Shown here piece after piece: positions 1 through 64,000 of a stretch of 64,000 bases of DNA (position 1 is the stretch's first letter; the number at the start of each line of letters is the position of its first letter). The notes below the pieces were generated by a model. That model made no database searches and was not told the DNA's origin. It saw nothing but the letters and a program-made list of their open reading frames with translations. The position numbers and the translations under genes were made by a program. The stretch comes from Actinacidiphila acidipaludis (lineage in GTDB: Bacteria > Actinomycetota > Actinomycetes > Streptomycetales > Streptomycetaceae). Location of the stretch: contig NZ_JAINZZ010000022.1 in assembly GCF_019890725.1 (NCBI RefSeq), positions 1 to 64,000 of the forward strand, in the 5' to 3' direction.

Positions 1-754
1 CCCCTGGTTCTCCTTCATGAGCTTCCTGATCGCGGTACCGACCGGGGTGAAGTTCTTCAACTGGATCGGCACCATGTGGAAGGGCAGTCTGAGTTTCGAG
101 ACCCCGATGCTGTGGTCCGTCGGATTTCTCGTCACCTTCCTGTTCGGTGGTCTGACCGGTGTGATCCTGGCGGCGCCGCCGCTGGACTTCCACGTCTCGG
201 ACTCGTACTTCGTCGTCGCGCACTTCCACTACGTGGTCTTCGGCACCGTCGTCTTCGCGATGTTCGCCGGCTTCCACTTCTGGTGGCCGAAGATGACCGG
301 CAAGATGCTCGACGAGCGGCTCGGCAAGATCACGTTCTGGACGCTGTTCGTCGGCTTCCACGGCACGTTCCTGGTGCAGCACTGGCTGGGGGTCGAGGGC
401 ATGCCCCGCCGCTACGCCGACTACCTGGCCGCGGACGGCTTCACCACCCTGAACACCGTCTCGAGCATCTCGTCCTTCCTGCTCGGCCTGTCGATGCTGC
501 CGTTCCTCTACAACGTCTGGAAGACCGCCAAGTACGGCAAGAAGATCGAGGTCGACGACCCCTGGGGCTACGGCCGTTCGCTGGAGTGGGCGACCTCCTG
601 CCCGCCGCCGCGGCACAACTTCCTCACGCTGCCGCGCATCCGCTCCGAATCGCCGGCGTTCGACCTGCACCACCCCGACATCGCGCACATCGACGCGATC
701 ACGAACCGTCTCGAGGAGTCGAAGACCATCGCTCCCGGTGACAAACAACAGTGA
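1..754 (+). CDS. ctaD: Cytochrome c oxidase subunit I (aa3 type), C-terminal part, cut by window edge
   Basis: The reading frame is open from the first bases and stops at 752-754, so only the last ~250 residues are present. The protein is the membrane catalytic subunit of the terminal oxidase that reduces O2 with electrons from cytochrome c. Visible family features are the segment around HFHYV, which carries the paired histidines of the heme/copper region, followed by several hydrophobic helices and a GMPRRYADY stretch typical of the last third of subunit I. The hydrophilic C-terminal tail (CPPPRHNF, then a His/Asp-rich end) is usual for actinobacterial CtaD. The start lies upstream of the window. 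No other oxidase subunit gene follows, so this may be a stand-alone second copy; that is inference. Confidence 0.95.
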
Positions 755-796
755 ACGACTTCGATCGAGGACCACGCGAGGAGCGGGGGCACACCC

Positions 797-1135
797 ATGC
801 GGCGGGACAAGGACAACGAGCGGGGGCTTCGGCAGGTCGAGGGGTTCCTCATGTGGCACGCGGAGGTCGCCCAGGCGCAGCGTGACGCCACCGCGTTCAC
901 CGAACGGCTGCCGTGGCTGACGACCGCACAGCGCGAGGAGGTCGAGCGCGTCTATGTCGACGACCGCACGGCCGCCTCACGGGTGATGCTCCAGCGGATC
1001 TGCGACCGCGCCGTCGAACTGCGCGCCGAGTACGCCGCCAACTACCTTCGGATGAAGGCGCGTTGTGTGGCGGCCACGGCGACCGTCGCGGGCCTCGTCG
1101 TCGGGGCCGACGCCTTCGTGCTGCTCGTGAGGTGA
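797..1135 (+). CDS. Hypothetical small protein with a C-terminal membrane segment
   Basis: 112 residues, starting 42 bases after ctaD and probably co-transcribed with it. Residues 1-85 are charged and mostly helical (rich in Arg, Glu, Ala). Residues about 88-110 form one hydrophobic helix (VAATATVAGLVVGADAFVLL), so the product looks like a tail-anchored membrane protein with a cytoplasmic N-terminal domain. I do not recognise a family. Its place next to an oxidase gene suggests a membrane partner, but nothing in the sequence proves this. Confidence 0.7.
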   Translation: MRRDKDNERGLRQVEGFLMWHAEVAQAQRDATAFTERLPWLTTAQREEVERVYVDDRTAASRVMLQRICDRAVELRAEYAANYLRMKARCVAATATVAGLVVGADAFVLLVR

Positions 1136-1244
1136 CGGCCGGTGCTGGGGAGGGGGCGCGCGCGCCCCGCCCCGCTTCGACGACACCGGATCGGACAGTC
1201 GACGGTTACGTCATGAAGCCGCACTCGTCGGGCAGCATGAGGGC

Positions 1245-1421
1245 ATGACGACATCGAAGGTGGTTCTCGCCGCCCAGCGGTACGAAGAAGCCGAGCAGGC
1301 CCGGCAGGCCGCCGCGGACGATCTGAAGGCGGAGAGCGCGGCGGCCCTGGCCAGCGGCGAGGGCGAGGAAGAGGTGGCGGACGCGATCGGCCGGTCCCTG
1401 GACGACGTCAAGGAGCTCTGA
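1245..1421 (+). CDS. Short acidic hypothetical protein
   Basis: 58 codons, from ATG 1245 (product begins MTTSKVVLAAQRYEEAEQ) to TGA 1419-1421. The product is very rich in Ala, Glu and Asp and probably all helical. An ATG eight bases upstream is in another frame and stops after three codons. The purine-rich stretch at 1231-1243 could serve as ribosome binding site. Codon use matches the neighbours (third positions almost all G or C), which supports real coding. Function unknown. Confidence 0.6.
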   Translation: MTTSKVVLAAQRYEEAEQARQAAADDLKAESAAALASGEGEEEVADAIGRSLDDVKEL

Positions 1422-1586
1422 CCGGGCGCCTGTCGTCCAGCGGATCCGGGATCACCCGGGTGGCGGTACCGCGCTGTTCTGCGGCGGATGACGCTGTGTG
1501 GACTGCCAGGTCAGGGCCCCTGGACCCGCCCTGGCAGGGTAAAGACGACATATCCCGTTTCCCGGGCTTCCGTAACGGATCTGTGC

Positions 1587-1661
1587 TAATCTCCCGAAAG
1601 TTGCAGTTTTGGTACCCGTGAATGCTGTGTGCGCCTGACGGGATGTGACCTTCGGGCGCAT
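1587..1661 (+). promoter_or_regulatory. Cold-shock gene promoter and long structured leader with terminator-like hairpin
   Basis: A TAATCT hexamer at 1587-1592 is preceded by TGTGC and could be an extended -10 box. Further into the leader, TGCGCC (1630-1635) can pair with GGCGCA (1655-1660), followed directly by TTTTTCTTT, which is rare in this GC-rich window and resembles an intrinsic terminator. The leader to the ATG is about 155 bases. Long leaders that refold with temperature are known for cold-shock genes; that this hairpin acts as an attenuator or thermosensor is inference. Confidence 0.4.
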
Positions 1662-1754
1662 TTTTCTTTGTCCGGCCGCCGGATGGGGTCAATGCGGCGA
1701 CGCCGGGCCGTGCGGCCCGAGACCCGGGAAACACCTTTATCGCAGGAGAACGAG

Positions 1755-1958
1755 ATGGCGACCGGCACAGTGAAGTGGTTCAACGCGGAAAAGGGCTTCG
1801 GCTTCATCGAGCAGGACGGCGGCGGCGCGGACGTCTTCGCCCACTACTCGAACATCGTGGCCGAGGGCTACCGTGAGCTGCAGGAGGGCCAGAAGGTCAC
1901 GTTCGACGTCACGCAGGGCCGCAAGGGCCCGCAGGCGGAGAACATCGTCCTGGCCTGA
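1755..1958 (+). CDS. Cold-shock protein, CspA family
   Basis: 67 residues, one cold-shock (OB-fold) domain covering the whole protein. The start [18 protein letters not shown] contains the RNP1-like motif KGFGFI, and DVFAHYSNI matches RNP2. Proteins of this family bind single-stranded RNA/DNA and act as RNA chaperones in the cytoplasm. Start chosen at ATG 1755, with AGGAGAACGAG just upstream (1744-1754); upstream in-frame codons do not belong to the domain. The gene is monocistronic: long leader before it, strong terminator 17 bases after its stop. Confidence 0.96.
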
Positions 1959-1974
1959 ACCGCGACGCGTTCTC

Positions 1975-2009
1975 AGGACCGGGTCCGCCCTCCGGGCGGG
2001 CCCGGTCCT
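1975..2009 (+). terminator. Strong hairpin terminator after the cold-shock gene
   Basis: A 16-bp stem (1975-1990 pairing with 1994-2009, one G-U pair) closes a 3-base loop TCC. There is no long T-run, as is normal for high-GC actinomycetes. It isolates the cold-shock gene from the iron-transport operon. Confidence 0.8.
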
Positions 2010-2066
2010 TCGCTGTCGGAGGCCGGTTCTCGCGGACCCGCCGGAGGAGGGGGAGCGGAGATCGCA

Positions 2067-2085
2067 TAAGGTAAGGCTCACCTAA
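2067..2085 (+). promoter_or_regulatory. Iron box (DmdR1/IdeR-type operator)
   Basis: TAAGGTAAGGCTCACCTAA differs in only two positions from the known Streptomyces iron box TTAGGTTAGGCTCACCTAA. Its left part also offers a -10-like TAAGGT, so bound repressor would block initiation. It lies immediately upstream of the siderophore-uptake operon, which should therefore be repressed when iron is plentiful and switched on under iron limitation. Confidence 0.88.
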
Positions 2086-2122
2086 CCTGTTCATGGTGAA
2101 CCAGACCTCAGGGAGTTCTGTC

Positions 2123-3166
2123 ATGCCCCTTCGGCGCCGTGCCTCAGCCGCCGTCGCTGTCGCCATCGCCGCCGCGCTGAGCCTCGCGGCCTGCGGTGCG
2201 TCCAACAGCAGCGGGAAGGAGGGTTCGGGCAGCTCCGCGGCCAAGGACTCCACGTCGGTCGCCCAGGGCGGCAAGGACTTCGGCGACGCGGTCGCGAAGA
2301 CCGCGGCCCTGGGCACGGACGCCAAGCCGGGGCAGTGGCCGCGCACCATCAAGCACGCCATGGGCAGCACCGTGATCAAGGCGCAGCCCGAGCGCGTGGT
2401 GGTCCTGGACGTCGGCGAACTCGACAACGTCGTCTCACTCGGCGTCAAGCCGGTCGGTCTCGCCGTCACCGAGGGCTCGCCGAAGCTGCCGTCGTACCTC
2501 AAGGGCCAGGCGGGCGACCCCGCGAGCGTGGGCACGATCAACAGCCTCGACCTGGAGGCGATCAACAACCTCAAGCCCGATCTCATCCTCGGCAGCCGGC
2601 TGCGTGCCGCCGACTCCTACGACGAGCTGTCGAAGATCGCCCCGACGGTCTTCTCGATCCGTCCCGGCTTCACGTGGAAGCAGAACTACCTGCTCAACGC
2701 GGCCGCGCTCGACAAGACCGCGCAGGCGAAGGCGAACCTCGCCGCGTACGAGACGCGGGCCAAGGCCCTGGGGGCCCGGCTCGGCGCGGACAAGCCGACC
2801 GTCTCGATGGTCCGCTACATGCCCGAGGGCAAGGTCCGCCTGTACGCCAACGACTCCTTCATCGGCACCATCCTGAAGGACGTGGGCATCCCGCGGCCGA
2901 AGAACCAGGACATCAGCGACCTCGCCGCCGAGATCAGCGCCGAGAACATCGACCAGGCCGACGCCGACTACATCTTCACCGGCGTCTACGGCGACCCCAA
3001 GGCCACCGACGAGTCCAAGGCGCAGGGCAACCCCCTGTGGAAGAACCTCAAGGCGGTCAAGGACGGCCACGCGCACGACGTCCCCGACGAGACCTGGTAC
3101 CTCGGCCTCGGCGTCACCGCCGCCGACTCGGTCCTCGACGACCTGACGAAGTACCTGACGGCCTGA
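2123..3166 (+). CDS. Iron-siderophore ABC transporter, substrate-binding lipoprotein
   Basis: 347 residues. A signal peptide with lipobox LAAC (Cys at residue 24) makes it a membrane-anchored lipoprotein outside the cell. After a low-complexity linker (about 25-50), the rest is a FecB/FepB-like periplasmic-binding fold: ERVVVLDVGELDNVVSLGVKPVG starts the first lobe, LEAINNLKPDLILGS follows. It captures a ferric siderophore for the two permeases downstream. Start chosen at ATG 2123 because AGGGAG (2110-2115) lies 7 bases upstream; an earlier in-frame ATG at 2093 sits next to the iron box with no ribosome site. The siderophore cannot be told from sequence. Confidence 0.93.
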   Translation: MPLRRRASAAVAVAIAAALSLAACGASNSSGKEGSGSSAAKDSTSVAQGGKDFGDAVAKTAALGTDAKPGQWPRTIKHAMGSTVIKAQPERVVVLDVGELDNVVSLGVKPVGLAVTEGSPKLPSYLKGQAGDPASVGTINSLDLEAINNLKPDLILGSRLRAADSYDELSKIAPTVFSIRPGFTWKQNYLLNAAALDKTAQAKANLAAYETRAKALGARLGADKPTVSMVRYMPEGKVRLYANDSFIGTILKDVGIPRPKNQDISDLAAEISAENIDQADADYIFTGVYGDPKATDESKAQGNPLWKNLKAVKDGHAHDVPDETWYLGLGVTAADSVLDDLTKYLTA

Positions 3167-3171
3167 CGCGG

Positions 3172-4185
3172 ATGACGCGAACGACGCGACCCACCCGGAG
3201 CCGCATCGCCTGGCTGGCCGGATGCGCGGTGCTGCTCGCACTCGCGGTCCTGCTCAGCCTGGCGGTGGGCAGCCGGCAGATCGCCCCCACCGAGGTCATG
3301 AGGGCCCTGCTGCACGGCGGCACCAGCAACGACGCCGAGGTCGTGCGGTCGCTGCGCGTGCCCAGGACCGTCATCGGCATCCTCGCCGGCGCCGCCCTCG
3401 CCGTCGCCGGCACCGTCATGCAGGGCATCACCCGCAACCCGATCGCCGAGCCCGGCATCCTCGGCGTCAGCCAGGGGGCCTCGGCAGGGGTGGTGTGCGC
3501 GATCGCCTTCTGCGGCGTGCACACCCTCACCGGATACGTCTGGTTCGCGTTCGCCGGCGCCGCGCTCGCGTGCGTCGCCGTGTACGTGGTCGCCGCCGGC
3601 GGCCACCGGGGCGCCTCCCCGGTGAAACTGGCCCTGTCCGGTGCGGCGATGAACGCCTTCCTCGCCTCGGTGGTCTCCGGGATCGCCACCACCGACGCCC
3701 ACGCGCTCGACGAGTTCAGGTTCTGGCAGGTCGGCTCGATCAGCGGACGCGGTACCGACGTCATCGGAGAGATCTGGCCCTTCGTGCTGGCCGGACTGCT
3801 GCTGGCCGGCCTGCTCGCCAAGGGCCTGGACGCCCTGGCGCTCGGCGACGACGCCGCACGGGGCCTGGGCCACGACGCGGCCCGGCTGCGGGTGCTCGGC
3901 GCCGTCGGCGCGACCGTCCTCACCGGCGCGGCGGTGGCCGCGGTCGGCCCGATCGCGTTCACCGGACTTGCCGTCCCGCACATCGCCCGGGCGCTGGTCG
4001 GCTCGGCGCACCGCTGGGTGCTGCCGGTCGCCGCGCTGCTCGGCCCGGTGATGATCCTGCTCTCCGACGTGATCGGCCGGGTCGTCTTTCCGCCCTCGGA
4101 GGTGCCGGTGGCCGTGATGACCGCGCTGCTGGGCGTGCCCTTCCTCATCGCGCTGGTACGGCGCAGGACGGTGGTCGCGTCGTGA
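3172..4185 (+). CDS. Iron-siderophore ABC transporter permease, FecCD family
   Basis: 337 residues, highly hydrophobic with about nine to ten predicted membrane helices. The family pattern LRVPRTVIGILAGAALAVAGTVMQGITRNPIAEP is split across residues ~63-97 (only its first part need be read to recognise FecCD), and the later GPIAFTGLAVPHIAR is the loop that touches the ATPase. Start ATG 3172 lies six bases after the binding-protein stop. Its stop overlaps the next gene's GTG (4182-4185), so the genes are translationally coupled. It forms the membrane channel with the next permease. Confidence 0.94.
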   Translation: MTRTTRPTRSRIAWLAGCAVLLALAVLLSLAVGSRQIAPTEVMRALLHGGTSNDAEVVRSLRVPRTVIGILAGAALAVAGTVMQGITRNPIAEPGILGVSQGASAGVVCAIAFCGVHTLTGYVWFAFAGAALACVAVYVVAAGGHRGASPVKLALSGAAMNAFLASVVSGIATTDAHALDEFRFWQVGSISGRGTDVIGEIWPFVLAGLLLAGLLAKGLDALALGDDAARGLGHDAARLRVLGAVGATVLTGAAVAAVGPIAFTGLAVPHIARALVGSAHRWVLPVAALLGPVMILLSDVIGRVVFPPSEVPVAVMTALLGVPFLIALVRRRTVVAS

Positions 4186-5279
4186 CCCGTACCGAGAGCG
4201 CCGCCGCGGACACCGCGTCCGCGCGCACGGCGACGCGCCCGGCCGGGTACGCCGTCGCGCGGATCGGCGGCGCCAGCTTCCTGGTGCACCGCCGGGCGGT
4301 GGCCGTCGCCGGCCTGCTCACCGTGCTGCTCGCCGCCGCCGTGGTGCTGTACCTGTGCGTCGGGGATTCCTTCGTGTCACCCGTGCAGGTGATCGACGTC
4401 CTGCTCGGGCGGCCCAGCCCGGACGAGTTGGTCGTCGGGACCCTGCGCCTGCCCCGGCTCGTCGTCGGGCTGCTCGCCGGGGCCGCCTTCGGCGTCGCGG
4501 GGGCGCTCGTCCAGACCGTCGCCCGCAACCCACTGGCCAGCCCCGACGTCATCGGCGTCACCCACGGCGCGGGCGCGGCCACCGTCGCCGCCATGAGCTT
4601 CGGGCTGGTCGGGCACACCACCCTCCCGTACGTGTCGGTGGCCGGCGGGCTGGGGGCGGGACTGCTGGTGTACGCGTTCGCCTGGCGGCGCGGACTGCAC
4701 GCCTCCCGCTTCGTGCTGGTGGGCATCGGCGTGTCCATCGCCCTGGGCTCGCTGACCCAGCTGTTCCTCACCAAGGGCGACTACCTCGTCGCCCAGCAGG
4801 CCAAGGTGTGGCTGACCGGCTCGCTCAACAGCCGCGGCTACGACCAGGCGGCGCCGCTGGCGCTCGTCCTGCTCGTGGCCGTGCCCGCGGTGCTCTGGGC
4901 GGCCTGGGCGCAGCGCGGTGCGTCCTTCGACGACGACACCGCGGTCGCCCTCGGCATCCGGCTGGACCGCATGCGGCTCGGCCTCACCCTGATCGGGGTC
5001 GTCCTGGCGTCGGTCGCCACCGGCGCGACCGGACCCGTCGACTTCGTCGCCCTGCTGGCGCCGCAGATCGCCCGCCGTCTGACCCGCACCGCGCAGATCC
5101 CGCTGCTGTCCTCGGCGCTGACCGGCGCCCTGGTGGTCGTCGTCGCGGACCTGCTCGCCCGCCGCCTGTTCTCGCCCGTCGAACTCCCCGTCGGCGTGCT
5201 CACGGCCGCGGTGGGCGCCCCCTACCTGATGTGGCTGATCGCCCGCACCCGCAGCCGTTCCGGAGGCAGCACCTCATGA
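4182..5279 (+). CDS. Iron-siderophore ABC transporter permease, FecCD family (second subunit)
   Basis: 365 residues; GTG start overlaps the previous stop by four bases. After a hydrophilic N-terminus (about 1-45), it shows the same multi-helix plan as its neighbour, with LRLPRLVVGLLAGAAFGVAG and the conserved RNPLASPDVIG. The GATGPVDFVALLAPQIAR segment is the ATPase-contact loop. It pairs with the upstream permease as a heterodimer. Its stop overlaps the ATPase start (ATG 5276), continuing the tight coupling of the operon. Confidence 0.94.
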   Translation: MTRTESAAADTASARTATRPAGYAVARIGGASFLVHRRAVAVAGLLTVLLAAAVVLYLCVGDSFVSPVQVIDVLLGRPSPDELVVGTLRLPRLVVGLLAGAAFGVAGALVQTVARNPLASPDVIGVTHGAGAATVAAMSFGLVGHTTLPYVSVAGGLGAGLLVYAFAWRRGLHASRFVLVGIGVSIALGSLTQLFLTKGDYLVAQQAKVWLTGSLNSRGYDQAAPLALVLLVAVPAVLWAAWAQRGASFDDDTAVALGIRLDRMRLGLTLIGVVLASVATGATGPVDFVALLAPQIARRLTRTAQIPLLSSALTGALVVVVADLLARRLFSPVELPVGVLTAAVGAPYLMWLIARTRSRSGGSTS

Positions 5280-6085
5280 GCCCCACCAGTCGACTCACCG
5301 CCCAGGCGCTCACGCTGGCCTACGAGGACCGCGTCGTCGTCGACGGCCTGGACCTGGAGATCCCGGACGGGCGGGTCACCGTGATCGTCGGCCCCAACGC
5401 GTGCGGCAAGTCCACCCTGCTGCGGGCGCTCGGGCGGTTGCTCAAACCGCGCTCCGGCACGGTCCTGCTCGACGGCGCCGAGCTGGCCCGGCTGCCCGGC
5501 CGGGACATCGCGCGCACCATCGGTGTCCTGCCGCAGAGCCCCACGCCGCCGGACGGCATCACCGTCGCCGACCTCGTCGCCCGCGGCCGCCAGCCGCACC
5601 AGAAGTGGTGGCAACAGTGGTCGGAGGCCGACGAGCGGGCCGTCGCCGCGGCCCTGGAGCACACCGGCACCGCCGACCTCGCCGACCGCCCGGTCGACGA
5701 GCTGTCCGGCGGCCAGCGCCAGCGGGTGTGGATCGCCATGGCGCTGGCCCAGGACACCGAGCTGCTGCTGCTGGACGAGCCCACCACCTACCTCGACATC
5801 GCCCACCAGGTGGAGGTGCTGGACCTGGTCCGCCGCCTCAACCACGACCGCCGCCGAACGGTCGTGGCCGTGCTGCACGACCTCAACCAGGCGGCCCGCT
5901 ACGCCGACCACCTCATCGCCATGAAGGCCGGCCGCGTCGTGGCGCAGGGGCGCCCCGCCGACGTCGTCACCGCCGACCTGGTCCGCGAGGTCTTCGGTCT
6001 GACCTCCGTCGTCGTCTCCGACCCCGTGACCGGCAGCCCGCTGGTCGTGCCCGGCATCCCCTGGCAGCCCGCCGCCGCGGACTGA
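5276..6085 (+). CDS. Iron-siderophore ABC transporter ATP-binding protein, FecE family
   Basis: 269 residues of a single nucleotide-binding domain. Walker A is GPNACGKST (about residues 40-48), the Q-loop is at VLPQSP, the signature is LSGGQRQR, Walker B is LLLLDEPT and the switch histidine is in VLHDLNQA. It hydrolyses ATP at the cytoplasmic face to drive uptake through the two FecCD permeases. ATG overlaps the upstream stop, and the gene is last in the iron-box-controlled operon. Confidence 0.95.
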   Translation: MSPTSRLTAQALTLAYEDRVVVDGLDLEIPDGRVTVIVGPNACGKSTLLRALGRLLKPRSGTVLLDGAELARLPGRDIARTIGVLPQSPTPPDGITVADLVARGRQPHQKWWQQWSEADERAVAAALEHTGTADLADRPVDELSGGQRQRVWIAMALAQDTELLLLDEPTTYLDIAHQVEVLDLVRRLNHDRRRTVVAVLHDLNQAARYADHLIAMKAGRVVAQGRPADVVTADLVREVFGLTSVVVSDPVTGSPLVVPGIPWQPAAAD

Positions 6086-6105
6086 CGCGCTGATTCCGGA
6101 CGGTC

Positions 6106-6129
6106 CCGCGCGGCGCCGGCCCCGCGCGG
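6106..6129 (+). terminator. Possible terminator after the iron-uptake operon
   Basis: CCGCGCGG at 6106-6113 and again at 6122-6129 is self-complementary, giving an 8-bp stem with an 8-base loop, 21 bases after the ATPase stop. No T-run follows. Confidence 0.4.
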
Positions 6130-6160
6130 CGGCTGGACAGGACACGCGCCGACCCGCGGG

Positions 6161-6175
6161 TAAAATGTGGTCGTA
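6161..6175 (+). promoter_or_regulatory. Probable promoter -10 box of a leaderless helicase mRNA
   Basis: TAAAAT at 6161-6166 is an almost ideal -10 hexamer in an otherwise GC-rich stretch and lies 8 bases before ATG 6175. Transcription would then begin at or next to the start codon. No Shine-Dalgarno sequence is present, in agreement with a leaderless transcript. A TGGACA at 6134-6139 is a poorly spaced (21 bases) -35 candidate. Confidence 0.5.
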
Positions 6176-7830
6176 TGTCCGAAACGACGCTCGTGCCGTC
6201 CGAGGTGGCCCGCGCCCTGTTCGGCTTCAGCCTGCGGCCGTCACAGGAACAGGCCGCCCGCGCCGTCACCGAGGGCCGCGACACGCTCGCCGTACTGCCG
6301 ACCGGCAGCGGCAAGAGCGCGATCTACCAGGTCGCGGGCATCGCGCGCGGCGGCCTCACCGTCGTCGTGTCCCCCCTCATCGCCCTGCAGCGGGACCAGA
6401 TCCGGTCGATCGACGGACGCCGCCTCGGTGACCGGACCGTCCAGGCGGCGCTGCTGAACTCCGCCCAGCGGGTCCGGGAACGCAAGGACACCCTCGACCG
6501 GCTCGCCCGGGGCGACCTCGACTTCCTCCTCGTCGGCCCGGAACAGCTCACCAACTCCGAGGCCAGGGCGGCGATCCGCGACGGCGCCCGCCCCGTCGGC
6601 CTGTTCACCGTCGACGAGGCGCACCTGGTGAGCGAATGGGGCCAGGAGTTCCGCCCCGAGTACCTCCGACTGGCCGACGCGCTGGACGAGTTCGGCAGGC
6701 CTCCGGTCCTCGCCCTGACCGCGACCGCCGCCCCGCCCGTCCAGGCCGACATCACCCGCGGCCTCGGCATGCGCTCCCCGCAGGTCGTGGTCGCCGACTT
6801 CGACCGCCCCAACATCTCGCTGGCCATGCGGCTCACCCAGCCGGAACGTCCCGAGGCGCGGGCCGTGGACGACCGTTGCGTCGACGTCGTCATCGAGCAC
6901 GAGACGCCCGCGCTGGTGTACGCGCTCACCCACGCCCGCTGCGAGAGCCTGGCCGAACGGCTCCGGCAGGACGCCTTCCGCGCCGCCGCCTACCACGGCG
7001 GCATGGCCGCCCGTGCCAGGGCCGACATCCAGGACGACTTCTTCGCCGGCCGCCTCGATGTCGTGGTCGCCACCAGCGCGTTCGGGCTCGGCATCGACAA
7101 GTCCGACATCCGCAGCGTCGTGCACGCGGGGGTGCCCGCGAGCATCGACGACTACTACCAGGAGATCGGCCGGGCCGGCCGGGACGGGGAGCCGGCCGCC
7201 GCCGTGCTGGTCCACGACGCCCGCACCATCCGCATCCCCCGCAGCCTCGCCGCCCGCACCCACCTGGGCGAGGCCACCCTGCACAGCGTGGTGGACGCCA
7301 TCGAGAACGCGGGCTGCCACATCGCCCTCGCGGACCTCGTCCGGGACGCCGGGGTACCCGCCCACGCCGTGGACCGCGTGGTCAACGAACTGGCCGAACT
7401 CGGCTTCCTCGGCCTCAGCGGATCAGGACGTCACCGCGTCGTGGAGCCGCAGCGCCACCTGCCCCGCCCCGCCGACCTGACGGATCAGCTCGTCGCGCAC
7501 GACAAGCGGCGGCAGGCCGTTCTGGCGAGCAAACTCCAGGCCGCCCGCGCCTACGCGGAGAGCACCCACTGCCGACGGGCCGAGCTGCTCGCCTACTTCG
7601 GCGAGACCTACCCCCCGCCCTGCGGCAACTGCGACAACGACGAGACCCGCGAGGAGGAGCCGGCGCCCACCCCGTCGATCATCGGCGCCACCCCCGTACG
7701 CCACCGGCTGTGGGGCAACGGCCGGCTCATGAGCCAGGACGACCACGAGGTCCTGGTCTACTTCGACAGCGTCGGCTACAAGCACCTCACCGCGTCCACC
7801 CTGAAGTCCGGGATCCTCGAACGGTGTTGA
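6175..7830 (+). CDS. RecQ-family ATP-dependent DNA helicase
   Basis: 551 residues. The helicase core shows motif I LPTGSGKS (41-48), motif II DEAH (147-150), TATAAP (motif III) and motif VI QEIGRAGRDG near 330. The RecQ zinc region follows: CRRAELLAYFGE, then CGNCDND. In E. coli RecQ the last element ends in Cys, so the fourth zinc ligand is Asp here. After it, residues from ~500 (RHRLWGNGRLMSQDDHEVL) resemble the DUF3553-type domain seen in actinobacterial RecQ proteins. No HRDC domain is present. It unwinds DNA 3'-5' in repair and recombination. Monocistronic, probably leaderless, closed by a hairpin. Confidence 0.93.
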   Translation: MSETTLVPSEVARALFGFSLRPSQEQAARAVTEGRDTLAVLPTGSGKSAIYQVAGIARGGLTVVVSPLIALQRDQIRSIDGRRLGDRTVQAALLNSAQRVRERKDTLDRLARGDLDFLLVGPEQLTNSEARAAIRDGARPVGLFTVDEAHLVSEWGQEFRPEYLRLADALDEFGRPPVLALTATAAPPVQADITRGLGMRSPQVVVADFDRPNISLAMRLTQPERPEARAVDDRCVDVVIEHETPALVYALTHARCESLAERLRQDAFRAAAYHGGMAARARADIQDDFFAGRLDVVVATSAFGLGIDKSDIRSVVHAGVPASIDDYYQEIGRAGRDGEPAAAVLVHDARTIRIPRSLAARTHLGEATLHSVVDAIENAGCHIALADLVRDAGVPAHAVDRVVNELAELGFLGLSGSGRHRVVEPQRHLPRPADLTDQLVAHDKRRQAVLASKLQAARAYAESTHCRRAELLAYFGETYPPPCGNCDNDETREEEPAPTPSIIGATPVRHRLWGNGRLMSQDDHEVLVYFDSVGYKHLTASTLKSGILERC

Positions 7831-7847
7831 GCCCGGTGGGCACCCGC

Positions 7848-7878
7848 GGTCCGGCGGCCGTGTCGGGACCGCCGGACC
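7848..7878. terminator. Bidirectional terminator between convergent genes
   Basis: GGTCCGGCGG (7848-7857) pairs perfectly with CCGCCGGACC (7869-7878) around an 11-base loop. It lies between the helicase stop (7830) and the stop of the minus-strand gene (7900), so it can serve both. Confidence 0.7.
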
Positions 7879-7899
7879 GGTGGGGCGACACGTTCCGGC

Positions 7900-9972
7900 T
7901 CAACCGCAGCCGACTCCGTAGGAGTTGCTGCCCGAGGCGGCGCCCGGCGTGGTGGAGACGGTCAGACCGACGTACGGGTGGGCCTTGTCCACGGTGAAGG
8001 TCAGCTTGTCGGTGTACGTGTAGGTCTGCGCGCCCTTCGGGAACTGGGCGGTCTGCGGACCGTTCACCATGACCGCGCCCTGCGGCGAGCGGCCTGCGCT
8101 GCGCCACCACCTCAGGTGCAGCGTGCCGGCGGCCGTCCCGTCGTACCGCACCACCACCGTCGCCGTGGCCGTCCGCTTCTTGCCGGACGTGCAGCTGAAG
8201 CCGGTCACCGCGACCGAGGAGACCTGCGGGCTGCTCGGTTCCGCGGTCGTCGGCGTGACGGTGGGGGCCGTGGCGCTCGGCGACGCGGGCGGCACGGACG
8301 CCGGGGTGGTGCCGGTCGGCGTGGCCGGTGCGATCGTCGTCGTGGTCCTGACCCGCGCGTGCGTCGGCGAGGCGGAGGGACTGCTGCTCGCCGGCGCGGT
8401 GGTGACGGGGGCCGCGGGAGTTGTCGATCCGGCCGTGGCGGGCGTGGTCGCCGCGGCGGTGCTGCTCGACGGGCCCGGGTTCGCCGCGGCGCTGGTCTTG
8501 TCGTTGCCGGACGCGACGGCGGTGATGGCGACCACCACCACGGCGACGACGGCTGCCGCCGCGACCGCCACGATCTTCGCCCGCCGCCCGAAGCGCGGCG
8601 GCCGGCCGCCACCGCCCGCCTCCGTCCCGCCGGGCGCCGTCCCGCCGCCTCCTTCGGGGACGGCGAGGGCGGAGCCGGGACCGAGGGTTCCCTTGGCGAC
8701 GTCCGCAGGCGGGGCGGCGTCAAGGGGCTGAGCCGGGGTGGCGCCCCCCTCCGGAGTGGCCTCCCCGGCGGGGATGGCACTCGCGGATGCTGCCGCGGCT
8801 TCGGGGGCGGCCGGGGCGGCGGTGTTCGGGGCGGTCTTCGGGGCGGTCTTGGCCGGGGCTTTGGTGGACTTGGCCGTCCTGGCGGACTTCGCGGCCTTGC
8901 CCGTCCCCGCGGCCGACGTCGTCGTGGCGGCGGGAGCGTCCGGGCCCGGCTGGGTGTCGGTCTGAGCTGTCTGTCCGTTCTGCGCGGCCTGGGCGGATCC
9001 AGCGGCCCGGGCGTTCTGCGCGGACGTCCCGGCGGCCGCGGCGCCCGCTGCCGTGCGCTTGGCCGCGGTGGTCCTCCTGGCCGCGGCCTTGGTGGTCTTC
9101 GCGGCCTTGACCGGCGACGTGCCCGCGCCGGCGGCCGCGTTGGCGCCGGCCTGGGCGTCCTGGGCGGAGGGAGCCGTGGCGCCCGCCGCGGCAGCGGTAC
9201 CGGCTGCGGCCGCGGTGGTGCGCTTGCCCGGGGTGGTCTTCCTGGCGATGATCTTCCTCGCCGCAGGAGCGTCCTTGGCCGACTTCGCTCCTGCCTGCGG
9301 CTGCTTCGCGGCAGTGGCAGGGGAGTTGTCCTGGGCCGGAGCCTGGGGCTGTTCGGGCGTGGCGGCCGCAGCGGTGCCTTCGGCGGCTGCCGGTGCGGCG
9401 TCCGCGTCGGCGCCTTCGGCGGTCACGGCCCGCGCCGTCGCCCTCGCGTCCACTGTCGCTTCCACCGCGGGTGCGGCTGCCGTTGCCGGCGTCCCGGCGG
9501 CCGCGGCGCCCTTCGCCGGCGTGGCCTCGACGGTGCCGGCCGTGGCGGGCGGCTCGGCGGTGGGGGAGTCGGCCTCGGCTGGGGCGCTCTCGGCTGCGGC
9601 CGCTGCTCCGGTCGTGGCCGCCTTGGCCGGTGCGCGCCTGGCCGCCGTCGTCTTCCTGGCGGGAGCGGCCTTGGCTGTCGAGGAGGCCCTGGCCGCAGGC
9701 GTCTTCGCACTCGTCTTCGCAGTCGTCTTGGTGGCCGGAGTGCGCTTGCGCGGGGCCGGTGCGGGCGCGATCTCGACGTCCGCCGCCGCGGGCTGCGCGG
9801 GCCCGGACTCGCTCCCGGCGGCCGGCTCAGCGGCCGCGGACGTGCCCTCGGCCGTCCTCGTCTCGCCCGCCGAGCCCTGCGCGGGGGTTCCGGCGGACCC
9901 TGCGGGGGGCGCGTCGTGCGGCGTCGCGCCGTCGGTGCCGTCGGGTATGCCGGTGCCGTCGATGTCGCTCAC
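7900..9972 (-). CDS. Ala/Thr/Lys-rich single-pass membrane protein with secreted C-terminal domain
   Basis: 690 residues from GTG 9972 (GAGGGG lies 9 bases upstream; another in-frame start at 9999 has no ribosome site). Residues 1-460 are low complexity, with Ala/Pro/Glu blocks alternating with lysine-rich blocks such as ARKTTAARRAPAKAA and AAKTTKAAARRTTAAKRTAAG (about 75-120 and 225-310), which resemble the DNA-binding tails of actinobacterial HU and histone H1-like proteins. A membrane helix follows at about 467-488 (basic RRAK before it). After a Ser/Thr/Pro linker, a ~100-residue domain with two cysteines ends the protein outside the cell. I recognise no family for that domain. Long runs of one codon type make the low-complexity part prone to frame artefacts. 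Confidence 0.75.
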   Translation of the reverse strand: MSDIDGTGIPDGTDGATPHDAPPAGSAGTPAQGSAGETRTAEGTSAAAEPAAGSESGPAQPAAADVEIAPAPAPRKRTPATKTTAKTSAKTPAARASSTAKAAPARKTTAARRAPAKAATTGAAAAAESAPAEADSPTAEPPATAGTVEATPAKGAAAAGTPATAAAPAVEATVDARATARAVTAEGADADAAPAAAEGTAAAATPEQPQAPAQDNSPATAAKQPQAGAKSAKDAPAARKIIARKTTPGKRTTAAAAGTAAAAGATAPSAQDAQAGANAAAGAGTSPVKAAKTTKAAARRTTAAKRTAAGAAAAGTSAQNARAAGSAQAAQNGQTAQTDTQPGPDAPAATTTSAAGTGKAAKSARTAKSTKAPAKTAPKTAPNTAAPAAPEAAAASASAIPAGEATPEGGATPAQPLDAAPPADVAKGTLGPGSALAVPEGGGGTAPGGTEAGGGGRPPRFGRRAKIVAVAAAAVVAVVVVAITAVASGNDKTSAAANPGPSSSTAAATTPATAGSTTPAAPVTTAPASSSPSASPTHARVRTTTTIAPATPTGTTPASVPPASPSATAPTVTPTTAEPSSPQVSSVAVTGFSCTSGKKRTATATVVVRYDGTAAGTLHLRWWRSAGRSPQGAVMVNGPQTAQFPKGAQTYTYTDKLTFTVDKAHPYVGLTVSTTPGAASGSNSYGVGCG

Positions 9973-10154
9973 GTGATCCTGCCCCTCGCGCCGCCCCATG
10001 TCAGGGACTTGTCGGTCGTGTGCCCCCGACCCGTGGTCACGTCGGGTCGCGGGAAGCTCGCCCCCTGCCCGAGGGCGCCGCGGCAACCCTCGAGTCCCCG
10101 AGGGGACGGCTGTGAGGATCAAGAGGGTACTGCCTTCCGGCAGTTCGCCCGACC

Positions 10155-10177
10155 ACGGCCCCGTACGGGAGGGCCGT
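10155..10177 (-). terminator. Possible terminator downstream of the lanthipeptide exporter
   Basis: ACGGCCC (10155-10161) pairs with GGGCCGT (10171-10177) around a 9-base loop, about 30 bases beyond the exporter's stop on the minus strand. Confidence 0.35.
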
Positions 10178-10204
10178 CCCAGGCCGGCGTGGCAGGGGCC
10201 GGTG

Positions 10205-12064
10205 TCAGCGGACGGGGAGGGCCTGGCTGGCGACGAGTTCGCGGTAGGGGAGGCAGCGGCTCAGCAGGGTGTCGTGCTCACCGGCGTCGACCACCGTGCC
10301 CTGGCTCATCATGACCACGTGGCGCGCGTGCTGGACGGTGGACAGGCGGTGGGCGACCACGATCACGGCGCGGGTCAGGGCCAGGGTGTCCACGACGGCC
10401 CGGAACCGCTGCTCGTTGAGGCCGTCGAGCTGGCTGGTCGGTTCGTCGAGCAGCACGATGCCGGCGTCGGAGAGCAACGCCCGTGCCAGCGCCATGCGTT
10501 GCCGCTGGCCGCCGGAGAGGTCGGAAGCGCGGCCCAGCACGGTGTCGAGGCCGTACGGCAGCCGCGCGACGTCCTCGGTGAGCCCCACCGCGGCCAGCGC
10601 CGCGGCCAGTTCGTCGTCGGAGGCGGGACGGGTCCTGCCCAGTTGCAGGTTCTCCCGAGCCGTGGCCTCCAGCAGCGTGAACGCCTGGTCGACGTAGGCG
10701 ATGCGGGCGCGCAGCGCCTCCAGGGGCCACACGCGGGAGTCGTGGCCGAGCACCCGGATCGAGCCCGCGTCCGGCTGGACGAAACGGTCGATGAGGGCCA
10801 GGGCCGTGCTCTTGCCGGCGCCCGACGGGCCCACGACGGCGGTCAGGCCGGTGGGCGCGGTAGTGAACGAGACGTCGCGCAGGGCGGGATGGTCCGACCC
10901 GGAGTGCGTGCAGGACACCGAGCGGAACTCCACGGCGGGCGCGCCGGGCACGGGTACGGGCACCGGCCGGTCCGCGTCATGCGGACCGGCTTCCAGCGGG
11001 AGCGCGAGCAGGTCGTTGCAGCGGTCCCGCGCGGCCAGACCTCCCTGCAGCCGCCCGAAGCCGGTGGCCAGGGTGCTGACCGACGGCACGGTCTGCAACA
11101 GGTAGAGCAGGAAGGCTGCGAACGCCGCCACTTCGAGGTCGCCCGAGGCCAGCCGCGCGCCGCCGGTCAGAATGACGGAGATCATCGCGAACTGGTTGCC
11201 GAGCGTCAGGACCGCCGGGACGAGCGTGCTCAGCCGGCCGCCCTGCAGGGCGATCGCGCGCAGCCTGTCCGCGTCCCCGGCCAGCGCGGCCGCGGCGACC
11301 GGTTCAGCCCGGTACGCCTTGACCGTCGCGAGTGCCTCAAGACTCGCGGTGAACCGCTGCGCCACCCGTCCCACGGCATCCTGCTGCGCGCCGACGTTGA
11401 CCTTCATCCGGCGCAGGATCAGCAGGACGAGCACGGACAGCACGGCCAGAGCGAGGACGGTGACGAGCGTGAGGACCCAGTCGATCCACACCATGACGAA
11501 CAGCGTCGCCACCACCGTCAGCCCGGCCAGCGGCAGTTGGGTCGCCACGTCCACCACCTCGCGCAGCAGCAGCGCGTCCGAGGTGATGCGGGCGGTGAGT
11601 TCTCCGGTCCCCTGGGCCCGGACGACCGGCAGCGGCAGCCGCAGCGCGTGCTCCATGATCCGGGTCCGCAGCCGGTACGTCATCCGCTCGCCGATCCGGG
11701 CCAGCAGCATGCCCGCGACCGCCTGGGCGAGCGCCCCGCACACGGCCACCACGCACATCAGCGCCACGTCGGTGCCGAGCGCCCGGTGTGCCGAGAAGTC
11801 GGTGATGATCCTGCGCACCAGCAGGGGGAGGGCCAGTGTGCCGCCGGTGGCGGCCACCGCGAGCAGCAGGGCGCAGGTCAACCGGGCCGGATCGGCGGTC
11901 AGTTCGTGGCGCAGCCGTACCTGGGTCCGGGCGTCCCCGCCGGTGCCGTCCGGCTGAACGGCGGTCCGGGCGGCGGGCTGCGCGGAGGACGCGGAGGCCG
12001 CGGAGGACGCAGAGGACTCGGAGGGCGCTGGGGACGCTGAGGACACGGAGGACGGTACGGCCAC
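10205..12064 (-). CDS. ABC transporter, fused permease and ATPase; probable lanthipeptide exporter
   Basis: 619 residues from GTG 12064. The first ~45 residues are a Ser/Ala-rich tail; residues ~45-335 hold six membrane helices of the ABC exporter type; residues ~370-610 are the ATPase with Walker A GPSGAGKST, signature LSGGQRQRMALARALL, Walker B IVLLDEPTSQLD and AHRLST. There is no N-terminal C39 peptidase domain, so it exports but does not cleave. It lies about 100 bases after the lanA stop, on the same strand, and most likely secretes the modified peptide. SapB/AmfS clusters usually have two half-transporters; only one is present, so it should act as a homodimer. Confidence 0.88.
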   Translation of the reverse strand: MAVPSSVSSASPAPSESSASSAASASSAQPAARTAVQPDGTGGDARTQVRLRHELTADPARLTCALLLAVAATGGTLALPLLVRRIITDFSAHRALGTDVALMCVVAVCGALAQAVAGMLLARIGERMTYRLRTRIMEHALRLPLPVVRAQGTGELTARITSDALLLREVVDVATQLPLAGLTVVATLFVMVWIDWVLTLVTVLALAVLSVLVLLILRRMKVNVGAQQDAVGRVAQRFTASLEALATVKAYRAEPVAAAALAGDADRLRAIALQGGRLSTLVPAVLTLGNQFAMISVILTGGARLASGDLEVAAFAAFLLYLLQTVPSVSTLATGFGRLQGGLAARDRCNDLLALPLEAGPHDADRPVPVPVPGAPAVEFRSVSCTHSGSDHPALRDVSFTTAPTGLTAVVGPSGAGKSTALALIDRFVQPDAGSIRVLGHDSRVWPLEALRARIAYVDQAFTLLEATARENLQLGRTRPASDDELAAALAAVGLTEDVARLPYGLDTVLGRASDLSGGQRQRMALARALLSDAGIVLLDEPTSQLDGLNEQRFRAVVDTLALTRAVIVVAHRLSTVQHARHVVMMSQGTVVDAGEHDTLLSRCLPYRELVASQALPVR

Positions 12065-12166
12065 GGTCGGAGACCTCTCTGGGGGCGGGGGAGTGGCCGG
12101 CCGGGGCCGTGGGACGGCCCCGGCCGGCTGCTCGATGCGCTCCGCCCTAGCGGGCGGTGCCTGCGA

Positions 12167-12304
12167 TCAGAGGCACAGCAGGGTGCTGACGGTGCTCACG
12201 CCGCAGTTCAGGACGCTCAGAGAGCTGGTGTTCTCCAGGGTCTCGTCGACCGCGGTCTCCTCGGTCTCGGGCAGTTCCATGGTCTGCAGGTCGAGGATCG
12301 CCAT
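12167..12304 (-). CDS. lanA: Class III lanthipeptide precursor (SapB/AmfS-like)
   Basis: 45 codons on the minus strand, ATG 12304 to TGA 12167. AAGGAG lies 7 bases upstream. The leader begins MAILDLQTMELPETEE; the LDLQ/ME motif matches the leaders of RamS and AmfS, where it docks on the LanKC enzyme. The acidic leader runs to about residue 25. The core holds two equal modules, SSLSVLNC (Ser27, Ser30, Cys34) and STVSTLLC (Ser37, Ser40, Cys44), joined by GV. Both are Ser-x2-Ser-x3-Cys, the pattern converted by class III enzymes to labionin or to lanthionine plus dehydroalanine. Ring and linker spacing equals that of SapB. The gene sits between lanKC and the exporter, which fixes its role. Confidence 0.93.
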   Translation of the reverse strand: MAILDLQTMELPETEETAVDETLENTSSLSVLNCGVSTVSTLLCL

Positions 12305-12343
12305 GACTGTTCTCCTTCGCTGGGTTTTCACTGGGATGGATCA

Positions 12344-12360
12344 CCCGGCCGGTGGCCGGG
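12344..12360 (-). promoter_or_regulatory. Hairpin in the lanKC-lanA gap
   Basis: CCCGGCC (12344-12350) and GGCCGGG (12354-12360) form a perfect 7-bp stem with a 3-base loop, 40 bases before the precursor start. It could partly stop transcription, or protect the 5' end of a processed lanA message so that precursor exceeds enzyme. Both are inference. Confidence 0.4.
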
Positions 12361-12402
12361 GGCTTGTGGGGCGCGGTCGCGCCGGGGCTGGGGCCGGGCC
12401 TG

Positions 12403-15006
12403 TCAGCCGATGAGGGAGGATGCGCGGGGCACGGTGGTGCGTGCCCCGGTCCAGGGCAGGAAGGGCGTTCCGGCCAGCGCCGTCCCGAGGGCGAGCAGCA
12501 CCCCGGCGGAGCCGGTCGCCAAGTCGGCCGACAGGCGCAGCAGTTGGTCGCCGGGGAAGGCCAGTCGGCCCTCGTACGAGATCTGGTGCAGGGCCAGCCG
12601 GGTCCGGTGCCGTCGCAGCATCACGGCGGCCCGTGCGGGACCGTCCGCGGCGCCGTCGTGCCGGGTCAGTGCGAGGTAACCCAGCAGTCCGGCCCGCCCG
12701 TTGAACAGGCCGGGCTGGATGACGAACTCCGGTTCCGCGGCCCGGCGCAGCGCGTCCCGGTGCCGGGCGAGTTCGCTGCCGGGACGATGGGCGAGCAGTG
12801 CGTCCAGCGCCAGGCCGATCCCGGCGCTGCCGGTCTCCACGTACGGCAGGACGCGGCGGCCGTCGACGACCTGGAGGGTGCCGTCGGCGACGCTGGCGCA
12901 GCGGTCGACGTCCAGGCCGAGAAGGGCTTCGGCCCGGTCCAGCAGGCGGATGTCGCCGCCGTGCTCGTACAGCCGGATCAGGGCCAGCGCCGCACCGGAC
13001 GCGCCCGCCAGCAGTCCGGCCCTGCGTCCGGCGTCGCCCGGGCCGGCCTTCTCCAGGGTGTCGGCCGCCGACACGGCGAGCGACAGGGCGCGGTCGGCCG
13101 TCGCGGTGTCACCGGTGACGCCGGCGAAGTGGAGCAGGGCCAGGGCGATGCCCGGCGTGCCGGTGCCCAGCGTGGTGTCGGCGTGGTCGTCCGGCGCCTT
13201 GGACAGCCGCCGCACCAGGGCGAGAGCGGTCTCGTGCTCACCGAGCAGGTCCAGGACGTAGGCCACGCCGTGCCCGCCGTGATAGAGACCCGGCACCGTG
13301 GAGCGGGCCTCGGCCGCGTCGGCGAGCCAGCGCACATGCGCCGGATCGACCTCCGCGCCCGTCACGTGCAGGGCGTACAGGACGCCGGCCGCGCCGTGGG
13401 CCAGGCCCAGGCCGCCGTGCGCGAACTGGGCGACGTCGCCGGGAAAGAGCCGGTCCGAGCGGCCGGGGGTGGCGGTGGCCGCGATGCCGGCGGCCAGCGA
13501 GTCCCGGATGGCGGGCCAGTCGGGCTCACGCGCGGTCAGCAGGGCGTTGAGCTCGGCCCGGCGGCGGCCGATGGCGGGCCCCCGCGTGCGCCCGTCGCCC
13601 TCGGAGTGCCCGAGCAGCGCACGGATGTCGTCGGCGTAGCCGGGAGGCACGGGGAAGCGGCGCTCCAGGAAGTCCGCCAGCTCGCCGGCCTTGCCCGGGT
13701 CGAGGGCGGTGAGCTGCGGCAGTGGCAGGAACAGCCAGAGGCGGATCGCGGCGAGCGCGTAGCGGTCGACGTCGGTGCCGGAGTACCCGCGGGGCGCGCT
13801 GAATCCGGCGGCTCCCAGGGCGGGACGGAGGAACTCCTCGGTGGTACTGGCCAGTTCGAAGTCGATGAAGCAGATCTCACCGTCGGGCCGCACGATCAGG
13901 TTCCTCGGGTGCAGGTCGCCGAAGACCACCCCGCGGGCGTGGATGGCGTCGAGCGTGCTCTCTATTCGCCGCACCACGTCCAGCGCCTCGCGGCAGTACT
14001 CCGCCACGACCGACTCGTCGGCGCCGGGGTGGATCAGCGGGTAGCGTGCGGTCAGCCACTGACTGAGCGACGTGCCCTCGACGTACTCCTGCACCAGGAA
14101 CTCGTGCTCCCACGCCGTCAGCAGACCGTGCTCGGCGGGGACGCCGGGCACACCGGCGAGGCGGGTCAGGACGGCGTGCTCGTTGCGCAGCCGGGTCACG
14201 GCGTCGACCCCGCGCTGGTCCAGACCCGCGTGCGGCCGGGCCTCCTTGAGCACGACCCGCGGTCCGCCGGCGGGATCGGCCGCCAGGTACACGCCACCGG
14301 CGTTGGAGAAGTGCAGCACCCGCTCGACGGCGTAGGGCAGCCCGGTTTCCCGGGGCTTCGCGCGATCGGCGACGGCGGCGGCGATGTGGCCGGGGACCGG
14401 CGCCCAGGGCGGCACGGAGAAGCCGGGCCCGCGGACGTCGGGGACCAGCGTGCCGTCCGGCCGCCGCAGCGCCAGCACGCGGTCGCCGGCGTCGTTGCGG
14501 CAGTACTGCTCGGCGAACCCCCCGTAGCGCAGGTACAGCGGACCGTCGGCCCAGCGCAGGTCGCTGAGGATGTACGGCCCCCGCCGGCCTTTCAGCAGAC
14601 CGCCGAGCCCCTCGAGACATCGCTCCAGCTCCTGGTCGTCCACCGGGTAGACCGTGCAGAACTTCCCGCTGGCCTGGCGGGCCGCGTACTTGGAGTTCTG
14701 CACTTGGAGGATGGGCAGCCCGCGCAGGAACTTGAAGGTGATGCGCTCGCGCAGGCAGTAGGCCCAGACCGTCTCCAGCACCGCCTCGGCGTCCTCGGCG
14801 CACGCGGACACGTGGATCTTCCAGCCCTGCGCCGGCAGTTGGACCTCCAGGGGCCGCACGATCGACCAGATCTCCGCCTCGCTGCGCTCCCAGCCGTCGG
14901 GCAGGGGCCGGGACACCGCGGCGAACTCCTCGTGCGCGCCCCAGCGCCGGGGCGTGTCGTAGAAGTGCGGGTCGGCGTAGGCATAGGCCTCGTACCGGTT
15001 GTCCAA
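12403..15006 (-). CDS. lanKC: Class III lanthionine synthetase LanKC (RamC/AmfT-like)
   Basis: 867 residues. Start set at TTG 15006, which has GAGGAGGG 5-8 bases upstream and gives the family N-terminus DNRYEAYAYADPHFYDTP. Residues ~1-220 form the lyase region, ~230-490 a protein-kinase-like domain (Lys in VVLKEARP, catalytic loop GDLHPRNL, DFE in place of DFG), and ~520-867 a LanC-like cyclase. The Cys and Cys-His zinc ligands of true LanC proteins are missing (GLFNGRAG where CHG would be), which separates class III from class IV. It phosphorylates and eliminates Ser of the lanA core, then forms the rings. First gene of the cluster; lanA follows 98 bases after its stop. Confidence 0.95.
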   Translation of the reverse strand: MDNRYEAYAYADPHFYDTPRRWGAHEEFAAVSRPLPDGWERSEAEIWSIVRPLEVQLPAQGWKIHVSACAEDAEAVLETVWAYCLRERITFKFLRGLPILQVQNSKYAARQASGKFCTVYPVDDQELERCLEGLGGLLKGRRGPYILSDLRWADGPLYLRYGGFAEQYCRNDAGDRVLALRRPDGTLVPDVRGPGFSVPPWAPVPGHIAAAVADRAKPRETGLPYAVERVLHFSNAGGVYLAADPAGGPRVVLKEARPHAGLDQRGVDAVTRLRNEHAVLTRLAGVPGVPAEHGLLTAWEHEFLVQEYVEGTSLSQWLTARYPLIHPGADESVVAEYCREALDVVRRIESTLDAIHARGVVFGDLHPRNLIVRPDGEICFIDFELASTTEEFLRPALGAAGFSAPRGYSGTDVDRYALAAIRLWLFLPLPQLTALDPGKAGELADFLERRFPVPPGYADDIRALLGHSEGDGRTRGPAIGRRRAELNALLTAREPDWPAIRDSLAAGIAATATPGRSDRLFPGDVAQFAHGGLGLAHGAAGVLYALHVTGAEVDPAHVRWLADAAEARSTVPGLYHGGHGVAYVLDLLGEHETALALVRRLSKAPDDHADTTLGTGTPGIALALLHFAGVTGDTATADRALSLAVSAADTLEKAGPGDAGRRAGLLAGASGAALALIRLYEHGGDIRLLDRAEALLGLDVDRCASVADGTLQVVDGRRVLPYVETGSAGIGLALDALLAHRPGSELARHRDALRRAAEPEFVIQPGLFNGRAGLLGYLALTRHDGAADGPARAAVMLRRHRTRLALHQISYEGRLAFPGDQLLRLSADLATGSAGVLLALGTALAGTPFLPWTGARTTVPRASSLIG

Positions 15007-15146
15007 CGGAAACCCTCCTCGGACGGCGGCGGCGCGGTGCGGCGGGCGGAACTCGGCATGCGGAATTCCCTGGTCGGGTGTCGCGAAGCGGTCCCGGCCG
15101 ACCGATTCCCGTCGGCCTTGCGGAAATCCGCGATGCGAACATCCGA

Positions 15147-15176
15147 AATATGACCGGCCCTCGAAGGCGCCTGCAA
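15147..15176 (-). promoter_or_regulatory. Possible lanKC promoter
   Basis: On the minus strand TTGCAG (15176-15171) is followed after 18 bases by CATATT (15152-15147), a fair -35/-10 pair in an unusually AT-rich patch. The leader to TTG 15006 would be about 135 bases. Confidence 0.35.
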
Positions 15177-15827
15177 CGGCGCTACGGAGCCCAGTCGTTC
15201 GGGGGTATCGCGCGCCGGCGCCCTCAGGTCGGGAGAGGGCGCACGATACGAATGGAAGTGCGCCGGGTCGGCTGAACGCGCCCGTTCCGCGCCTCCCCTC
15301 TCGGGTACACGCCCCGGTGCGCGCCGGGTGGGCAACCGTGCCCTTCGTCGCTCCTGCCTGCGGCTTCGTGATGAGCCGGTGTGCGTGACGCCGCCCGGTG
15401 GGCGGTGGGCGGGGCGCGGCCTCGGGACGCGATGGCGGCGAACCGGCGGCGTGACCGGGCCGGCCGGCCACCCGAGGCGTTCTTGACAGAACAGCGCCGG
15501 TGATCCCCGGAACGCGTTCCGGTCAGTGTCCGGCTGAATTCCGGTCAGTTGCAGCTCGAACGAATAGGGCGGAGGTGGACGGGGAGTGCCGCATTCCGGC
15601 GATGGCATTACGCCAATCGTCGGGTGTCCGCTGTCGTATACGACTCCGAGAGAGGACCAGGAATTCCTCGGATCATTTGACGCGTGGTGAGGCATTGGCC
15701 TTCGCGGCATCGTTGCCCCTTTTCCCGGGGCCATTTCGCGCCGGGGGGTGGATTCCCGCTCCCGCCGCTGCCTCGACCCGGGCCGGTCGTCGGGCGGCGC
15801 CTGCCGCCCAGTCCGAGCGATCCTTGC
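15177..15827. other. Intergenic region without a recognisable gene, with palindrome and direct repeat
   Basis: Most of the ~900 bases between lanKC and the next gene lack coding signal: third-position GC is not enriched in any frame and no start with ribosome site leads to a protein-like product. Base composition is more AT-rich than the neighbours from about 15480 on. It contains a perfect 16-bp palindrome, CCGGAACGCGTTCCGG (15507-15522), and an 11-bp direct repeat, TTCCGGTCAGT, at 15517-15527 and 15539-15549, spaced by 22 bases (two helical turns). A TTGACA lies at 15483-15488. This looks regulatory, but no target gene is certain. Confidence 0.45.
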
Positions 15828-15887
15828 GCAACCCGAGGTTGCGGAACGTGGAGGTGACGGCTAGCGTCATGCGCAACCACTGGTTGC
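15828..15887 (+). promoter_or_regulatory. Promoter framed by two identical palindromic operators
   Basis: GCAACC-N3-GGTTGC occurs twice, at 15828-15842 and 15873-15887, with centres 45 bases apart. Between them lie a -35 box TTGCGG (15839-15844, overlapping the first site) and a -10 box TAGCGT (15862-15867) with an ideal 17-base spacer; the second site covers the expected transcription start. This layout suits a repressor, most simply the ArsR-type protein encoded as second gene of the operon. Confidence 0.75.
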
Positions 15888-15904
15888 CTATGCGGAGGCG
15901 TGTG

Positions 15905-16354
15905 ATGGAGTTCGGAAAGCTGGAGCGGGAGATCCGCATCGACGCGGCGCCGGAGATCGTGTTCGACGTGGTGAGCCGTCCCGAGCACCTCAGGATGTGG
16001 TGGCCCGACGAGGCGTCCTTCGCACCCGAGCCGGGCGCGGTCGGCGAACTGGCGTGGAACGGCCATGCGGCGGTCGAGGCCATCACGGTGGTCGAGGTGG
16101 ACCCGCCCCGGAAGTTCTCACTGCGCTGGCTCGCTCCCCAGGGACAGGCGCCCGGCGACGGCAATTCCCTGCTGGTCACCTTCGAACTCGAACCCTCCGG
16201 GGACGGCACGATCCTGCGGCTGACGGAGAGCGGCTGGCGGGAGAAGGGCTGGGAGGCCGCCGTCCTCGAAGAGACCTTCCACGACCACGAGCGCGGCTGG
16301 GACCTGTTCCTGCCCCGGCTGCGGAGCTACGCCCCCTCGGTGGTGGCCCGATGA
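15905..16354 (+). CDS. SRPBCC / AHSA1-type START-like domain protein
   Basis: 149 residues from ATG 15905 (GGAGG at 15894-15898, spacing 6). The sequence begins EFGKLEREIRIDAAPEIVFDVVS and shows WWPDEASFAPEPGAVGEL and LRLTESGW, which are marks of the AHSA1 branch of START-like folds. These are small cytoplasmic proteins with a hydrophobic pocket; many are paired with an ArsR regulator, as here, but their ligands are mostly unknown. Its stop overlaps the regulator's ATG (16351-16354), so the two are translationally coupled. Confidence 0.88.
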   Translation: MEFGKLEREIRIDAAPEIVFDVVSRPEHLRMWWPDEASFAPEPGAVGELAWNGHAAVEAITVVEVDPPRKFSLRWLAPQGQAPGDGNSLLVTFELEPSGDGTILRLTESGWREKGWEAAVLEETFHDHERGWDLFLPRLRSYAPSVVAR

Positions 16355-16692
16355 CCGTCACCGTGGACGACGAACTGTGGTCGGCGATCGGCGACCCGGT
16401 CAGGCGCCAACTGCTCGACCTGCTGCTCGCGGACGGTTCCGGCACACCGACCAGCCTGAGCGATCGTCTCCCGATCACCCGGCAGGCCGTCACCAAGCAG
16501 CTGGGCGTCCTCGACCGCGCCGGCCTGGTGCACGCCACGCCGATCGGACGTGAGCGGCGGTACGAGGTCGACGAGGACCAACTCGCCCGCGCGGTCCGGC
16601 AGCTGAACGACGTCGGCCGGTCCTGGGACGCACGGCTGCACCGCATCAAGCGCATCGCGGAGCAGATCCAGCGCGGGCAACTCGACGACTGA
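16351..16692 (+). CDS. ArsR-type winged-helix transcriptional regulator
   Basis: 113 residues. The winged helix spans about 5-85: LWSAIGDPVRRQLLDLLL, then the recognition helix in ITRQAVTKQLGVLDRAGLV and the wing IGRERRYEV. No metal-binding Cys pair of the ArsR/SmtB type is seen, so the signal is probably organic or a protein partner. It overlaps the START-like gene and most likely binds the paired GCAACC-N3-GGTTGC sites upstream, giving autoregulation of the operon (inference). Confidence 0.9.
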   Translation: MTVTVDDELWSAIGDPVRRQLLDLLLADGSGTPTSLSDRLPITRQAVTKQLGVLDRAGLVHATPIGRERRYEVDEDQLARAVRQLNDVGRSWDARLHRIKRIAEQIQRGQLDD

Positions 16693-16751
16693 GCACGAGA
16701 ACCAGGCCCGCGGCGACGTCAGGCGGACCATCCATCAGTGAGAGGACAGGT

Positions 16752-17564
16752 ATGAGCGGGCTGTTGCTCGACGGCAGGACAGCGGTGATCCACGGAGGCG
16801 GCGGTGCGATCGGGGGAGCGGTCGCACGGGTCTTCGCCCGCGAGGGCGCGTGGGTCTTCATCGTCGGACGGACGCAGGCGAAGCTCGACGTTGTGGCGCG
16901 GGACATCGCCGCCGCCGGCGGAGTCGTGGAGACCGCGCGGGTCGACGTCCTCGACCAGCCGGCGGTCGAGAAGCACGCGGCCGAGGTCGCGGCGGCGTGC
17001 GGCGGCATCGACATCGCCCTGAACGCCGTCAGCGTCCCGCACGACCAGGGGACCCTGCTGGCGGATCTGACGCTGGAGGAGTTCATGCGGCCGATCGACG
17101 GCTTCCTGCGGGCGCTGTTCGTCACCACCAAGGCGGTCGCCCGGCACATGGGCGGTGAACGCGGCGGTGTCGTCCTGACGTTGTCCGAGCCGGGATCCAA
17201 GCTGGCGGTGGGCGGCATCCTGGGGCACAGCGTGAGCGCGGCCGGCAAGGAGGCCTTCGCCCGGGTGCTGGCCGCCGAGCTGGCGCCCCGGAACATCCGG
17301 GTGGTCGGCATCCGCCCGCACGCCGTGGTCGACGCGCCCGCCGCCGGTTCCTACACCCGGGAGCTCTTCGGGCAGATCGCGGCAGCGGCCGGCGAGTCCG
17401 TCCAGGACATGCTCGACGGCGGAGGGATGGCGCAGGGGACGCTGCTCAAACGGCTGCCCACGCTCAGCGAGGTCGCCGAGACCGCCGCGTTCCTGGCGTC
17501 GGACCGGGCGGGAGCGATGACCGGCACGATCGCCAACCTGTCGGCGGGCGCGCTCGTCGACTGA
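16752..17564 (+). CDS. Short-chain dehydrogenase/reductase-like protein, atypical active site
   Basis: 270 residues, Rossmann fold. The nucleotide-binding turn is GGGGAIGG (about residues 15-22) where classical SDRs have TGxxxGIG. The catalytic Tyr of YxxxK is absent: the place is occupied by Ser in SVSAAGKEAF. The remaining framework (NAVSVPH, PRNIRVVGIRPHAV, LASDRAGAMTGTIANLSAG) is normal. AGGACAGG lies just before ATG 16752. It follows the ArsR gene by 59 bases and ends at a hairpin terminator, so it is probably last in that operon. It may be a divergent reductase or a non-catalytic SDR. Confidence 0.85.
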   Translation: MSGLLLDGRTAVIHGGGGAIGGAVARVFAREGAWVFIVGRTQAKLDVVARDIAAAGGVVETARVDVLDQPAVEKHAAEVAAACGGIDIALNAVSVPHDQGTLLADLTLEEFMRPIDGFLRALFVTTKAVARHMGGERGGVVLTLSEPGSKLAVGGILGHSVSAAGKEAFARVLAAELAPRNIRVVGIRPHAVVDAPAAGSYTRELFGQIAAAAGESVQDMLDGGGMAQGTLLKRLPTLSEVAETAAFLASDRAGAMTGTIANLSAGALVD

Positions 17565-17602
17565 TCCCCGGCCGCCCGCGGACGCGCTCCCGCGCCTGCA
17601 CG

Positions 17603-17638
17603 AGACGCCGTCGGCACACCTGACCGACGACGGCGTCT
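17603..17638 (+). terminator. Terminator after the SDR gene
   Basis: AGACGCCGTCG (17603-17613) pairs perfectly with CGACGGCGTCT (17628-17638), an 11-bp stem with a 14-base loop, 38 bases after the stop. Confidence 0.65.
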
Positions 17639-17799
17639 GGTTCGGCTCTCGCGCCCGGCTCATCACCGCTCGCCGTGGATGACAGGGTCGCGTTCCGCAA
17701 CGGGGCCTGCCGTGAGGGGACTTCGGCCGGCAGGGCGCAGTGACAGCGTTGTGACGGTAGGCGGACCGCGCGGGAACAGCCCCGGTGTTGCGGGGCCCC

Positions 17800-17993
17800 T
17801 AGACTCCCTGGCCATGACCAACGGGGACCGCGCACTCACCGACCTTGCCTACCGCACCCACCATCACAGCTACACGCACAGCCACGGCACCGGGTCCGGC
17901 GGCCTCGGCGGCACCGGCCTGATCGTCCTGCTGGCCGTCGTCGCCGTGGTCCTGCTGGTCGTCTACGCGGTCAAGCGCTCCAGCGGCGACTGA
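17800..17993 (+). CDS. Tiny His-rich membrane protein, probably leaderless (CDS 17814-17993)
   Basis: 59 codons from ATG 17814. Residues 15-25 are histidine-rich (THHHSYTHSHG), followed by a Gly linker and one strong membrane helix (LIVLLAVVAVVLLVVYAV), ending in a short basic tail, so it is a single-pass membrane peptide. A TAGACT hexamer at 17800-17805 lies 8 bases before the ATG with no ribosome site between, which fits a leaderless transcript. Function unknown; a metal-related role suggested by the histidines is speculation. Confidence 0.65.
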
Positions 17994-18049
17994 GAAGGCA
18001 AGGACCGGACCGCGACGCCCGGCTGCCGGGAGGAGCCGGAAACACGGAA

Positions 18050-18115
18050 GGGCGGGCCGGTCCCCCACTGACCGGCCCGCCCGGGAGCGGGCGCACCCCG
18101 CGAGAAGGTGCGCCC
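18050..18115. terminator. Two tandem hairpins between convergent genes
   Basis: First hairpin: 18050-18062 with 18070-18082, 13 bp, loop of 7. Second hairpin: GGGCGCACC (18089-18097) with GGTGCGCCC (18107-18115), 9 bp, loop of 9. They separate the tiny membrane protein (plus) from the S53 protease (minus), whose stop is at 18126. Confidence 0.75.
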
Positions 18116-18125
18116 GTCCCGTCCG

Positions 18126-21100
18126 CTACTTCCGCTTGAGCGTGAAGTCGGTGATGACCGCGACTCCCTTCTTGATCTTCACCGTGGCCACGGTCGGCTG
18201 GTAGCCGTCCTTGGCGACGATGACCGTCAGCGGGTTGTTGCGGGTGTCCAGCCACAGCGCGTACGTGCCGTCGGACCCGGTCGTCAGCGTGTACGTCGAC
18301 GCCCAGCTGTCGACCTGGACGGTGGCCCCGGCCAGCGGCGCGGTGCCGCCGGTCGAGGTCACGCCGAGGACGGTGCCGTTCATCTTGCCCCACGTCTTCG
18401 GAGGGTTGACGTGCAGCGTCACCGGGATCGGCGCCAGCTGGTACGGGGTGTCGCTGCCCGCGGTGATCTGCGCGGTGAAGTCACCGGGCTGGGTGACCTC
18501 GGGAACCGAGGCGTCCAGCGTGACGGTGACCGTCGAGCTCGCGCCGGGCTGCAGCGTGAGCGCCTGAGTGCTCTCGCCCAGCCACGTGACGTCGGCCGAA
18601 CCCTCCTGCGCGTAACCGGGCAGCAGCTCCACCTTCGTGATCGGCGAGCCGGGGGCGTCGCCGCCGCCGACCTTGTAGAAGCCGGCCGCGCCGCCGCCCC
18701 GGTAGGTCGGGACGTTGGCGTTCGGCAGGGCGCCCCACGTGCCGGACTGCGGGTCGAAGGCGTAGGTGCGGTTGGTCAGGGCGTTCTGGCTGACGCCGCT
18801 GGAGAGTAGCAGCAGCCCGTTCGCGGAGGTGTACGACGCGGCCCACTGGGTGGTCGGCATGTCCGCGATCGGCGACCAGGCGTCGCTGCCCGGGTCGTAG
18901 ACGTAGGAGTGGATGACGTCGGTGCTGCCGTTCAGACCACCGGCGCAGTAGAGCTGGCCGTTGATGCCGGCGCAGGACTCCCAGGAGATGGGCTCCGGGT
19001 ACGCGGCGATCGCGGTCCAGCTGTCGGTGGACGGGTCGTAGGCGCTGGCGTCCGTGGTGCCGCAGGACGTGGCGCCGCAGCCGCCGATCATGTAGAGCTT
19101 GCCGTCGAGCACCGCGGTGCCCGAGCCCGCGTACGGCTTGGGTGCGGAGGTGCCGGTGCTCCACGCGTCGCTGGCGGGGTCGTAGATCTCCAGCTTGGCG
19201 TCCGGGTTGCCGGACGCGCCCCAGCCGCCGACGGCGTAGAACTTGCCGTCGATGAAGCCGTGGGCCGGGGCTTCCCGGGTGTCGGCCGCCGACGCCAGCT
19301 TGGTCCAGCTGCCGGCCGTCGGGTCGAGGACGTAGAGGTCCTTGCTGTCGGCGGAGCCGGTGTAGCCGAAGGCGGAGTAGACCTTGCCGTCATAGGTGCC
19401 GACGGCGTTGTCCATGATGGCGTTCGGGTAGTCCGGGGCGGTCTGCCATGCGTCGTCCGACGGTCCCGCGGCCGGCTTCGTGGTGCCGTCGGCCGGGTGG
19501 GCCTTGCTGGACAGCGGGGAGTAGGAGCCCTTGACCGTCTGGAGCGGGGCACCCTGCGCCTGGATCTTGAAGCCGCCTGAGCGCTCGCCCAGCTTGAGCG
19601 TGGCGGGGGCGCCGCCGGTGTTCTTCACGGTGAGCTGCTGCGAGGTCTTCCCGCCCCAGCCGACGGTGGCGTCGACCGAGCCCGGGGTGACCTTGAGCTG
19701 ACCGGCCTTGAGGTTGAAGTCCCCCTCGACGGCGCTGTCCGCGGCCACCTTCACCGTCTTGGCGGTGGTGGCGTAGTGGGACTTGGCGGCGTCGAAGGCG
19801 TGGCTGCCGAAGGTGGTGGAGAACAGGGAGTAGTAGCCGTCCCCGATGTTCGGGTCGTCGGGCGTGGCGACGGTGGTGGCGGTCTGGGCGGCGTCGTCCT
19901 CGGCGGTGACCTTGGCGCCGACGACACCGGCGGAGGTGTTGGCGTCGGTCACGGTGCCGACGACCAGGCCGCCGGGGATCGTGGTCAGGTCGCGGTTGCC
20001 GACGAAGACGTTGTCGACGGACCACCACCAGCCGAAGTGGGACTGGAAGCGGAACCGGACCTGGACGGCGGACTTGCCGGCGAAGTCGGAGAGCGGGACT
20101 TCGATCCGGGCGGGGCCGGGGACGCCGGAGGTGGTGGACCAGACCTGGGTCCACGTGGCGCCGCCGTCGGAGGTGGCGTCGACCTCGGCGGTCTGGTTGT
20201 TGAACGCGGTGTAGTCGGTGTTGAAGGCGACCTCGGGCGCGTCCTTGTCGGTGAAGTCGTAGACCGGGCTGACCAGGGAGGTGTCCTGGGTGGCCGCGCC
20301 GCCGAAGTGGTCGCTGTCGGCCACGGCGAACGCGCCGTCACCGCCGGTCCGGTTGCCGCGGGAGCCCGGGTCGTCGAACTCCCAGCCGCCGGTGGTGCCG
20401 TCGGCGTTCACCACGCTCCAGCCCGTGGGCGGCGCGTCGGTGGCGTCGAACGTCTCGGTGGTGCCGGTCAGGTGCTGGCTGTACCCGCGGGCGGTGCCCG
20501 CCCACCGGTCGACCGGCACGGAGATGTTCAGGCTGCTCGCGCTGTCACCGACCGTCACGGTCTTGGTGACGGACTGGTAGCCGGGGTCGTTCGCGGCCAC
20601 GTGCAGGGTGTAGTCGTGCCCCTGCGGCAGCGACATGGAGTACGCGCCGGTGGCGGGGTCGGTCCACACCGAGCCGGGGACGCCGTCCGCGGTGATCTTG
20701 GCGTAGAGCGGCCAGCCGTGGCCGGAGCCGTCGGTGACCTTGCCGGAGACGGTCTGGCTCGGCACCGAGGTCAGGCTGTAGTTCTTCGTGAGCGTCGCCC
20801 CGTCGGCGACGGCCACACCCGAGTCGGTCGCGGTGGCGTAACCGAAGGCGTCCACGGTCACGTCGTAGGTGCCGACCGGGACCGTCAGGTCGTAGGCGCC
20901 GGAGGCGTTGGTGTGCGCCACGTCGGTGCCGACGCTGACGGTGGCGCCCGAGATCGCCTTGCCGGTGGCGGAGTCGGTGACGGTACCGGTCACCTCACCG
21001 TGCGGGCCGCTGCGGAAGGCCGCCAGGCCGCTGGGCGTGCCCAGGCCGGTCGGTCCGTCGTAGCCGGTGCCGCCGGTGCACAGGTAGCCAGGGGTGCACG

Positions 21101-22265
21101 AGCCGTTGGAGCCCGTGGTGATGTCGTTGATCCCCGAAGCCGAGGCGTACGGGTACGAGTTGGGGTACGTGCCCGCCACCGGGGTGCCGGCGTCGGCGTA
21201 CACGCTCGCGATGATCGGCGACGACACGCTCGTGCCGCCGTAGACCGACCAGCCGCCGGCGCCGTAGGTCTGGTAGACCGCGACGCCCTCGGCCACCGCG
21301 GAGACGTCCGCGAGTGCGCGGTTGGCGCAGCCGGTGTCCTTCTGGAAGGCCGGCTTGGGCTCGTACAGGGAGCAGCCCGAACCGGCGTCGCTCCAGGCCG
21401 ACTCGGTCCAGCCGCGGGCCGTGCCCGAGTCGCGGGTCAGCGTGGTGCCGCCGACCGCGGTGACGTACTGCGAGGCGGCGGGGTAGCCGACGCCGTATCC
21501 GTAGTCGCCGGTGGAGACGGTCACCGCGACGCCCGGGTGGTTGTAGTAGGCGTCGAAGGCGGTGGTCTCGGACGGGTCCTCGCCGTTGCCGCCGCGGTAG
21601 TCGCTGCCGTAGGAGTTCGAGACGAACTTGGCGCCCAGGGCGACGGCCTCGTTCACCGACGAGCCCAGGTTGTCGAAGCTGTTGTCGTCGGCCTCGACCA
21701 GCAGGATGTGGGCGTAGGGCGCGACCGCGGACACCATGTCCAGGTCGAGCGAGATCTCACCGGACCAGCCCGGGTCGGGGGACGGGTAGCTGGTTCCGCC
21801 GTGCTGGTCGACCTTGCTGAAGCAGCCGTTGGCGGTGGTGCAGGCCGGCAGCCCGTACTGGTCGCGGTAGACCGCGAGGTCCGCCTCGGCGTTCGGGTCG
21901 TCGAAGGCGTCGACGATGGCGACGGTCTGCCCGGCGCCGCCGTCCGTCGGCAGGGCGTAGGCGCTCTGCAGGTCGGTCGCGCCCCAGCCGTTGGGGGTGA
22001 CGGCTGCCGGGGTGACGCCCTTGCTCGCCTTCACGTCGGTGCGCCGCAGCGCGTAGCAGGTGAACTCGTTCTTGCCGGGCACGGAGCAGGAGGGCTCCAG
22101 CAGCGGGTGTCCGTCGGTGGCGGCGGCCGGGGTCGTGCCGGACGGCGCGGTGGCCCCGGCCGGTGCCTGGATTCCCAGGACCGCCAGCGCGGTGGCACTG
22201 GCGACGGCCAGGCCGGCGAAGATCGTCCGCCGGAGAGGTGGTCTGGTTCTCGTGGAATTGCGCAA
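18126..22265 (-). CDS. Secreted S53 (sedolisin) protease with kelch propeller, multidomain
   Basis: 1379 residues from TTG 22265 (GGAG 7 bases upstream). A signal peptide (about 1-38) is followed by the S53 domain (~80-430): Glu and Asp four apart in GEISLDLDM, the Ser in GGTSVSSPI, and the calcium-site end TGYDGPTGLGTP. Unlike kumamolisins there is hardly any propeptide. Then come two carboxypeptidase-regulatory-like beta domains, a jelly-roll of the MAM/immune-inhibitor type (~590-760), another regulatory-like domain, a kelch propeller (~930-1240, blades with YDPASDAW, YDPSTDSW, YDPGSDAW) and a last beta domain with NNPLTVIVAKDGY. It should degrade protein outside the cell at acid pH, as the family does. 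It is paralogous to the divergent gene at 22725. Confidence 0.9.
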   Translation of the reverse strand: MRNSTRTRPPLRRTIFAGLAVASATALAVLGIQAPAGATAPSGTTPAAATDGHPLLEPSCSVPGKNEFTCYALRRTDVKASKGVTPAAVTPNGWGATDLQSAYALPTDGGAGQTVAIVDAFDDPNAEADLAVYRDQYGLPACTTANGCFSKVDQHGGTSYPSPDPGWSGEISLDLDMVSAVAPYAHILLVEADDNSFDNLGSSVNEAVALGAKFVSNSYGSDYRGGNGEDPSETTAFDAYYNHPGVAVTVSTGDYGYGVGYPAASQYVTAVGGTTLTRDSGTARGWTESAWSDAGSGCSLYEPKPAFQKDTGCANRALADVSAVAEGVAVYQTYGAGGWSVYGGTSVSSPIIASVYADAGTPVAGTYPNSYPYASASGINDITTGSNGSCTPGYLCTGGTGYDGPTGLGTPSGLAAFRSGPHGEVTGTVTDSATGKAISGATVSVGTDVAHTNASGAYDLTVPVGTYDVTVDAFGYATATDSGVAVADGATLTKNYSLTSVPSQTVSGKVTDGSGHGWPLYAKITADGVPGSVWTDPATGAYSMSLPQGHDYTLHVAANDPGYQSVTKTVTVGDSASSLNISVPVDRWAGTARGYSQHLTGTTETFDATDAPPTGWSVVNADGTTGGWEFDDPGSRGNRTGGDGAFAVADSDHFGGAATQDTSLVSPVYDFTDKDAPEVAFNTDYTAFNNQTAEVDATSDGGATWTQVWSTTSGVPGPARIEVPLSDFAGKSAVQVRFRFQSHFGWWWSVDNVFVGNRDLTTIPGGLVVGTVTDANTSAGVVGAKVTAEDDAAQTATTVATPDDPNIGDGYYSLFSTTFGSHAFDAAKSHYATTAKTVKVAADSAVEGDFNLKAGQLKVTPGSVDATVGWGGKTSQQLTVKNTGGAPATLKLGERSGGFKIQAQGAPLQTVKGSYSPLSSKAHPADGTTKPAAGPSDDAWQTAPDYPNAIMDNAVGTYDGKVYSAFGYTGSADSKDLYVLDPTAGSWTKLASAADTREAPAHGFIDGKFYAVGGWGASGNPDAKLEIYDPASDAWSTGTSAPKPYAGSGTAVLDGKLYMIGGCGATSCGTTDASAYDPSTDSWTAIAAYPEPISWESCAGINGQLYCAGGLNGSTDVIHSYVYDPGSDAWSPIADMPTTQWAASYTSANGLLLLSSGVSQNALTNRTYAFDPQSGTWGALPNANVPTYRGGGAAGFYKVGGGDAPGSPITKVELLPGYAQEGSADVTWLGESTQALTLQPGASSTVTVTLDASVPEVTQPGDFTAQITAGSDTPYQLAPIPVTLHVNPPKTWGKMNGTVLGVTSTGGTAPLAGATVQVDSWASTYTLTTGSDGTYALWLDTRNNPLTVIVAKDGYQPTVATVKIKKGVAVITDFTLKRK

Positions 22266-22724
22266 CGTGTGACTCCATGCGTTCTTGCAGGGGTCGACCC
22301 GTGTACGGCTCTGGGGGCGACGGTGAATGCACGTGCAATCACCGGGGGTTAATTAGCGAATCCTGTTCAGCTCATGTCAACGGTCGCGGTTTGTGACAGA
22401 CGCGCACTCGGTGTGACGGAAGGGAGAGACAGGTGTGGCGGAAGGAAGAGGAATGATGGGGGTTTCTGGGGGATTGCGGAGTGAACACACAACCCCTACT
22501 CATGAGTTGACGCATCAGAGACCCCGTTGGTTCCCGCCTGTCCGGCTCGGGGCGTGAACACGTCACGGCGGCAAGCCGCCAGCGGCCCGCATTGACCGGT
22601 GATTCACGCCAGTTGGACCTTTGTGCTGGTCAGTCCGCCTCCTCGGGCTCCAACCGTCCCGCGTCCCTCTCCCGGATCCCCGATCACCCCGCGAGGTTCC
22701 GCAGCCGTCACTCCTGGAGTCCCC
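22266..22724. promoter_or_regulatory. Divergent promoter region between the two S53 protease genes
   Basis: Minus-strand promoter: TTGACA (22380-22375), a 17-base spacer and GCTAAT (22357-22352), giving a leader of about 80 bases for the protease at 22265. The region around 22350 (GTTAATTAGCG) is strongly AT-rich for this genome. For the plus-strand protease only weak candidates are seen (TTGACG at 22507-22512, TTGACC at 22592-22597) without a good -10 box. No gene is apparent in these 459 bases. Confidence 0.55.
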
Positions 22725-25700
22725 TTGCCAGTCCAACGCCCATCCGCGGGCCGGCGCACACGGCGGCACATCGCCGCCGTGGCCGCCGCCGTCCTCGCCC
22801 TCTTCGCGGTGCTTCTGCCCCAACAGGCCCTCGCCGCACCGCAGTCGGCCACCGGGAAGGTGACCGCGGCGCCCGCCTGCGGTACTCCGAAGCCCGGGCA
22901 CTTCACCTGCTTCGCGCTGCGCCGCACCGGCCACGCCGCCGCGCTCGGCGTGCGGCGCGACACCGCCGGAACGGCCGTCGCGCCCGACGGCTACGCGCCC
23001 GCCGACCTGCGGTCGGCCTACGACCTGCCCGCCGACGGCGGAGCCGGCGCGACCATCGCGATCGTCGACGCCTACGACAACCCGAACGCCGAGTCCGACC
23101 TGGCCGTCTACCGCGCGCAGTACGGCCTGCCGGCCTGCACGTCCGACAACGGCTGCTTCCGCAAGGTCGACGAGCACGGCGGCGCGGCCTTCCCTGCCGC
23201 CGACGAGGGCTGGGGCGCCGAGATATCCCTGGACCTGGACATGGTCTCGGCCGTCGCGCCACAGGCCCACATCCTGCTCGTCGAGGCCGACGCGACCACC
23301 TCGGACGACCTGGGCACCGCGGTGAACACGGCGGTGTCCCTGGGCGCGAAGTACGTCTCCAACTCCTGGGGCGGGTACGGCGACAGCACGGACGACCTGG
23401 CCTACGACGAGGCCTACTTCAACCACCCCGGCGTCGCCGTGGTGTTCAGCTCCGGAGACGACGGCTACGGCGTCAGCTACCCCGCCTCGTCGCCCTACGT
23501 CACGTCGGTCGGCGGCACCTCGCTGGTCCGCGACGGCAGCTCCCGCGGGTGGGGAGAGTCGGTCTGGAACGGCGTGACGTACAACTCCGACGGACCGCAC
23601 TGGGGCGCCACCGGCTCCGGCTGCTCGGCCGTCGAGCCCAAGCCGTCCTTCCAGGCCGGCGTCGACTGCGCCGGGCGCTCGGTCGCCGACGTCAGCGCGG
23701 TCGCCGACCCGGCCACCGGTGTCGCGGTCTACAACTCCTTCTCCGACGGCGGCTGGAACGTCTACGGCGGCACGTCCGCGTCGGCGCCGATCATCGCCGG
23801 CGTCTACGCGCTGGCGGGCACCCCCGTCGACGGCACCTACCCCGCTGCCTATCCCTACCAGCAGCCCGGCGCGCTCAACGACATCACGCGCGGCGACGAC
23901 GCGAGCTGCTCGGACGCCTCGCTCTGCGGCTACGGCACGGTCCCCGACTGCACGCCGGCCTACACCTGCGCCGCGCAGCCCGGCTACGACGGCCCGACCG
24001 GCCTCGGCACGCCCATCGGCGTCGCCGCCTTCAAGCCCGGCCCGCACGGCGCGGTGAGTGGCACGGTGAGCGACACGGCCACCAGGAAGCCGATCACCGG
24101 AGCCGCCGTCAGCCTCGGGGACTACCACGCGACCACCGACGCCCAGGGGCGCTACCGGCTCGACGTCCCGGCGGGCAGCTACCCGCTGACGGTCTCGGCG
24201 TTCGGTTACGCGGACCAGGACCTCGGGCAGGTGCGCGTCGACGACGGCGCGGCCCTCACCCAGGACGCCGCCCTCACCGCCGTACCTTCGCAGGAGATCT
24301 CCGGCACGGTCACGGACGGCGGCGGCCACGGCTGGGGCCTGTACGCCAAGCTCACCGTGGACGGCGTGCCCGGAACCGTCTTCACCGACCCGGCCACCGG
24401 CCGCTACTCGCTGCGGGTCCCGATGAACCGCAGCTACACCCTGCACGCCACCGCGCTCTACACCGGCTACCAGCAGGCGGCCTCCACCGTCGACGTGGGC
24501 ACCGGCCCGCGCACCGTGAACCTGGCCCTCCCGCTCAGCACCACGGGAGCGCTCCCGCCCGGCTACGAGACGGACTACCACGGCGGCGGGCTGGAGCCCT
24601 TCGCCACCGCGGCGGCGCCCGACGGGTGGACGGTCAAGAACAACACCTCCGCCGGCGGCTGGCAGTTCGACGACCCGCTGAACCGGGGCAACCAGACCGG
24701 CGGCACCGGCCGCTTCGCCGAGGTCGACGACTTCGCGCTCGGCTGGGCGCCCGCGGACACCGAACTCATCAGCCCTGTCTACGACTTCAGCGCCGAGACC
24801 AAGCCCGCGCTGCAGTTCGACACCGCCCTGCCGTCGCTGTACCGGCTGGGCGACCTGACGGCCGACGTCGACGCCAGCACCGACGGCGGCGCGACCTGGA
24901 CCACCGTGTGGCACCACACCGACGTCCTCGGCGGCCCCTCGCACCAGAATGTGCCGCTGACCGCCTACGCCGGGAAGTCCTCGGTGCGGCTGCGGTTCCA
25001 CTTCACCGGCTCGCTCACCGGCATCTGGCAGATCGACAACGTGGCCGTCGGCACCCCGACCCTCGTCACCCGGCCCGGCGGCCTGGTCGTGGGCCAGGTC
25101 ACCGACGCCAACACCCGGGCCGGCGTGCTCGGCGCGACGGTGAACGGCGTCGCCGCCCCGTCCGACGCCGGCCGCAGCGTGGCCTCGCCCGGTGACCCGG
25201 CCGTCGGGGACGGCCTGTACTGGCTGTTCTCCAGCCGTACCGGCAAGCAGCAGTTCACCGCGGGCCTGCCCGGCTTCGGCTACCCGGCGGTCACCGCCAA
25301 GGTCGACGTCCGGCCCGGCGCGGTGACGGCGGCCGACTTCGCCCTGCACCCCGCCCAGTTGCGGTACAGCGTCTCCGCCGTGAACGCGAACGTGGCCTGG
25401 GGGAGCAGCAGGACCGTCGACGTCAAGGTGCGCAACACCGGGGGCTCGCCCGCGACGTTCTCGCTCGGCGAGCAGAACCTGGCCGGCCCGAAGTCCGGGG
25501 CGGCCGGTCCCGCGGCACGCCGTACGCCGACCGCGATCACACCGCACGACCTGCTGAAGGCCGCGCCGGCGGCGGCCACCGGGGCCGCGCCCACGGCCGG
25601 GGCGTCCGCTTCCGCCGCCGCACCGGCCGACCAGGCGTGGCAGCCGCTCACCGACCTGCCCGCCGCGTCCTTCGGCGGCGTCGCGGCGGTCGACCACGGC

Positions 25701-26981
25701 ACCCTCTACGCCGGGCTCGGCGAGTCGCCCGGCGGCGTGTGGAGCGGCTCGTTCGCCTCGTACGACGCCACGGCCGGCACCTGGAAGACGCTCGCCGCCC
25801 CCACCACCAAACGCTTCTCCCCGGCCTACGGATTCATCCGCGGCAAGCTCTACGTCACCGGCGGGCGGGACGCCGCGGGCAACCCGATCGCGGGTGGCGA
25901 GGTCTACGACCCGGCGACCGACTCCTGGTCGCAGATCGCCGACATCCCGACCGCCTACGGCGCCTCGGGATCGGCCGTGGCCGGCGACAAGCTCTACGTC
26001 ATCGGCGGCTGCGACCTGTTCAACTGCGGCTACAACGACGTGCAGGTCTACGACCCCGCGACGGACACCTGGTCGGCGGGCGCTCCCTACCCGGAGCCGA
26101 TCGGTTTCCCGGCGTGCGGCACCGCCGACGGCATCGTCTACTGCTCCGGCGGGGTGTACCAGCCCGACGGACAGGCCCCGCAGGACACCGTCCACACCTA
26201 CGCGCTCGACCCCGCCAAGGGCACCTGGCACCGGGTGGCCGACGCGCCCACCGACGTCTGGGGCGCCTCCGGCACCGCGGCCGACGGAAAGCTGCTGGTG
26301 GCCGGCGGCGTGGAGGTGAGCGCGGACGCGCTCACCAACGAGGCGCACGCCTACGACCCGGCCTCCGACTCCTGGTCGGCGCTGCCGAACCTGGCGAACC
26401 CGGTCCTGGACGCCCAGTCGGCCCCCGGCTGGTACCTGATCGGCGGCGCCAACGCGTACAGCATCCCGCAGGCGTCGGTGCAGAAGCTGGCCGGCTACGA
26501 CCAGCCGCACGCCGACGTGCCGTGGCTGACGCCCTCGGCGGCGAAGCTGACGGTCAAGGCCGGCGGCTCGGTCACGGTCCGCGTGACCCTGGACGCGGGG
26601 GCGATGACCTCGGCCGACCTGGGCGCGCACCGGGCCGCGCTGATCGTGGACAGCGACACCCCGTACGGCTCGGTCTCGCTGCCGGTCACCATGACCGTGG
26701 TCCCGCCCGCCGGCTGGGGGCTGCTGACCGGTACGGTCACCGGCCGCGCCGCCGACGGCACCAGCGGGCCGCTGGCCGGCGCGGTGGTCGAGATCGACTC
26801 CAAGAACGGCGACGTCCCGGTGACCACCGGGCCCGACGGCGGCTACGCGGTGTGGCTGCCGGCCAGGAACAACCCGCTGACGGTCATCGCGGCGGCGACG
26901 GGCTACCGCCCGGCGACCCGCACCGTGCACCTCGTCGCCGAGGGGACGGTGACCGCGGACTTCGCCCTGCTGCACCAGTAG
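22725..26981 (+). CDS. Secreted S53 (sedolisin) protease with kelch propeller, paralogue of the divergent gene
   Basis: 1418 residues from TTG 22725 (GGAG 5 bases upstream); an in-frame ATG at 22599 would put 42 extra residues before the signal peptide and has no ribosome site. The signal sequence (RRTRRHIAAVAAAVLALFAV, cut after ALA) is followed by the S53 domain with AEISLDLDM (Glu/Asp) and GGTSASAPI (Ser). The same order of regulatory-like, jelly-roll and kelch domains follows as in the divergent gene, with matching blades YDPATDSW and YDPASDSW and the same terminal NNPLTVI. A Pro/Ala-rich insert at about 925-970 separates the beta domains from the propeller. Secreted endopeptidase or tripeptidyl-peptidase by family; substrate unknown. 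Ends at a clear hairpin. Confidence 0.9.
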   Translation: MPVQRPSAGRRTRRHIAAVAAAVLALFAVLLPQQALAAPQSATGKVTAAPACGTPKPGHFTCFALRRTGHAAALGVRRDTAGTAVAPDGYAPADLRSAYDLPADGGAGATIAIVDAYDNPNAESDLAVYRAQYGLPACTSDNGCFRKVDEHGGAAFPAADEGWGAEISLDLDMVSAVAPQAHILLVEADATTSDDLGTAVNTAVSLGAKYVSNSWGGYGDSTDDLAYDEAYFNHPGVAVVFSSGDDGYGVSYPASSPYVTSVGGTSLVRDGSSRGWGESVWNGVTYNSDGPHWGATGSGCSAVEPKPSFQAGVDCAGRSVADVSAVADPATGVAVYNSFSDGGWNVYGGTSASAPIIAGVYALAGTPVDGTYPAAYPYQQPGALNDITRGDDASCSDASLCGYGTVPDCTPAYTCAAQPGYDGPTGLGTPIGVAAFKPGPHGAVSGTVSDTATRKPITGAAVSLGDYHATTDAQGRYRLDVPAGSYPLTVSAFGYADQDLGQVRVDDGAALTQDAALTAVPSQEISGTVTDGGGHGWGLYAKLTVDGVPGTVFTDPATGRYSLRVPMNRSYTLHATALYTGYQQAASTVDVGTGPRTVNLALPLSTTGALPPGYETDYHGGGLEPFATAAAPDGWTVKNNTSAGGWQFDDPLNRGNQTGGTGRFAEVDDFALGWAPADTELISPVYDFSAETKPALQFDTALPSLYRLGDLTADVDASTDGGATWTTVWHHTDVLGGPSHQNVPLTAYAGKSSVRLRFHFTGSLTGIWQIDNVAVGTPTLVTRPGGLVVGQVTDANTRAGVLGATVNGVAAPSDAGRSVASPGDPAVGDGLYWLFSSRTGKQQFTAGLPGFGYPAVTAKVDVRPGAVTAADFALHPAQLRYSVSAVNANVAWGSSRTVDVKVRNTGGSPATFSLGEQNLAGPKSGAAGPAARRTPTAITPHDLLKAAPAAATGAAPTAGASASAAAPADQAWQPLTDLPAASFGGVAAVDHGTLYAGLGESPGGVWSGSFASYDATAGTWKTLAAPTTKRFSPAYGFIRGKLYVTGGRDAAGNPIAGGEVYDPATDSWSQIADIPTAYGASGSAVAGDKLYVIGGCDLFNCGYNDVQVYDPATDTWSAGAPYPEPIGFPACGTADGIVYCSGGVYQPDGQAPQDTVHTYALDPAKGTWHRVADAPTDVWGASGTAADGKLLVAGGVEVSADALTNEAHAYDPASDSWSALPNLANPVLDAQSAPGWYLIGGANAYSIPQASVQKLAGYDQPHADVPWLTPSAAKLTVKAGGSVTVRVTLDAGAMTSADLGAHRAALIVDSDTPYGSVSLPVTMTVVPPAGWGLLTGTVTGRAADGTSGPLAGAVVEIDSKNGDVPVTTGPDGGYAVWLPARNNPLTVIAAATGYRPATRTVHLVAEGTVTADFALLHQ

Positions 26982-26989
26982 CGCCGAGC

Positions 26990-27018
26990 CCGGCGGCCGC
27001 ACGAGGTGCGGCCGCCGG
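26990..27018. terminator. Terminator after the plus-strand S53 protease
   Basis: A perfect 12-bp stem (26990-27001 with 27007-27018) around a 5-base loop, 9 bases after the stop. The minus-strand regulator gene ends at 27089, so it may serve both directions. Confidence 0.75.
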
Positions 27019-27088
27019 ATCGCGTGCGGCGGGCAGGCGGGCGGGATGTTCACCGCCTGCCCGCCCGTCCCCGACGTGCGCGCCCGCC

Positions 27089-28159
27089 CTATGACAGCGT
27101 TGTCGGGCTCGCTGAGCGACCGGTGGCCCCAGGCTCAGCGTCCGGTCCGCGGCCCTCGCCCGCCGTCTCCTTCACCGGTTCCGGAGTCCACCAGCCCCGG
27201 CTGGCGGCGAGCACGCCGGCCTGGAACCGGCTCGCCGCTCCGAGCCGGGTGAGCAGCGCCTGCACCCTGCGCTGCACCGTGCGGTAGCCGATGCCCAGTT
27301 GACGCGCGATGGTCTCGTCCGGCATGCCCATCGCCAGCATCGAGATGATCCGGCGCTCCTCGTCGTTGACGAACTCGTCCGCTCCGACCGGTGCGCTGCG
27401 TCCCGGCATGTACGGCTGCGCCTGGGCCCACAGCGACTCGAAGAGCGTGGAGAGCGCGTCGAGCAGTGCCGAGGGGTGGACCAGGATGCAGGCGTCGAGC
27501 ACCTGCGGGGTGGCGAGCAGCGGGATCAGCGCGGCCTGGTCGTCGGCGATGATCAGCTTCATCGGCGCCTCGGGGACGAACCGCACCTCCTCGCCCGCCG
27601 CGATGTCCTCCTCCACCCGCCCCATCGCACCGGGGGTGTTGAGGCTGTCCCGGGCGTGGATGAAGCGGCTGCGGATGCCGCGGCCGCGGATCACCGCCGC
27701 GGAGTTGACCCGCGCGCCGTCGCGGGCCTCCGCGTAGGGCGGCGCGTCGATGCCCCGGAGCTCCTTCTCCGCCCGGTTGAACAGCTGCTGCCCGCAGCGG
27801 GCGACGCCGTCCCGGCCGGTGATCACCTGGATCAGGGAGGACGAGTCGCGGTCGCGCCGTGCGTCCCGGTGCCGGTCGGTCAGGCGCTCGGTCAGGGCCC
27901 GCACCCGCTGGATGTCCCGCTCCCTGGCCAGCAGCAGCACCTCGAGCGCGTGCCCCGGCGGCAGCGCGGTGTAGCTCGGCGGGCTGCCCGGCAGCCGGGA
28001 GATCAGCCCTCCGTCCTCCAGCCGCACCATGGCCGCGGCCACCACGTCCGGCTCGATGCCGGTGCGGCGGGCCAACTCCTCTATGGACAGAGGCAGGTTG
28101 TCCACCAGAACGAAATACAGCGTTTCAGCCGGTTGATCCAGCCCGAGAACTTCCAGCAT
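27089..28159 (-). CDS. LuxR-type regulator with TrmB-like N-terminal domain
   Basis: 356 residues. ATG 28159 is preferred over GTG 28165 because GGAGG lies 5 bases before it and overlaps the GTG. Residues ~5-70 form a winged helix like TrmB (LSIEELARRTGIEPDVVAAAMVRLEDGGLI). A middle region with MKLIIADDQAALIPL is probably a ligand or phospholipase-D-like fold, and the C-terminus (~265-325) is a LuxR helix-turn-helix, DEERRIISMLAMGMPDETIARQLGI. Such regulators are common next to secreted enzymes in Streptomyces; this one is convergent with the S53 protease and could control it, without direct proof. Confidence 0.85.
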   Translation of the reverse strand: MLEVLGLDQPAETLYFVLVDNLPLSIEELARRTGIEPDVVAAAMVRLEDGGLISRLPGSPPSYTALPPGHALEVLLLARERDIQRVRALTERLTDRHRDARRDRDSSSLIQVITGRDGVARCGQQLFNRAEKELRGIDAPPYAEARDGARVNSAAVIRGRGIRSRFIHARDSLNTPGAMGRVEEDIAAGEEVRFVPEAPMKLIIADDQAALIPLLATPQVLDACILVHPSALLDALSTLFESLWAQAQPYMPGRSAPVGADEFVNDEERRIISMLAMGMPDETIARQLGIGYRTVQRRVQALLTRLGAASRFQAGVLAASRGWWTPEPVKETAGEGRGPDAEPGATGRSASPTTLS

Positions 28160-28262
28160 GGCCACCTCCGGCGCACACCGTAGCCCGAGGTGCGTGCGTG
28201 GTTGAACATGTGACCTTCATGAAGTGGCCGCCGGGCCAGGATCCGTGGTCGTTCCCGAAACC

Positions 28263-29279
28263 TCAGCCGCCGCTGCTCTCCCGAACCTCCAGGGTGTAGG
28301 ACGCCCACAGCTCGGCGGGTTCACCGGCCGGAGGGCCGTCGAGCCGCAGGGCCAGTCGTTCGACGGCCAGCCGGGCGATCATCGCCTTGTCGGGTGAAAT
28401 CGTCGTCAGCGTCGGTGTGTTGTACCGGCCCGCCTCGATGTCGTCGAAGCCGACCACGGCGATGTCCTCGGGGACGCGCACTCCGCGGGTGAGGAGGGTA
28501 CGGATGGCGCCGAGCGCGAGGAGGTCGTTGTAGCAGAACACCGCGTCCGGCGGCCCGTCCGGGTGGTCGAGCAGCCGCGCCATGGCCGCGGCACCCTCCT
28601 GCCGGTGGAACCTGGGCGTGGCGACCGTCAGCGACGGGTCGACGGAGAGTCCGCGCGCCTCGTGCGCCATCCGGTAGCCCCGGGTGCGCAGCTGGGCAGT
28701 CTCGCCGGTGTCGTAGGGCTGGTCGCCGATGGCCGCGACGCGGGTGCGGCCGAGCGCGAGCAGGTGCTCGGTGGCGGCCGCGGCCGCCGAGACGTTGTCG
28801 ATGGCCACGTGGTCGTACGGGCTGGCGGCGATCCGCTCGCCCAGCAGGACCAGGGGACCGGCGGCGTCCCGGTGGGCCAGATCGGCCTGCGACAGCGCCA
28901 GTGGGCTGAGGATGACGCCGTCGAACAGAGCGGCACTGGCACCGTGCATGATCAACTCCCGCTCGCGGTCGGGCTCCCCGTCGGTCTGGTCGATCACGAC
29001 GGTGTACCCGCGCTGCCGGGCCTCGCCGACCACCGAGCGCGCCAGTTCGGCGAAGTAGGGCACGTCCAGCTCGGGAACGACGAGGGCGATCAGGCCGGTG
29101 CGGCCGCGCTTGAGATTGCGGGCCAGAAGGTTGGGGTGGTAGCCGAGTTCGGCGACCGCCTCCTCCACACGCCGCCGGGTCTCCTCGGCGACGCGGGCGT
29201 AGCCGTTGACGACATTGGACACCGTCCGGACCGACACGCCCGCGCGCTCGGCCACGTCGCGAAGCCGGGTCGTGGCCAT
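28263..29279 (-). CDS. LacI-family transcriptional repressor
   Basis: 338 residues from ATG 29279 (AAAGGAG upstream). Helix-turn-helix and hinge at residues 1-60 (TTRLRDVAERAGVSVRTVSNVVNG), then the periplasmic-binding-like sugar domain (ALVVPELDVPYFAELARSV, DGVILSPLA, PEDIAVVGFDDIEAG). It should bind an operator as dimer or tetramer and leave when a sugar binds. It follows the GH2 gene and a terminator, and the twin CAACGTTG palindromes at 35173-35224, before the sugar-uptake operon, are its likely targets. Confidence 0.93.
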   Translation of the reverse strand: MATTRLRDVAERAGVSVRTVSNVVNGYARVAEETRRRVEEAVAELGYHPNLLARNLKRGRTGLIALVVPELDVPYFAELARSVVGEARQRGYTVVIDQTDGEPDRERELIMHGASAALFDGVILSPLALSQADLAHRDAAGPLVLLGERIAASPYDHVAIDNVSAAAAATEHLLALGRTRVAAIGDQPYDTGETAQLRTRGYRMAHEARGLSVDPSLTVATPRFHRQEGAAAMARLLDHPDGPPDAVFCYNDLLALGAIRTLLTRGVRVPEDIAVVGFDDIEAGRYNTPTLTTISPDKAMIARLAVERLALRLDGPPAGEPAELWASYTLEVRESSGG

Positions 29280-29374
29280 CGCGCTCCTTTCGGAAATCTG
29301 CAACACGTCGGCCGCGGATGCGTCGGCTCGCCGGTGCGCCGGTCGGCGAGCCGCGTGCACCGCGGGCCCGGAGC

Positions 29375-29397
29375 CCGGCCGGCGAGGCGCCGGCCGG
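29375..29397 (-). terminator. Terminator between GH2 and lacI-type genes
   Basis: CCGGCCGGCG (29375-29384) pairs perfectly with CGCCGGCCGG (29388-29397) around a 3-base loop, 27 bases beyond the glycosidase stop. The repressor gene would then have its own transcript or depend on read-through. Confidence 0.6.
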
Positions 29398-29423
29398 CGG
29401 CTCCGAGTTCGCACGACAGCATG

Positions 29424-31508
29424 TCAGTCCGTGTCGGCCGCGGCGACGTCGACGCAGGACCGGGCGACCACCTTCCCGTGCTCGATGGCCAGCAGGTGCA
29501 GCCTGGCCGCCCCGGCACCCTCCGGCAGGACGGCGGCGATCCGCACCGGGGCACTCAGCCGGTACGGCTCGGCCCGCACCGGACCGGCCGGCGCGGACAG
29601 GGAGTCGTCGCCGGCGCCGAGCTCTGCCCCGGCTCCCAGCGCCGGGCCCCACACCGCGGCCACGGAGCCTTCGAACGGCGCCGTTCCGTGGTGCGAGATC
29701 CGCACATCGAAGGCGACCTTGCGGTCGGTGCCCGTGATCAGGTCGCGTCCCGGCGCGGCCGGTTCGACGTCGGCGACCAGCACCGTCGGGGCGTTGGTCT
29801 CGAGAGGGTCGTGGCCGCCCAGGTCCTTGCGGGACCGGTCGAAGGCGAAGAGGCCCGCCATCTCGTGCTCGATGTCGTACAGCTCGGTGTAGACATAGCC
29901 CGACAGGACGTCGTGCCGGCGCAGCTCGAGGGTCTGCCAGCGCAGGTTCCAGCCGCGCTCGACGCTCGTCTTCCCGCCGCCGAACTCGCTGTTGAGGTTG
30001 GGCACGGCCGGGGCGGGACCCCCGTCGGCCATCACTCGCTTCTGGACGACCCGGCCGCCGCCCAGCCCCACCGGGAAGCTGCGGGCGCCGTCCACGAGAA
30101 GTGCGCGGACCTTCGCCGACCAGCCGGCCGGCGTCTCGTCGTAGATGTGCCAGTCCACGAGGTCGGTCGCGACGTGCGTCCAGCCGGAGTTGTCCACCAC
30201 CGGTCTGCTCGCGTCCAGGCTCTTGAGCAGGCCGTACGCCTGACGGACCGATGTCTGCTTGGCGGGGTCGCCGGGCACGTCCCAGTCCAGGCCCCACTCC
30301 TCGTTGTACAGACCCCAGATGACGATCGACGGGTGGTTGCCGTCGCGGCGCACCATGGGCTCGATCTGGGCGGCGAACCGGTCGGCGGCCTCCGGGGACC
30401 AGCGCCCGGTGCTGGCGGGCTCGGCCCACACCAGCATGCCCAGCCGGTCGGCGTGGTGGAGGAACAGCGGGTCCTCCAGCTTCAGATGCTTGCGCACGAG
30501 GTTGAAGCCGGCCGCCCGGGCGAGTTCCAGGTCGGTGACGAAGGCCGCTTCGTCGGGCGCCGTCATCCCGGTGCCGGGCCAGTAGCCCTGGTCCAGCACA
30601 CCGCGGACGTAGAGGCGTTCCCCGTTGAGGTACAGGTGCGGCCCGTCCGTCTCGACCTGGCGCAGACCGGTCGTCGCTGCGACCCGGTCGCTACCGTCCG
30701 CCGACTCCAGCAGCACCGAAACGCCGTACAGAAAGGGGTCGTCGGGGCTCCACAGGCGCGGGGAGGCGATCGGCAGGGTGACCGTCGCCCGGCCTTCGGC
30801 GTCCGGGGTGACCGTCCGCAGTGCCGGACCGTCGTCGAGCCGTACGGTGAGTCTGCTCTGCGCTGCGGCGGGGCCGGTGACGGTGATGTCCGCGGTGATC
30901 GCGTCGAGACCGGGGGCAGGTGCCAGCGCGACCGCCTCGAGGTACGTCGCCGGCCGCGCCTCCAGCCACACCGGCTGCCAGATGCCGCTGGTCGGGGTGA
31001 ACGCGCAGTCGTCGTAGTCGTCGCGGGGGATGCTGCGCTGCTTGCCGTGCACGATCGCGCGCTTGTCCGTGGGCGCCCAGACCCGCACCAGAACGGTGGC
31101 GGACGTCCGGCCGGCGAGCGCGTCGGTGATGTCGCACTCGAAGGGTGTGTAACCGCCCTCGTGCTCCGCGACGAGCACGCCGCCGACCCATACCCGGGCC
31201 ATGTGGTGGACGGCGCCGAAGTGCAGGACGGTCCGCTGCCCGGCCCATGTGCCGGGGACGGTCACGGTGCGCCGGTACCAGCCGTACTCCAGCCACTGCA
31301 GGCTGACGCCGGAGGCCTCCGTCTCCCAGGCGAAGGGAACGGTGACGGTGTGCGGCCACGGCGCGTCGCCGTGCGAGGACAGGTGGTGTGCGGCGGTTCC
31401 CCCGGGATCGGGGGTGAAGTCCCAGGCGCCGTTGAGGCTCAGCCAGCTGTGTGAGCGGTCGAAGTGCGGGCGGGGGTACTCGGGGCGGACGGCGGACTCG
31501 GGCGACAC
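29424..31508 (-). CDS. Glycoside hydrolase family 2 (beta-galactosidase/glucuronidase-like)
   Basis: 694 residues from GTG 31508 (GGAG 5 bases upstream). It begins with the GH2 sugar-binding domain (RPHFDRSHSWLSLNGAWDF, YGWYRRTVTVP), then the immunoglobulin-like domain, then the TIM barrel: PSIVIWGLYNEEWG carries the acid/base Glu near residue 402 and LNSEFGG the nucleophile Glu near 508. No signal peptide, so it works in the cytoplasm on oligosaccharides brought in by the ABC importer encoded just upstream. The exact sugar (galactose, glucuronic acid, mannose or arabinose) cannot be fixed from sequence. Confidence 0.9.
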   Translation of the reverse strand: MSPESAVRPEYPRPHFDRSHSWLSLNGAWDFTPDPGGTAAHHLSSHGDAPWPHTVTVPFAWETEASGVSLQWLEYGWYRRTVTVPGTWAGQRTVLHFGAVHHMARVWVGGVLVAEHEGGYTPFECDITDALAGRTSATVLVRVWAPTDKRAIVHGKQRSIPRDDYDDCAFTPTSGIWQPVWLEARPATYLEAVALAPAPGLDAITADITVTGPAAAQSRLTVRLDDGPALRTVTPDAEGRATVTLPIASPRLWSPDDPFLYGVSVLLESADGSDRVAATTGLRQVETDGPHLYLNGERLYVRGVLDQGYWPGTGMTAPDEAAFVTDLELARAAGFNLVRKHLKLEDPLFLHHADRLGMLVWAEPASTGRWSPEAADRFAAQIEPMVRRDGNHPSIVIWGLYNEEWGLDWDVPGDPAKQTSVRQAYGLLKSLDASRPVVDNSGWTHVATDLVDWHIYDETPAGWSAKVRALLVDGARSFPVGLGGGRVVQKRVMADGGPAPAVPNLNSEFGGGKTSVERGWNLRWQTLELRRHDVLSGYVYTELYDIEHEMAGLFAFDRSRKDLGGHDPLETNAPTVLVADVEPAAPGRDLITGTDRKVAFDVRISHHGTAPFEGSVAAVWGPALGAGAELGAGDDSLSAPAGPVRAEPYRLSAPVRIAAVLPEGAGAARLHLLAIEHGKVVARSCVDVAAADTD

Positions 31509-31645
31509 GGTGGCTCCAAGGGTGCGGCGACGTGCGCGTGCGACGATGAACACGGGGGGTCGCGTGGGACGTGATCGTGGGGAAACAGCGGTGGTGTGGG
31601 ACGGCGGTGTCCGGGGTGTGCGGCGGGTCCCGGCGGGGAACGGCG

Positions 31646-32584
31646 TCAGCCGGTCGTGCTGCCCTGCAGAGCGCCACCGCGGAAGTACTTCTCCAGGAAC
31701 AGGAAGAGGACGATGAGCGGAAGGACGGTGACCAGCCCACCGGTGATCAGGACGGGTACCAGCTCGGCCTTCGAACCGGTCTCCGCCTGGCGCGACAGCG
31801 ACGACAGACCGACGGTGAGCGGGTACAGACGGCTGCGGCTGAAGATGATCAGCGGCAGGAAGTAGTTGTTCCACACCGCGACGACGGTCAGCAGCAGCAC
31901 GGTGACCAGACCCGGCACCGTGAGCGGCAGCACGATCTGCACGAAGATCCGCGTCTCGCTCGCGCCGTCCATCCGGGCGGCGTTGATCAGGTCGGCGGGC
32001 ACCGAGGCGTCGATGTACGTGCGCATCAGATAGATCCCGACGGGGGAGACCATGCTGGGCAGGATCATCCCCCAGACGGAGTTGACCAGCCCGACCCTGG
32101 CGTAGACGAGGAACAGGGGCAGCGCCACGGAGGTTATGGGCACCAGCAGCGTGGACATCACCAGGTAGAACAGGGCGTTGGCGCCGCGGAACCGGAAGCG
32201 GGCGAAGCCGTAGCCGGCCAGCGCCGACAGCAGGGTGGACCCGAGTCCGGCGACCGCCGCGTACAGCAGGGTGTTGCCCAGCCACTGCAGGTAGACGCCG
32301 GCGCCGCTGATGTTCCGACCGAGCGCGGACAGGTTCTGGAAGAGGTGGAACGGGCGCGCGAACCAGAACCCAGGGGTTCCGTAGACATTGGCCTGGGTCT
32401 TCGTCGCGTTGATCGCCAGCCAGGCGATCGGCGCGAGGACGAAGGCCGCGAACGCCCCGCAGATCAGCGTCAGTACGGTGACCGTCCCGCGCCGCAGGCC
32501 GTACAGGTGGATGGGCACGTGGTCGGCCGCCCCCTGCTTCCTGGCCCGGCGAGAGCCCCTGCCCGTGTGTGCCGGGCTGCTCAT
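31646..32584 (-). CDS. Sugar ABC transporter permease, MalG type
   Basis: 312 residues from ATG 32584 (GGGGAG 5 bases upstream), overlapping the stop of the other permease by four bases. Six membrane helices. The ATPase-contact EAA-like loop is INAARMDGASETRIFVQIVLP near residue 200 (only the central part is diagnostic), and WNNYFLPLI is typical of MalG. It forms the channel with the MalF-type partner. No ATPase gene is in the operon; a shared MsiK-type ATPase encoded elsewhere, known in Streptomyces, is the likely motor. Confidence 0.93.
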   Translation of the reverse strand: MSSPAHTGRGSRRARKQGAADHVPIHLYGLRRGTVTVLTLICGAFAAFVLAPIAWLAINATKTQANVYGTPGFWFARPFHLFQNLSALGRNISGAGVYLQWLGNTLLYAAVAGLGSTLLSALAGYGFARFRFRGANALFYLVMSTLLVPITSVALPLFLVYARVGLVNSVWGMILPSMVSPVGIYLMRTYIDASVPADLINAARMDGASETRIFVQIVLPLTVPGLVTVLLLTVVAVWNNYFLPLIIFSRSRLYPLTVGLSSLSRQAETGSKAELVPVLITGGLVTVLPLIVLFLFLEKYFRGGALQGSTTG

Positions 32585-33498
32585 GCGAACTCCCCCCTGC
32601 GGCGGCGAAGAGCGAACGCGCCCAGCGACAACGCCCCGATGATCAGGGCCAGGACGACGGCGGCAGCGGCTCCCAGGTTGTAGTCGCCGCTGCCGACGGC
32701 GGTGTTGTAGACGTACAGACTGGGCGTGAATCCGAACGACACGGACTGGGGCTGGAACGCCGCCAGGATCGACGGTTCGGTGAACAACTGCAGCGCGCCG
32801 ACGGTGTTGAGGAAGAAGAGCATCGTGATCGTCGGCCACACCATGGGCAGCTTCAGCCGCAGGATGATCGTGCCCAGCCGGGCCCCGTCCATGATCGCGG
32901 CCTCGGTGATCTGCTGCGGCACCGACTTCAGGGAGGTGTAGATGATCGTGACGTTGTAACCCGTCCACTCCCACAGCACGATGACCACGATCGTCGGCAG
33001 GATCATCCGCGACGAGAAGAAATCGACGTGCCCCAGCCCGATGCCGTCGGCCAGCTTGGCGTAGGGGCCGAAGCCCGGCAGCAGCAGGAACGACCACATG
33101 AGCGCGGCCACCACGCCCGGGACCGCGAAGGGCAGGAAGAAGACGGTCCGGAAGAACCTGCTGTACTTCACGATGCCGGCGTCGAAGGCCGCCGCGAACA
33201 GGAACGCGAGACCGATCGTCAGCGGCACCTGCACGGCAGCGAACAGCAGCACCCGCCGCACGCCCTCCCAGAACTCCGCGGAGTGCAGCACGGCACGGTA
33301 GTTGGCCATGCCCGAGAAGTGCGTACCGCCGATGAGCCGGGTGGTCTGCAGGCTGTCGTAGACCGCGTACACGGTCGGCACCAGCATGAACAGCGCGAGC
33401 GCCAGCATGTGCGGAGTGATGAACACCGCGCCGGGCCACTGGCGGGTGCTGCCGCGCCGGCCGAGGCCGCGCGGGCGTGAGGCGGGTATGTGTGTCAC
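32581..33498 (-). CDS. Sugar ABC transporter permease, MalF type
   Basis: 305 residues from GTG 33498, which lies 21 bases after the binding-protein stop. Six membrane helices; the contact loop is ITEAAIMDGARLGTIILRLK near residue 200, with the preceding WEWTGYNVTIIYTSL usual for the family. It is coupled to the MalG-type gene by a stop/start overlap and belongs to the same sugar-uptake operon. Confidence 0.93.
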   Translation of the reverse strand: MTHIPASRPRGLGRRGSTRQWPGAVFITPHMLALALFMLVPTVYAVYDSLQTTRLIGGTHFSGMANYRAVLHSAEFWEGVRRVLLFAAVQVPLTIGLAFLFAAAFDAGIVKYSRFFRTVFFLPFAVPGVVAALMWSFLLLPGFGPYAKLADGIGLGHVDFFSSRMILPTIVVIVLWEWTGYNVTIIYTSLKSVPQQITEAAIMDGARLGTIILRLKLPMVWPTITMLFFLNTVGALQLFTEPSILAAFQPQSVSFGFTPSLYVYNTAVGSGDYNLGAAAAVVLALIIGALSLGAFALRRRRGEFA

Positions 33499-33518
33499 GT
33501 GCTCTGGTCCTCTTGCTC

Positions 33519-34913
33519 TCAGCCCTCGGTGACGGTGAAGCCCTGGTCCTTGGCATAGGCGACCATCTGCTGCTGGAACGCGGCGAAGGCCTGCGGCAGG
33601 GTCTCGCTGCCCTTGGTGACCCCGGCGAAGACCGAGGTCCACTTGGTCAGGGCGGCGGTCATGATCGGCGGCCACTGCGGGCTCTGCATGTGCTGGGCTG
33701 CCTGGGCGAACACCTTGTTGGGCGTGTCGGTCCCGGAGATCGGCAGCGTCGTGGCCTGGAACTCGGCGTCGTCGAGCAGCGGGAGATAGCCGGGGAAGGC
33801 CCCGCCGACGCTGCCGCTGAGGATCTTCCACGAGTCGGCGGACGCCCCGAACCACTGCGCGAACTCGGCGGCCTCCTTGGCGTGCGGGGTGCCCTTGACC
33901 ACGACCAGGGTCGAACCGCCCCAGTTGCCGGACTGCTGCTGTCCCGGGGCGACGGTCGGGATCGGCGCGGTACGCCAGTCACCGATCGTCTTCTTGATGC
34001 TGCCCTGCATGCCGACCGGTCCCCACGCCGGGCTCAGCCGGGAGGCGTCGGCGCCGTTGTCGAAGTCCGCCCACTGCGCCGGGGAGAAGTCGGCGGTGGT
34101 GGTGACCTCCTTCCTGTCGATCAGGCCCTGCCAGAAGTTCGCGAAGGCCGTCTGCCGGGCGCCGGTGAAGTGGATGCCGAGTGTGGCCCCGCCCGTGTAG
34201 GAGAACGGGAACGCGCCGTACTGCTGCATCAGGGCCAGCACGTCCTGGGCGCTCACCGGGTCGAAGTTGGTGATCGCGGCCTTGGGGTCGGCGGCGTGCA
34301 GCTTGTCCGCGGCGGTCGCGAACTCCGCCCAGGTGGTGGGCACCTGGACGCTGTGCGCGGCGAACTCCTTCGAGTTGTAGTAGAGGGCGAGCGGTCCGAG
34401 GTCGACGGGCATCGCGTACTGGGCCGAGCCCTGCGTCACCTGTGACCAGGCGACCGGTGCGAAGTCCTTGCGCACCGAGCTGACGCCGTACTGCGACAGG
34501 TCGACCAGGCTCTTGGTGATCACGAACGACGGGACCTCGAGGTACTCGACCTGGGCCACGTCCGGGGTGCCGGACCCGGCCTTCAGCGCGTCCGTGAGCT
34601 TGGTGTACTCGTCACCGGCCGCACCGGCGTTCTCGATCTTCACGCAGATGCCGGGGTGCGTCTGGTTGAACTTCTTCACCGCCAGGTCGTAGCCGGCGGA
34701 CCAGCCCCAGAAGGTCAGCGGCGTCGCGCCGGCCGCGCAGCCGGCGCCTCCGGAGGCCTTGCCGCCGCCGGTGGCGGGCGACGCGCTGCTGCTGTCGGTC
34801 CCCGCACAGGCGGTCAGCAGTGCGGCGGCCAGCACGGCCGCACCGGCGGCCGCGGTCCAGCGGGCCGGCCGGCCGTGCGGCCGGCGCTCCCGGCTGGTGT
34901 GGTGCTCGGACAT
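33519..34913 (-). CDS. Sugar ABC transporter, substrate-binding lipoprotein
   Basis: 464 residues. The signal peptide ends in lipobox LTAC (Cys 36); mature protein is anchored outside the membrane. The body is a family 1 solute-binding protein: TPLTFWGWSAGYDLAVKKFN begins lobe 1, PDVAQVEYLEVPSF and YYNSKEFAAHSVQVPTTWAE follow. It is the first gene of the operon with the two permeases and GH2 enzyme and takes up an oligosaccharide. Regulation is probably by the LacI-type protein through the twin palindromes 260 bases upstream. Confidence 0.93.
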   Translation of the reverse strand: MSEHHTSRERRPHGRPARWTAAAGAAVLAAALLTACAGTDSSSASPATGGGKASGGAGCAAGATPLTFWGWSAGYDLAVKKFNQTHPGICVKIENAGAAGDEYTKLTDALKAGSGTPDVAQVEYLEVPSFVITKSLVDLSQYGVSSVRKDFAPVAWSQVTQGSAQYAMPVDLGPLALYYNSKEFAAHSVQVPTTWAEFATAADKLHAADPKAAITNFDPVSAQDVLALMQQYGAFPFSYTGGATLGIHFTGARQTAFANFWQGLIDRKEVTTTADFSPAQWADFDNGADASRLSPAWGPVGMQGSIKKTIGDWRTAPIPTVAPGQQQSGNWGGSTLVVVKGTPHAKEAAEFAQWFGASADSWKILSGSVGGAFPGYLPLLDDAEFQATTLPISGTDTPNKVFAQAAQHMQSPQWPPIMTAALTKWTSVFAGVTKGSETLPQAFAAFQQQMVAYAKDQGFTVTEG

Positions 34914-35010
34914 GGGTCACTCGTTCCTTTGGTTCAGGACGGGTCGGGTCGGGTGATCGAGCGGGGGGAAGGGCCGGCGGCTCGGGGCGGGCCTTTGGCT
35001 CAGGCGGCGT

Positions 35011-35136
35011 TCAGGCCCCGGCTCGCGCCGGTGCCGCGCCGCACCGCGCGTCTTCCGTCGCCGGACGGGCGGCGGGCGTGTACCGAACGGAGTCGCCGGG
35101 GACCGAAGGGGCAGCGAACAGTGTCCTGTGGTTCAC
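35011..35136 (-). CDS. Candidate leader peptide before the sugar-uptake operon
   Basis: 41 codons from GTG 35136 to TGA 35011, with AAGGAG 6 bases upstream, begins MNHRTLFAAPSVPGDS. It would be the first reading frame on a transcript starting near the twin operators and ends 98 bases before the binding-protein start. No family is recognised and the composition (Ala, Arg, Pro) is what GC-rich DNA gives by chance, so the ribosome site is the only support. Confidence 0.25.
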   Translation of the reverse strand: MNHRTLFAAPSVPGDSVRYTPAARPATEDARCGAAPARAGA

Positions 35137-35172
35137 GGACGACTCCTTGCCGAAGAGCTGCAGGCAGAAGCA

Positions 35173-35224
35173 TTGCAACGTTGAAATGAGCGGAGGTGCC
35201 AGTCGCTTTGCAACGTTGAAATGA
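35173..35224 (-). promoter_or_regulatory. Twin operators with CAACGTTG core
   Basis: The 17-bp sequence TTGCAACGTTGAAATGA occurs at 35173-35189 and exactly again at 35208-35224, 35 bases apart. Each has the self-complementary centre CAACGTTG, the typical shape of a LacI-family operator with a central CG. They lie upstream of the sugar-uptake operon (minus strand), whose cluster encodes a LacI-type repressor. The gap 34914-35330 otherwise holds the small candidate leader peptide and one terminator. Confidence 0.75.
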
Positions 35225-35277
35225 TGCGGCGCACGCTACCCCTCGCCCAGGCGGCGCACAAGCCCCCGGTCGCACAA

Positions 35278-35318
35278 CGTGAGCGCCGAGCCCCCCGACG
35301 GGGGACTCGGCGCTCACG
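35278..35318 (-). terminator. Terminator after the GH43 gene
   Basis: CGTGAGCGCCGAG (35278-35290) pairs perfectly with CTCGGCGCTCACG (35306-35318); inside, CCCCC and GGGGG extend the stem past one unpaired base. It lies 13 bases beyond the GH43 stop. Confidence 0.8.
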
Positions 35319-35330
35319 GCCGACGCGGCG

Positions 35331-36413
35331 TCACTCGAAGAACTTCAGGCCCCACCCGCTGTTGCTGGTGGCGCCCGGGACGTTCGCCCGGGTGTAGGTC
35401 GTGTTGCCCCACCAGCAGAAACTGCCCGTGAACCAGTAGCGGTTGGACCAGGAGTACGGCGTTCCCTTGGGGACCGCGGTGAACATCAGCGGGAACTTCG
35501 GCCCGGCGGGCGGGCTGGTGCCGATGTCGCCGTCGAGCAGTACGAAGCTGTGGCTGCCCGGGCCGTCGACGTAGAGGGTCGGGTCCCAGCCCGGCATCAT
35601 CGTGGCCGCGTGGGAGCCGAACAGGCAGCCGTTCGACTTGTACCAGTCCCAGACGTAGGTGGGGTCGCCGCCGGACCGCAGTCGCAGATCGGCCATGCAG
35701 TACTGGTCGCTCCAGCTTCCGTTGGCCGAGTACACGATGTGGAGCTGGCCGTCGGGGTCCTTGATGGCCGCCGGCGCCTCGTTGATGTACGGGTTGCCCA
35801 CCACCCGCTCCCAGCTCTCGCGCGGCTGCGAGATGATGTACCGCGCTCCGGTCGGCGTGGTGGGGCTGCTCATCCGGGCGACGTAGAGGTTCTGCTCGAC
35901 GTTGGTGTCGCCCGCCCAGCCCGACCAGACGAACCACCGCTGCCCGTTGAAGGTGAACATGGTGCCGTCGATGGCCCACTTGTCGTCCGGCAGGGCGAGC
36001 TCGGTCTCGGCGCCGTAGCCGCTGTCGGCGGTGGCGGAGCTGATCACGTACATCCGGTGGGCCGATCCGGTGCCGGACGTGAAGTAGATGTAGTAACGGC
36101 CGCCGTCCACCACGATCTCCGGGGCCCACACCTCCCCGCGGCCCTTGGTGTCCGACCAGACCTTGTGGGAGGCCGCCGCACCGAGGCCGCCGGGGGAGGA
36201 GGCCTCCCGTACGGCGATGCCGCCGCCGGAGGACTCCGCGCTGATGTAGGTGCCGCCGACTCTGATCACGCTCGGGTCCGCGTTGTGGATGGTGGTCTGT
36301 GACGCCTGGGCGGGCACCGGGCACAACACCGCCGGCACGGCGGTCAACGCGCCGGCCAGAATCAGGGCCAGGGCGCCGCGGGTGTCCGGACGCAAGGACC
36401 GTTTGCTTTCCAC
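35331..36413 (-). CDS. Secreted glycoside hydrolase, family 43-like
   Basis: About 360 residues. Start placed at GTG 36413 (GGTGG 5 bases upstream); GTG 36431 is possible. The signal peptide is LALILAGALTAVPAVLCPVPAQA. The five-bladed propeller shows HNADPSVIRVGGTYI (Asp, the usual base), WAPEIVVDGGRYYIYFTSG, KWAIDGTMF (second Asp) and NEAPAAIKDPDG (Glu, the acid). Family 43 enzymes cut arabinan, xylan or galactan side chains. It acts outside the cell and would feed the uptake operon downstream. Two pairs of Cys and many Trp suggest a stable extracellular fold. Confidence 0.85.
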   Translation of the reverse strand: MESKRSLRPDTRGALALILAGALTAVPAVLCPVPAQASQTTIHNADPSVIRVGGTYISAESSGGGIAVREASSPGGLGAAASHKVWSDTKGRGEVWAPEIVVDGGRYYIYFTSGTGSAHRMYVISSATADSGYGAETELALPDDKWAIDGTMFTFNGQRWFVWSGWAGDTNVEQNLYVARMSSPTTPTGARYIISQPRESWERVVGNPYINEAPAAIKDPDGQLHIVYSANGSWSDQYCMADLRLRSGGDPTYVWDWYKSNGCLFGSHAATMMPGWDPTLYVDGPGSHSFVLLDGDIGTSPPAGPKFPLMFTAVPKGTPYSWSNRYWFTGSFCWWGNTTYTRANVPGATSNSGWGLKFFE

Positions 36414-36689
36414 CGTTTCCACCACTTTCACACAGGGGTCAACGCCGGCCGAACCACATTCCCACAGGATCCCGAGTCGCTGTGGACATGGCAATCGCGC
36501 CTTCCCTGTGTGCTCCGGACGGCTCCTGAGTGTGCGTCAACCGGCAGTGCCCGTTTGGGCCAAGGCTCGGGAAAGGTCGGATCTCCGGGGCGAAAACTCC
36601 GGGGCAGGCCTAGGAAGATCGGGGGTTGTCCCCGTACATTCATGGGACGTCTCACCCGATCACTGTTGCCCGCCGTCTGGAGAACTCAT

Positions 36690-39305
36690 ATGCGCAGGGC
36701 TGTTTTCGCATGCCTTGTGGCCGTCGCCGCCGCCACCTTCGGGGTGTCGGGCGGACTGCCGGCCGAGGCCGCTTCGCATACCGACGTGCTGCATGTCGCA
36801 CCCGACGGCCACGGCACGGCCTGCACCACGCAGAGTCCGTGCGCGCTGGACACCGCACGGGACCAGGCGAGGAAGCTCGTTCCCGGAGCAGCCGGGGACG
36901 TCGCCGTCGAACTCCAGGGCGGGACCTACCGGTTGACCGGCCCGTTCCGGCTCGGCGTCCAGGACTCCGGCCGGCCCGGCCACCCGGTGGTCTACCGTGC
37001 GGCCGCCGGACAGACGCCGGTGCTCACCGGAGCCGTCCGGGTCACCGGGTTCACGCGGGTCGACGCCGCCAAGAACATCTACCGCGCCAAGGTGCCCGCG
37101 GGCACGGCCGCCCGCGAACTGTTCGTCGACGGCGTGCGGGCGGACCGCGACCGCGGTACGCGTGACCCCTCCGGCTTCAGTGTCACCGCCACCGGGTTCA
37201 CCACGGCCGACGCATCGTACACCCGGTGGACCGATCCCGCCCACGTCGAGGTGGTCCGCGACAGCGGCTGGAAGCAGATGCGCTGCCCGCTGGCCTCCAT
37301 CACGCCCTCGGCGTCCGGCGGTTCCGACCTGACCGTCGACCCCGCGTGCTGGAACAGCAACCACACCTCGGTGCCCCACCCGGGCTTCCCGTTCAACGGC
37401 GCGGGCCTGCCCACCCTCGACGGCATCACCTGGCTGGAGAACGCCTACCAGCTCCTCGGCACGCCCGGCCAGTTCTGGATCGACCAGAACGCCGGCTACC
37501 TGTACTACGTGCCCCGGCCCGGCGAGGACCTGGCCAAGGCCGACGTCGAACTGCCCCAGGCGCAGCAGCTGGTGGACGTCTCCGGCACACCGGGCCACCT
37601 CGCACCGCTGAACGACACCGACTGGCGCGCGGTCTACACCGGCTCGTGGGGATACTCCGGCGGCCGGCCCCTCGGCGACCTGAACGCCGATGTGCACTAC
37701 ACCTCGGCCGACGGCGACGCCGTCAGCTACACCTTCGACGGCACCGGCATCCAGATGCTCTCGGAGACCAACGACGACGAGGGCAGTGCGGACGTCTACG
37801 TCGACGGCAGGAAGGTCTCCACGGTCTCCGGCAACGGCCCCGTGCGGCTCGCCCAGCAGGCCATGGTCTCGGTCACCGGCCTGGCCAAGGGCACCCACAC
37901 CCTGCGTGTGGTCAAGACCGGCGGGACGTATCTGCTGGTGGACGGCTTCACGGTGATCCCGGACGCGGTCACGCCGGTGCACGACATCACCTTCTCCGGC
38001 CTCACCTTCACGGGCACCGCGTGGACCGCCCCCAGCGCCGCGGGCTACATCGACAACCAGGCCGGCGTGCTCTGGGACCCGACCACGCGCACCCCTACGC
38101 GCATCCCGGCCGCCCTGCAGGTGCACCGCGGGCAGCGCATCACCTTCGACGGCGACACCGTCGCGCACACCGGCACCAGCGGCATCGACCTGGCCGACCA
38201 GACCCAGGACTCCGCGGTCACCGGGAGCACGATCAGCGACACCGCCGGCACCGGCGTCGCCATCGGCGAGGTCGACGACTACTACCAGACCGATCCGGCC
38301 CTGATGACCAGCGGCAACACGGTCTCCCGGAGCGTCGTGCGGTTCCCCGGCCAGGAGTACGCCGACGCGGTCGGGATCTGGGTCGGGTACAGCCGCGGCA
38401 CGACGCTGTCGCACAACGACGTCGGCTACACGCCGTACTCCGGCATCTCCATCGGCTGGGGATGGGGCTGGGCCTCGGACTGCACCCTCCAGGCCAAGCA
38501 GGGCCTGTCCACCCCGTGCGCGCACGGCACCAGCTACGCGGGTGACGAGCACATCGTCGGCAACCACGTGCACAGCGTCATGGGCGCGCTGTTCGACGGC
38601 GGGCCGATCTACACCCTCGGCGGCCTGTCGTCGCCGTCGGAGTTCACCGGGAACGTGCTCGCCGAGTGCATCGACGGATGCAACATGATCTACCACGACG
38701 AGGGCAGCTCGCAGTGGAACACCCATGACAACCTGGTGCGTTACGGCAACGGCTCGCTGTGGGTGAACCTGTGGACGCCGAGCATCCACGACGACGCGAT
38801 CCACGACAACTGGTCCGACACCGCCGCCTACAACAACAACGGCACGAACATCTCCTTCCAGCAGGCCACGGTCGTCGACGACGGGAACTGGCCCGCCGCC
38901 GCCCAGGCGATCATCGCCGCCGCGGGACCGGGCACCCCGCCCGGAGCGGTGGCCGACGACGACGACCTGCGGGTGTCCTACAGCGGCAGCTGGTCGTCCA
39001 GCGGATCACGCGGCGTCGGCGATCTCGACAACGGCGTGCACTACGCCCAGCACGACGGCGCCTCCGCCACGATCAGCTTCACCGGCACCGGCGTCGGCTT
39101 CCTCACCGAGACCAACTCCGACGAGGGCGACATCGGCATCACCCTCGACGGTGTCGCCAAGGGCACGGTCAGCGCGGCCACTCCCGAGCGCCACGCCCAG
39201 CAGAAGCTCTGGTCCGTCTCCGGTCTGACCGACGGCCCGCACACGCTGACGGTGACCAAACTCAGCGGCTCCTACCTCCTCGTCGACGGATTCACGCTGA
39301 GCTGA
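36690..39305 (+). CDS. Secreted right-handed beta-helix protein with two copies of a C-terminal-type domain
   Basis: 871 residues from ATG 36690 (GGAG 7 bases upstream) with a signal peptide cut near PAEA-AS. Residues ~30-305 and ~425-740 make the parallel beta-helix (DTARDQARKL, then HNDVGYTPYSGISIGWGWGW, NHVHSVMGALFDGGPIYTLGG), the fold of pectate lyases and several glycosidases. A domain of ~110 residues is inserted at ~308-421 and repeated at ~757-871: both start with YTGSW/YSGSW, share GVGDL/PLGDL, FTGTGVGFLTETNSDEG-like strands and end YLLVDGFT. Such domains look like carbohydrate-binding jelly rolls. The enzyme activity is not evident. Neighbouring GH43 and SGNH genes suggest a plant-polysaccharide target. 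Confidence 0.85.
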   Translation: MRRAVFACLVAVAAATFGVSGGLPAEAASHTDVLHVAPDGHGTACTTQSPCALDTARDQARKLVPGAAGDVAVELQGGTYRLTGPFRLGVQDSGRPGHPVVYRAAAGQTPVLTGAVRVTGFTRVDAAKNIYRAKVPAGTAARELFVDGVRADRDRGTRDPSGFSVTATGFTTADASYTRWTDPAHVEVVRDSGWKQMRCPLASITPSASGGSDLTVDPACWNSNHTSVPHPGFPFNGAGLPTLDGITWLENAYQLLGTPGQFWIDQNAGYLYYVPRPGEDLAKADVELPQAQQLVDVSGTPGHLAPLNDTDWRAVYTGSWGYSGGRPLGDLNADVHYTSADGDAVSYTFDGTGIQMLSETNDDEGSADVYVDGRKVSTVSGNGPVRLAQQAMVSVTGLAKGTHTLRVVKTGGTYLLVDGFTVIPDAVTPVHDITFSGLTFTGTAWTAPSAAGYIDNQAGVLWDPTTRTPTRIPAALQVHRGQRITFDGDTVAHTGTSGIDLADQTQDSAVTGSTISDTAGTGVAIGEVDDYYQTDPALMTSGNTVSRSVVRFPGQEYADAVGIWVGYSRGTTLSHNDVGYTPYSGISIGWGWGWASDCTLQAKQGLSTPCAHGTSYAGDEHIVGNHVHSVMGALFDGGPIYTLGGLSSPSEFTGNVLAECIDGCNMIYHDEGSSQWNTHDNLVRYGNGSLWVNLWTPSIHDDAIHDNWSDTAAYNNNGTNISFQQATVVDDGNWPAAAQAIIAAAGPGTPPGAVADDDDLRVSYSGSWSSSGSRGVGDLDNGVHYAQHDGASATISFTGTGVGFLTETNSDEGDIGITLDGVAKGTVSAATPERHAQQKLWSVSGLTDGPHTLTVTKLSGSYLLVDGFTLS

Positions 39306-39336
39306 CGCTCCGTCACCAGCCGAAGAAAGGCAGAGA

Positions 39337-40596
39337 ATGTTCCTCGTCAACAAGCGGACGATGCCGGTGCTGGCGGCGGTCACCGCGGCCGTGGCCGCCC
39401 TGCTCGTCGCCGCACCCGCCGCACCCGCCGCGCCCGCGGCGGCAGGTGCGACCGCCGAGCAGGCGCAGGCCCCGAACGGCCCGCGCGTGGCGGCCTGGTC
39501 GCCGAGCATGACCATCGGCGGGCCGGCCTTCGACAACCGGACCCTGCGCATGGTCGTCCACTCCAGCGTCAGCGGGCACGGACTGCGCATCCACCTGTCG
39601 AACCTGCGCGGCACCACCCCGCTCACCGTCGGGGCGGCGAACGTGGCCGACCAGGCGGACCGCGCCACCGCCGCGCCCGGCACGCAGCACGCGGTCACCT
39701 TCGGCCACCACGCGTCGGTGACCATCGCCGCCGGAGCCGAGGTCGTCAGCGACCCGGTTCCGATGACGGTCAGCGCCGACCAGAACGTCCTCGTCAGCGT
39801 CTACCTGCCGGACGCCACCAGTTCCGCGACCTGGCACTCCGACGCGTTCGACACCACGTACGTGTCCTCCGCGGGCGACCACACGGCCGAGGCCGGCGAC
39901 GGGAGTTACGTCGCGGCGACCACCTCCTGGTACTACCTCTCCGGGCTGGACGTCATCTCACCCGACGCCCGCGGCACCGTCGTGGCGTTCGGTGACTCCA
40001 TCACCGACGGGTACAACACCCCGACGGGGGCGTACCGGCGCTGGCCCGACGACCTGGCCAGGAGGCTGGCCGGCACCCGGCCGATGGGCGTGGTGGACGC
40101 CGGCATCGGCGGCAACCGCGTGCTCACCGACGTGCCGAACATCTGGCAGGGCGTCAGCGCCACGAAGCGGTTCGCCCACGACGCCCTCGGCCAGCCCGGC
40201 GTCCGGGACGTGATCCTGCTCGAAGGCATCAACGACATCGGCAACAACGCCCGCCCGGGCGGCGGCCCGCTCACCGCCCAGGACCTGATCGACGGCTATC
40301 GCACCCTGATCGGCCAGGCGCACGCCGCCGGGGTCCGGATCATCGGCGGAACCCTGCTGCCGGACAGGGGCAACGGCTACTACAGCGACTCGGCCGAGGC
40401 CCTCCGCCAGTCGGTCAACACCTGGATCCGCACCGGTGGAGCCTTCGACGGGGTCGTCGACTTCGACCAAGCCGTCGCCGACCCGACCGACCCCACCTCC
40501 CTCGACCCCCGCTACGACTCCGGCGACCACCTCCACCCGAACGCGGCCGGCATGCAGGCGATGGCCGACGCCGTCGACCTCGGACTGCTGCACTGA
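39337..40596 (+). CDS. Secreted SGNH/GDSL hydrolase
   Basis: 419 residues from ATG 39337 (AAAGG 6 bases upstream); signal peptide at about 1-35. An N-terminal beta domain (~50-200) comes before the SGNH fold: block I VVAFGDSITDGY (Ser near 220), block II IGGNRVL (Gly), block III GINDIG (Asn near 299), block V DHLHPN (Asp/His near 395-400). These enzymes remove acetyl or other ester groups from polysaccharides or lipids. It lies 31 bases after the beta-helix gene, probably in the same transcript, and ends in a strong terminator. Confidence 0.92.
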   Translation: MFLVNKRTMPVLAAVTAAVAALLVAAPAAPAAPAAAGATAEQAQAPNGPRVAAWSPSMTIGGPAFDNRTLRMVVHSSVSGHGLRIHLSNLRGTTPLTVGAANVADQADRATAAPGTQHAVTFGHHASVTIAAGAEVVSDPVPMTVSADQNVLVSVYLPDATSSATWHSDAFDTTYVSSAGDHTAEAGDGSYVAATTSWYYLSGLDVISPDARGTVVAFGDSITDGYNTPTGAYRRWPDDLARRLAGTRPMGVVDAGIGGNRVLTDVPNIWQGVSATKRFAHDALGQPGVRDVILLEGINDIGNNARPGGGPLTAQDLIDGYRTLIGQAHAAGVRIIGGTLLPDRGNGYYSDSAEALRQSVNTWIRTGGAFDGVVDFDQAVADPTDPTSLDPRYDSGDHLHPNAAGMQAMADAVDLGLLH

Positions 40597-40601
40597 CGGC
40601 G

Positions 40602-40638
40602 GGTGCCCGCGGGAGAGGATCCCTCTCCCGCGGGCACC
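40602..40638. terminator. Strong bidirectional terminator
   Basis: A perfect 17-bp stem (40602-40618 with 40622-40638) with a 3-base loop sits between the SGNH gene (plus, stop 40596) and the TDT transporter gene (minus, stop 40670). Confidence 0.85.
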
Positions 40639-40669
40639 ACCCGGACGGCACCATCCCGAACCGCCGGGC

Positions 40670-41953
40670 TCAGTCGCGCGGACGGCGGTGTGCCGCCCGG
40701 CCCGTGTGCGCCGCCGCGTGGGCCAGCGAGCGGGCGGACACCGCCGACCAGGCGCCGATCAGCAGCATGTACAGGGCGACCGCCAAACCCGAGAACATCT
40801 GCGAGCCCGTGCGGGCGGCCAGGGCACTCGTCCCGGTGACGAAGGCGCCGAGCGGGAAGATGAACGACCACCAGGTCGGTGCGAACGGCAGCCGCCCCGC
40901 CCGGAACTCCCGTACCGTCAGCGCCGCGGCGAGCGTGAGCCACAGCGCCGCGAAACCCCACACCCCCAGTCCGCCCAGCAGCGCCACGGCTGCCGCACCG
41001 CGGGCGGACGAAGTGGGCAGCACGCCGGGAGCGACGCCGGCCAGCACGCCCAGCGCCGTCACCATCTGGCCCAGCGCCCCCAGCCCGATCCACACCGTGG
41101 GCACCACCGCGCCCGTCGGCGCCTCGTGGTGCACCATCCGGCTGTAGAGCATCGCGAGCACCAGCAGGACCGTCACCACACCGAGCCCGAACAGCGCGTA
41201 GCAGCCACTGAGCAGCGCCAGCCGCGCCTGGCCGGCGGGCGCGTGCGGGACCAGCAGGGCACCGGTCGTCGCCGAGACCAGCGCCGGCACCACCGGCATC
41301 AGCCAGCCGCCGAACGCCGCGTCGGGCCCGAAGCGGTGCCGCGTCACCATGACGTACGGCACCGTGCAGGCGGTGACGATGCCCAGCGCGGTTCCCAGCG
41401 ACCACAGGCCCCAGTCGACGTCCAGCGCGGCCCGCGCCCCGATCACCGGCCGGCCGAGCTGCAGCGCCCCCGCGCCGACGGTCATCAGGGCCATCGCCGG
41501 GGCGCCGAAGAACTGCATCTGCATCGGGTCCGCGGTGTGCTGCCGCAGTGCCCGCTGCCGGAGGTAGCCGACCGTCAGCGTGACGAGCAGCAGTGCGGCC
41601 GCCACCCAGACGACCCTGGCCGCGGCATGCAGCCAGGGAGAACTCCCCGGCAGGGTGACCGCCGCGTTGGCGACGATCCCGGTTCCCATGACGGCCGCGA
41701 ACCACCCGGGGACGAGCAACGGGCGGACGGGTGCGGTGGTGGCTCCTGCCGTGGCCGCCGCGTGCCGGACGACGCGTCCGCCGCCTGGGGGAGCGGGCTG
41801 TGCGGCGTCCTCGAGGGGAACGGCTCCGGTACTGCTGGGCTGGGATGACACGGTGTGGGCGGTCTCTTTCTCGTCGGGCGGAACAGGGCGGGGAAGAGGG
41901 GAGAGGGCTTCGGGCGGGGGGTCGTGCGGCCGCTCGGGCACGGCATCGCTCAC
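40670..41953 (-). CDS. TDT-family transporter (TehA/Mae1/SLAC1 type)
   Basis: 427 residues. A Pro/Ala-rich cytoplasmic tail (about 1-75) is followed by ten membrane helices. PGWFAAVMGTGIVAN starts the first, and APTWWSFIFPLGAFVTGT near the end is a signature of the tellurite-resistance/dicarboxylate transporter family, whose members move anions such as malate, sulfite or chloride. The sequence does not show the substrate. It follows the DUF6884-like gene by 28 bases and is probably co-transcribed with it. Confidence 0.9.
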   Translation of the reverse strand: MSDAVPERPHDPPPEALSPLPRPVPPDEKETAHTVSSQPSSTGAVPLEDAAQPAPPGGGRVVRHAAATAGATTAPVRPLLVPGWFAAVMGTGIVANAAVTLPGSSPWLHAAARVVWVAAALLLVTLTVGYLRQRALRQHTADPMQMQFFGAPAMALMTVGAGALQLGRPVIGARAALDVDWGLWSLGTALGIVTACTVPYVMVTRHRFGPDAAFGGWLMPVVPALVSATTGALLVPHAPAGQARLALLSGCYALFGLGVVTVLLVLAMLYSRMVHHEAPTGAVVPTVWIGLGALGQMVTALGVLAGVAPGVLPTSSARGAAAVALLGGLGVWGFAALWLTLAAALTVREFRAGRLPFAPTWWSFIFPLGAFVTGTSALAARTGSQMFSGLAVALYMLLIGAWSAVSARSLAHAAAHTGRAAHRRPRD

Positions 41954-41981
41954 CGTCCCCGGCCTCGCGGCCGGCGGGCCG

Positions 41982-42437
41982 TCACAGCCAGGAGCCGGGA
42001 TCGGCCGAGCGGGCCATGGCCGAGAGCCGGGCGATCTGTTCGCCCATGCCGCGCGTCCCGTTCAGCGGGGTTCGCGCGTGCGGCCACACGGCGGCGACCA
42101 GGGCGACATGGCGGGCGCCTCCGAGGGCGACCACCGGGTCGAGTTCGGCGATGCCACGTCGTACCGCCTGGTCCCGCAGGACATCCGCGGTCACCGAGCC
42201 CTCGGCGCCGTGCGCGGTGTCGTAGGGCTCGATCTCGTCGTCGAGGCCGAGGAGGCCGTGGCGGGCGGACAGGATCAGCAGGTGGTCCGGCCGCAGCGCC
42301 TCCGCGGCCCTCCGGCAGGCCCGGTGGTACGACCCGATGTACAGGTCCGCCGCGCGTGCGCGGTGGTCCAGCTTGCGTGCCCCGCAGGGGATCACGATCA
42401 GCTCGGGGAACCCGACGGTGTGCTCGTCCGGGGTCAT
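41982..42437 (-). CDS. DUF6884-like protein
   Basis: 151 residues, ATG 42437 with GGAGG 7 bases upstream. The start ELIVIPCGARKLDHRARAADLYIGSYHR and the middle LLILSARHGLLGLDDEIEPYD match the DUF6884-type pattern (Cys-Gly-x-x-Lys, Ala-x-x-Leu-Tyr, Ser-Ala-x-His-Gly). Such proteins occur singly in actinobacteria and phages; the fold recalls YaaA/uracil-DNA-glycosylase-like families, function unproven. It may be the first gene of a two-gene operon with the transporter. Confidence 0.8.
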   Translation of the reverse strand: MTPDEHTVGFPELIVIPCGARKLDHRARAADLYIGSYHRACRRAAEALRPDHLLILSARHGLLGLDDEIEPYDTAHGAEGSVTADVLRDQAVRRGIAELDPVVALGGARHVALVAAVWPHARTPLNGTRGMGEQIARLSAMARSADPGSWL

Positions 42438-42768
42438 GCGGATACCTCCAGGTGTTCGTGCGGTCGGAGGTGGCCAACACCGCGCGGCGCGGTGGGCATG
42501 GCCGTATCCGGGGACACGCGGCCCTCACATCCGGACATGCCGCGGGCTGCTGTCCGCCGATGCGTGCCGGCCCCGCCCCGGTGTCCCGATCTGCCGCCTG
42601 CCTGGCCGTCCGGGACGGTCCGCGGGCCGTCGCGGCTGCCTAGCCTCGAAGCTGCCGACCGGGCGGACGTCCTCGTCACCGGGGACCGTTCCGCCTCGGC
42701 GCCGGGCGGCCGCCCACGCTGTGACCGCCCGGGAGTGTCTCCCAGGACGAAAGAAGGCGTCGTACGCC
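42438..42768. other. Divergent gap without a gene
   Basis: 331 bases between the DUF6884-like gene (minus) and the E1 gene (plus). A TAGCCT at 42641-42646 is a possible -10 box for the plus gene, without a convincing -35 box. No repeat, palindrome or small protein with a ribosome site was found. Confidence 0.4.
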
Positions 42769-45516
42769 GTGGCTTCACAGACAGGCAGTGCCCCCCGCGA
42801 CTCGCAGGTGCCGGAATTCGGCATCAACGAATGGCTGGTCGACGAGTTCCGGCAGCGGTATCTGCACGATCCCGAGTCCGTCGACGAGGTCTGGCAGGAC
42901 TACTTCCGCGCGTCGCCGCCCACGGACCTGATCGTCAGCGAACCGGCCGCGGCCGCCCTGGCCCGCCGGGAGGACGCCGGCCTCGCGGCCAAGGCGGTCC
43001 GCGTGGCCGCCCTGATCCACGCCCACCGGGGCCGCGGGCACCTGGCCGCGGCGACCGACCCGCTCGGCGCCGCGCCCACCGGCAGCCACCCGGACCTGGA
43101 ACCGGCGGGACACGGCCTGGACGCCGCGGACACCGACCGGGTGTTCCCCGTCGACGGCTTCGCGGGCCGGCAGGAGATGACCCTGGGCGGCGTGCTGGCG
43201 ACCCTGCGCGCCGCCTACTGCGGCACGACCGGCATCGAGTACATGCACATCCAGGACCCGCGGGAACGGCGGTGGATCCAGCAGCGGGTGGAGGGTCCGC
43301 AACGGCCCTTCGGCAGCGCCGAACAGCTCGGGATCCTCTACCGGCTGGGCTCGGCCGAGGCGTTCGAGACGTTCCTGCACACCAAGTACGTCGGACAGAA
43401 GCGGTACTCGCTGGAAGGCGGCGAGTCGGCGATCGTCCTGCTCGACGAACTGCTCGAACGCGCCGCGCGGCTGGGCACCCGCGAGGTCGTCATCGGCATG
43501 GCCCACCGCGGCCGGCTGAACGTCCTCGCCAACATCGTCGGCAAGCCCTACGCCGACATCTTCCGGGAGTTCGAGGACGCGACCGACATCCGGTCCGTGC
43601 ACGGTTCCGGCGACGTGAAGTACCACCTCGGCGCCGAGGGCACCTTCCACACCGTGGACGGCCGGGCGGTCGCGGTGTCGGTGGTGGCGAACCCCTCGCA
43701 CCTGGAGGTCGTCGGACCGGTGGCCGAAGGGGTCGTACGGGGACGGCAGGATCTGGTGGAGGGCAGCCACAGCCCGTTCTCCGTGCTGCCCGTGGTGGTC
43801 CACGGCGACGCGGCGCTGGCGGGCCAGGGCGTGGTCGCCGAGACGCTCAACATGTCGCAACTGCCCGGCTACCGCACCGGCGGCACCGTCCACGTGGTCA
43901 TCAACAACCAGGTCGGGTTCACCACCGCCGCCGAGGGCGCCCGCTCCGGCACCTACGCCACCGACGTCGCCCGGACCGTCGCGGCGCCGGTGTTCCACGT
44001 CAACGGCGACGACCCGGAAGCCGTCGTCCGGGCCGCGCAGCTCGCCTTCGACTACCGGCAGACGTTCGGCAAGGACGTCTTCGTCGACCTGGTCTGCTAC
44101 CGGCGCCACGGCCACAGCGAGGTGGACGACCCCTCCATCACGCAGCCCGTCATGTACGACCGGATCGCCGAACGGCCGTCCGTGCGCACGCTGTACGCGC
44201 AGTCCCTGCTCAAGGGCGGGCAGGTCGACGACCAGGAGATCGAACGCTCGCGCCGGCGCTACCGGGAACTGCTGGAACGGGCCTTCGCCGAGACCGCGAC
44301 GGCGTCCACGCCCGGCCGCGCGCCGCAGCCCACCCCGCGGGCCGGCGGCGACGCGGACGGGAGTCCGGCGACGACCGTCGCCGAGGCCACGCTGCGCCGT
44401 GTCCTGCGCACCCAGACCGAACTGCCGTCCGGCTTCACCGTGCACCCGCGCGTGCTGCCCCAACTGCGGCGGCGCGCGGCCATGCTGGACGCCGGGAACG
44501 TCGACTGGGCGACCGCGGAGGCGCTGGCCGTCGGTACCCTGCTGCTGGACGGAGTCCCGGTCCGGCTGGCGGGGGAGGACTCCCGGCGCGGCACCTTCGG
44601 CCAGCGGCACGCGGTCCTCACCGACCGCGCCACCGGCCGCCACCACACACCGCTGAACTCCCTCGGCCCGGACGCGGCACCGTTCACGCCGTGGGACTCG
44701 CTCCTGTCCGAACTCGCCGTCCTCGCCTTCGAGTACGGCTACTCCGTCGCACGGCCGGACGCGCTGGTGATGTGGGAGGCGCAGTTCGGCGACTTCGCCA
44801 ACGGCGCACAGACGGTCGTCGACGAGTACATCGCGTCCTCCGAGCAGAAGTGGGGACAGCGGTCGGGCGTGACGCTGCTGCTGCCGCACGGCCTGGAGGG
44901 CCAGGGCCCCGACCACTCCTCCGCGCGCGTGGAGCGGTTCCTGCAACTGTGCGCCGACGACAACATCACCGTCGCGAACCCCTCCCTGCCGGCCAACTAC
45001 TTCCACCTGCTGCGGGCTCAAGGACTGGACCCGCAGCGCCGGCCCCTGGTGGTCTTCACCCCCAAGTCGATGCTGCGACTGAAGGCCGCCACCTCCGGCC
45101 TGGCGGAGTTCACCGCCGGCGGCTTCCAGCCGGTGTACGCCGACCCCGTTCCGGACCCCGCCCGCGTGGAGCGTGTGCTGCTGTGCACGGGCAAGGTCAG
45201 CCACGACCTCGACGCCCACCGGCGTGAGGCCGGGGACGACCGGACCGCCATCGTCCGGGTGGAGCGCCTGTACCCCTTCCCGGCCGCCGAACTGCGCGCG
45301 GAACTCACGCGGTACCCGTCCGCCGCCACGGTGCGCTGGGTCCAGGAGGAACCCGCCAACCAGGGCGCCTGGACCTTCGCCGCGCCCCGTATCGCCCCGC
45401 TGCTGCCCGGCTTCCTGGAGTGCGTGAGCCGTCCGGCCGCGTCCGCCCCCGCGGTCGGTTCGGCCCGGCGGCACGCCGCCGAGCAGCAGGACCTCGTCCG
45501 CCGGGCCTTCGCCTGA
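42769..45516 (+). CDS. 2-oxoglutarate dehydrogenase E1 component (SucA/KGD-like, thiamine diphosphate dependent)
   Basis: 915 residues from GTG 42769. The N-terminus FGINEWLVDEFRQRYLHDPESVDEVW matches E1o/KGD proteins (first part read only). The E1 core has HRGRLNVLAN, FHVNGDDPEAVV (thiamine diphosphate and magnesium site), RRHGHSEVDDPSITQP and LLPHGLEGQGPDHSSARVE. The large KGD of actinobacteria has an N-terminal acyltransferase domain of ~350 residues; here only a short linker is found, so this is an E1-only form. It decarboxylates 2-oxoglutarate. No E2 or E3 gene is adjacent; a strong hairpin follows. Confidence 0.92.
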   Translation: MASQTGSAPRDSQVPEFGINEWLVDEFRQRYLHDPESVDEVWQDYFRASPPTDLIVSEPAAAALARREDAGLAAKAVRVAALIHAHRGRGHLAAATDPLGAAPTGSHPDLEPAGHGLDAADTDRVFPVDGFAGRQEMTLGGVLATLRAAYCGTTGIEYMHIQDPRERRWIQQRVEGPQRPFGSAEQLGILYRLGSAEAFETFLHTKYVGQKRYSLEGGESAIVLLDELLERAARLGTREVVIGMAHRGRLNVLANIVGKPYADIFREFEDATDIRSVHGSGDVKYHLGAEGTFHTVDGRAVAVSVVANPSHLEVVGPVAEGVVRGRQDLVEGSHSPFSVLPVVVHGDAALAGQGVVAETLNMSQLPGYRTGGTVHVVINNQVGFTTAAEGARSGTYATDVARTVAAPVFHVNGDDPEAVVRAAQLAFDYRQTFGKDVFVDLVCYRRHGHSEVDDPSITQPVMYDRIAERPSVRTLYAQSLLKGGQVDDQEIERSRRRYRELLERAFAETATASTPGRAPQPTPRAGGDADGSPATTVAEATLRRVLRTQTELPSGFTVHPRVLPQLRRRAAMLDAGNVDWATAEALAVGTLLLDGVPVRLAGEDSRRGTFGQRHAVLTDRATGRHHTPLNSLGPDAAPFTPWDSLLSELAVLAFEYGYSVARPDALVMWEAQFGDFANGAQTVVDEYIASSEQKWGQRSGVTLLLPHGLEGQGPDHSSARVERFLQLCADDNITVANPSLPANYFHLLRAQGLDPQRRPLVVFTPKSMLRLKAATSGLAEFTAGGFQPVYADPVPDPARVERVLLCTGKVSHDLDAHRREAGDDRTAIVRVERLYPFPAAELRAELTRYPSAATVRWVQEEPANQGAWTFAAPRIAPLLPGFLECVSRPAASAPAVGSARRHAAEQQDLVRRAFA

Positions 45517-45527
45517 CAGCGGCGTCC

Positions 45528-45569
45528 GGCGCCCGGACCGTCGTCCTCCCCGGCGACGGTCCGGGCGCC
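45528..45569 (+). terminator. Strong hairpin between the E1 and dxs genes
   Basis: GGCGCCCGGACCGTCG (45528-45543) pairs perfectly with CGACGGTCCGGGCGCC (45554-45569), a 16-bp stem with a 10-base loop, 11 bases after the E1 stop and 57 bases before the dxs start. It may terminate or attenuate. Confidence 0.75.
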
Positions 45570-45626
45570 GCCCCACGCCGAACCCGGACACGAGAAGCCG
45601 ATCACGGCAAGGAGAACCGAGAGCAC

Positions 45627-47621
45627 ATGGCCCTGCTGGAACACATCGACGAGCCCGCCGGCCTCCGCGGGCTCAGCCACGCCCAACTCGGCACCCTGGC
45701 CGAGGAGATCCGGGCGTTCCTGGTCCGCCACGTGGCGCGGAACGGCGGCCACCTCGGGCCGAACCTGGGCGTGGTCGAGCTGACCCTGGCCCTGCACCGC
45801 TGTTTCGACTCCCCACGCGACACCCTGCTGTGGGACGTCGGGCACCAGGCGTACGTGCACAAGATCCTGACGGGCAGGACGGCGGGGTTCGCCCGGCTGC
45901 GCCGCCGGGGCGGCCTGTCCGGATACCCCAGCCGGTCCGAGTCCGCGCACGACCACATCGAGCACTCGCACGCCTCGATGGCCCTGTCCTACGCGGACGG
46001 GATGGCCAAGGCCCGGCAGCTCGCGGGGGACACCGACCGGCACATCGTCGCGGTCGTCGGGGACGGCGCGCTGACCGGCGGCGCGGCCTGGGAGGCGCTG
46101 AACAACATCGCCGCGGCCCCGGACCGCCCCCTGGTGATCGTCCTCAACGACAACGGGCGTTCGTACGCACCGACCGTCGGCGGACTGGCCCGGCACCTGT
46201 CGGGGCTGCGCACGCACGCCCGCTACGGGCGGCTGGTGAACCTGGGGCGGCAGGCGCTGACCAGTGCGGGCGCGCCGGGCCGCACCCTGCACCGCGCGGT
46301 GCGGGCCACCAAGCAGGGGATCAAGGACGCCCTCGTCCCGCAGCCCTTCTTCGCCGAACTGGGGCTCGCCTACCTCGGCCCGGTGGACGGCCACGACATC
46401 CCCGCCCTGGAGGAGGCGCTGGAACGCGCCAAGGAGATGCGGGTGCCGGTGGTCGTCCACTGCATCACGCGCAAGGGGCTGGGCTACCGGCCGGCGGAGC
46501 AGGACGAGACCGACCACTTCCACGGCGTCGGCGCGATCGACCCGGACACCGGTGTGCCGCTGCGCACCGGGGGACTCTCCTGGTCGGAGGCTTTCGGACG
46601 GGAACTGGCCACGGTCGCCGGCACCTCGCCCGAGGTGGTCGCCATCACGGCGGCGATGCCCGGCTCGGTCGGCCTGACGGACTTCGCGGCGAAGCACCCG
46701 TCGCGGTTCTTCGACGTCGGGATCGCCGAGCAGCACGCGGTGGCCTCGGCGGCGGGGCTGGCGATGTCCGGACTGCATCCCGTGGTGGCGCTCTACGGGA
46801 CGTTCCTCAACCGCGCGGTCGACCAAGTGCTGATGGACCTCGCGCTGCACCGGCTCGGCGTGACACTGGTGATCGACCGGGCCGGTGTCACCGGCGACGA
46901 CGGCCCGAGCCACAACGGGCTCTGGGACCTGGCACTGCTGCGGGCCGTGCCGGGCCTGCGGATGGCCGCGCCCCGCGATCTCCCCACGCTGCGCGAGGAG
47001 CTGGGCGAGGCGCTGGAGGTCGCGGACGCCCCGACCGCACTGCGCTTCCCGCGCGGCGCGGTCGGCACGGACATCCCCGCACTGCGGCGCTCCGGTGGTG
47101 TCGACGTGCTGCACGAAGCGGACGGCGGCGTGCTGCTGGTGGCCGTCGGCGTCATGGCGCGGACCGCGCTGGAGGCGGCGCGGCTGTGCGCCGGGCAGGG
47201 GGTGCCGGTCACCGTGGTGGACCCGCGGTGGGTCCAGCCGCTGCCTCCCGAGCTGCTGCGGCTCGCCGCCCGTCACTCCGCGGTGGTCACGGTCGAGGAC
47301 GGGCTGCGGACGGGCGGTGTCGGAACCGCTGTGACGCAGCAGCTGGCCGACGCCGGCATCGGCAGGCGGGTACGTGTCCTCGGCGTCAGTGAGGGCTTTC
47401 CCGAGCAGGGGACCCGGGACGAGCTGCTGGCCGAGGCCGGACTCGACGCCCGGGCCGTCGCGGAGGCGGTGATCTCGGTGGCGGGAGCGACGGCAGCGGG
47501 AGTGACGGCGGCGGGCCCGGCCGGTGCGGGGGTCTCGGGTGGCGGGACGGCCGGCGCGGACGTCGGCGGTGGTTCGACAGGCGCGGCCGTGACAGGCGTG
47601 GGCGCGGGTGTGACCGGCTGA
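45627..47621 (+). CDS. dxs: 1-deoxy-D-xylulose-5-phosphate synthase
   Basis: 664 residues from ATG 45627 (AAGGAG 12 bases upstream). DXS features: HVARNGGHLGPNLGVVELT, WDVGHQAYVHKILTGR, the thiamine-diphosphate motif GDGALTGGAAWEALNN (about 145-160), GLGYRPAEQ, the catalytic region DVGIAEQHAV and DRAGVTGDDGPSHNG. It joins pyruvate and glyceraldehyde 3-phosphate, the first step of the MEP isoprenoid pathway. The last ~45 residues are an Ala/Gly/Val/Thr-rich tail absent from standard DXS. No MEP or terpene gene is adjacent, so it may be a second copy. Confidence 0.94.
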   Translation: MALLEHIDEPAGLRGLSHAQLGTLAEEIRAFLVRHVARNGGHLGPNLGVVELTLALHRCFDSPRDTLLWDVGHQAYVHKILTGRTAGFARLRRRGGLSGYPSRSESAHDHIEHSHASMALSYADGMAKARQLAGDTDRHIVAVVGDGALTGGAAWEALNNIAAAPDRPLVIVLNDNGRSYAPTVGGLARHLSGLRTHARYGRLVNLGRQALTSAGAPGRTLHRAVRATKQGIKDALVPQPFFAELGLAYLGPVDGHDIPALEEALERAKEMRVPVVVHCITRKGLGYRPAEQDETDHFHGVGAIDPDTGVPLRTGGLSWSEAFGRELATVAGTSPEVVAITAAMPGSVGLTDFAAKHPSRFFDVGIAEQHAVASAAGLAMSGLHPVVALYGTFLNRAVDQVLMDLALHRLGVTLVIDRAGVTGDDGPSHNGLWDLALLRAVPGLRMAAPRDLPTLREELGEALEVADAPTALRFPRGAVGTDIPALRRSGGVDVLHEADGGVLLVAVGVMARTALEAARLCAGQGVPVTVVDPRWVQPLPPELLRLAARHSAVVTVEDGLRTGGVGTAVTQQLADAGIGRRVRVLGVSEGFPEQGTRDELLAEAGLDARAVAEAVISVAGATAAGVTAAGPAGAGVSGGGTAGADVGGGSTGAAVTGVGAGVTG

Positions 47622-47648
47622 GTCAGGCGCGGGTGCGGGTGCGTACGG

Positions 47649-47672
47649 GGGCCGGGCTTCTGGCGCCGGCCC
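47649..47672. terminator. Possible terminator after dxs
   Basis: GGGCCGG (47649-47655) pairs with CCGGCCC (47666-47672) around a 10-base loop, 28 bases after the dxs stop; the minus-strand GlxA-type gene ends at 47743. Confidence 0.4.
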
Positions 47673-47742
47673 TCCTCACGCCTGCCCGCGACCGTCGGAG
47701 CACTTCGGGCTCCGCGAGGCCCTAGAGTGCGGCGGAATCGCG

Positions 47743-48813
47743 TCAGCGGGCCCCGGCACCGGCCGCGGCGGCCCCGGCCGGCACCGGCCCGGCCGGTCCG
47801 TCCGGGGAGGCCGCGGCCACCTCTTCCCCGGCGGCCACGCCTGTGCTCTGGAAGCGCTCCCGGAACGCGCTCGGCGTCACGCGGAGGTTCCTGACGAACG
47901 CCCTGCGCAGCGATTCGGGGGAGCCGAAGCCGCTGCGCCGGGCGACCACCGCCACCGGTTCGTCGCCGCCCTCCAGCATCGCCTGCGCCGCCTCGAGGCG
48001 GACCTGCTCCACGTAGCGGGCCGGTGTGGTGCCCACCTCGTCACCGAACAGACGGGACATGTGCCGGGCGCTGATCCCGGCCCTGCGGGCCATGCCGGAC
48101 AGCGTGTGGTCGCCGCCGGGGTCAGCCGCCACGGCGTCCAGTACCTGGCGCAGCATCCGCTGCCGGGCGTGCGGGGCCCGGGCGCGGGCACTGAACTGGG
48201 ACTGCCCGCCGGGCCGCTGCATGAAGACGACCATGTCCCTGGCCACCTCCCGGGCCACGTCGGCGCCGCACTGCATCTCCACCAGTGCCAGCGACAGGTC
48301 GATGCCCGCGCTGACGCCCGCCGAGGTCATCACCGTGCCGTCCTGGACGAAGATCGCGTCGGGCTCTACCGAGACGGCGGGGAAGCGCGACGCGAGCTCC
48401 CGGGTGTGACGCCAGTGCGTCGTCGCGCGGTGGCCGTCCAGGAGGCCGGCCGCGGCCAGCAGGAACGCGCCGGTGCACACCGACACCGTGCAGCGGGAGC
48501 GGGCGTCGAGCCCGCGCACGATGTCCAGCAGGTCGTCGTCCTTGATCAACCGGTCCCAGCCGGGGCCGCCGGGGATCACCAGGATGTCGCTGGTCTCGGC
48601 GGCGTCGCCGGCGGCCATGTCGACCTCGAGGCGGGTTCCGGCCGCCGTGGTCACGCGCTCGCCGTCGGCCGAGACCAGGGTGAGCCGGTAGCGGCCGCCG
48701 AACTCGTTCGCGGAGGTGAACACCTCGATCGGGCCGGTGATGTCCAGCACCCGCACCCCCGGGAAGACGAGGATCCTCACCAGGAGCGGGCGGGTTCCGG
48801 CGTGTGTGTTCAT
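47743..48813 (-). CDS. GlxA-family AraC regulator with DJ-1/PfpI-like domain
   Basis: 356 residues. Residues ~8-190 are a DJ-1/PfpI amidase-like sensor (RILVFPGVRVLDITGPIEVF, DILVIPGGPGWDRL, VSVCTGAFLLAAAGLLDG), where the Cys in SVCTGAF is the nucleophile-elbow position. Residues ~230-330 are the AraC DNA-binding domain (MARRAGISARHMSRLFGDEVG, ARRSGFGSPESLRRAFVRN). The C-terminus is an Ala/Gly/Pro tail. It is divergent from the HxlR gene and shares its upstream region. Confidence 0.92.
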   Translation of the reverse strand: MNTHAGTRPLLVRILVFPGVRVLDITGPIEVFTSANEFGGRYRLTLVSADGERVTTAAGTRLEVDMAAGDAAETSDILVIPGGPGWDRLIKDDDLLDIVRGLDARSRCTVSVCTGAFLLAAAGLLDGHRATTHWRHTRELASRFPAVSVEPDAIFVQDGTVMTSAGVSAGIDLSLALVEMQCGADVAREVARDMVVFMQRPGGQSQFSARARAPHARQRMLRQVLDAVAADPGGDHTLSGMARRAGISARHMSRLFGDEVGTTPARYVEQVRLEAAQAMLEGGDEPVAVVARRSGFGSPESLRRAFVRNLRVTPSAFRERFQSTGVAAGEEVAAASPDGPAGPVPAGAAAAGAGAR

Positions 48814-48860
48814 CGAGGGCCTCCGGACCTGACGTGCGCCTACCGCCGATGCTAAGCCCA

Positions 48861-48896
48861 GTCAGTTTGTGAAACAAACCGACTACGATGAGGGCA
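48861..48896 (+). promoter_or_regulatory. HxlR operator and leaderless promoter
   Basis: GTC-A-GTTTGT (48861-48870), the centre GAA and ACAAAC-C-GAC (48874-48883) form a near-perfect 23-base palindrome (one mismatch). TACGAT (48884-48889) follows directly as -10 box, 6 bases before ATG 48896, so transcription should start at the ATG. A protein on the palindrome would block polymerase; the HxlR product itself is the best candidate. Confidence 0.65.
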
Positions 48897-49333
48897 TGAC
48901 CGACGTCCGGCCGCGTGCCTGCCCCATCGCCGGGTCCCTCGACGTCATCGGGGAGCGCTGGTCGCTGCTGGTCCTGCGCGAGCTGTTCCTCGGGGTGCGG
49001 CGTTACGCGGGCATCCTGGCCAACACCGGCGCGCCCCGGGACGTCCTCACCAAGCGGCTCCGCTCGCTGGAGGCCGCGGGAGTGCTGGAACGGCGCCGGT
49101 ACCAGGACCGCCCGCCGCGCTTCGAGTACCACCTGACCCCCGCGGGCCGGGAGTTGGAGCCGGTGCTCGTCGGGCTGCGGGAATGGGGGCTGCGGCATCT
49201 GGAGGACGCGCCCGCGCCGCCGTCGCTCCACACCTGCGGCCCGGACTCCGGGACCCGGGTCGTGTGCGCCGGGTGCGGCGAACCCCTGGACGGGCTGGCG
49301 GCCGCGTCGGAGGAGGAGCAGGCCCTCAGCTGA
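48896..49333 (+). CDS. HxlR-family transcriptional regulator
   Basis: 145 residues from ATG 48896, with no ribosome site (leaderless). The winged helix begins ACPIAGSLDVIGERWSLLVLREL, the typical HxlR start with its Cys, followed by TNTGAPRDVLTKRLRSLEAAG-like recognition region and a wing at RRRYQDRPPRFEYHLT. C-terminal Cys residues (CGP, CAGCGE) form a possible metal or redox site. HxlR proteins often respond to quinones or electrophiles; the quinone-reductase-like gene downstream (minus strand, convergent) agrees with that. Confidence 0.92.
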   Translation: MTDVRPRACPIAGSLDVIGERWSLLVLRELFLGVRRYAGILANTGAPRDVLTKRLRSLEAAGVLERRRYQDRPPRFEYHLTPAGRELEPVLVGLREWGLRHLEDAPAPPSLHTCGPDSGTRVVCAGCGEPLDGLAAASEEEQALS

Positions 49334-49395
49334 CGGCCCGACCGAAGGCGGACCGGCGCCTGTCGCCGACCCCGCCGCCATCGGCACCCGCGGCC

Positions 49396-50328
49396 TCAGC
49401 CGATGGTCAGGACCGCGTTGCCGCGGATTCTGCGGTCGCGCAGGTCGGCGATGACCTCGGCGGTGTGGGCCCAGTCCCGTACGGTGCCGATCTCGGGGTG
49501 CAGGCGGCCGCCGGTGACCAGCCGGACCAGGGTGCCGAGATCCTGGCCGTAGGTCCGGTCGGAGACCGTGTAGTCGAAGTGGGCGATCCGGGCCTGGACC
49601 GGTCCGGCGAAGAAGTCGAAGAAGTCGAGGGTCACCGGGGTCCGGCCGGCCTGGCCGAACCACACCAGAAGGCCACCGGGCGCGAGCCGGGCCAGGGCCG
49701 CGGGCAGGCTGCCGCCGCCGACCGACTCCAGCACCACGTCGTAGGGGCCGGTTGCGTCCTCCACCGCGGTCACCACTTCGGCCGCCCCCAACTGCCCGAG
49801 ACGCGCGCCGCGTTCGGCCGTGGCGCTGACCGTGGTCACCTCCGCGCCGGAGGCGGCGGCCAGCTCGGTCACGTAGTGGCCCACGCCGCCACTGGCCCCG
49901 GTGATCAGCACCCGGCGGCCCGTGAGCGGCCCGGCGGCGCGCAGCAGCCGCAGCGCGGTGATCCCGGCGAGTGGCAGGGCGGCGGCGGTCACCGCGTCGA
50001 CGGCGTCGGGCAGTTCGGCGGTGCTCGTGGTGGGCACGGCCACGCGCTCGGCCCAGCCGTACGCCGGGGGATGGGCCACCACCCGCGTGCCGGCGGCCGG
50101 CCCGCTGCCGTCCGCCGCCGCCCGGATCACCGTGCCGGCGACGTCCTTGCCGGGCCGCCACCCGGACCAGGTGCGGTCGAGGGCGCCGTCGAGCTGGAAC
50201 GTCTCACCGCGGTTGACGGAGTAGGCCTCGACGGCGACGACGGCCTCGCCGGGGGCCGGTTCGGGCTCACCGGCCTCGCCCAGGAGAACCGGCTTGCCTG
50301 CGGAACCGCCAGGGAGCATCGCCTTCAT
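49396..50328 (-). CDS. NADP-dependent zinc-free alcohol dehydrogenase / quinone oxidoreductase (MDR family)
   Basis: 310 residues from ATG 50328. GroES-like half (~1-115: VEAYSVNRGETFQLDG, PGKDVAGTVI, HPPAYGWAERVAVP), then Rossmann half with GASGGVGHYV (about 143-152) and SVGGGSLPAALARLAPGG. Zinc ligands are absent, as in quinone oxidoreductases. It reduces quinones or enones with NADPH. It lies downstream of the frameshifted SnoaL-like gene on the same strand and near the HxlR and LysR regulators. Confidence 0.92.
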   Translation of the reverse strand: MKAMLPGGSAGKPVLLGEAGEPEPAPGEAVVAVEAYSVNRGETFQLDGALDRTWSGWRPGKDVAGTVIRAAADGSGPAAGTRVVAHPPAYGWAERVAVPTTSTAELPDAVDAVTAAALPLAGITALRLLRAAGPLTGRRVLITGASGGVGHYVTELAAASGAEVTTVSATAERGARLGQLGAAEVVTAVEDATGPYDVVLESVGGGSLPAALARLAPGGLLVWFGQAGRTPVTLDFFDFFAGPVQARIAHFDYTVSDRTYGQDLGTLVRLVTGGRLHPEIGTVRDWAHTAEVIADLRDRRIRGNAVLTIG

Positions 50329-50364
50329 GGGAGATTTCCTTTCGTCTCAGGGGAGGGATCGTGC

Positions 50365-50391
50365 GGGCCGGGAGGGCCGGGAGGGCCGGGA
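50365..50391. repeat. Short tandem repeat
   Basis: GGGCCGGGA is repeated three times without interruption, with a partial fourth copy. It lies in the gap between the SnoaL-like gene and the oxidoreductase gene; no function is apparent. Confidence 0.7.
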
Positions 50392-50435
50392 GGTCCGGCG
50401 GCCGGGGACTCGACGGAGCCCCGGGAGGCGGGGGG

Positions 50436-50908
50436 TCAGGCGAAGACGACCGTCTGGGCGTGCAGGGTGTCGAAGTACTCCCGCACGGCGGCGATCCGGC
50501 CGTGCCGGACGGTGAACACGGCCAGGCAGTGCTGGTCGTACTGACCCCCGCTCTTGGCCCGGGCCCGGGTGTTCCACTCGGCCAGCACCCGGTCCCCGTC
50601 GGCCAGCAGTCCGTCGAAGCTGAATTCCACCGTCTCCGCGTCCAGCCGGGCCATCATCGCGGGCACGAACTCGTCGAGGATCTCGGCCGGTCCGGTCCAG
50701 GTGCGCGAGAGCGGCAGGTCACCGGCGAGGGTCCAGGTCGATCCTCGGTGAAGAAGTCCTTGAGGGCCGCGATGTCGCCGGTCATCAGGGTGTCCATGTA
50801 CGCCTGGACGACGGCCCGGCCCTCCTCGGTGGCCGTCGTCCCGGTCGCGTCCTCGGCCTGCGTGCCGGTCCCGGTCGTGGTTCCGGTCGCGGGTGTGCTC
50901 GTGTTCAT
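50436..50908 (-). pseudogene. SnoaL-like (NTF2 fold) protein gene with a one-base frameshift
   Basis: ATG 50908 begins MNTSTPATGTTTG and continues into EGRAVVQAYMDTLMTGDIAALKDFFTED, the usual start of the SnoaL fold. After that the frame runs into nonsense and stops, while the fold continues in another frame as PAMMARLDAETVEFSFDG to the stop at 50436. Adding one base near 50740-50743 would give a continuous protein (ED-STWTLAGDLPLSRTWTGP-AEILDEF) of about 157 residues. SnoaL-like proteins are small isomerases or hydratases. It is either a real pseudogene or an assembly error. It is divergent from the LysR gene. Confidence 0.8.
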
Positions 50909-51065
50909 GGGTCCGGCCCTTCTCGTGGTGTGTCGTGGTGCTCTTCCCGACACCGGAAACGCTAGGTTCCGTCGAACCCGGAAGGGAAAGACCTGTTCGC
51001 GCTCACCCCAGAACAACTCGGCATAACCGCAGGTCAGTCAGGGTGATCGGCGGACGCTCCGCCGG

Positions 51066-51983
51066 TACGATCCGTACATGCCGGAACTCCGCCGCCTGCG
51101 CTACTTCCTCGCCGTCGCCGAGGAGCTGAACTTCACGCGCGCCGCCGCCCGGCTGCACGTGGCCCAGCCCGCGCTGAGCCGCCAGGTACGCGAACTGGAG
51201 AAGGAGTTGGGCGTCCGCCTGCTGGAGCGCACCACCCAGTCCGTCGCGCTGACCGAGGCCGGACGCGTGCTGCGGGAGCGCGGCGAGGAACTCTGTGCGG
51301 AGGCCGACCGCCTCTGGCGCGACATGCGCGGCTTCGCCGCGGGCGCGCAGGGCAGCCTGTCGCTCGGCTACAGCGCCAGCACCGGCTACGAGAACGCGCC
51401 CGCCCTCCTGGCCCATCTCGCCGAGCAGCATCCGGGCCTGACCGTCACCACCCGGCTGCTGCCGACCGCCGAGATCGTCTCGGGCGTCGCCGACGGCACC
51501 CTGGACGCCGGGCTGGTCCGCTGCCCGCCGCCCGTGCCCCATCTCGTCCGGACCCTGCTCAGGCTGGAACGGCAGGGCGTGCTGATGCACGACGCCCACC
51601 CCCTGGCCGTCCATGAGCGGGTGGAGGTGGACGCGCTGGCGGGCGAGCAGGTGCTGATGCATGCACGCGAGGCCAACCCCGGTCACTACGACGCGATCAC
51701 GGCGGTCTTCGAGCGGGCCGGGGTCTCCCCGGCCCTGCGCCACCGCCCGCTCTTCGACGCCGCCCACACGCCGGTCGCGCGGGGCACGGTCGTCGCCGTC
51801 GTGGGCGAGTCCACCCTGCCGGGTCTGCCGGGCGGCCTGACCTGGCGGCCGCTGACGCCGGCGGCCGCCATCGAGATCCATCTGCTCACCCGCGGCGACA
51901 ACGGTCGGCCGGGCCTCGGCCACCTGCTGCGGGCCGCCGCCGACACCACCCGCGCGCACGGCTGGCTCCGCGCCCCGGCGTGA
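51066..51983 (+). CDS. LysR-family regulator, probably leaderless (CDS 51078-51983)
   Basis: 301 residues from ATG 51078. The helix-turn-helix is at residues 1-60 ([38 protein letters not shown] begins the LysR signature), and the effector domain follows (~90-295). TACGAT at 51066-51071 lies 6 bases before the ATG, so the transcript is likely leaderless. It is divergent from the SnoaL-like/oxidoreductase genes, which LysR regulators usually control across the shared 169-base gap. Confidence 0.93.
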
Positions 51984-52145
51984 CGGCGACGAGGACCCGG
52001 CCCCGGGGCGGGCGGCGGTCGGGCGGAGGACTGGCCGACGACCGGGGGGAGCGGTCGTCGAACGACGGTGACCGGGCGCAGTCCGACGACGACTGGAACG
52101 ACGAGAACAAGACGGCGCCCCGACTGCCGACCCGCTCGCGGAGCG

Positions 52146-52574
52146 CTACGCGCTCTTCAGCGGCCCCTTGAAGGACTTGCGCAGGACGGGGGCGGAGAAG
52201 GGGAGGATGGTGGCCAGCATCTTGCCCTTGAAGGTGCTGGGGTGCTCCCGGGTGAGCTGGATGTCCACCCGGGTGCCCTCGCCCTCGGGGGTCATCTCGA
52301 ACACCCAGCCGCCGCCCGGGCCGAAGACCTTCGAGTCGATCGTGGTCGTGGTGACCTTGTTCGACGCCGGGTCCCACTCGTAGCGGGCGTGCTCCCACTG
52401 GGCGGCGGTGCCCTCGGTCACCTCCGCCCAGGTGTCGCCGCGCTGGTGCACCGTGAGGTGCTCCTCGTCGATCGTCGGCCACTCCTTCGCCCGCTCGGGG
52501 CTGAAGTCGGTCAGCACCCCCATCACCTCCGCCGGGCTCATGGGGGAGTTCATGTGGAAATGCACGGTCGCCAT
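52146..52574 (-). CDS. SRPBCC-family protein (polyketide cyclase/dehydrase-like)
   Basis: 142 residues from ATG 52574 (AAGGAG 6 bases upstream). START-like fold: MATVHFHMNSPMSPAEVMGVLTDFSPERAKEWP, DTWAEVTEG, ARYEWDPASNKVTTTTIDSKVFGPGGGW and a long C-terminal helix. These proteins bind small hydrophobic ligands; the reaction is not clear. The 162 bases between the LysR stop and its stop contain no obvious gene. Confidence 0.88.
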   Translation of the reverse strand: MATVHFHMNSPMSPAEVMGVLTDFSPERAKEWPTIDEEHLTVHQRGDTWAEVTEGTAAQWEHARYEWDPASNKVTTTTIDSKVFGPGGGWVFEMTPEGEGTRVDIQLTREHPSTFKGKMLATILPFSAPVLRKSFKGPLKSA

Positions 52575-52622
52575 GACCTGCTCCTTACCTGCGCGCGACG
52601 CCGTCGCCCCCACCTCTCAGGA

Positions 52623-52646
52623 TGCGCCCGGGCGGACCCGGGCGCA
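52623..52646. terminator. Terminator after the alpha-mannosidase gene
   Basis: TGCGCCCGGG (52623-52632) pairs perfectly with CCCGGGCGCA (52637-52646) around a 4-base loop, just beyond the mannosidase stop. Confidence 0.7.
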
Positions 52647-52651
52647 CCCCC

Positions 52652-55600
52652 TCAGCCGGCGGCCCGTGACAGCCGCAGCGTCAGGATCTGGAAGGGGCGC
52701 AGCGCCAGCCGCACGCCGTCCTCCGTCGCCTCCGGCGCAGGGCCGTCGTCGTCCGTGAGGGGACGTTCCAGCAGGTCGACGGTGACGGCCGAGGCGAGCG
52801 GGAAGCCGGTGCGCAGCACGGCGCGGGCACGCCGGCCCAGTGCCTCGTAGACCCGGACGACGACGTCGCCGGACCGGTCGTCGGCCAGCTTGACCGACTC
52901 CACGACCACGGACGCGGTGTCGACGGTGACGAGTGGCGCGACCGCCGCGTCGCCCGGCGCCGACCGCTCCGGCAGGTTGATCCGGTACCCCTCGCGCACC
53001 GCGTCCGCGAGATCCGCGCCCGGGACGAAGGCGTACCGGAGGCGGTGCTCGCCCTGGTCGGTCTCCGGGTCCGGGAAACGGGGAGCACGCAGCAGCGACA
53101 GCCGGACGGTCGTGGTCGTGCCCCCGTCGGGCCGGACGGTCCGGGTCACGTCGTGGCCGTACGTCGAGTCGTTGACGACGGCCGCGCCCCAGTCCGGCTC
53201 GCCGACGTGCAGGAAGCGGTGGGCGCAGATCTCGAACTTGGCCGCGTCCCAGCTGGTGTTGGTGTGCGTGGGCCGGAAGACGTGTCCGAACTGGGTCTCG
53301 GCGGCCGACCGGTCGGCGTGCACGTCCACGGGGAACGCCGCCTTGAGCATCTTCTCCCGCTCGTGCCAGTCCACGGCGGTGTCGACGTCCAGCCGCTTGG
53401 CGCCCGCGCCCAGCGACAGGGTCTGCTCGACGCGCGAGGAGCCGAAGCTGCGGACGACCCGCACCTGCGCCACCGCCGGGTCCTTCAGGGTGAGCAGCAG
53501 CTCGTCGACGCCGGTCAGGTCCGTGACGCTGTTGCGGTAGAACGAGTCGACGTCCCAGGCGTCCCAGTGGTTGGGCAGGTCCCGGTGCAGTTGCAGCAGG
53601 TTGGCCGCGGAGCCGGGCGGCACCGCCTCGCGCTCGGCGTCGAGGTCGTAGACCGAGGTCACCAGGCCGCGCCGGTCCACCCTGACGCGCAGCAGCCCGT
53701 TGTCGAGGACGTAACCGCCGTCCGGGTCCTCGGTGACGGACACCACGGGCCCGGCGGGTTCGCCCGCGGCGACCGAGCCGCCCAGGGCGGGCACGCCGGA
53801 GCGTTCGTGCGGCGCCGCGTTGAAGACGACCGTGCCGCCGGAGTGCGCGTCGCCGGCGAGCGCGGCGAGCGCCGCGCCGATCACGTCCTCCAGTTCGCGG
53901 GCCACCCGGGCGTAGGTGTCCCGTGCCTCCCGGTGCACCCACGCGATGGACGAACCGGGCAGGATGTCGTGGAACTGGTGCAGCAGGACGGTCTTCCAGA
54001 TCCGGTCCAGCTCCTCGTAGGGGTACGGGAAGCCGGTGCGCACCGCGGCCGTGGCCGCCCACAGCTCGGCCTCGCGCAGCAGCGCCTCACTGCGCCGGTT
54101 GCCCTGCTTGGTCCGCGCCTGCGAGGTGTACGTCCCACGGTGCAGTTCCAGATAGAGCTCCCCCACCCACACCGGCGCGCCGGGGTACTCGGCCGCAGCC
54201 TTGGCGAAGAACTCCGCAGGCGGCTCGATCGCGACCCGCGGAGCGCCCTCCAGGTCGCGCAGGCGCGCCGCGCGGGCGAGCATCTCGCGGGTGGGACCCC
54301 CGCCGCCGTCGCCGAAGCCGAACGGGACGAGCGAGTGGCTCGCCTGGCCCTTGTCCCGGAAGTTGCGCACCAGATGCGCCATCTCCCGCCCGGAGAAGTC
54401 CGAGTTGTACGTGTCCACCGGCGGGAAGTGGGTGAACACCCGGCTCCCGTCGAGCCCTTCCCACCAGAAGGAGTGGTGCGGGAAGGGGTTGGTCTGGTTC
54501 CAGGAGATCTTCTGCGTCAGGAACCACGTGGACCCCGACAGCTTCACCAGCTGCGGCAGCGCGGCCGTGTAGCCGAACGAGTCGGGCAGCCACACCTCCC
54601 GTGTCTCGATGCCGAACTCCTCCAGGAAGAACCGCTTGCCGTGCGTGAACTGCCGGGCCAGCGCCTCGCCGCCGGGCATGTTGGTGTCCGACTCGACCCA
54701 CATGCCGCCGACCGGCACGAACTGCCCGGCGGCCACCTTCTCCCGCACCCGGGCGAACACCTCGGGGCGGTGCTCCTTGATCCAGGCGAGCTGCTGCGCC
54801 TGCGACATGGCGAAGACGAACTCGGGATGGTCGTCCATCAGCGCGGTGACGTTGGAGCAGGTGCGCGCGACCTTCCGCACCGTCTCCCGCAGCGGCCACA
54901 GCCACGCCGAGTCGATGTGCGCGTGGCCCACGGCGGACACCCGGTGCGCGGAGGCGTGGGCGGGGGCGGCGAGCGCGGGGGCCAGGCACGCCCGCGCCTC
55001 GGCCGCGGTGCCGGACACGTCGGCGGGGTCAAGGACGTCCAGGGCGGAGGCGATCGCCCGCAGGATCTCCCAGCGGCGCGGGGTGTCCACGGGAAGTTCC
55101 TGCATGAGCTGGCCGAGCACGTCCAGGTCCTGGACCAGCTCCCAGACGACCTCGTCGAAGATCGCCAGGTCCGCCCGCGCCAGCCGGTACAGGGGCTCGG
55201 GCGGGGCCGTGCGGGTGTCGCCCAGGTCGGTCGTGGGCCCGGCGATCAGCGGGTTGGCGGCGGCCTCGACGTAGAACAGCACGGGTTCACCGCCCTCCGC
55301 GGCGGCCGCGATCCGCACGGTGTGGCTGCGCGGGTGCAGGCCCCTGATCGCCGTGCCGTCCGGCCGGTAGACCAGGCCCTCCGCGGAGAACCCGGGGTGG
55401 GTCTGGCCGAAGCCGAGGTCGACGACCGCCTCGACGTGCCGGCCCGCCCACTCGGCGGGCACGGTGCCGGCCAGCCTGAGCCATGTCGTGCCCCACGGTC
55501 TGCCCCACACGTCGCCGGCCTGCCCCGGCTCGTACGGCGCGGCCAGGCCCTCGGCCACGGGCACCGGCTCCCCGGGGGCGTGCCACAGGTGGACGTCCAG

Positions 55601-55690
55601 CGGAACGGACACAGGATGGACGGCGGGACGGATCCGCTCGCGGAGGACCCGCTCGAGACGGTCCTCCACCAGCCTCCGGTCGTCGTGCAT
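52652..55690 (-). CDS. Alpha-mannosidase, glycoside hydrolase family 38
   Basis: 1012 residues from ATG 55690 (AAGGAG 8 bases upstream). An N-terminal beta domain (~1-240) is followed by the catalytic barrel: SAVGHAHIDSAWLWPLRE (zinc-binding His and Asp near 255), GGMWVESDTNMPGGEALARQ and VWLPDSFGYTAALPQL with the nucleophile Asp near 373. The C-terminal beta domains complete the family. No signal peptide, so it works in the cytoplasm on manno-oligosaccharides or N-glycan fragments. It is the last gene of an operon with a sugar ABC importer, which supplies its substrate. Confidence 0.93.
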   Translation of the reverse strand: MHDDRRLVEDRLERVLRERIRPAVHPVSVPLDVHLWHAPGEPVPVAEGLAAPYEPGQAGDVWGRPWGTTWLRLAGTVPAEWAGRHVEAVVDLGFGQTHPGFSAEGLVYRPDGTAIRGLHPRSHTVRIAAAAEGGEPVLFYVEAAANPLIAGPTTDLGDTRTAPPEPLYRLARADLAIFDEVVWELVQDLDVLGQLMQELPVDTPRRWEILRAIASALDVLDPADVSGTAAEARACLAPALAAPAHASAHRVSAVGHAHIDSAWLWPLRETVRKVARTCSNVTALMDDHPEFVFAMSQAQQLAWIKEHRPEVFARVREKVAAGQFVPVGGMWVESDTNMPGGEALARQFTHGKRFFLEEFGIETREVWLPDSFGYTAALPQLVKLSGSTWFLTQKISWNQTNPFPHHSFWWEGLDGSRVFTHFPPVDTYNSDFSGREMAHLVRNFRDKGQASHSLVPFGFGDGGGGPTREMLARAARLRDLEGAPRVAIEPPAEFFAKAAAEYPGAPVWVGELYLELHRGTYTSQARTKQGNRRSEALLREAELWAATAAVRTGFPYPYEELDRIWKTVLLHQFHDILPGSSIAWVHREARDTYARVARELEDVIGAALAALAGDAHSGGTVVFNAAPHERSGVPALGGSVAAGEPAGPVVSVTEDPDGGYVLDNGLLRVRVDRRGLVTSVYDLDAEREAVPPGSAANLLQLHRDLPNHWDAWDVDSFYRNSVTDLTGVDELLLTLKDPAVAQVRVVRSFGSSRVEQTLSLGAGAKRLDVDTAVDWHEREKMLKAAFPVDVHADRSAAETQFGHVFRPTHTNTSWDAAKFEICAHRFLHVGEPDWGAAVVNDSTYGHDVTRTVRPDGGTTTTVRLSLLRAPRFPDPETDQGEHRLRYAFVPGADLADAVREGYRINLPERSAPGDAAVAPLVTVDTASVVVESVKLADDRSGDVVVRVYEALGRRARAVLRTGFPLASAVTVDLLERPLTDDDGPAPEATEDGVRLALRPFQILTLRLSRAAG

Positions 55691-55778
55691 GGATAGCGCT
55701 CCTTGTTCGGGCGGACTCGTTGCGGGTCGGAGCAGTGAGGCGCTGCGGGAGATGCGGACGGTGGGAACGGGCGGGCCG

Positions 55779-56681
55779 TCAGCCCTTCAGCGCGCCGCCG
55801 AGCGCCGAACTGCCGCCGAGGACCTTGGACATCACGGCGTACAGCACCACCACGGGGGCGGAGTAGAGCAGGGAGAACGCGGCGAGCTGCCCGTACTCCA
55901 CTGTGCCGCGTGAGCTGAAGAAATTGAGGATGCTCACCGAGGCGGGCAGCTGATCGGGGGACAGCAGCAGGAAGAAGGGGACGAAGAAGTTCCCCCACAT
56001 GCTCAGGAAGGTGAAGATGGTGACGACCGTGATGCCCGGCCACATCAGCGGCAGCACCACGCGGCGCAGCGTCTGCATGGAGGAGGCGCCGTCCGTCCAG
56101 GCGGCCTCCTCCAGCACCAGCGGCACGCCGTCCATGAAGTTCTTCGTCAGCCAGATCGCGAACGGCAGCGCGGAACTGCCGAGGAACAGGATCGTCCCGT
56201 ACATCGTGTCGATCAGGTTGACCTGCACGAACATGGCGTAGACCGGGACCATCACGGCGGTGATGGGCAGGCCCGTGGTGAACAGGATGGTCAGCAGGAA
56301 CGGCCGCTTGTACCGCGACTCGTAGCGGGAGAGCGGATAGGCCGCCAGCACGGCGCAGACCACGCACAGCGCGGTCGCGCCCCCGCACAGGATCAGGCCG
56401 TTCAGGATCGGCCGGTAGGTCATGTCGGCGTTGAGCACCCGGTGGAAGTTGTCCAGCGTCATCGGGTGCGGCACCCGGACCCGCAGGTCCGCCGTGCCGT
56501 TCAGCGAGGCCATCACCAGCCAGGCCAGCGGGACCAGGAACAGCACCGCGATCAGCAGCAGGATCGTGTTCACCACGATGCGTTCGGTGCGCCGGCGTGA
56601 CCGCGTCCTGACGCGGCGCTCGCGTGCGGACCGCACCCGCTCGCCGTGGACCCGGGGCTTCGGGGACGAGACGACCGCCAT
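55779..56681 (-). CDS. Sugar ABC transporter permease, MalG type (mannosidase operon)
   Basis: 300 residues from ATG 56681, one base after the stop of the MalF-type gene. Six membrane helices; contact loop VLEEAAWTDGASSMQTLRRV near residue 190. The N-terminus is basic (RERRVRTRSRRRTERI). It works with the MalF-type partner and a lipoprotein; no ATPase gene is nearby, so a shared ATPase encoded elsewhere is expected. Confidence 0.93.
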   Translation of the reverse strand: MAVVSSPKPRVHGERVRSARERRVRTRSRRRTERIVVNTILLLIAVLFLVPLAWLVMASLNGTADLRVRVPHPMTLDNFHRVLNADMTYRPILNGLILCGGATALCVVCAVLAAYPLSRYESRYKRPFLLTILFTTGLPITAVMVPVYAMFVQVNLIDTMYGTILFLGSSALPFAIWLTKNFMDGVPLVLEEAAWTDGASSMQTLRRVVLPLMWPGITVVTIFTFLSMWGNFFVPFFLLLSPDQLPASVSILNFFSSRGTVEYGQLAAFSLLYSAPVVVLYAVMSKVLGGSSALGGALKG

Positions 56682-56682
56682 G

Positions 56683-57612
56683 TCAGACCTCCGTCCGCAG
56701 CAGGCGCAGGTACAGCACGGAGAACAGCGCGCCCACCGCGAGCAGCATCAGCGCCACGGCCGTCCCGTATCCGATGAGGCTGTCCTGGAAGGCCTGTTCG
56801 TACATGTACAGCGGAAGCGTCTCGCTGCGGTTCCCGGGGCCGCCCCGGGTCATCACGAAGATGAGGCCGAACACCGACAGCGTCTGCAGCGTGTTGAGCA
56901 TCAGGTTGGTGCCGATCGAGCGGCGGATCATCGGCAGGGTGACGTGCCACAGCCGCTTCCAGCGGCCGGCGCCGTCGACCTCGGCCGCCTCGGTGATCTC
57001 GGCCGGGATCTCCTGGAGGGCGGCCGAGTACACCAGCATGGAGAACGCCGTGCCGCGCCACACGTTCGCCAGCGAGACCGCCACGATGGGAAGGGTGAAC
57101 AGCCAGTTCTGCTGCGGCAGATGGAGGACGTGCAGGATGGCGTTGAGCTCGCCCTCCCGGCGGAAGAACGCGTACAGCAGATAGGCGGCGACCACTTCGG
57201 GCAGCACCCACGAGACCACCACGACCGTGCTGACCGTGCTGCGCACCGACTTGGAGGCGCTGCGCATCAGCGCGGCCAGGAACAGCCCCAGCACGTTCTG
57301 CCCGACGATGGACGACAGCACCGTGAAGATCAGGGTGAGTTCGACCGCGTTGCGGAAGTTGGAGTCGCCGAACGCCTTGGTGAAGTTGCCGAACCCGACG
57401 AAGTGCGTGCCGGACGCGCCGGTGAGGCGCATGTCGGTGAACGCGTAGTAGACGCAGTAGGCGATGGGGCCGGCCAGGAACAGGAGCATCAGGATCACGG
57501 ACGGCACGACCGGCAGCCCGCGCAGCAGGGTGCGCCGCGTCCGGCCGGGGCGGGACGGGGCGCCGCCCGGGCGCGGGACGGTGCCCGCGCCCGGACCGTA
57601 GGTTGCCGTCAC
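56683..57612 (-). CDS. Sugar ABC transporter permease, MalF type (mannosidase operon)
   Basis: 309 residues from GTG 57612, seven bases after the binding-protein stop (an in-frame ATG at 57660 would overlap that gene). Six membrane helices: VVPSVILMLLFLAGPIAYCV is the first. The contact loop is EITEAAEVDGAGRWKRLWHV near residue 205. It is coupled to the MalG-type gene and part of the same import operon. Confidence 0.92.
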   Translation of the reverse strand: MTATYGPGAGTVPRPGGAPSRPGRTRRTLLRGLPVVPSVILMLLFLAGPIAYCVYYAFTDMRLTGASGTHFVGFGNFTKAFGDSNFRNAVELTLIFTVLSSIVGQNVLGLFLAALMRSASKSVRSTVSTVVVVSWVLPEVVAAYLLYAFFRREGELNAILHVLHLPQQNWLFTLPIVAVSLANVWRGTAFSMLVYSAALQEIPAEITEAAEVDGAGRWKRLWHVTLPMIRRSIGTNLMLNTLQTLSVFGLIFVMTRGGPGNRSETLPLYMYEQAFQDSLIGYGTAVALMLLAVGALFSVLYLRLLRTEV

Positions 57613-57619
57613 CGGGCCG

Positions 57620-58990
57620 TCACCCGGCCGCGCGGTCCTCGACCGCGCCGTCGGTGGCACTCTTCACCGCGTCGGCGTACCCGCTCGCGGCCTTCTCCGG
57701 ACTGGCCTGCCCGATGGTGACCGACTCCATGGCGTCCTGGATCGCGGTGGACACCAGCGGATAGGCGGGCAGCGCCGGGCGGTACGCGGTGTACTTCACC
57801 AGCCCGGTGAAGAAGTCGATACCGGGCATCGACTTCAGGTACGCCGGGTCGCTCGCCACGTCCTGCCGCACCGCGATGTTGGCGGCGCGGACGTCGTACT
57901 GGATCGCGTTCTGCTTCGACTGCAGCGTGGTGATGAAGTCCCAGGCGAGATCCGGGTTCTTGGCCTTCGCGGGGATGGCCCACGTCCAGCCGCCGGACAG
58001 GCTGACCGTGCCGGGCGCCTGGCCGTTCTGCGTCGGCATGGGCGCCTGCCCGAGCACCTGCGACCACTGCGGCCACGGCTTCCCGCCGGTCGTGATCCAG
58101 TTGTTGCCCATCCACGAGCCGTCCAGGTCGATCGCCAGCTTGTTCCCGGGGATCAGCTCGGTGGCGATCGTCGTGCCGAAGTTCGCGCCGAGGGCGTCCT
58201 GGGCGTCCGGGCCGAGCTTCTCCTTGAACACGGTGTCGAGGAACTTCAGCGAGTCCGTGAAGCCCTTGCTGTTGATCACCCACTTCTTCGTCGCCGGGTC
58301 GTAGAGCGGGTCCTTGCCGGTGCCGTACAGCAGCATCTCCAGGCCCTGCATGCTCGCCGCCTCACCCGCGGCCTTGCCCGTGTAGACGTTGAGCGGGGTG
58401 ACCCCGGGCAGCTTCTGCTTGATCGTGCGCGCCGCGCTGAGCACGTCGTCCCAGGTCTTGGGGTGCCAGTCGGCCGGCAGGCCGGCCTGCTGGAAGAGCT
58501 GCTTGTTGTACCAGAGGCCGCGGGTGTCGGTGCCGTCCGGAACGCCGTAGGTCTTGCCGTCCTGGGCCTTGGCCGCGGCCTTGGCCGTCGGCAGGAACTG
58601 GCTCCAGTCCTTCCACGTGTTCAGATAGCTGTCGATCGGCCGCAGATAACCGCTGGCGATGTCCGAGTTGATGAGGAACGTGTCCTCGTAGACCAGGTCC
58701 GGCGCGGTGCGCGGCGAGCGCATCATCAGCTGGACCTTCGAGTAGTAGTCGTTCTCCACCGCCTGGATGGGAACGAGTTCGATCTTCTTGCCGGGATTGG
58801 CCTTCTCGAACTGCTTCTTGACCATGGTCAGGTAGTCGTCCATGACCCTGACCTTGTTGTCCATATTGCGTTCGTAGGCGACTTTGATCGTGTTCCCCGA
58901 GCCGGACCCGGAGCCTCCGCAGGCCGTCAGCGGCAGGATCAGCGATCCGCAGGACAGCGCGATCGCAAGAGCTCTGAAGTGCACCTTCAC
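57620..58990 (-). CDS. Sugar ABC transporter, substrate-binding lipoprotein (mannosidase operon)
   Basis: 456 residues from GTG 58990 (GGGAG 5 bases upstream). Signal peptide with lipobox LTAC (Cys 24). Family 1 binding-protein body: FEKANPGKKIELVPIQAVEN, PDLVYEDTFL, TRGLWYNKQLFQQAGL, GGWTWAIPAKAKNPDLAWDF. It captures an oligosaccharide, by context a mannoside, and hands it to the two permeases. First gene of the operon; its upstream region is shared with the divergent ROK gene. Confidence 0.94.
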   Translation of the reverse strand: MKVHFRALAIALSCGSLILPLTACGGSGSGSGNTIKVAYERNMDNKVRVMDDYLTMVKKQFEKANPGKKIELVPIQAVENDYYSKVQLMMRSPRTAPDLVYEDTFLINSDIASGYLRPIDSYLNTWKDWSQFLPTAKAAAKAQDGKTYGVPDGTDTRGLWYNKQLFQQAGLPADWHPKTWDDVLSAARTIKQKLPGVTPLNVYTGKAAGEAASMQGLEMLLYGTGKDPLYDPATKKWVINSKGFTDSLKFLDTVFKEKLGPDAQDALGANFGTTIATELIPGNKLAIDLDGSWMGNNWITTGGKPWPQWSQVLGQAPMPTQNGQAPGTVSLSGGWTWAIPAKAKNPDLAWDFITTLQSKQNAIQYDVRAANIAVRQDVASDPAYLKSMPGIDFFTGLVKYTAYRPALPAYPLVSTAIQDAMESVTIGQASPEKAASGYADAVKSATDGAVEDRAAG

Positions 58991-59056
58991 TGTTGCTCCC
59001 TTGCGAGGAGTCGAGACCCTTGCCGACCAAGGGCAGTGCCTTCCGAGTCGAGAAAC

Positions 59057-59094
59057 TAAATCCATTGGATTTACGAAGTCAATGGGTGTACACC
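59057..59094. promoter_or_regulatory. ROK operator palindromes in the divergent gap
   Basis: TAAATCCATTGGATTTA (59057-59073) is a perfect palindrome with 8-base arms around one central T. GGTGTACACC (59085-59094) is a second perfect palindrome, 10 bases. Both lie in the AT-rich gap between the sugar operon (minus, start 58990) and the ROK gene. The first has the arm structure expected for a ROK/NagC-type repressor site. Confidence 0.7.
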
Positions 59095-59155
59095 AACTCC
59101 TCAGGTAAGGTCCGAGTCGAGCGGCGACGAAAACCACGTGGCCAGGACTCATCGG

Positions 59156-60430
59156 ATGGAGGCGTCCGAACCCATGCAGACGGGGGCCAACCTCCCGCGG
59201 GTCGGGGGATACAACCGCGCCGTCGTCCTCGACGCCGTGCGCCGTCGGTCGCCGGTGAGCCGGGTCGAACTCGCGCAGGCGACCGGCCTCACCAACCAGA
59301 CCGTCTCCAACGTCGTGCGGCGGCTGCTGGACGCCGAACTCGTCCAGGAGACCGGGCACGCACCGTCCCGCGGCGGGAAGCCGCGCACGCTGCTGTCGCT
59401 GTGCCCGGACGGCGCCTACGCCGTCGGCGCCCACCTCGATCCCGACTCCACCGTCGCGGTGCTGCTCGACCTGTCCGGGCGGGTGCTGCGCCGGCAGCGC
59501 ATGAGCACCTCGGCACGCAGCGACCCCGACCGGCTGGTGCGGCAGCTCGGCCGCACGGTCAACGCGCTGATCACCCGGGAGGGCGTGGTGCGGGAGAAGG
59601 TGCTCGGCCTGGGCGTGGCCGTGCCCGGCCCGATCGACAGCGGCCGCGGCGTGGTCCTCGACCCGCCCAACCTCCCCGCGTGGCACCAGGTGCCGCTCAC
59701 CGGGATCCTCGGCGGAGCCACGCGGTTGCCCGTGGTGATGGACAACGACGCCACGGCCGCCGCGATCGGCGAACGCTGGGCCGGCGGGGCGGACCGCGCG
59801 GGCAGCTTCCTCTTCGTCTACGTCGGCACGGGCATCGGCGGCGGGGTGATGCTCGCGGACGCCGCCCTGCGGGGCGACTCCGGCAACGCCGGCGAGTTCG
59901 GGCACGTCCTCGTCGCGCCCGGCGGGAAGCTCTGCCACTGCGGGGCCCATGGCTGCCTGGAGGCCTACGCCGCTCCGTACGCGGTCCTCGCGGACTTCGG
60001 CGAACGCCACGGCCGTGCCGCCGCCGACGCGCTCGGCCTGTCCCTCGACCCGACGCGTACCCGCACCGACTGGAACCGGCTGTGCTCGGCCGCGGCCAGG
60101 GGCGACGCCCGGGCGGGCGAGGTACTGGAACGGGCCGCCGCGCACATCGGCCAGGCGGCGCTCACCGCGGTCAACCTGCTCGACGTCCCCCGGATCGTGC
60201 TGGGCGGCGAGGGGCTGCGGGGCGCCGAGAAGTACTTCCGCCGGGCGATCGACACCGCGGTGAACGGCTGGTCGATGGCCCGCCGGGTGCGCACCGTGTC
60301 GGTCGAGCCCAGCCTCATAGGGGTCGCCGCCGGTGCGGTCGGCGCGGCCTCGCTCGTGCTCCACGGCGCCTACGCGCCGGGCTGGCACATGCTGCTCGGC
60401 GAGGAGTCCGCGGAGCCCGCCCAGGCGTGA
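59156..60430 (+). CDS. ROK-family transcriptional repressor
   Basis: About 424 residues. Start uncertain: GTG 59138, ATG 59156 (AGGA 8 bases upstream, chosen) or ATG 59174 (GGAGG 11 bases upstream). Winged helix at the N-terminus (SPVSRVELAQATGLTNQTVSNVVRRL), then the sugar-kinase-like fold: LGLGVAVPGPIDSGRG, MDNDATAAAIGE, VGTGIGGGVML, and the zinc motif GEFGH plus CHCGAHGCLE (residues ~255-280). All zinc ligands are present. It should repress the divergent sugar/mannosidase operon through the palindrome at 59057-59073 and be released by a sugar. Confidence 0.92.
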   Translation: MEASEPMQTGANLPRVGGYNRAVVLDAVRRRSPVSRVELAQATGLTNQTVSNVVRRLLDAELVQETGHAPSRGGKPRTLLSLCPDGAYAVGAHLDPDSTVAVLLDLSGRVLRRQRMSTSARSDPDRLVRQLGRTVNALITREGVVREKVLGLGVAVPGPIDSGRGVVLDPPNLPAWHQVPLTGILGGATRLPVVMDNDATAAAIGERWAGGADRAGSFLFVYVGTGIGGGVMLADAALRGDSGNAGEFGHVLVAPGGKLCHCGAHGCLEAYAAPYAVLADFGERHGRAAADALGLSLDPTRTRTDWNRLCSAAARGDARAGEVLERAAAHIGQAALTAVNLLDVPRIVLGGEGLRGAEKYFRRAIDTAVNGWSMARRVRTVSVEPSLIGVAAGAVGAASLVLHGAYAPGWHMLLGEESAEPAQA

Positions 60431-60499
60431 CCCGGTGCCGCGGACGGGCCGCCGTCTCGTCCGGGACATCACCCGGATGCGCCGCCACGCCCGTGCTCG

Positions 60500-60505
60500 T
60501 AGCGT
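60500..60505 (+). promoter_or_regulatory. Possible -10 box before the molybdenum hydroxylase operon
   Basis: TAGCGT fits the Streptomyces -10 pattern and would give a leader of about 60 bases before ATG 60574. No convincing -35 box is seen. Confidence 0.3.
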
Positions 60506-60573
60506 GGGAAGGGGCCGGCGGAGGAGCGCGGCAGTGCGCTCTTCCGGCGCACGCAGCGCGAATCGAGGCGGCC

Positions 60574-61125
60574 ATGACATTGCAGGCGAAGCCACACGCC
60601 GAAGAGTCCCTTCCGCAGACCGAGTTCACCCTCCGGGTCAACGGCCGCGACCATCCGCTCCGCACGGACGCGCGCCTCACCCTGCTCGACGCCCTGCACG
60701 ACCGGCTGGGGCTGACCGGGACGAAGAAGGGCTGCGACCAGGGCACGTGCGGGGCCTGCACCGTCCACGTCGACGGTAGGCGCGTGCTGTCGTGCCTGAC
60801 CCTCGCCGCGCAGTGCGACGAGCGGGAGATCGCCACCGTCGAGGGCCTCGGCACGGAGGACGAACTGCACCCCGTGCAGCGGGCGTTCCTCGAACACGAC
60901 GCCTTCCAGTGCGGGTACTGCACGCCGGGCCAGATCATGTCCGCGCTCGGCCTGATGGCCGAGGGCAGGGCGGGATCTCCGGACGAGATCCGCGAGTACA
61001 TGAGCGGGAACATCTGCCGCTGCGGCGCCTACCAGAACATCGTCGCCGCCATCCGCGACGTCGCCGGCACCGAGGACGGCGGCCGGGCCGACGACGTGCC
61101 CCAGGCCGAGGGAGGGCGGCCATGA
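60574..61125 (+). CDS. Molybdenum hydroxylase, [2Fe-2S] subunit (PaoA/XdhC-like)
   Basis: 183 residues from ATG 60574 (GAGG upstream). A plant-type ferredoxin domain with GCDQGTCGACTVHVDGRRVLSC (first cluster, ~50-75; motif C-x4-CGxC-x11-C) is followed by a helical domain with the second cluster FQCGYCTPGQI and NICRCGAYQNI. It carries electrons from the molybdenum site to FAD. Unlike E. coli PaoA it has no Tat signal, so the enzyme should be cytoplasmic. Its stop overlaps the next start (61122-61125). Confidence 0.95.
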   Translation: MTLQAKPHAEESLPQTEFTLRVNGRDHPLRTDARLTLLDALHDRLGLTGTKKGCDQGTCGACTVHVDGRRVLSCLTLAAQCDEREIATVEGLGTEDELHPVQRAFLEHDAFQCGYCTPGQIMSALGLMAEGRAGSPDEIREYMSGNICRCGAYQNIVAAIRDVAGTEDGGRADDVPQAEGGRP

Positions 61126-62114
61126 GGCCCTTCACGTACGTGCGGGCCCACGAGGTCGGAACCGCCCTGGCCGAGGCGGAAGCCGACAGCCGCGCCGACT
61201 TCCTGGCCGGCGGCACCACCCAGCTCGACCTGATGAAGGACGGTGTCCTGCGGCCGGACCGGCTCATCGACATCACCCGGCTGCCGCTGCACGGCATCGA
61301 GGAGCGGCAGGGCGCGCTGATCGTGGGCGCCCTGGTCACCATGGAGGAACTCGCCGCCGACCCGGTCGCCGGCCGCCGGCTGCCGCTGGTGCGCGAGGCC
61401 CTGCTGCGCAGCGCCTCGGTGCAGCTCCGCAACATGGCGACGATCGGGGGCAACCTGCTGCAGCGCACGCGGTGCCGGTACTTCCGCGACCCCACGGTCG
61501 CGGCGTGCAACAAGCGCGACCGGGGCTCCGGATGCGCCGCCGTCCACGGTTCCCACCGCACGCACGCCGTGCTGGGCACCAGCGAGCACTGCATCGCCAC
61601 GCACGCCTCCGACGTCGCGGTGACACTGGTCGCCCTGGACGCGGTCGTCCACATCAGCGGCGCCGCCGGAGACCGCAAAGTCCCGCTGACCGGCTTCTAC
61701 CGCACCCCGGGCGACACCCCCGACGTGGAGAACGACCTGCGTCCCGGCGAGCTCATCGCCGCCGTGGAGATACCCCTGCTGCCGGAGGGGGCCCGGTCGG
61801 ACTACCTGAAGGTCCGCGACCGGTCGAGCTACGAGTTCGCGCTGGCCTCCGCGGCCGTGGCCGTGGGCCTCGGTGCGGACCGCCGCATCGAGTGGGCCCG
61901 GGTGGGTCTGGGCGGCGTGGCCACCGTGCCGTGGCGGGCCGTCGAGGCCGAGGCGGTGCTGACCGGCAGCCCCGCGGACGGCGAGGTGTTCGCCAGCGCC
62001 GCCGCTGCCGCCGTGGCCGGTGCCGAACCCCGGCCGCAGAACGCCTTCAAAGTAGACCTCGCGCAGCGCACGCTCGTACGCACGCTGCAGACTGTCACCG
62101 GAGCCGGCTCATGA
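61122..62114 (+). CDS. Molybdenum hydroxylase, FAD-binding subunit with extra Fe-S cysteines (PaoB-like)
   Basis: 330 residues. FAD-binding fold of the CoxM/PaoB type: FLAGGTTQLDLMKDG (loop for the diphosphate), ATIGGNLLQRTRC and the C-terminal CO-dehydrogenase flavin domain. Cysteines in TRCRYFRD, AACNKRDRGSGCAA match the [4Fe-4S] site known in E. coli PaoB, which ordinary xanthine dehydrogenase FAD subunits lack. ATG 61122 overlaps the Fe-S subunit stop, and its own stop overlaps the next ATG. Confidence 0.93.
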   Translation: MRPFTYVRAHEVGTALAEAEADSRADFLAGGTTQLDLMKDGVLRPDRLIDITRLPLHGIEERQGALIVGALVTMEELAADPVAGRRLPLVREALLRSASVQLRNMATIGGNLLQRTRCRYFRDPTVAACNKRDRGSGCAAVHGSHRTHAVLGTSEHCIATHASDVAVTLVALDAVVHISGAAGDRKVPLTGFYRTPGDTPDVENDLRPGELIAAVEIPLLPEGARSDYLKVRDRSSYEFALASAAVAVGLGADRRIEWARVGLGGVATVPWRAVEAEAVLTGSPADGEVFASAAAAAVAGAEPRPQNAFKVDLAQRTLVRTLQTVTGAGS

Positions 62115-64000
62115 CGACCATCTCGCGCCCCCGGCTGATCGGACCCGGCATCAACCGGGTCGACGGACCGCTGAAGGTGACCGGAAGGGCGCCCTACCCC
62201 AACGACTTCGCGTATCCCGGCATGGTCCACGCGGTGCTCGTCCGCAGCACGGCGGGCGCAGGGCGGATCACGGAGATCGACACAACCGCGGCCGAGCGCT
62301 CGCCCGGCGTGGTGAGCGTGCTGACACACCTCAACGCCGGGCCGCTGGCCCGCGGGCCCATGACGCCGCTGGGCGTCTCCCCGCCGGCGCCGCTGCAGGA
62401 CGACGCGATCCTGCACTACGGCCAGATCGTGGCCGTGGCGGTGGCCGAAACGTTCGAGGAGGCCACCGAGGCGGCGTACGCCGTCCGTGTCGGCTACGCG
62501 GACGAGCCGGCCGTGCTGGACCTCGACGACCCGCGTGCCAAGGTGCGCACCAACCCGTGGGGGAGGGACGCCGACCGGGGCGACGTGCCCGTCGCGCTCG
62601 CCGGCGCCGAGGTGGTCGTGGACGAGACCTACCTCACCGTCGACAACACCAACAACCCGATGGGTCCCCTGACGACCGTGGCCCGCTGGGAGGGTGACAC
62701 TCTCGTCGTCAACAACTCGACCCAGTGGGCCTCCCTGGAAGGGGCGGCCCTCGCGGCGGCCTTCGGCATCCCCGAGGAGTCCGTGCACGTTGTGGCGCCC
62801 TACGTCGGCGGCGGGTTCGGGGCCGGACTGCGGGTGTGGCAGCACGTGGTCCTGGCCGCGCTGGCCGCCCGCGTGACCGGCCGCCCGGTCAAGCTCGTCC
62901 TCACCCGGCCGCAGATGTTCACCGCGTGCGGCCACCGGCCCAAGGGCCGCCAGCGGGTGCGGCTGGGTGCGACCCGGGAAGGCGCGCTGGTGGCCGTCCA
63001 GCACGAGGCGCGGACCGCGAGCGCCGTCGACGACGACAACTTCGAACCGACCGCGAGCGTGTCCGCCACGGCCTACGCCTGTCCCAACGTCATCACCCGC
63101 GACGTCCAGGCCCGGCTGAACGTCCCCGTACCGAACTCCATGCGCGGACCCGGCACGGCGACGGGCAACTACGCGCTGGAGTGCGCGATGGACGAGCTGG
63201 CGTACCGGCTCGGCATGGACCCGCTGGAGCTGCGGCTCCGCAACGACGCTGCGGTGCACCCGCCGACCGGACTGCCGTGGTCGAGCCGGGCGCACAAGGA
63301 GTGCCTGGAACGCGGCGCCGAACTCTTCGGATGGTCGCGGCGTACGCACGAGCCGCGTTCGATGCGCGAGGACGGTCTGCTCGTCGGCTACGGGCTGGCG
63401 GCCGTCGGCTATCCGTGGTTCCGGGCCCGCTGCAGCGCACGCGCGACCATCCGCCGCGACGGCACGGCCTACGTGTGCAGCGCCGGCACCGAGATCGGCA
63501 ACGGCGCCTACACGGTCCTCGTCCAGCTCTCCGCCGAAGCGCTGGGTCTCGACCCCGGGCAGGTCACCTTCGGCCTCGGCGACTCCACCATGCCGATGGC
63601 CCCGCAGACCGGCGGATCGAGCCTCACCGGTGCCGTCGGCAGCGCGGCCCACGAGGCCTGCCGGGCGCTCGTCGGCGCCTTCACGGACCTCGTCGCCGAC
63701 GACGGCGACTCCCCGTTGCGCGGCTGCACGGCCGACGACGTCGAGCCCGCCGACGGGGCCTTGCGCCGGCGTGACGACCCCGCGGTGCACGAGTCCTACC
63801 GGGACATCCTCGCCCGCCACCACAGGCCGGACCTCAGCGCGGACGGCGAGAGCACGCCGCTGACCGCGGACGAGCTCGGCATGGCACCGGCCGGCGCCTT
63901 CGGGGCCAAGTACGTCGAGGTGCGTGTCGACCCGGACCTGGGCCGCATCCGCGTCGCCCGGGCGCTGTCCGTCATCGACGGCGGCCGCATCGTCAACGAG
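62111..64000 (+). CDS. Molybdenum hydroxylase, molybdopterin-binding subunit (PaoC/XdhB-like), cut by window edge
   Basis: First 630 residues; the frame is still open at the window end. ATG 62111 overlaps the FAD-subunit stop. It starts TISRPRLIGPGINRVDGPLKVTGRAPYPND and has VVAPYVGGGFGAGLR (cofactor loop, near 235), PNSMRGPGTATGNYALECAMDELAYRLG (after 345) and GTEIGNGAYTVLVQLSAEALG (near 465). The catalytic Glu expected near the C-terminus lies beyond the window. It oxidises an aldehyde or heterocycle by hydroxylation. The order small, FAD, large subunit equals paoABC. Confidence 0.95.
   Translation, partial: MTTISRPRLIGPGINRVDGPLKVTGRAPYPNDFAYPGMVHAVLVRSTAGAGRITEIDTTAAERSPGVVSVLTHLNAGPLARGPMTPLGVSPPAPLQDDAILHYGQIVAVAVAETFEEATEAAYAVRVGYADEPAVLDLDDPRAKVRTNPWGRDADRGDVPVALAGAEVVVDETYLTVDNTNNPMGPLTTVARWEGDTLVVNNSTQWASLEGAALAAAFGIPEESVHVVAPYVGGGFGAGLRVWQHVVLAALAARVTGRPVKLVLTRPQMFTACGHRPKGRQRVRLGATREGALVAVQHEARTASAVDDDNFEPTASVSATAYACPNVITRDVQARLNVPVPNSMRGPGTATGNYALECAMDELAYRLGMDPLELRLRNDAAVHPPTGLPWSSRAHKECLERGAELFGWSRRTHEPRSMREDGLLVGYGLAAVGYPWFRARCSARATIRRDGTAYVCSAGTEIGNGAYTVLVQLSAEALGLDPGQVTFGLGDSTMPMAPQTGGSSLTGAVGSAAHEACRALVGAFTDLVADDGDSPLRGCTADDVEPADGALRRRDDPAVHESYRDILARHHRPDLSADGESTPLTADELGMAPAGAFGAKYVEVRVDPDLGRIRVARALSVIDGGRIVNE

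Follow-up and report, generated by a model that had tools for sequence, protein, structure and literature searches.

A SapB/AmfS-type lanthipeptide cassette with a single exporter of another type, probably standing in for the RamR-controlled locus in a Kitasatospora-type branch

We analyzed a window of 64,000 nucleotides of Actinacidiphila acidipaludis, the term window denoting here the whole stretch. On its minus strand lie, in this order, a class III lanthionine synthetase gene (lanKC), a short precursor gene (lanA) and an ABC exporter gene, which confirms the gene order given in a preliminary description made from the letters alone. The span proposed there for the cluster, 12167-15006, holds the first two genes; the exporter follows in the order given but lies outside that span. 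The features discussed below are the following.

15128..15178, minus strand: promoter-like conserved footprint upstream of lanKC, CGTTGC, 21 bases, then ATATTTCGGATGTTCGCATCGCGG (matrix scan of 17 loci)
12403..15006, minus strand: lanKC, class III lanthionine synthetase, 867 aa, TTG start (NF038151 and RamC_N matches, ThurKC residues, shared start)
12167..12304, minus strand: lanA, SapB/AmfS-family precursor, 45 aa (PF19402 and NF033212 matches, dN/dS)
10205..12064, minus strand: single ABC exporter, 619 aa, membrane and ATPase domain, BmrA/MsbA-like (PF00664 and PF00005, structures, trees)

The lanA frame, read from 12304 to 12167, encodes the 45-residue product MAILDLQTMELPETEETAVDETLENTSSLSVLNCGVSTVSTLLCL and has the expected ribosome site, GAAGGAGAACAGTC, directly 5' of it. 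An LDLQ-type leader is followed by two Ser-x2-Ser-x3-Cys modules, Ser27-Ser30-Cys34 and Ser37-Ser40-Cys44, joined by Gly35-Val36; Asn33 and the C-terminal Leu45 are present, all as first described. Threonines had also been placed inside the rings, which holds for the second module (Thr38 and Thr41) and not for the first, which has none. The two-residue linker had been likened to that of SapB. This likeness is supported by the sequence of RamS, the SapB precursor, in which two residues join the two modules, and by the string CGDSSLS in RamS-like loci. The comparison with RiPP precursor families that had been called for gives scores more than twice the cut-offs of both the Pfam RamS profile (PF19402; 57.4 bits, cut-off 24.3, E = 2e-15) and the NCBI SapB/AmfS model (NF033212; 57.8 bits, cut-off 25, E = 8.5e-16). 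A precursor that scores twice the cut-off of a curated NCBI model is hardly 'easily missed', as had been said of it.

The pattern of leader, double module and stop occurs once in the window and in none of 100 third-order Markov copies. Among 21 lanA frames (19 distinct, the window's own included), variable sites number 18, 12 and 34 at the first, second and third codon positions, each of 45, and dN/dS, taken over 208 of the 210 pairs, has a median of 0.19. Judging from these substitution patterns, purifying selection is acting on the lanA frames of relatives. Profile scores, Markov copies, third-position variation and dN/dS thus all argue that lanA is real and that the frame behaves as coding; a chance open frame is ruled out by the dN/dS and the Markov copies.

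The lanKC gene runs from a TTG at 15006, with GAGGAGG just upstream, to a stop at 12403, which confirms the 867 aa and the strand reported at first; relatives have a start codon at the equivalent residue. Its product scores 1033 bits against NF038151 (cut-off 575) and 395 bits against the class IV LanL model, under the cut-off of 650, so that a class IV synthetase is excluded. RamC_N (260 bits), Pkinase and LANC_like matches correspond to lyase, kinase and LanC-like domains. The lyase residues listed for ThurKC (PMC10604976), Lys65, His67, Lys94, Lys108, Lys117, Asp152, Arg163 and Arg191, are aligned in LanKC, as judged by eye on a HMMER alignment to 8sao_B with a numbering offset of 3 derived by hand, and the DFE kinase motif is present. 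The LanKC score and the precursor family matches together support the original assignment to class III lanthipeptides of SapB/AmfS type. The ring type, lanthionine or labionin, is according to the durhapeptin paper difficult to tell from the synthetase sequence alone (PMC13380574). A second RamS precursor or second class III synthetase was sought in the same genome, and none scored above cut-off.

The core sequence, which the preliminary description did not recognise, belongs to one member of a conserved branch. With the window's LanA as query, matches at E <= 0.001 were obtained in 44 of 394 Streptomycetaceae genomes, from 5 of 17 genera. The strong matches read MAILDLQ...SSLSVLNCGTSTVSTLLCL with few changes, and the weaker ones that were read are mostly MEIL... 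peptides with a similar core. Nearly the same peptide is found in Kitasatospora, Yinghuangia, Streptacidiphilus, Actinacidiphila and some Streptomyces, carriers including Kitasatospora aureofaciens, K. indigofera, K. phosalacinea, K. purpeofusca, Streptomyces celluloflavus, S. roseus, S. goshikiensis, Yinghuangia seranimata, two Streptacidiphilus species and A. rubida. Two features typify this branch: Asn33 and the Ser-Thr-Val-Ser-Thr stretch, in which Yinghuangia has Leu for Val. Of 35 Actinacidiphila genomes, 20 carry a RamS-type precursor, and three of them (G000, G012 and G032) have the window type. We ran the RamS model over 25 genomes, 23 of them with the window type (the others being G170, of MEIL type, and G076, where the hit is partial and lies at the end of a contig). 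No other RamS-type precursor was found in 22 of the 23, the exception being G032, where canonical and window-type precursors occur together; the cassette therefore usually stands in for amfS.

In a tree of 85 LanKC sequences, from which duplicates (L023, L026, L029) and split hits (L024, L025, L028) had been dropped, 17 synthetases form one clade with support 1.0, sister (1.0) to those of four loci with MEIL precursors. In each of the 17 loci (the window, L022, L032-L042, L044, L047, L048 and L105) a single exporter follows lanA. The exporters of the 16 relatives are 66-83% identical to the window's. No break interrupts the LanKC or the exporter match in any of the 17; the stops seen in four of them fall only at the natural C-terminus or ahead of the conserved part. 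The 69 other loci, outside the clade and the MEIL type and many of them incomplete stretches, show two exporter matches in 36 cases, one in 14 and none in 19 (>80 bits), at 26.5-40.3% identity.

In a tree of 125 exporters, the 17 single exporters are again monophyletic (1.0) and separate from the A-type and B-type partners. Their clade joins, weakly (0.65-0.87), ordinary ABC exporters of the window's own genome, and the MEIL exporters included group with the A and B types. This position excludes a single exporter of RamA or RamB type. Furthermore, LLDEP and LSGGQ are present in 17 of 17 single exporters, whereas a degenerate LDDA-type Walker B is found in the 45 A-type exporters listed out of 46, and an LDEA-type motif in the 39 B-type exporters listed out of 49. 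Among half-size structural relatives BmrA ranks best, followed by ABCB10 and MsbA; all three work as homodimers. No peptidase domain was found in the exporter.

Where the ram and amf loci have two adjacent half exporters of RamA/RamB type, the window thus has one, outside the A and B clades. No second exporter half lies among the genes adjoining the locus, as had been noted before; the conclusion drawn from this, that the locus is merely 'reduced', does not hold for a 17-locus LanKC clade in which each locus has one full-motif BmrA/MsbA-like exporter. On the evidence of trees, motifs and structural relatives, the 'missing' half does not point to a RamA/RamB pair of which one half survived; a better reading is that another type of exporter replaces the pair and is fixed in a clade. 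Nine further window-type genomes extend the picture. The lanKC-lanA-exporter unit is unbroken in six of these; in G140 (L228) the LanKC match is split over two frames, in G096 (L235), 76% complete, LanKC and exporter are both broken, and in G194 (L234) there is no ABC exporter within about 6 kb. Three further MEIL-type loci have an exporter pair in one case and none nearby in two. Since G194 and these two loci have no exporter nearby, exporter content is labile in this branch, and the exporter 'swap' may have passed through loss.

The regulator was sought with an AmfR-like response regulator adjoining a canonical congener's locus as query. Homologues (E <= 1e-6) were found in 39 of the 69 other loci, in 0 of the 17 single-exporter loci and in 0 of the four MEIL loci; in one more MEIL locus, L237, a 32% match lies some way off. 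The window holds no linked RamR/AmfR response regulator, and the absence of a RamR-type regulator reported at first stands. Elsewhere in the genome there are 37 AmfR matches, the best three at 45-46%. We built a tree of 53 sequences from hits covering about 170 residues or more, in which L158 is the linked gene of G020 repeated. These best three and the unlinked homologues of other genomes fall outside the clade of linked RamR/AmfR, which has a 28-leaf core with support 1.0. L051 and L082 come from other families, and their linked genes likewise lie outside this core. On this tree, a RamR orthologue elsewhere in the genome is rejected.

Upstream of lanKC, 15 of the 17 single-exporter loci share a footprint composed of CGTTGC, about 20-21 bases, and then ATATTTCGGATNGTCGCATCGCGG or a variant. 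It lies 35-370 bp from the lanKC start codon, amid otherwise poorly alignable sequence. Thirteen of the 15 loci were scored by leave-one-out and the other two with the full matrix. The scores range from 14.4 to 40.6, compared with a background that peaks at 9.0 for the 13, and they overstate certainty because related loci are not independent. Scores do not exceed 1.4 in 12 canonical and four MEIL-type loci; they reach at most 0.4 in the two Streptacidiphilus loci, where the footprint is absent, and are weak in three others. In its own genome the site at 15128-15151 is the only one within 3 mismatches. At the same limit, the window-type carriers G032 and G133 lack a site, and in each of G020, G026 and G140 a single one, with 3 mismatches, lies away from the LanA locus. 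The spacing resembles that of a -35/-10 promoter. A scan of 10000-15500 for sigma-70 promoters and terminators found nothing, so it is by its conservation that we read the footprint as a putative promoter.

Comparison with known systems places the locus close to ram and amf. Like the ram locus of S. coelicolor (ramCSAB and ramR, producing SapB), it has a LanKC gene followed by a precursor of 42-45 aa with an LQ-type leader motif, two Sx2Sx3C modules with a two-residue linker, and the same Pfam and NCBI families. It differs from ram in having one BmrA/MsbA-like exporter instead of RamA and RamB, in its core, and in that we found no RamR orthologue, linked or in the genome. The order synthetase-precursor-exporter is also that of the amf locus of S. 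griseus (amfTSAB and amfR, producing AmfS). Most Actinacidiphila congeners with amf-type loci share a hydrophobic core ending in CL. However, their LanKC is about 44% identical to the window's, a single residue separates the modules in 14 of the 18 canonical precursors from congeners, and AmfR adjoins all seven canonical loci for which flanks were available, four of which have paired exporters at the cut used. The Kitasatospora MEIL-type loci (L043, L045, L046 and L055), whose LanKCs form the sister clade, have a very similar core, for example STLSVLNCGNSTVSTLLCL, but a shorter leader, RamA/RamB-like exporters (two in three loci, one in L045) and no promoter footprint. Durhapeptin of S. durhamensis belongs to the same SapB/AmfS family, with two Sx2Sx3C modules and a very hydrophobic sequence; its locus differs in that it also encodes a second ABC protein and a response regulator, and the authors compare it to ram and amf (PMC13380574).

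The preliminary description had also noted that a leader peptidase is absent, and indeed no protease lies among the genes adjoining the locus. AplP is a protease of the M1 type. The genome holds six M1 and three M16_C matches, which do not single out the acting enzyme. A clustered protease is usually lacking in actinobacterial class III loci (PMC7268733), and AplP-like proteases and M16B enzymes have been described as unlinked leader proteases (PMC8960859).

We thus favor, with a probability of about 0.82, a SapB/AmfS-type cassette of a Kitasatospora-type branch, with a swapped exporter, that stands in for the RamR-controlled locus. The product's chemistry, export and morphogenetic role we infer as follows. 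Transcription would start at a branch-specific promoter upstream of lanKC, to which the conserved footprint points. From homology and motifs, LanKC is expected to bind the LDLQ leader, to phosphorylate and eliminate Ser27, 30, 37 and 40, and to close a lanthionine or labionin thioether system in each module. With four dehydrations the predicted monoisotopic mass is 1923.98 Da for Thr26-Leu45 and 1822.93 Da for Ser27-Leu45. Export would then be carried out by one BmrA/MsbA-like ABC transporter, probably as a homodimer; phylogeny shows that this protein differs from the RamA/RamB pair whose place in canonical loci it occupies. An unlinked protease presumably trims the leader, and the hydrophobic peptide may act at the colony surface in aerial growth, like SapB, AmfS and durhapeptin. 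For durhapeptin, its authors report two labionins in a variant, and their work used mild acid hydrolysis followed by MS/MS (PMC13380574). The S26T variant is reported to have induced aerial hyphae in four strains, which we count for the morphogen reading, and to have been inactive on its own producer, on S. coelicolor and on S. griseus, which we count against it (PMC13380574).

SapB-type peptides, classic small molecules of bacterial development, assist relatives of Streptomyces in raising their aerial filaments. An exporter pair and control by RamR have been described as forming one locus with them (PMC4255298, PMC10090380). The branch described here keeps the peptide, changes the exporter type, lacks RamR and mostly has no other RamS-type peptide. 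This raises the questions of whether SapB-type peptides can do without the exporter pair and of how control is exerted without RamR.

The surroundings of the cassette vary. Across the first 30 kb of the window and five other loci, we found no fourth gene that at least four of the 17 have in common at the cut applied, and nine proteins from the window's flanks have no match beside the Actinacidiphila window-type loci L022 and L023. A block at 15.82-17.56 kb, comprising an AHSA1/SRPBCC-type gene, a short frame and a short-chain dehydrogenase gene, has a match in 16 congeners; it is kept in all eight that were fetched, and no cassette sequence lies beside it in these eight stretches. The other side of the cassette is not conserved, so the comparison gave no clean empty insertion site. 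Changing flanks, and a block that congeners keep without the cassette, would suit a portable unit. We may tentatively extend the main reading to a morphogen cassette (promoter, synthetase, precursor and exporter) that spreads between Streptomycetaceae genera and displaces the RamR-controlled amf locus, a possibility that we hold to be less likely than its contrary. If so, an aerial-growth peptide and its control would be exchanged as a unit, with a switch of morphogen type and possibly kin specificity.

Patchy distribution and a varying gene context would also suit a traded bioactive compound. Labyrinthopeptins have antimicrobial or antiviral activity. They are class III peptides with labionin (PMC13380574), and the product of lanA might be an antimicrobial or antiviral peptide of this kind instead of a morphogen. 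We consider this unlikely, as the sequence falls within the RamS/SapB family, the core is nearly invariant across genera, and the peptide is the sole RamS-type one in 22 of 23 genomes, as expected of a stand-in for AmfS. Slightly less probable still is that the ABC protein is not dedicated to the peptide and that the real exporter lies elsewhere: the protein's exporter type, multidrug/lipid, is a broad one, and in G194 no ABC exporter gene lies near that of the peptide, but in 23 loci the exporter gene stays beside lanA, both unbroken, while the flanks change. That the locus is a decaying ram/amf remnant, no longer working after the loss of ramB and ramR, seems very improbable: the usual ram/amf genes are absent from it, canonical congeners have AmfR and often two exporters, and among relatives G140 and G096 have broken copies and G194 one without an exporter nearby, yet the three frames are open here with lanA under purifying selection, the layout is unbroken in 17 loci of one clade and six more, and the exporter is of neither RamA nor RamB type.

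The SapB/AmfS precursor family counts more than 4,000 sequences (PMC13380574) and is well known and annotated; what the present locus adds is a different exporter, an absent RamR and a conserved upstream element. We found no match to the branch's core and leader strings in the literature searched. Nor did we find a description of the single-exporter branch in titles and abstract openings on Kitasatospora and Actinacidiphila lanthipeptides, SapB, and class III synteny and exporters, a survey in which subscription journals were sparsely covered. Pattern reading of precursors gave no full precursor for L143, L149 and L157 among the 30 loci L128-L157, and none for six of 80 loci (L049, L053, L063, L082, L084 and L090), all of which were re-inspected; L063 and L084 have a 34-aa LELQ peptide with one Cys. 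In G206, lanA is present as two identical copies in tandem.

In Kitasatospora sp. MBT63 (locus L032; genome G206), the precursor gene is present as two identical copies in tandem, at positions 8692 and 8904 of the locus (a spacing of 212 bases), and the single exporter comes after both. In locus L234 (genome G194, from the Kitasatospora-rich genus g14), lanKC is accompanied by a window-type precursor of 46 aa, and no ABC exporter match was found within about 6 kb. The LanKC match of locus L228 (genome G140) is divided over two frames, reflecting either a frameshift or an assembly error; its precursor and exporter appear whole.

The LanKCs of Saccharothrix and Streptoalloteichus (L063 and L084) lie outside the branch, yet are its closest neighbours in the LanKC tree. 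Each is adjoined by a 34-aa LELQ peptide with one Cys (at 8540 and 8844, respectively), and neither fetched flank contains an ABC exporter match above 80 bits.

The window also holds these three frames outside the cassette:

7900-10122, minus strand: Ala-rich frame of 740 aa with a Lys-rich stretch, immediately downstream of the ABC exporter
18126-22265, minus strand: giant protein, open frame of 1379 aa; carboxypeptidase-regulatory-like repeats, then Kelch repeats
22599-26981, plus strand: giant protein, open frame of 1460 aa; carboxypeptidase-regulatory-like repeats, then Kelch repeats

A family search with the Ala-rich frame gave no match. The two giant genes are adjacent and divergently oriented, and their shared layout is a duplicated architecture.
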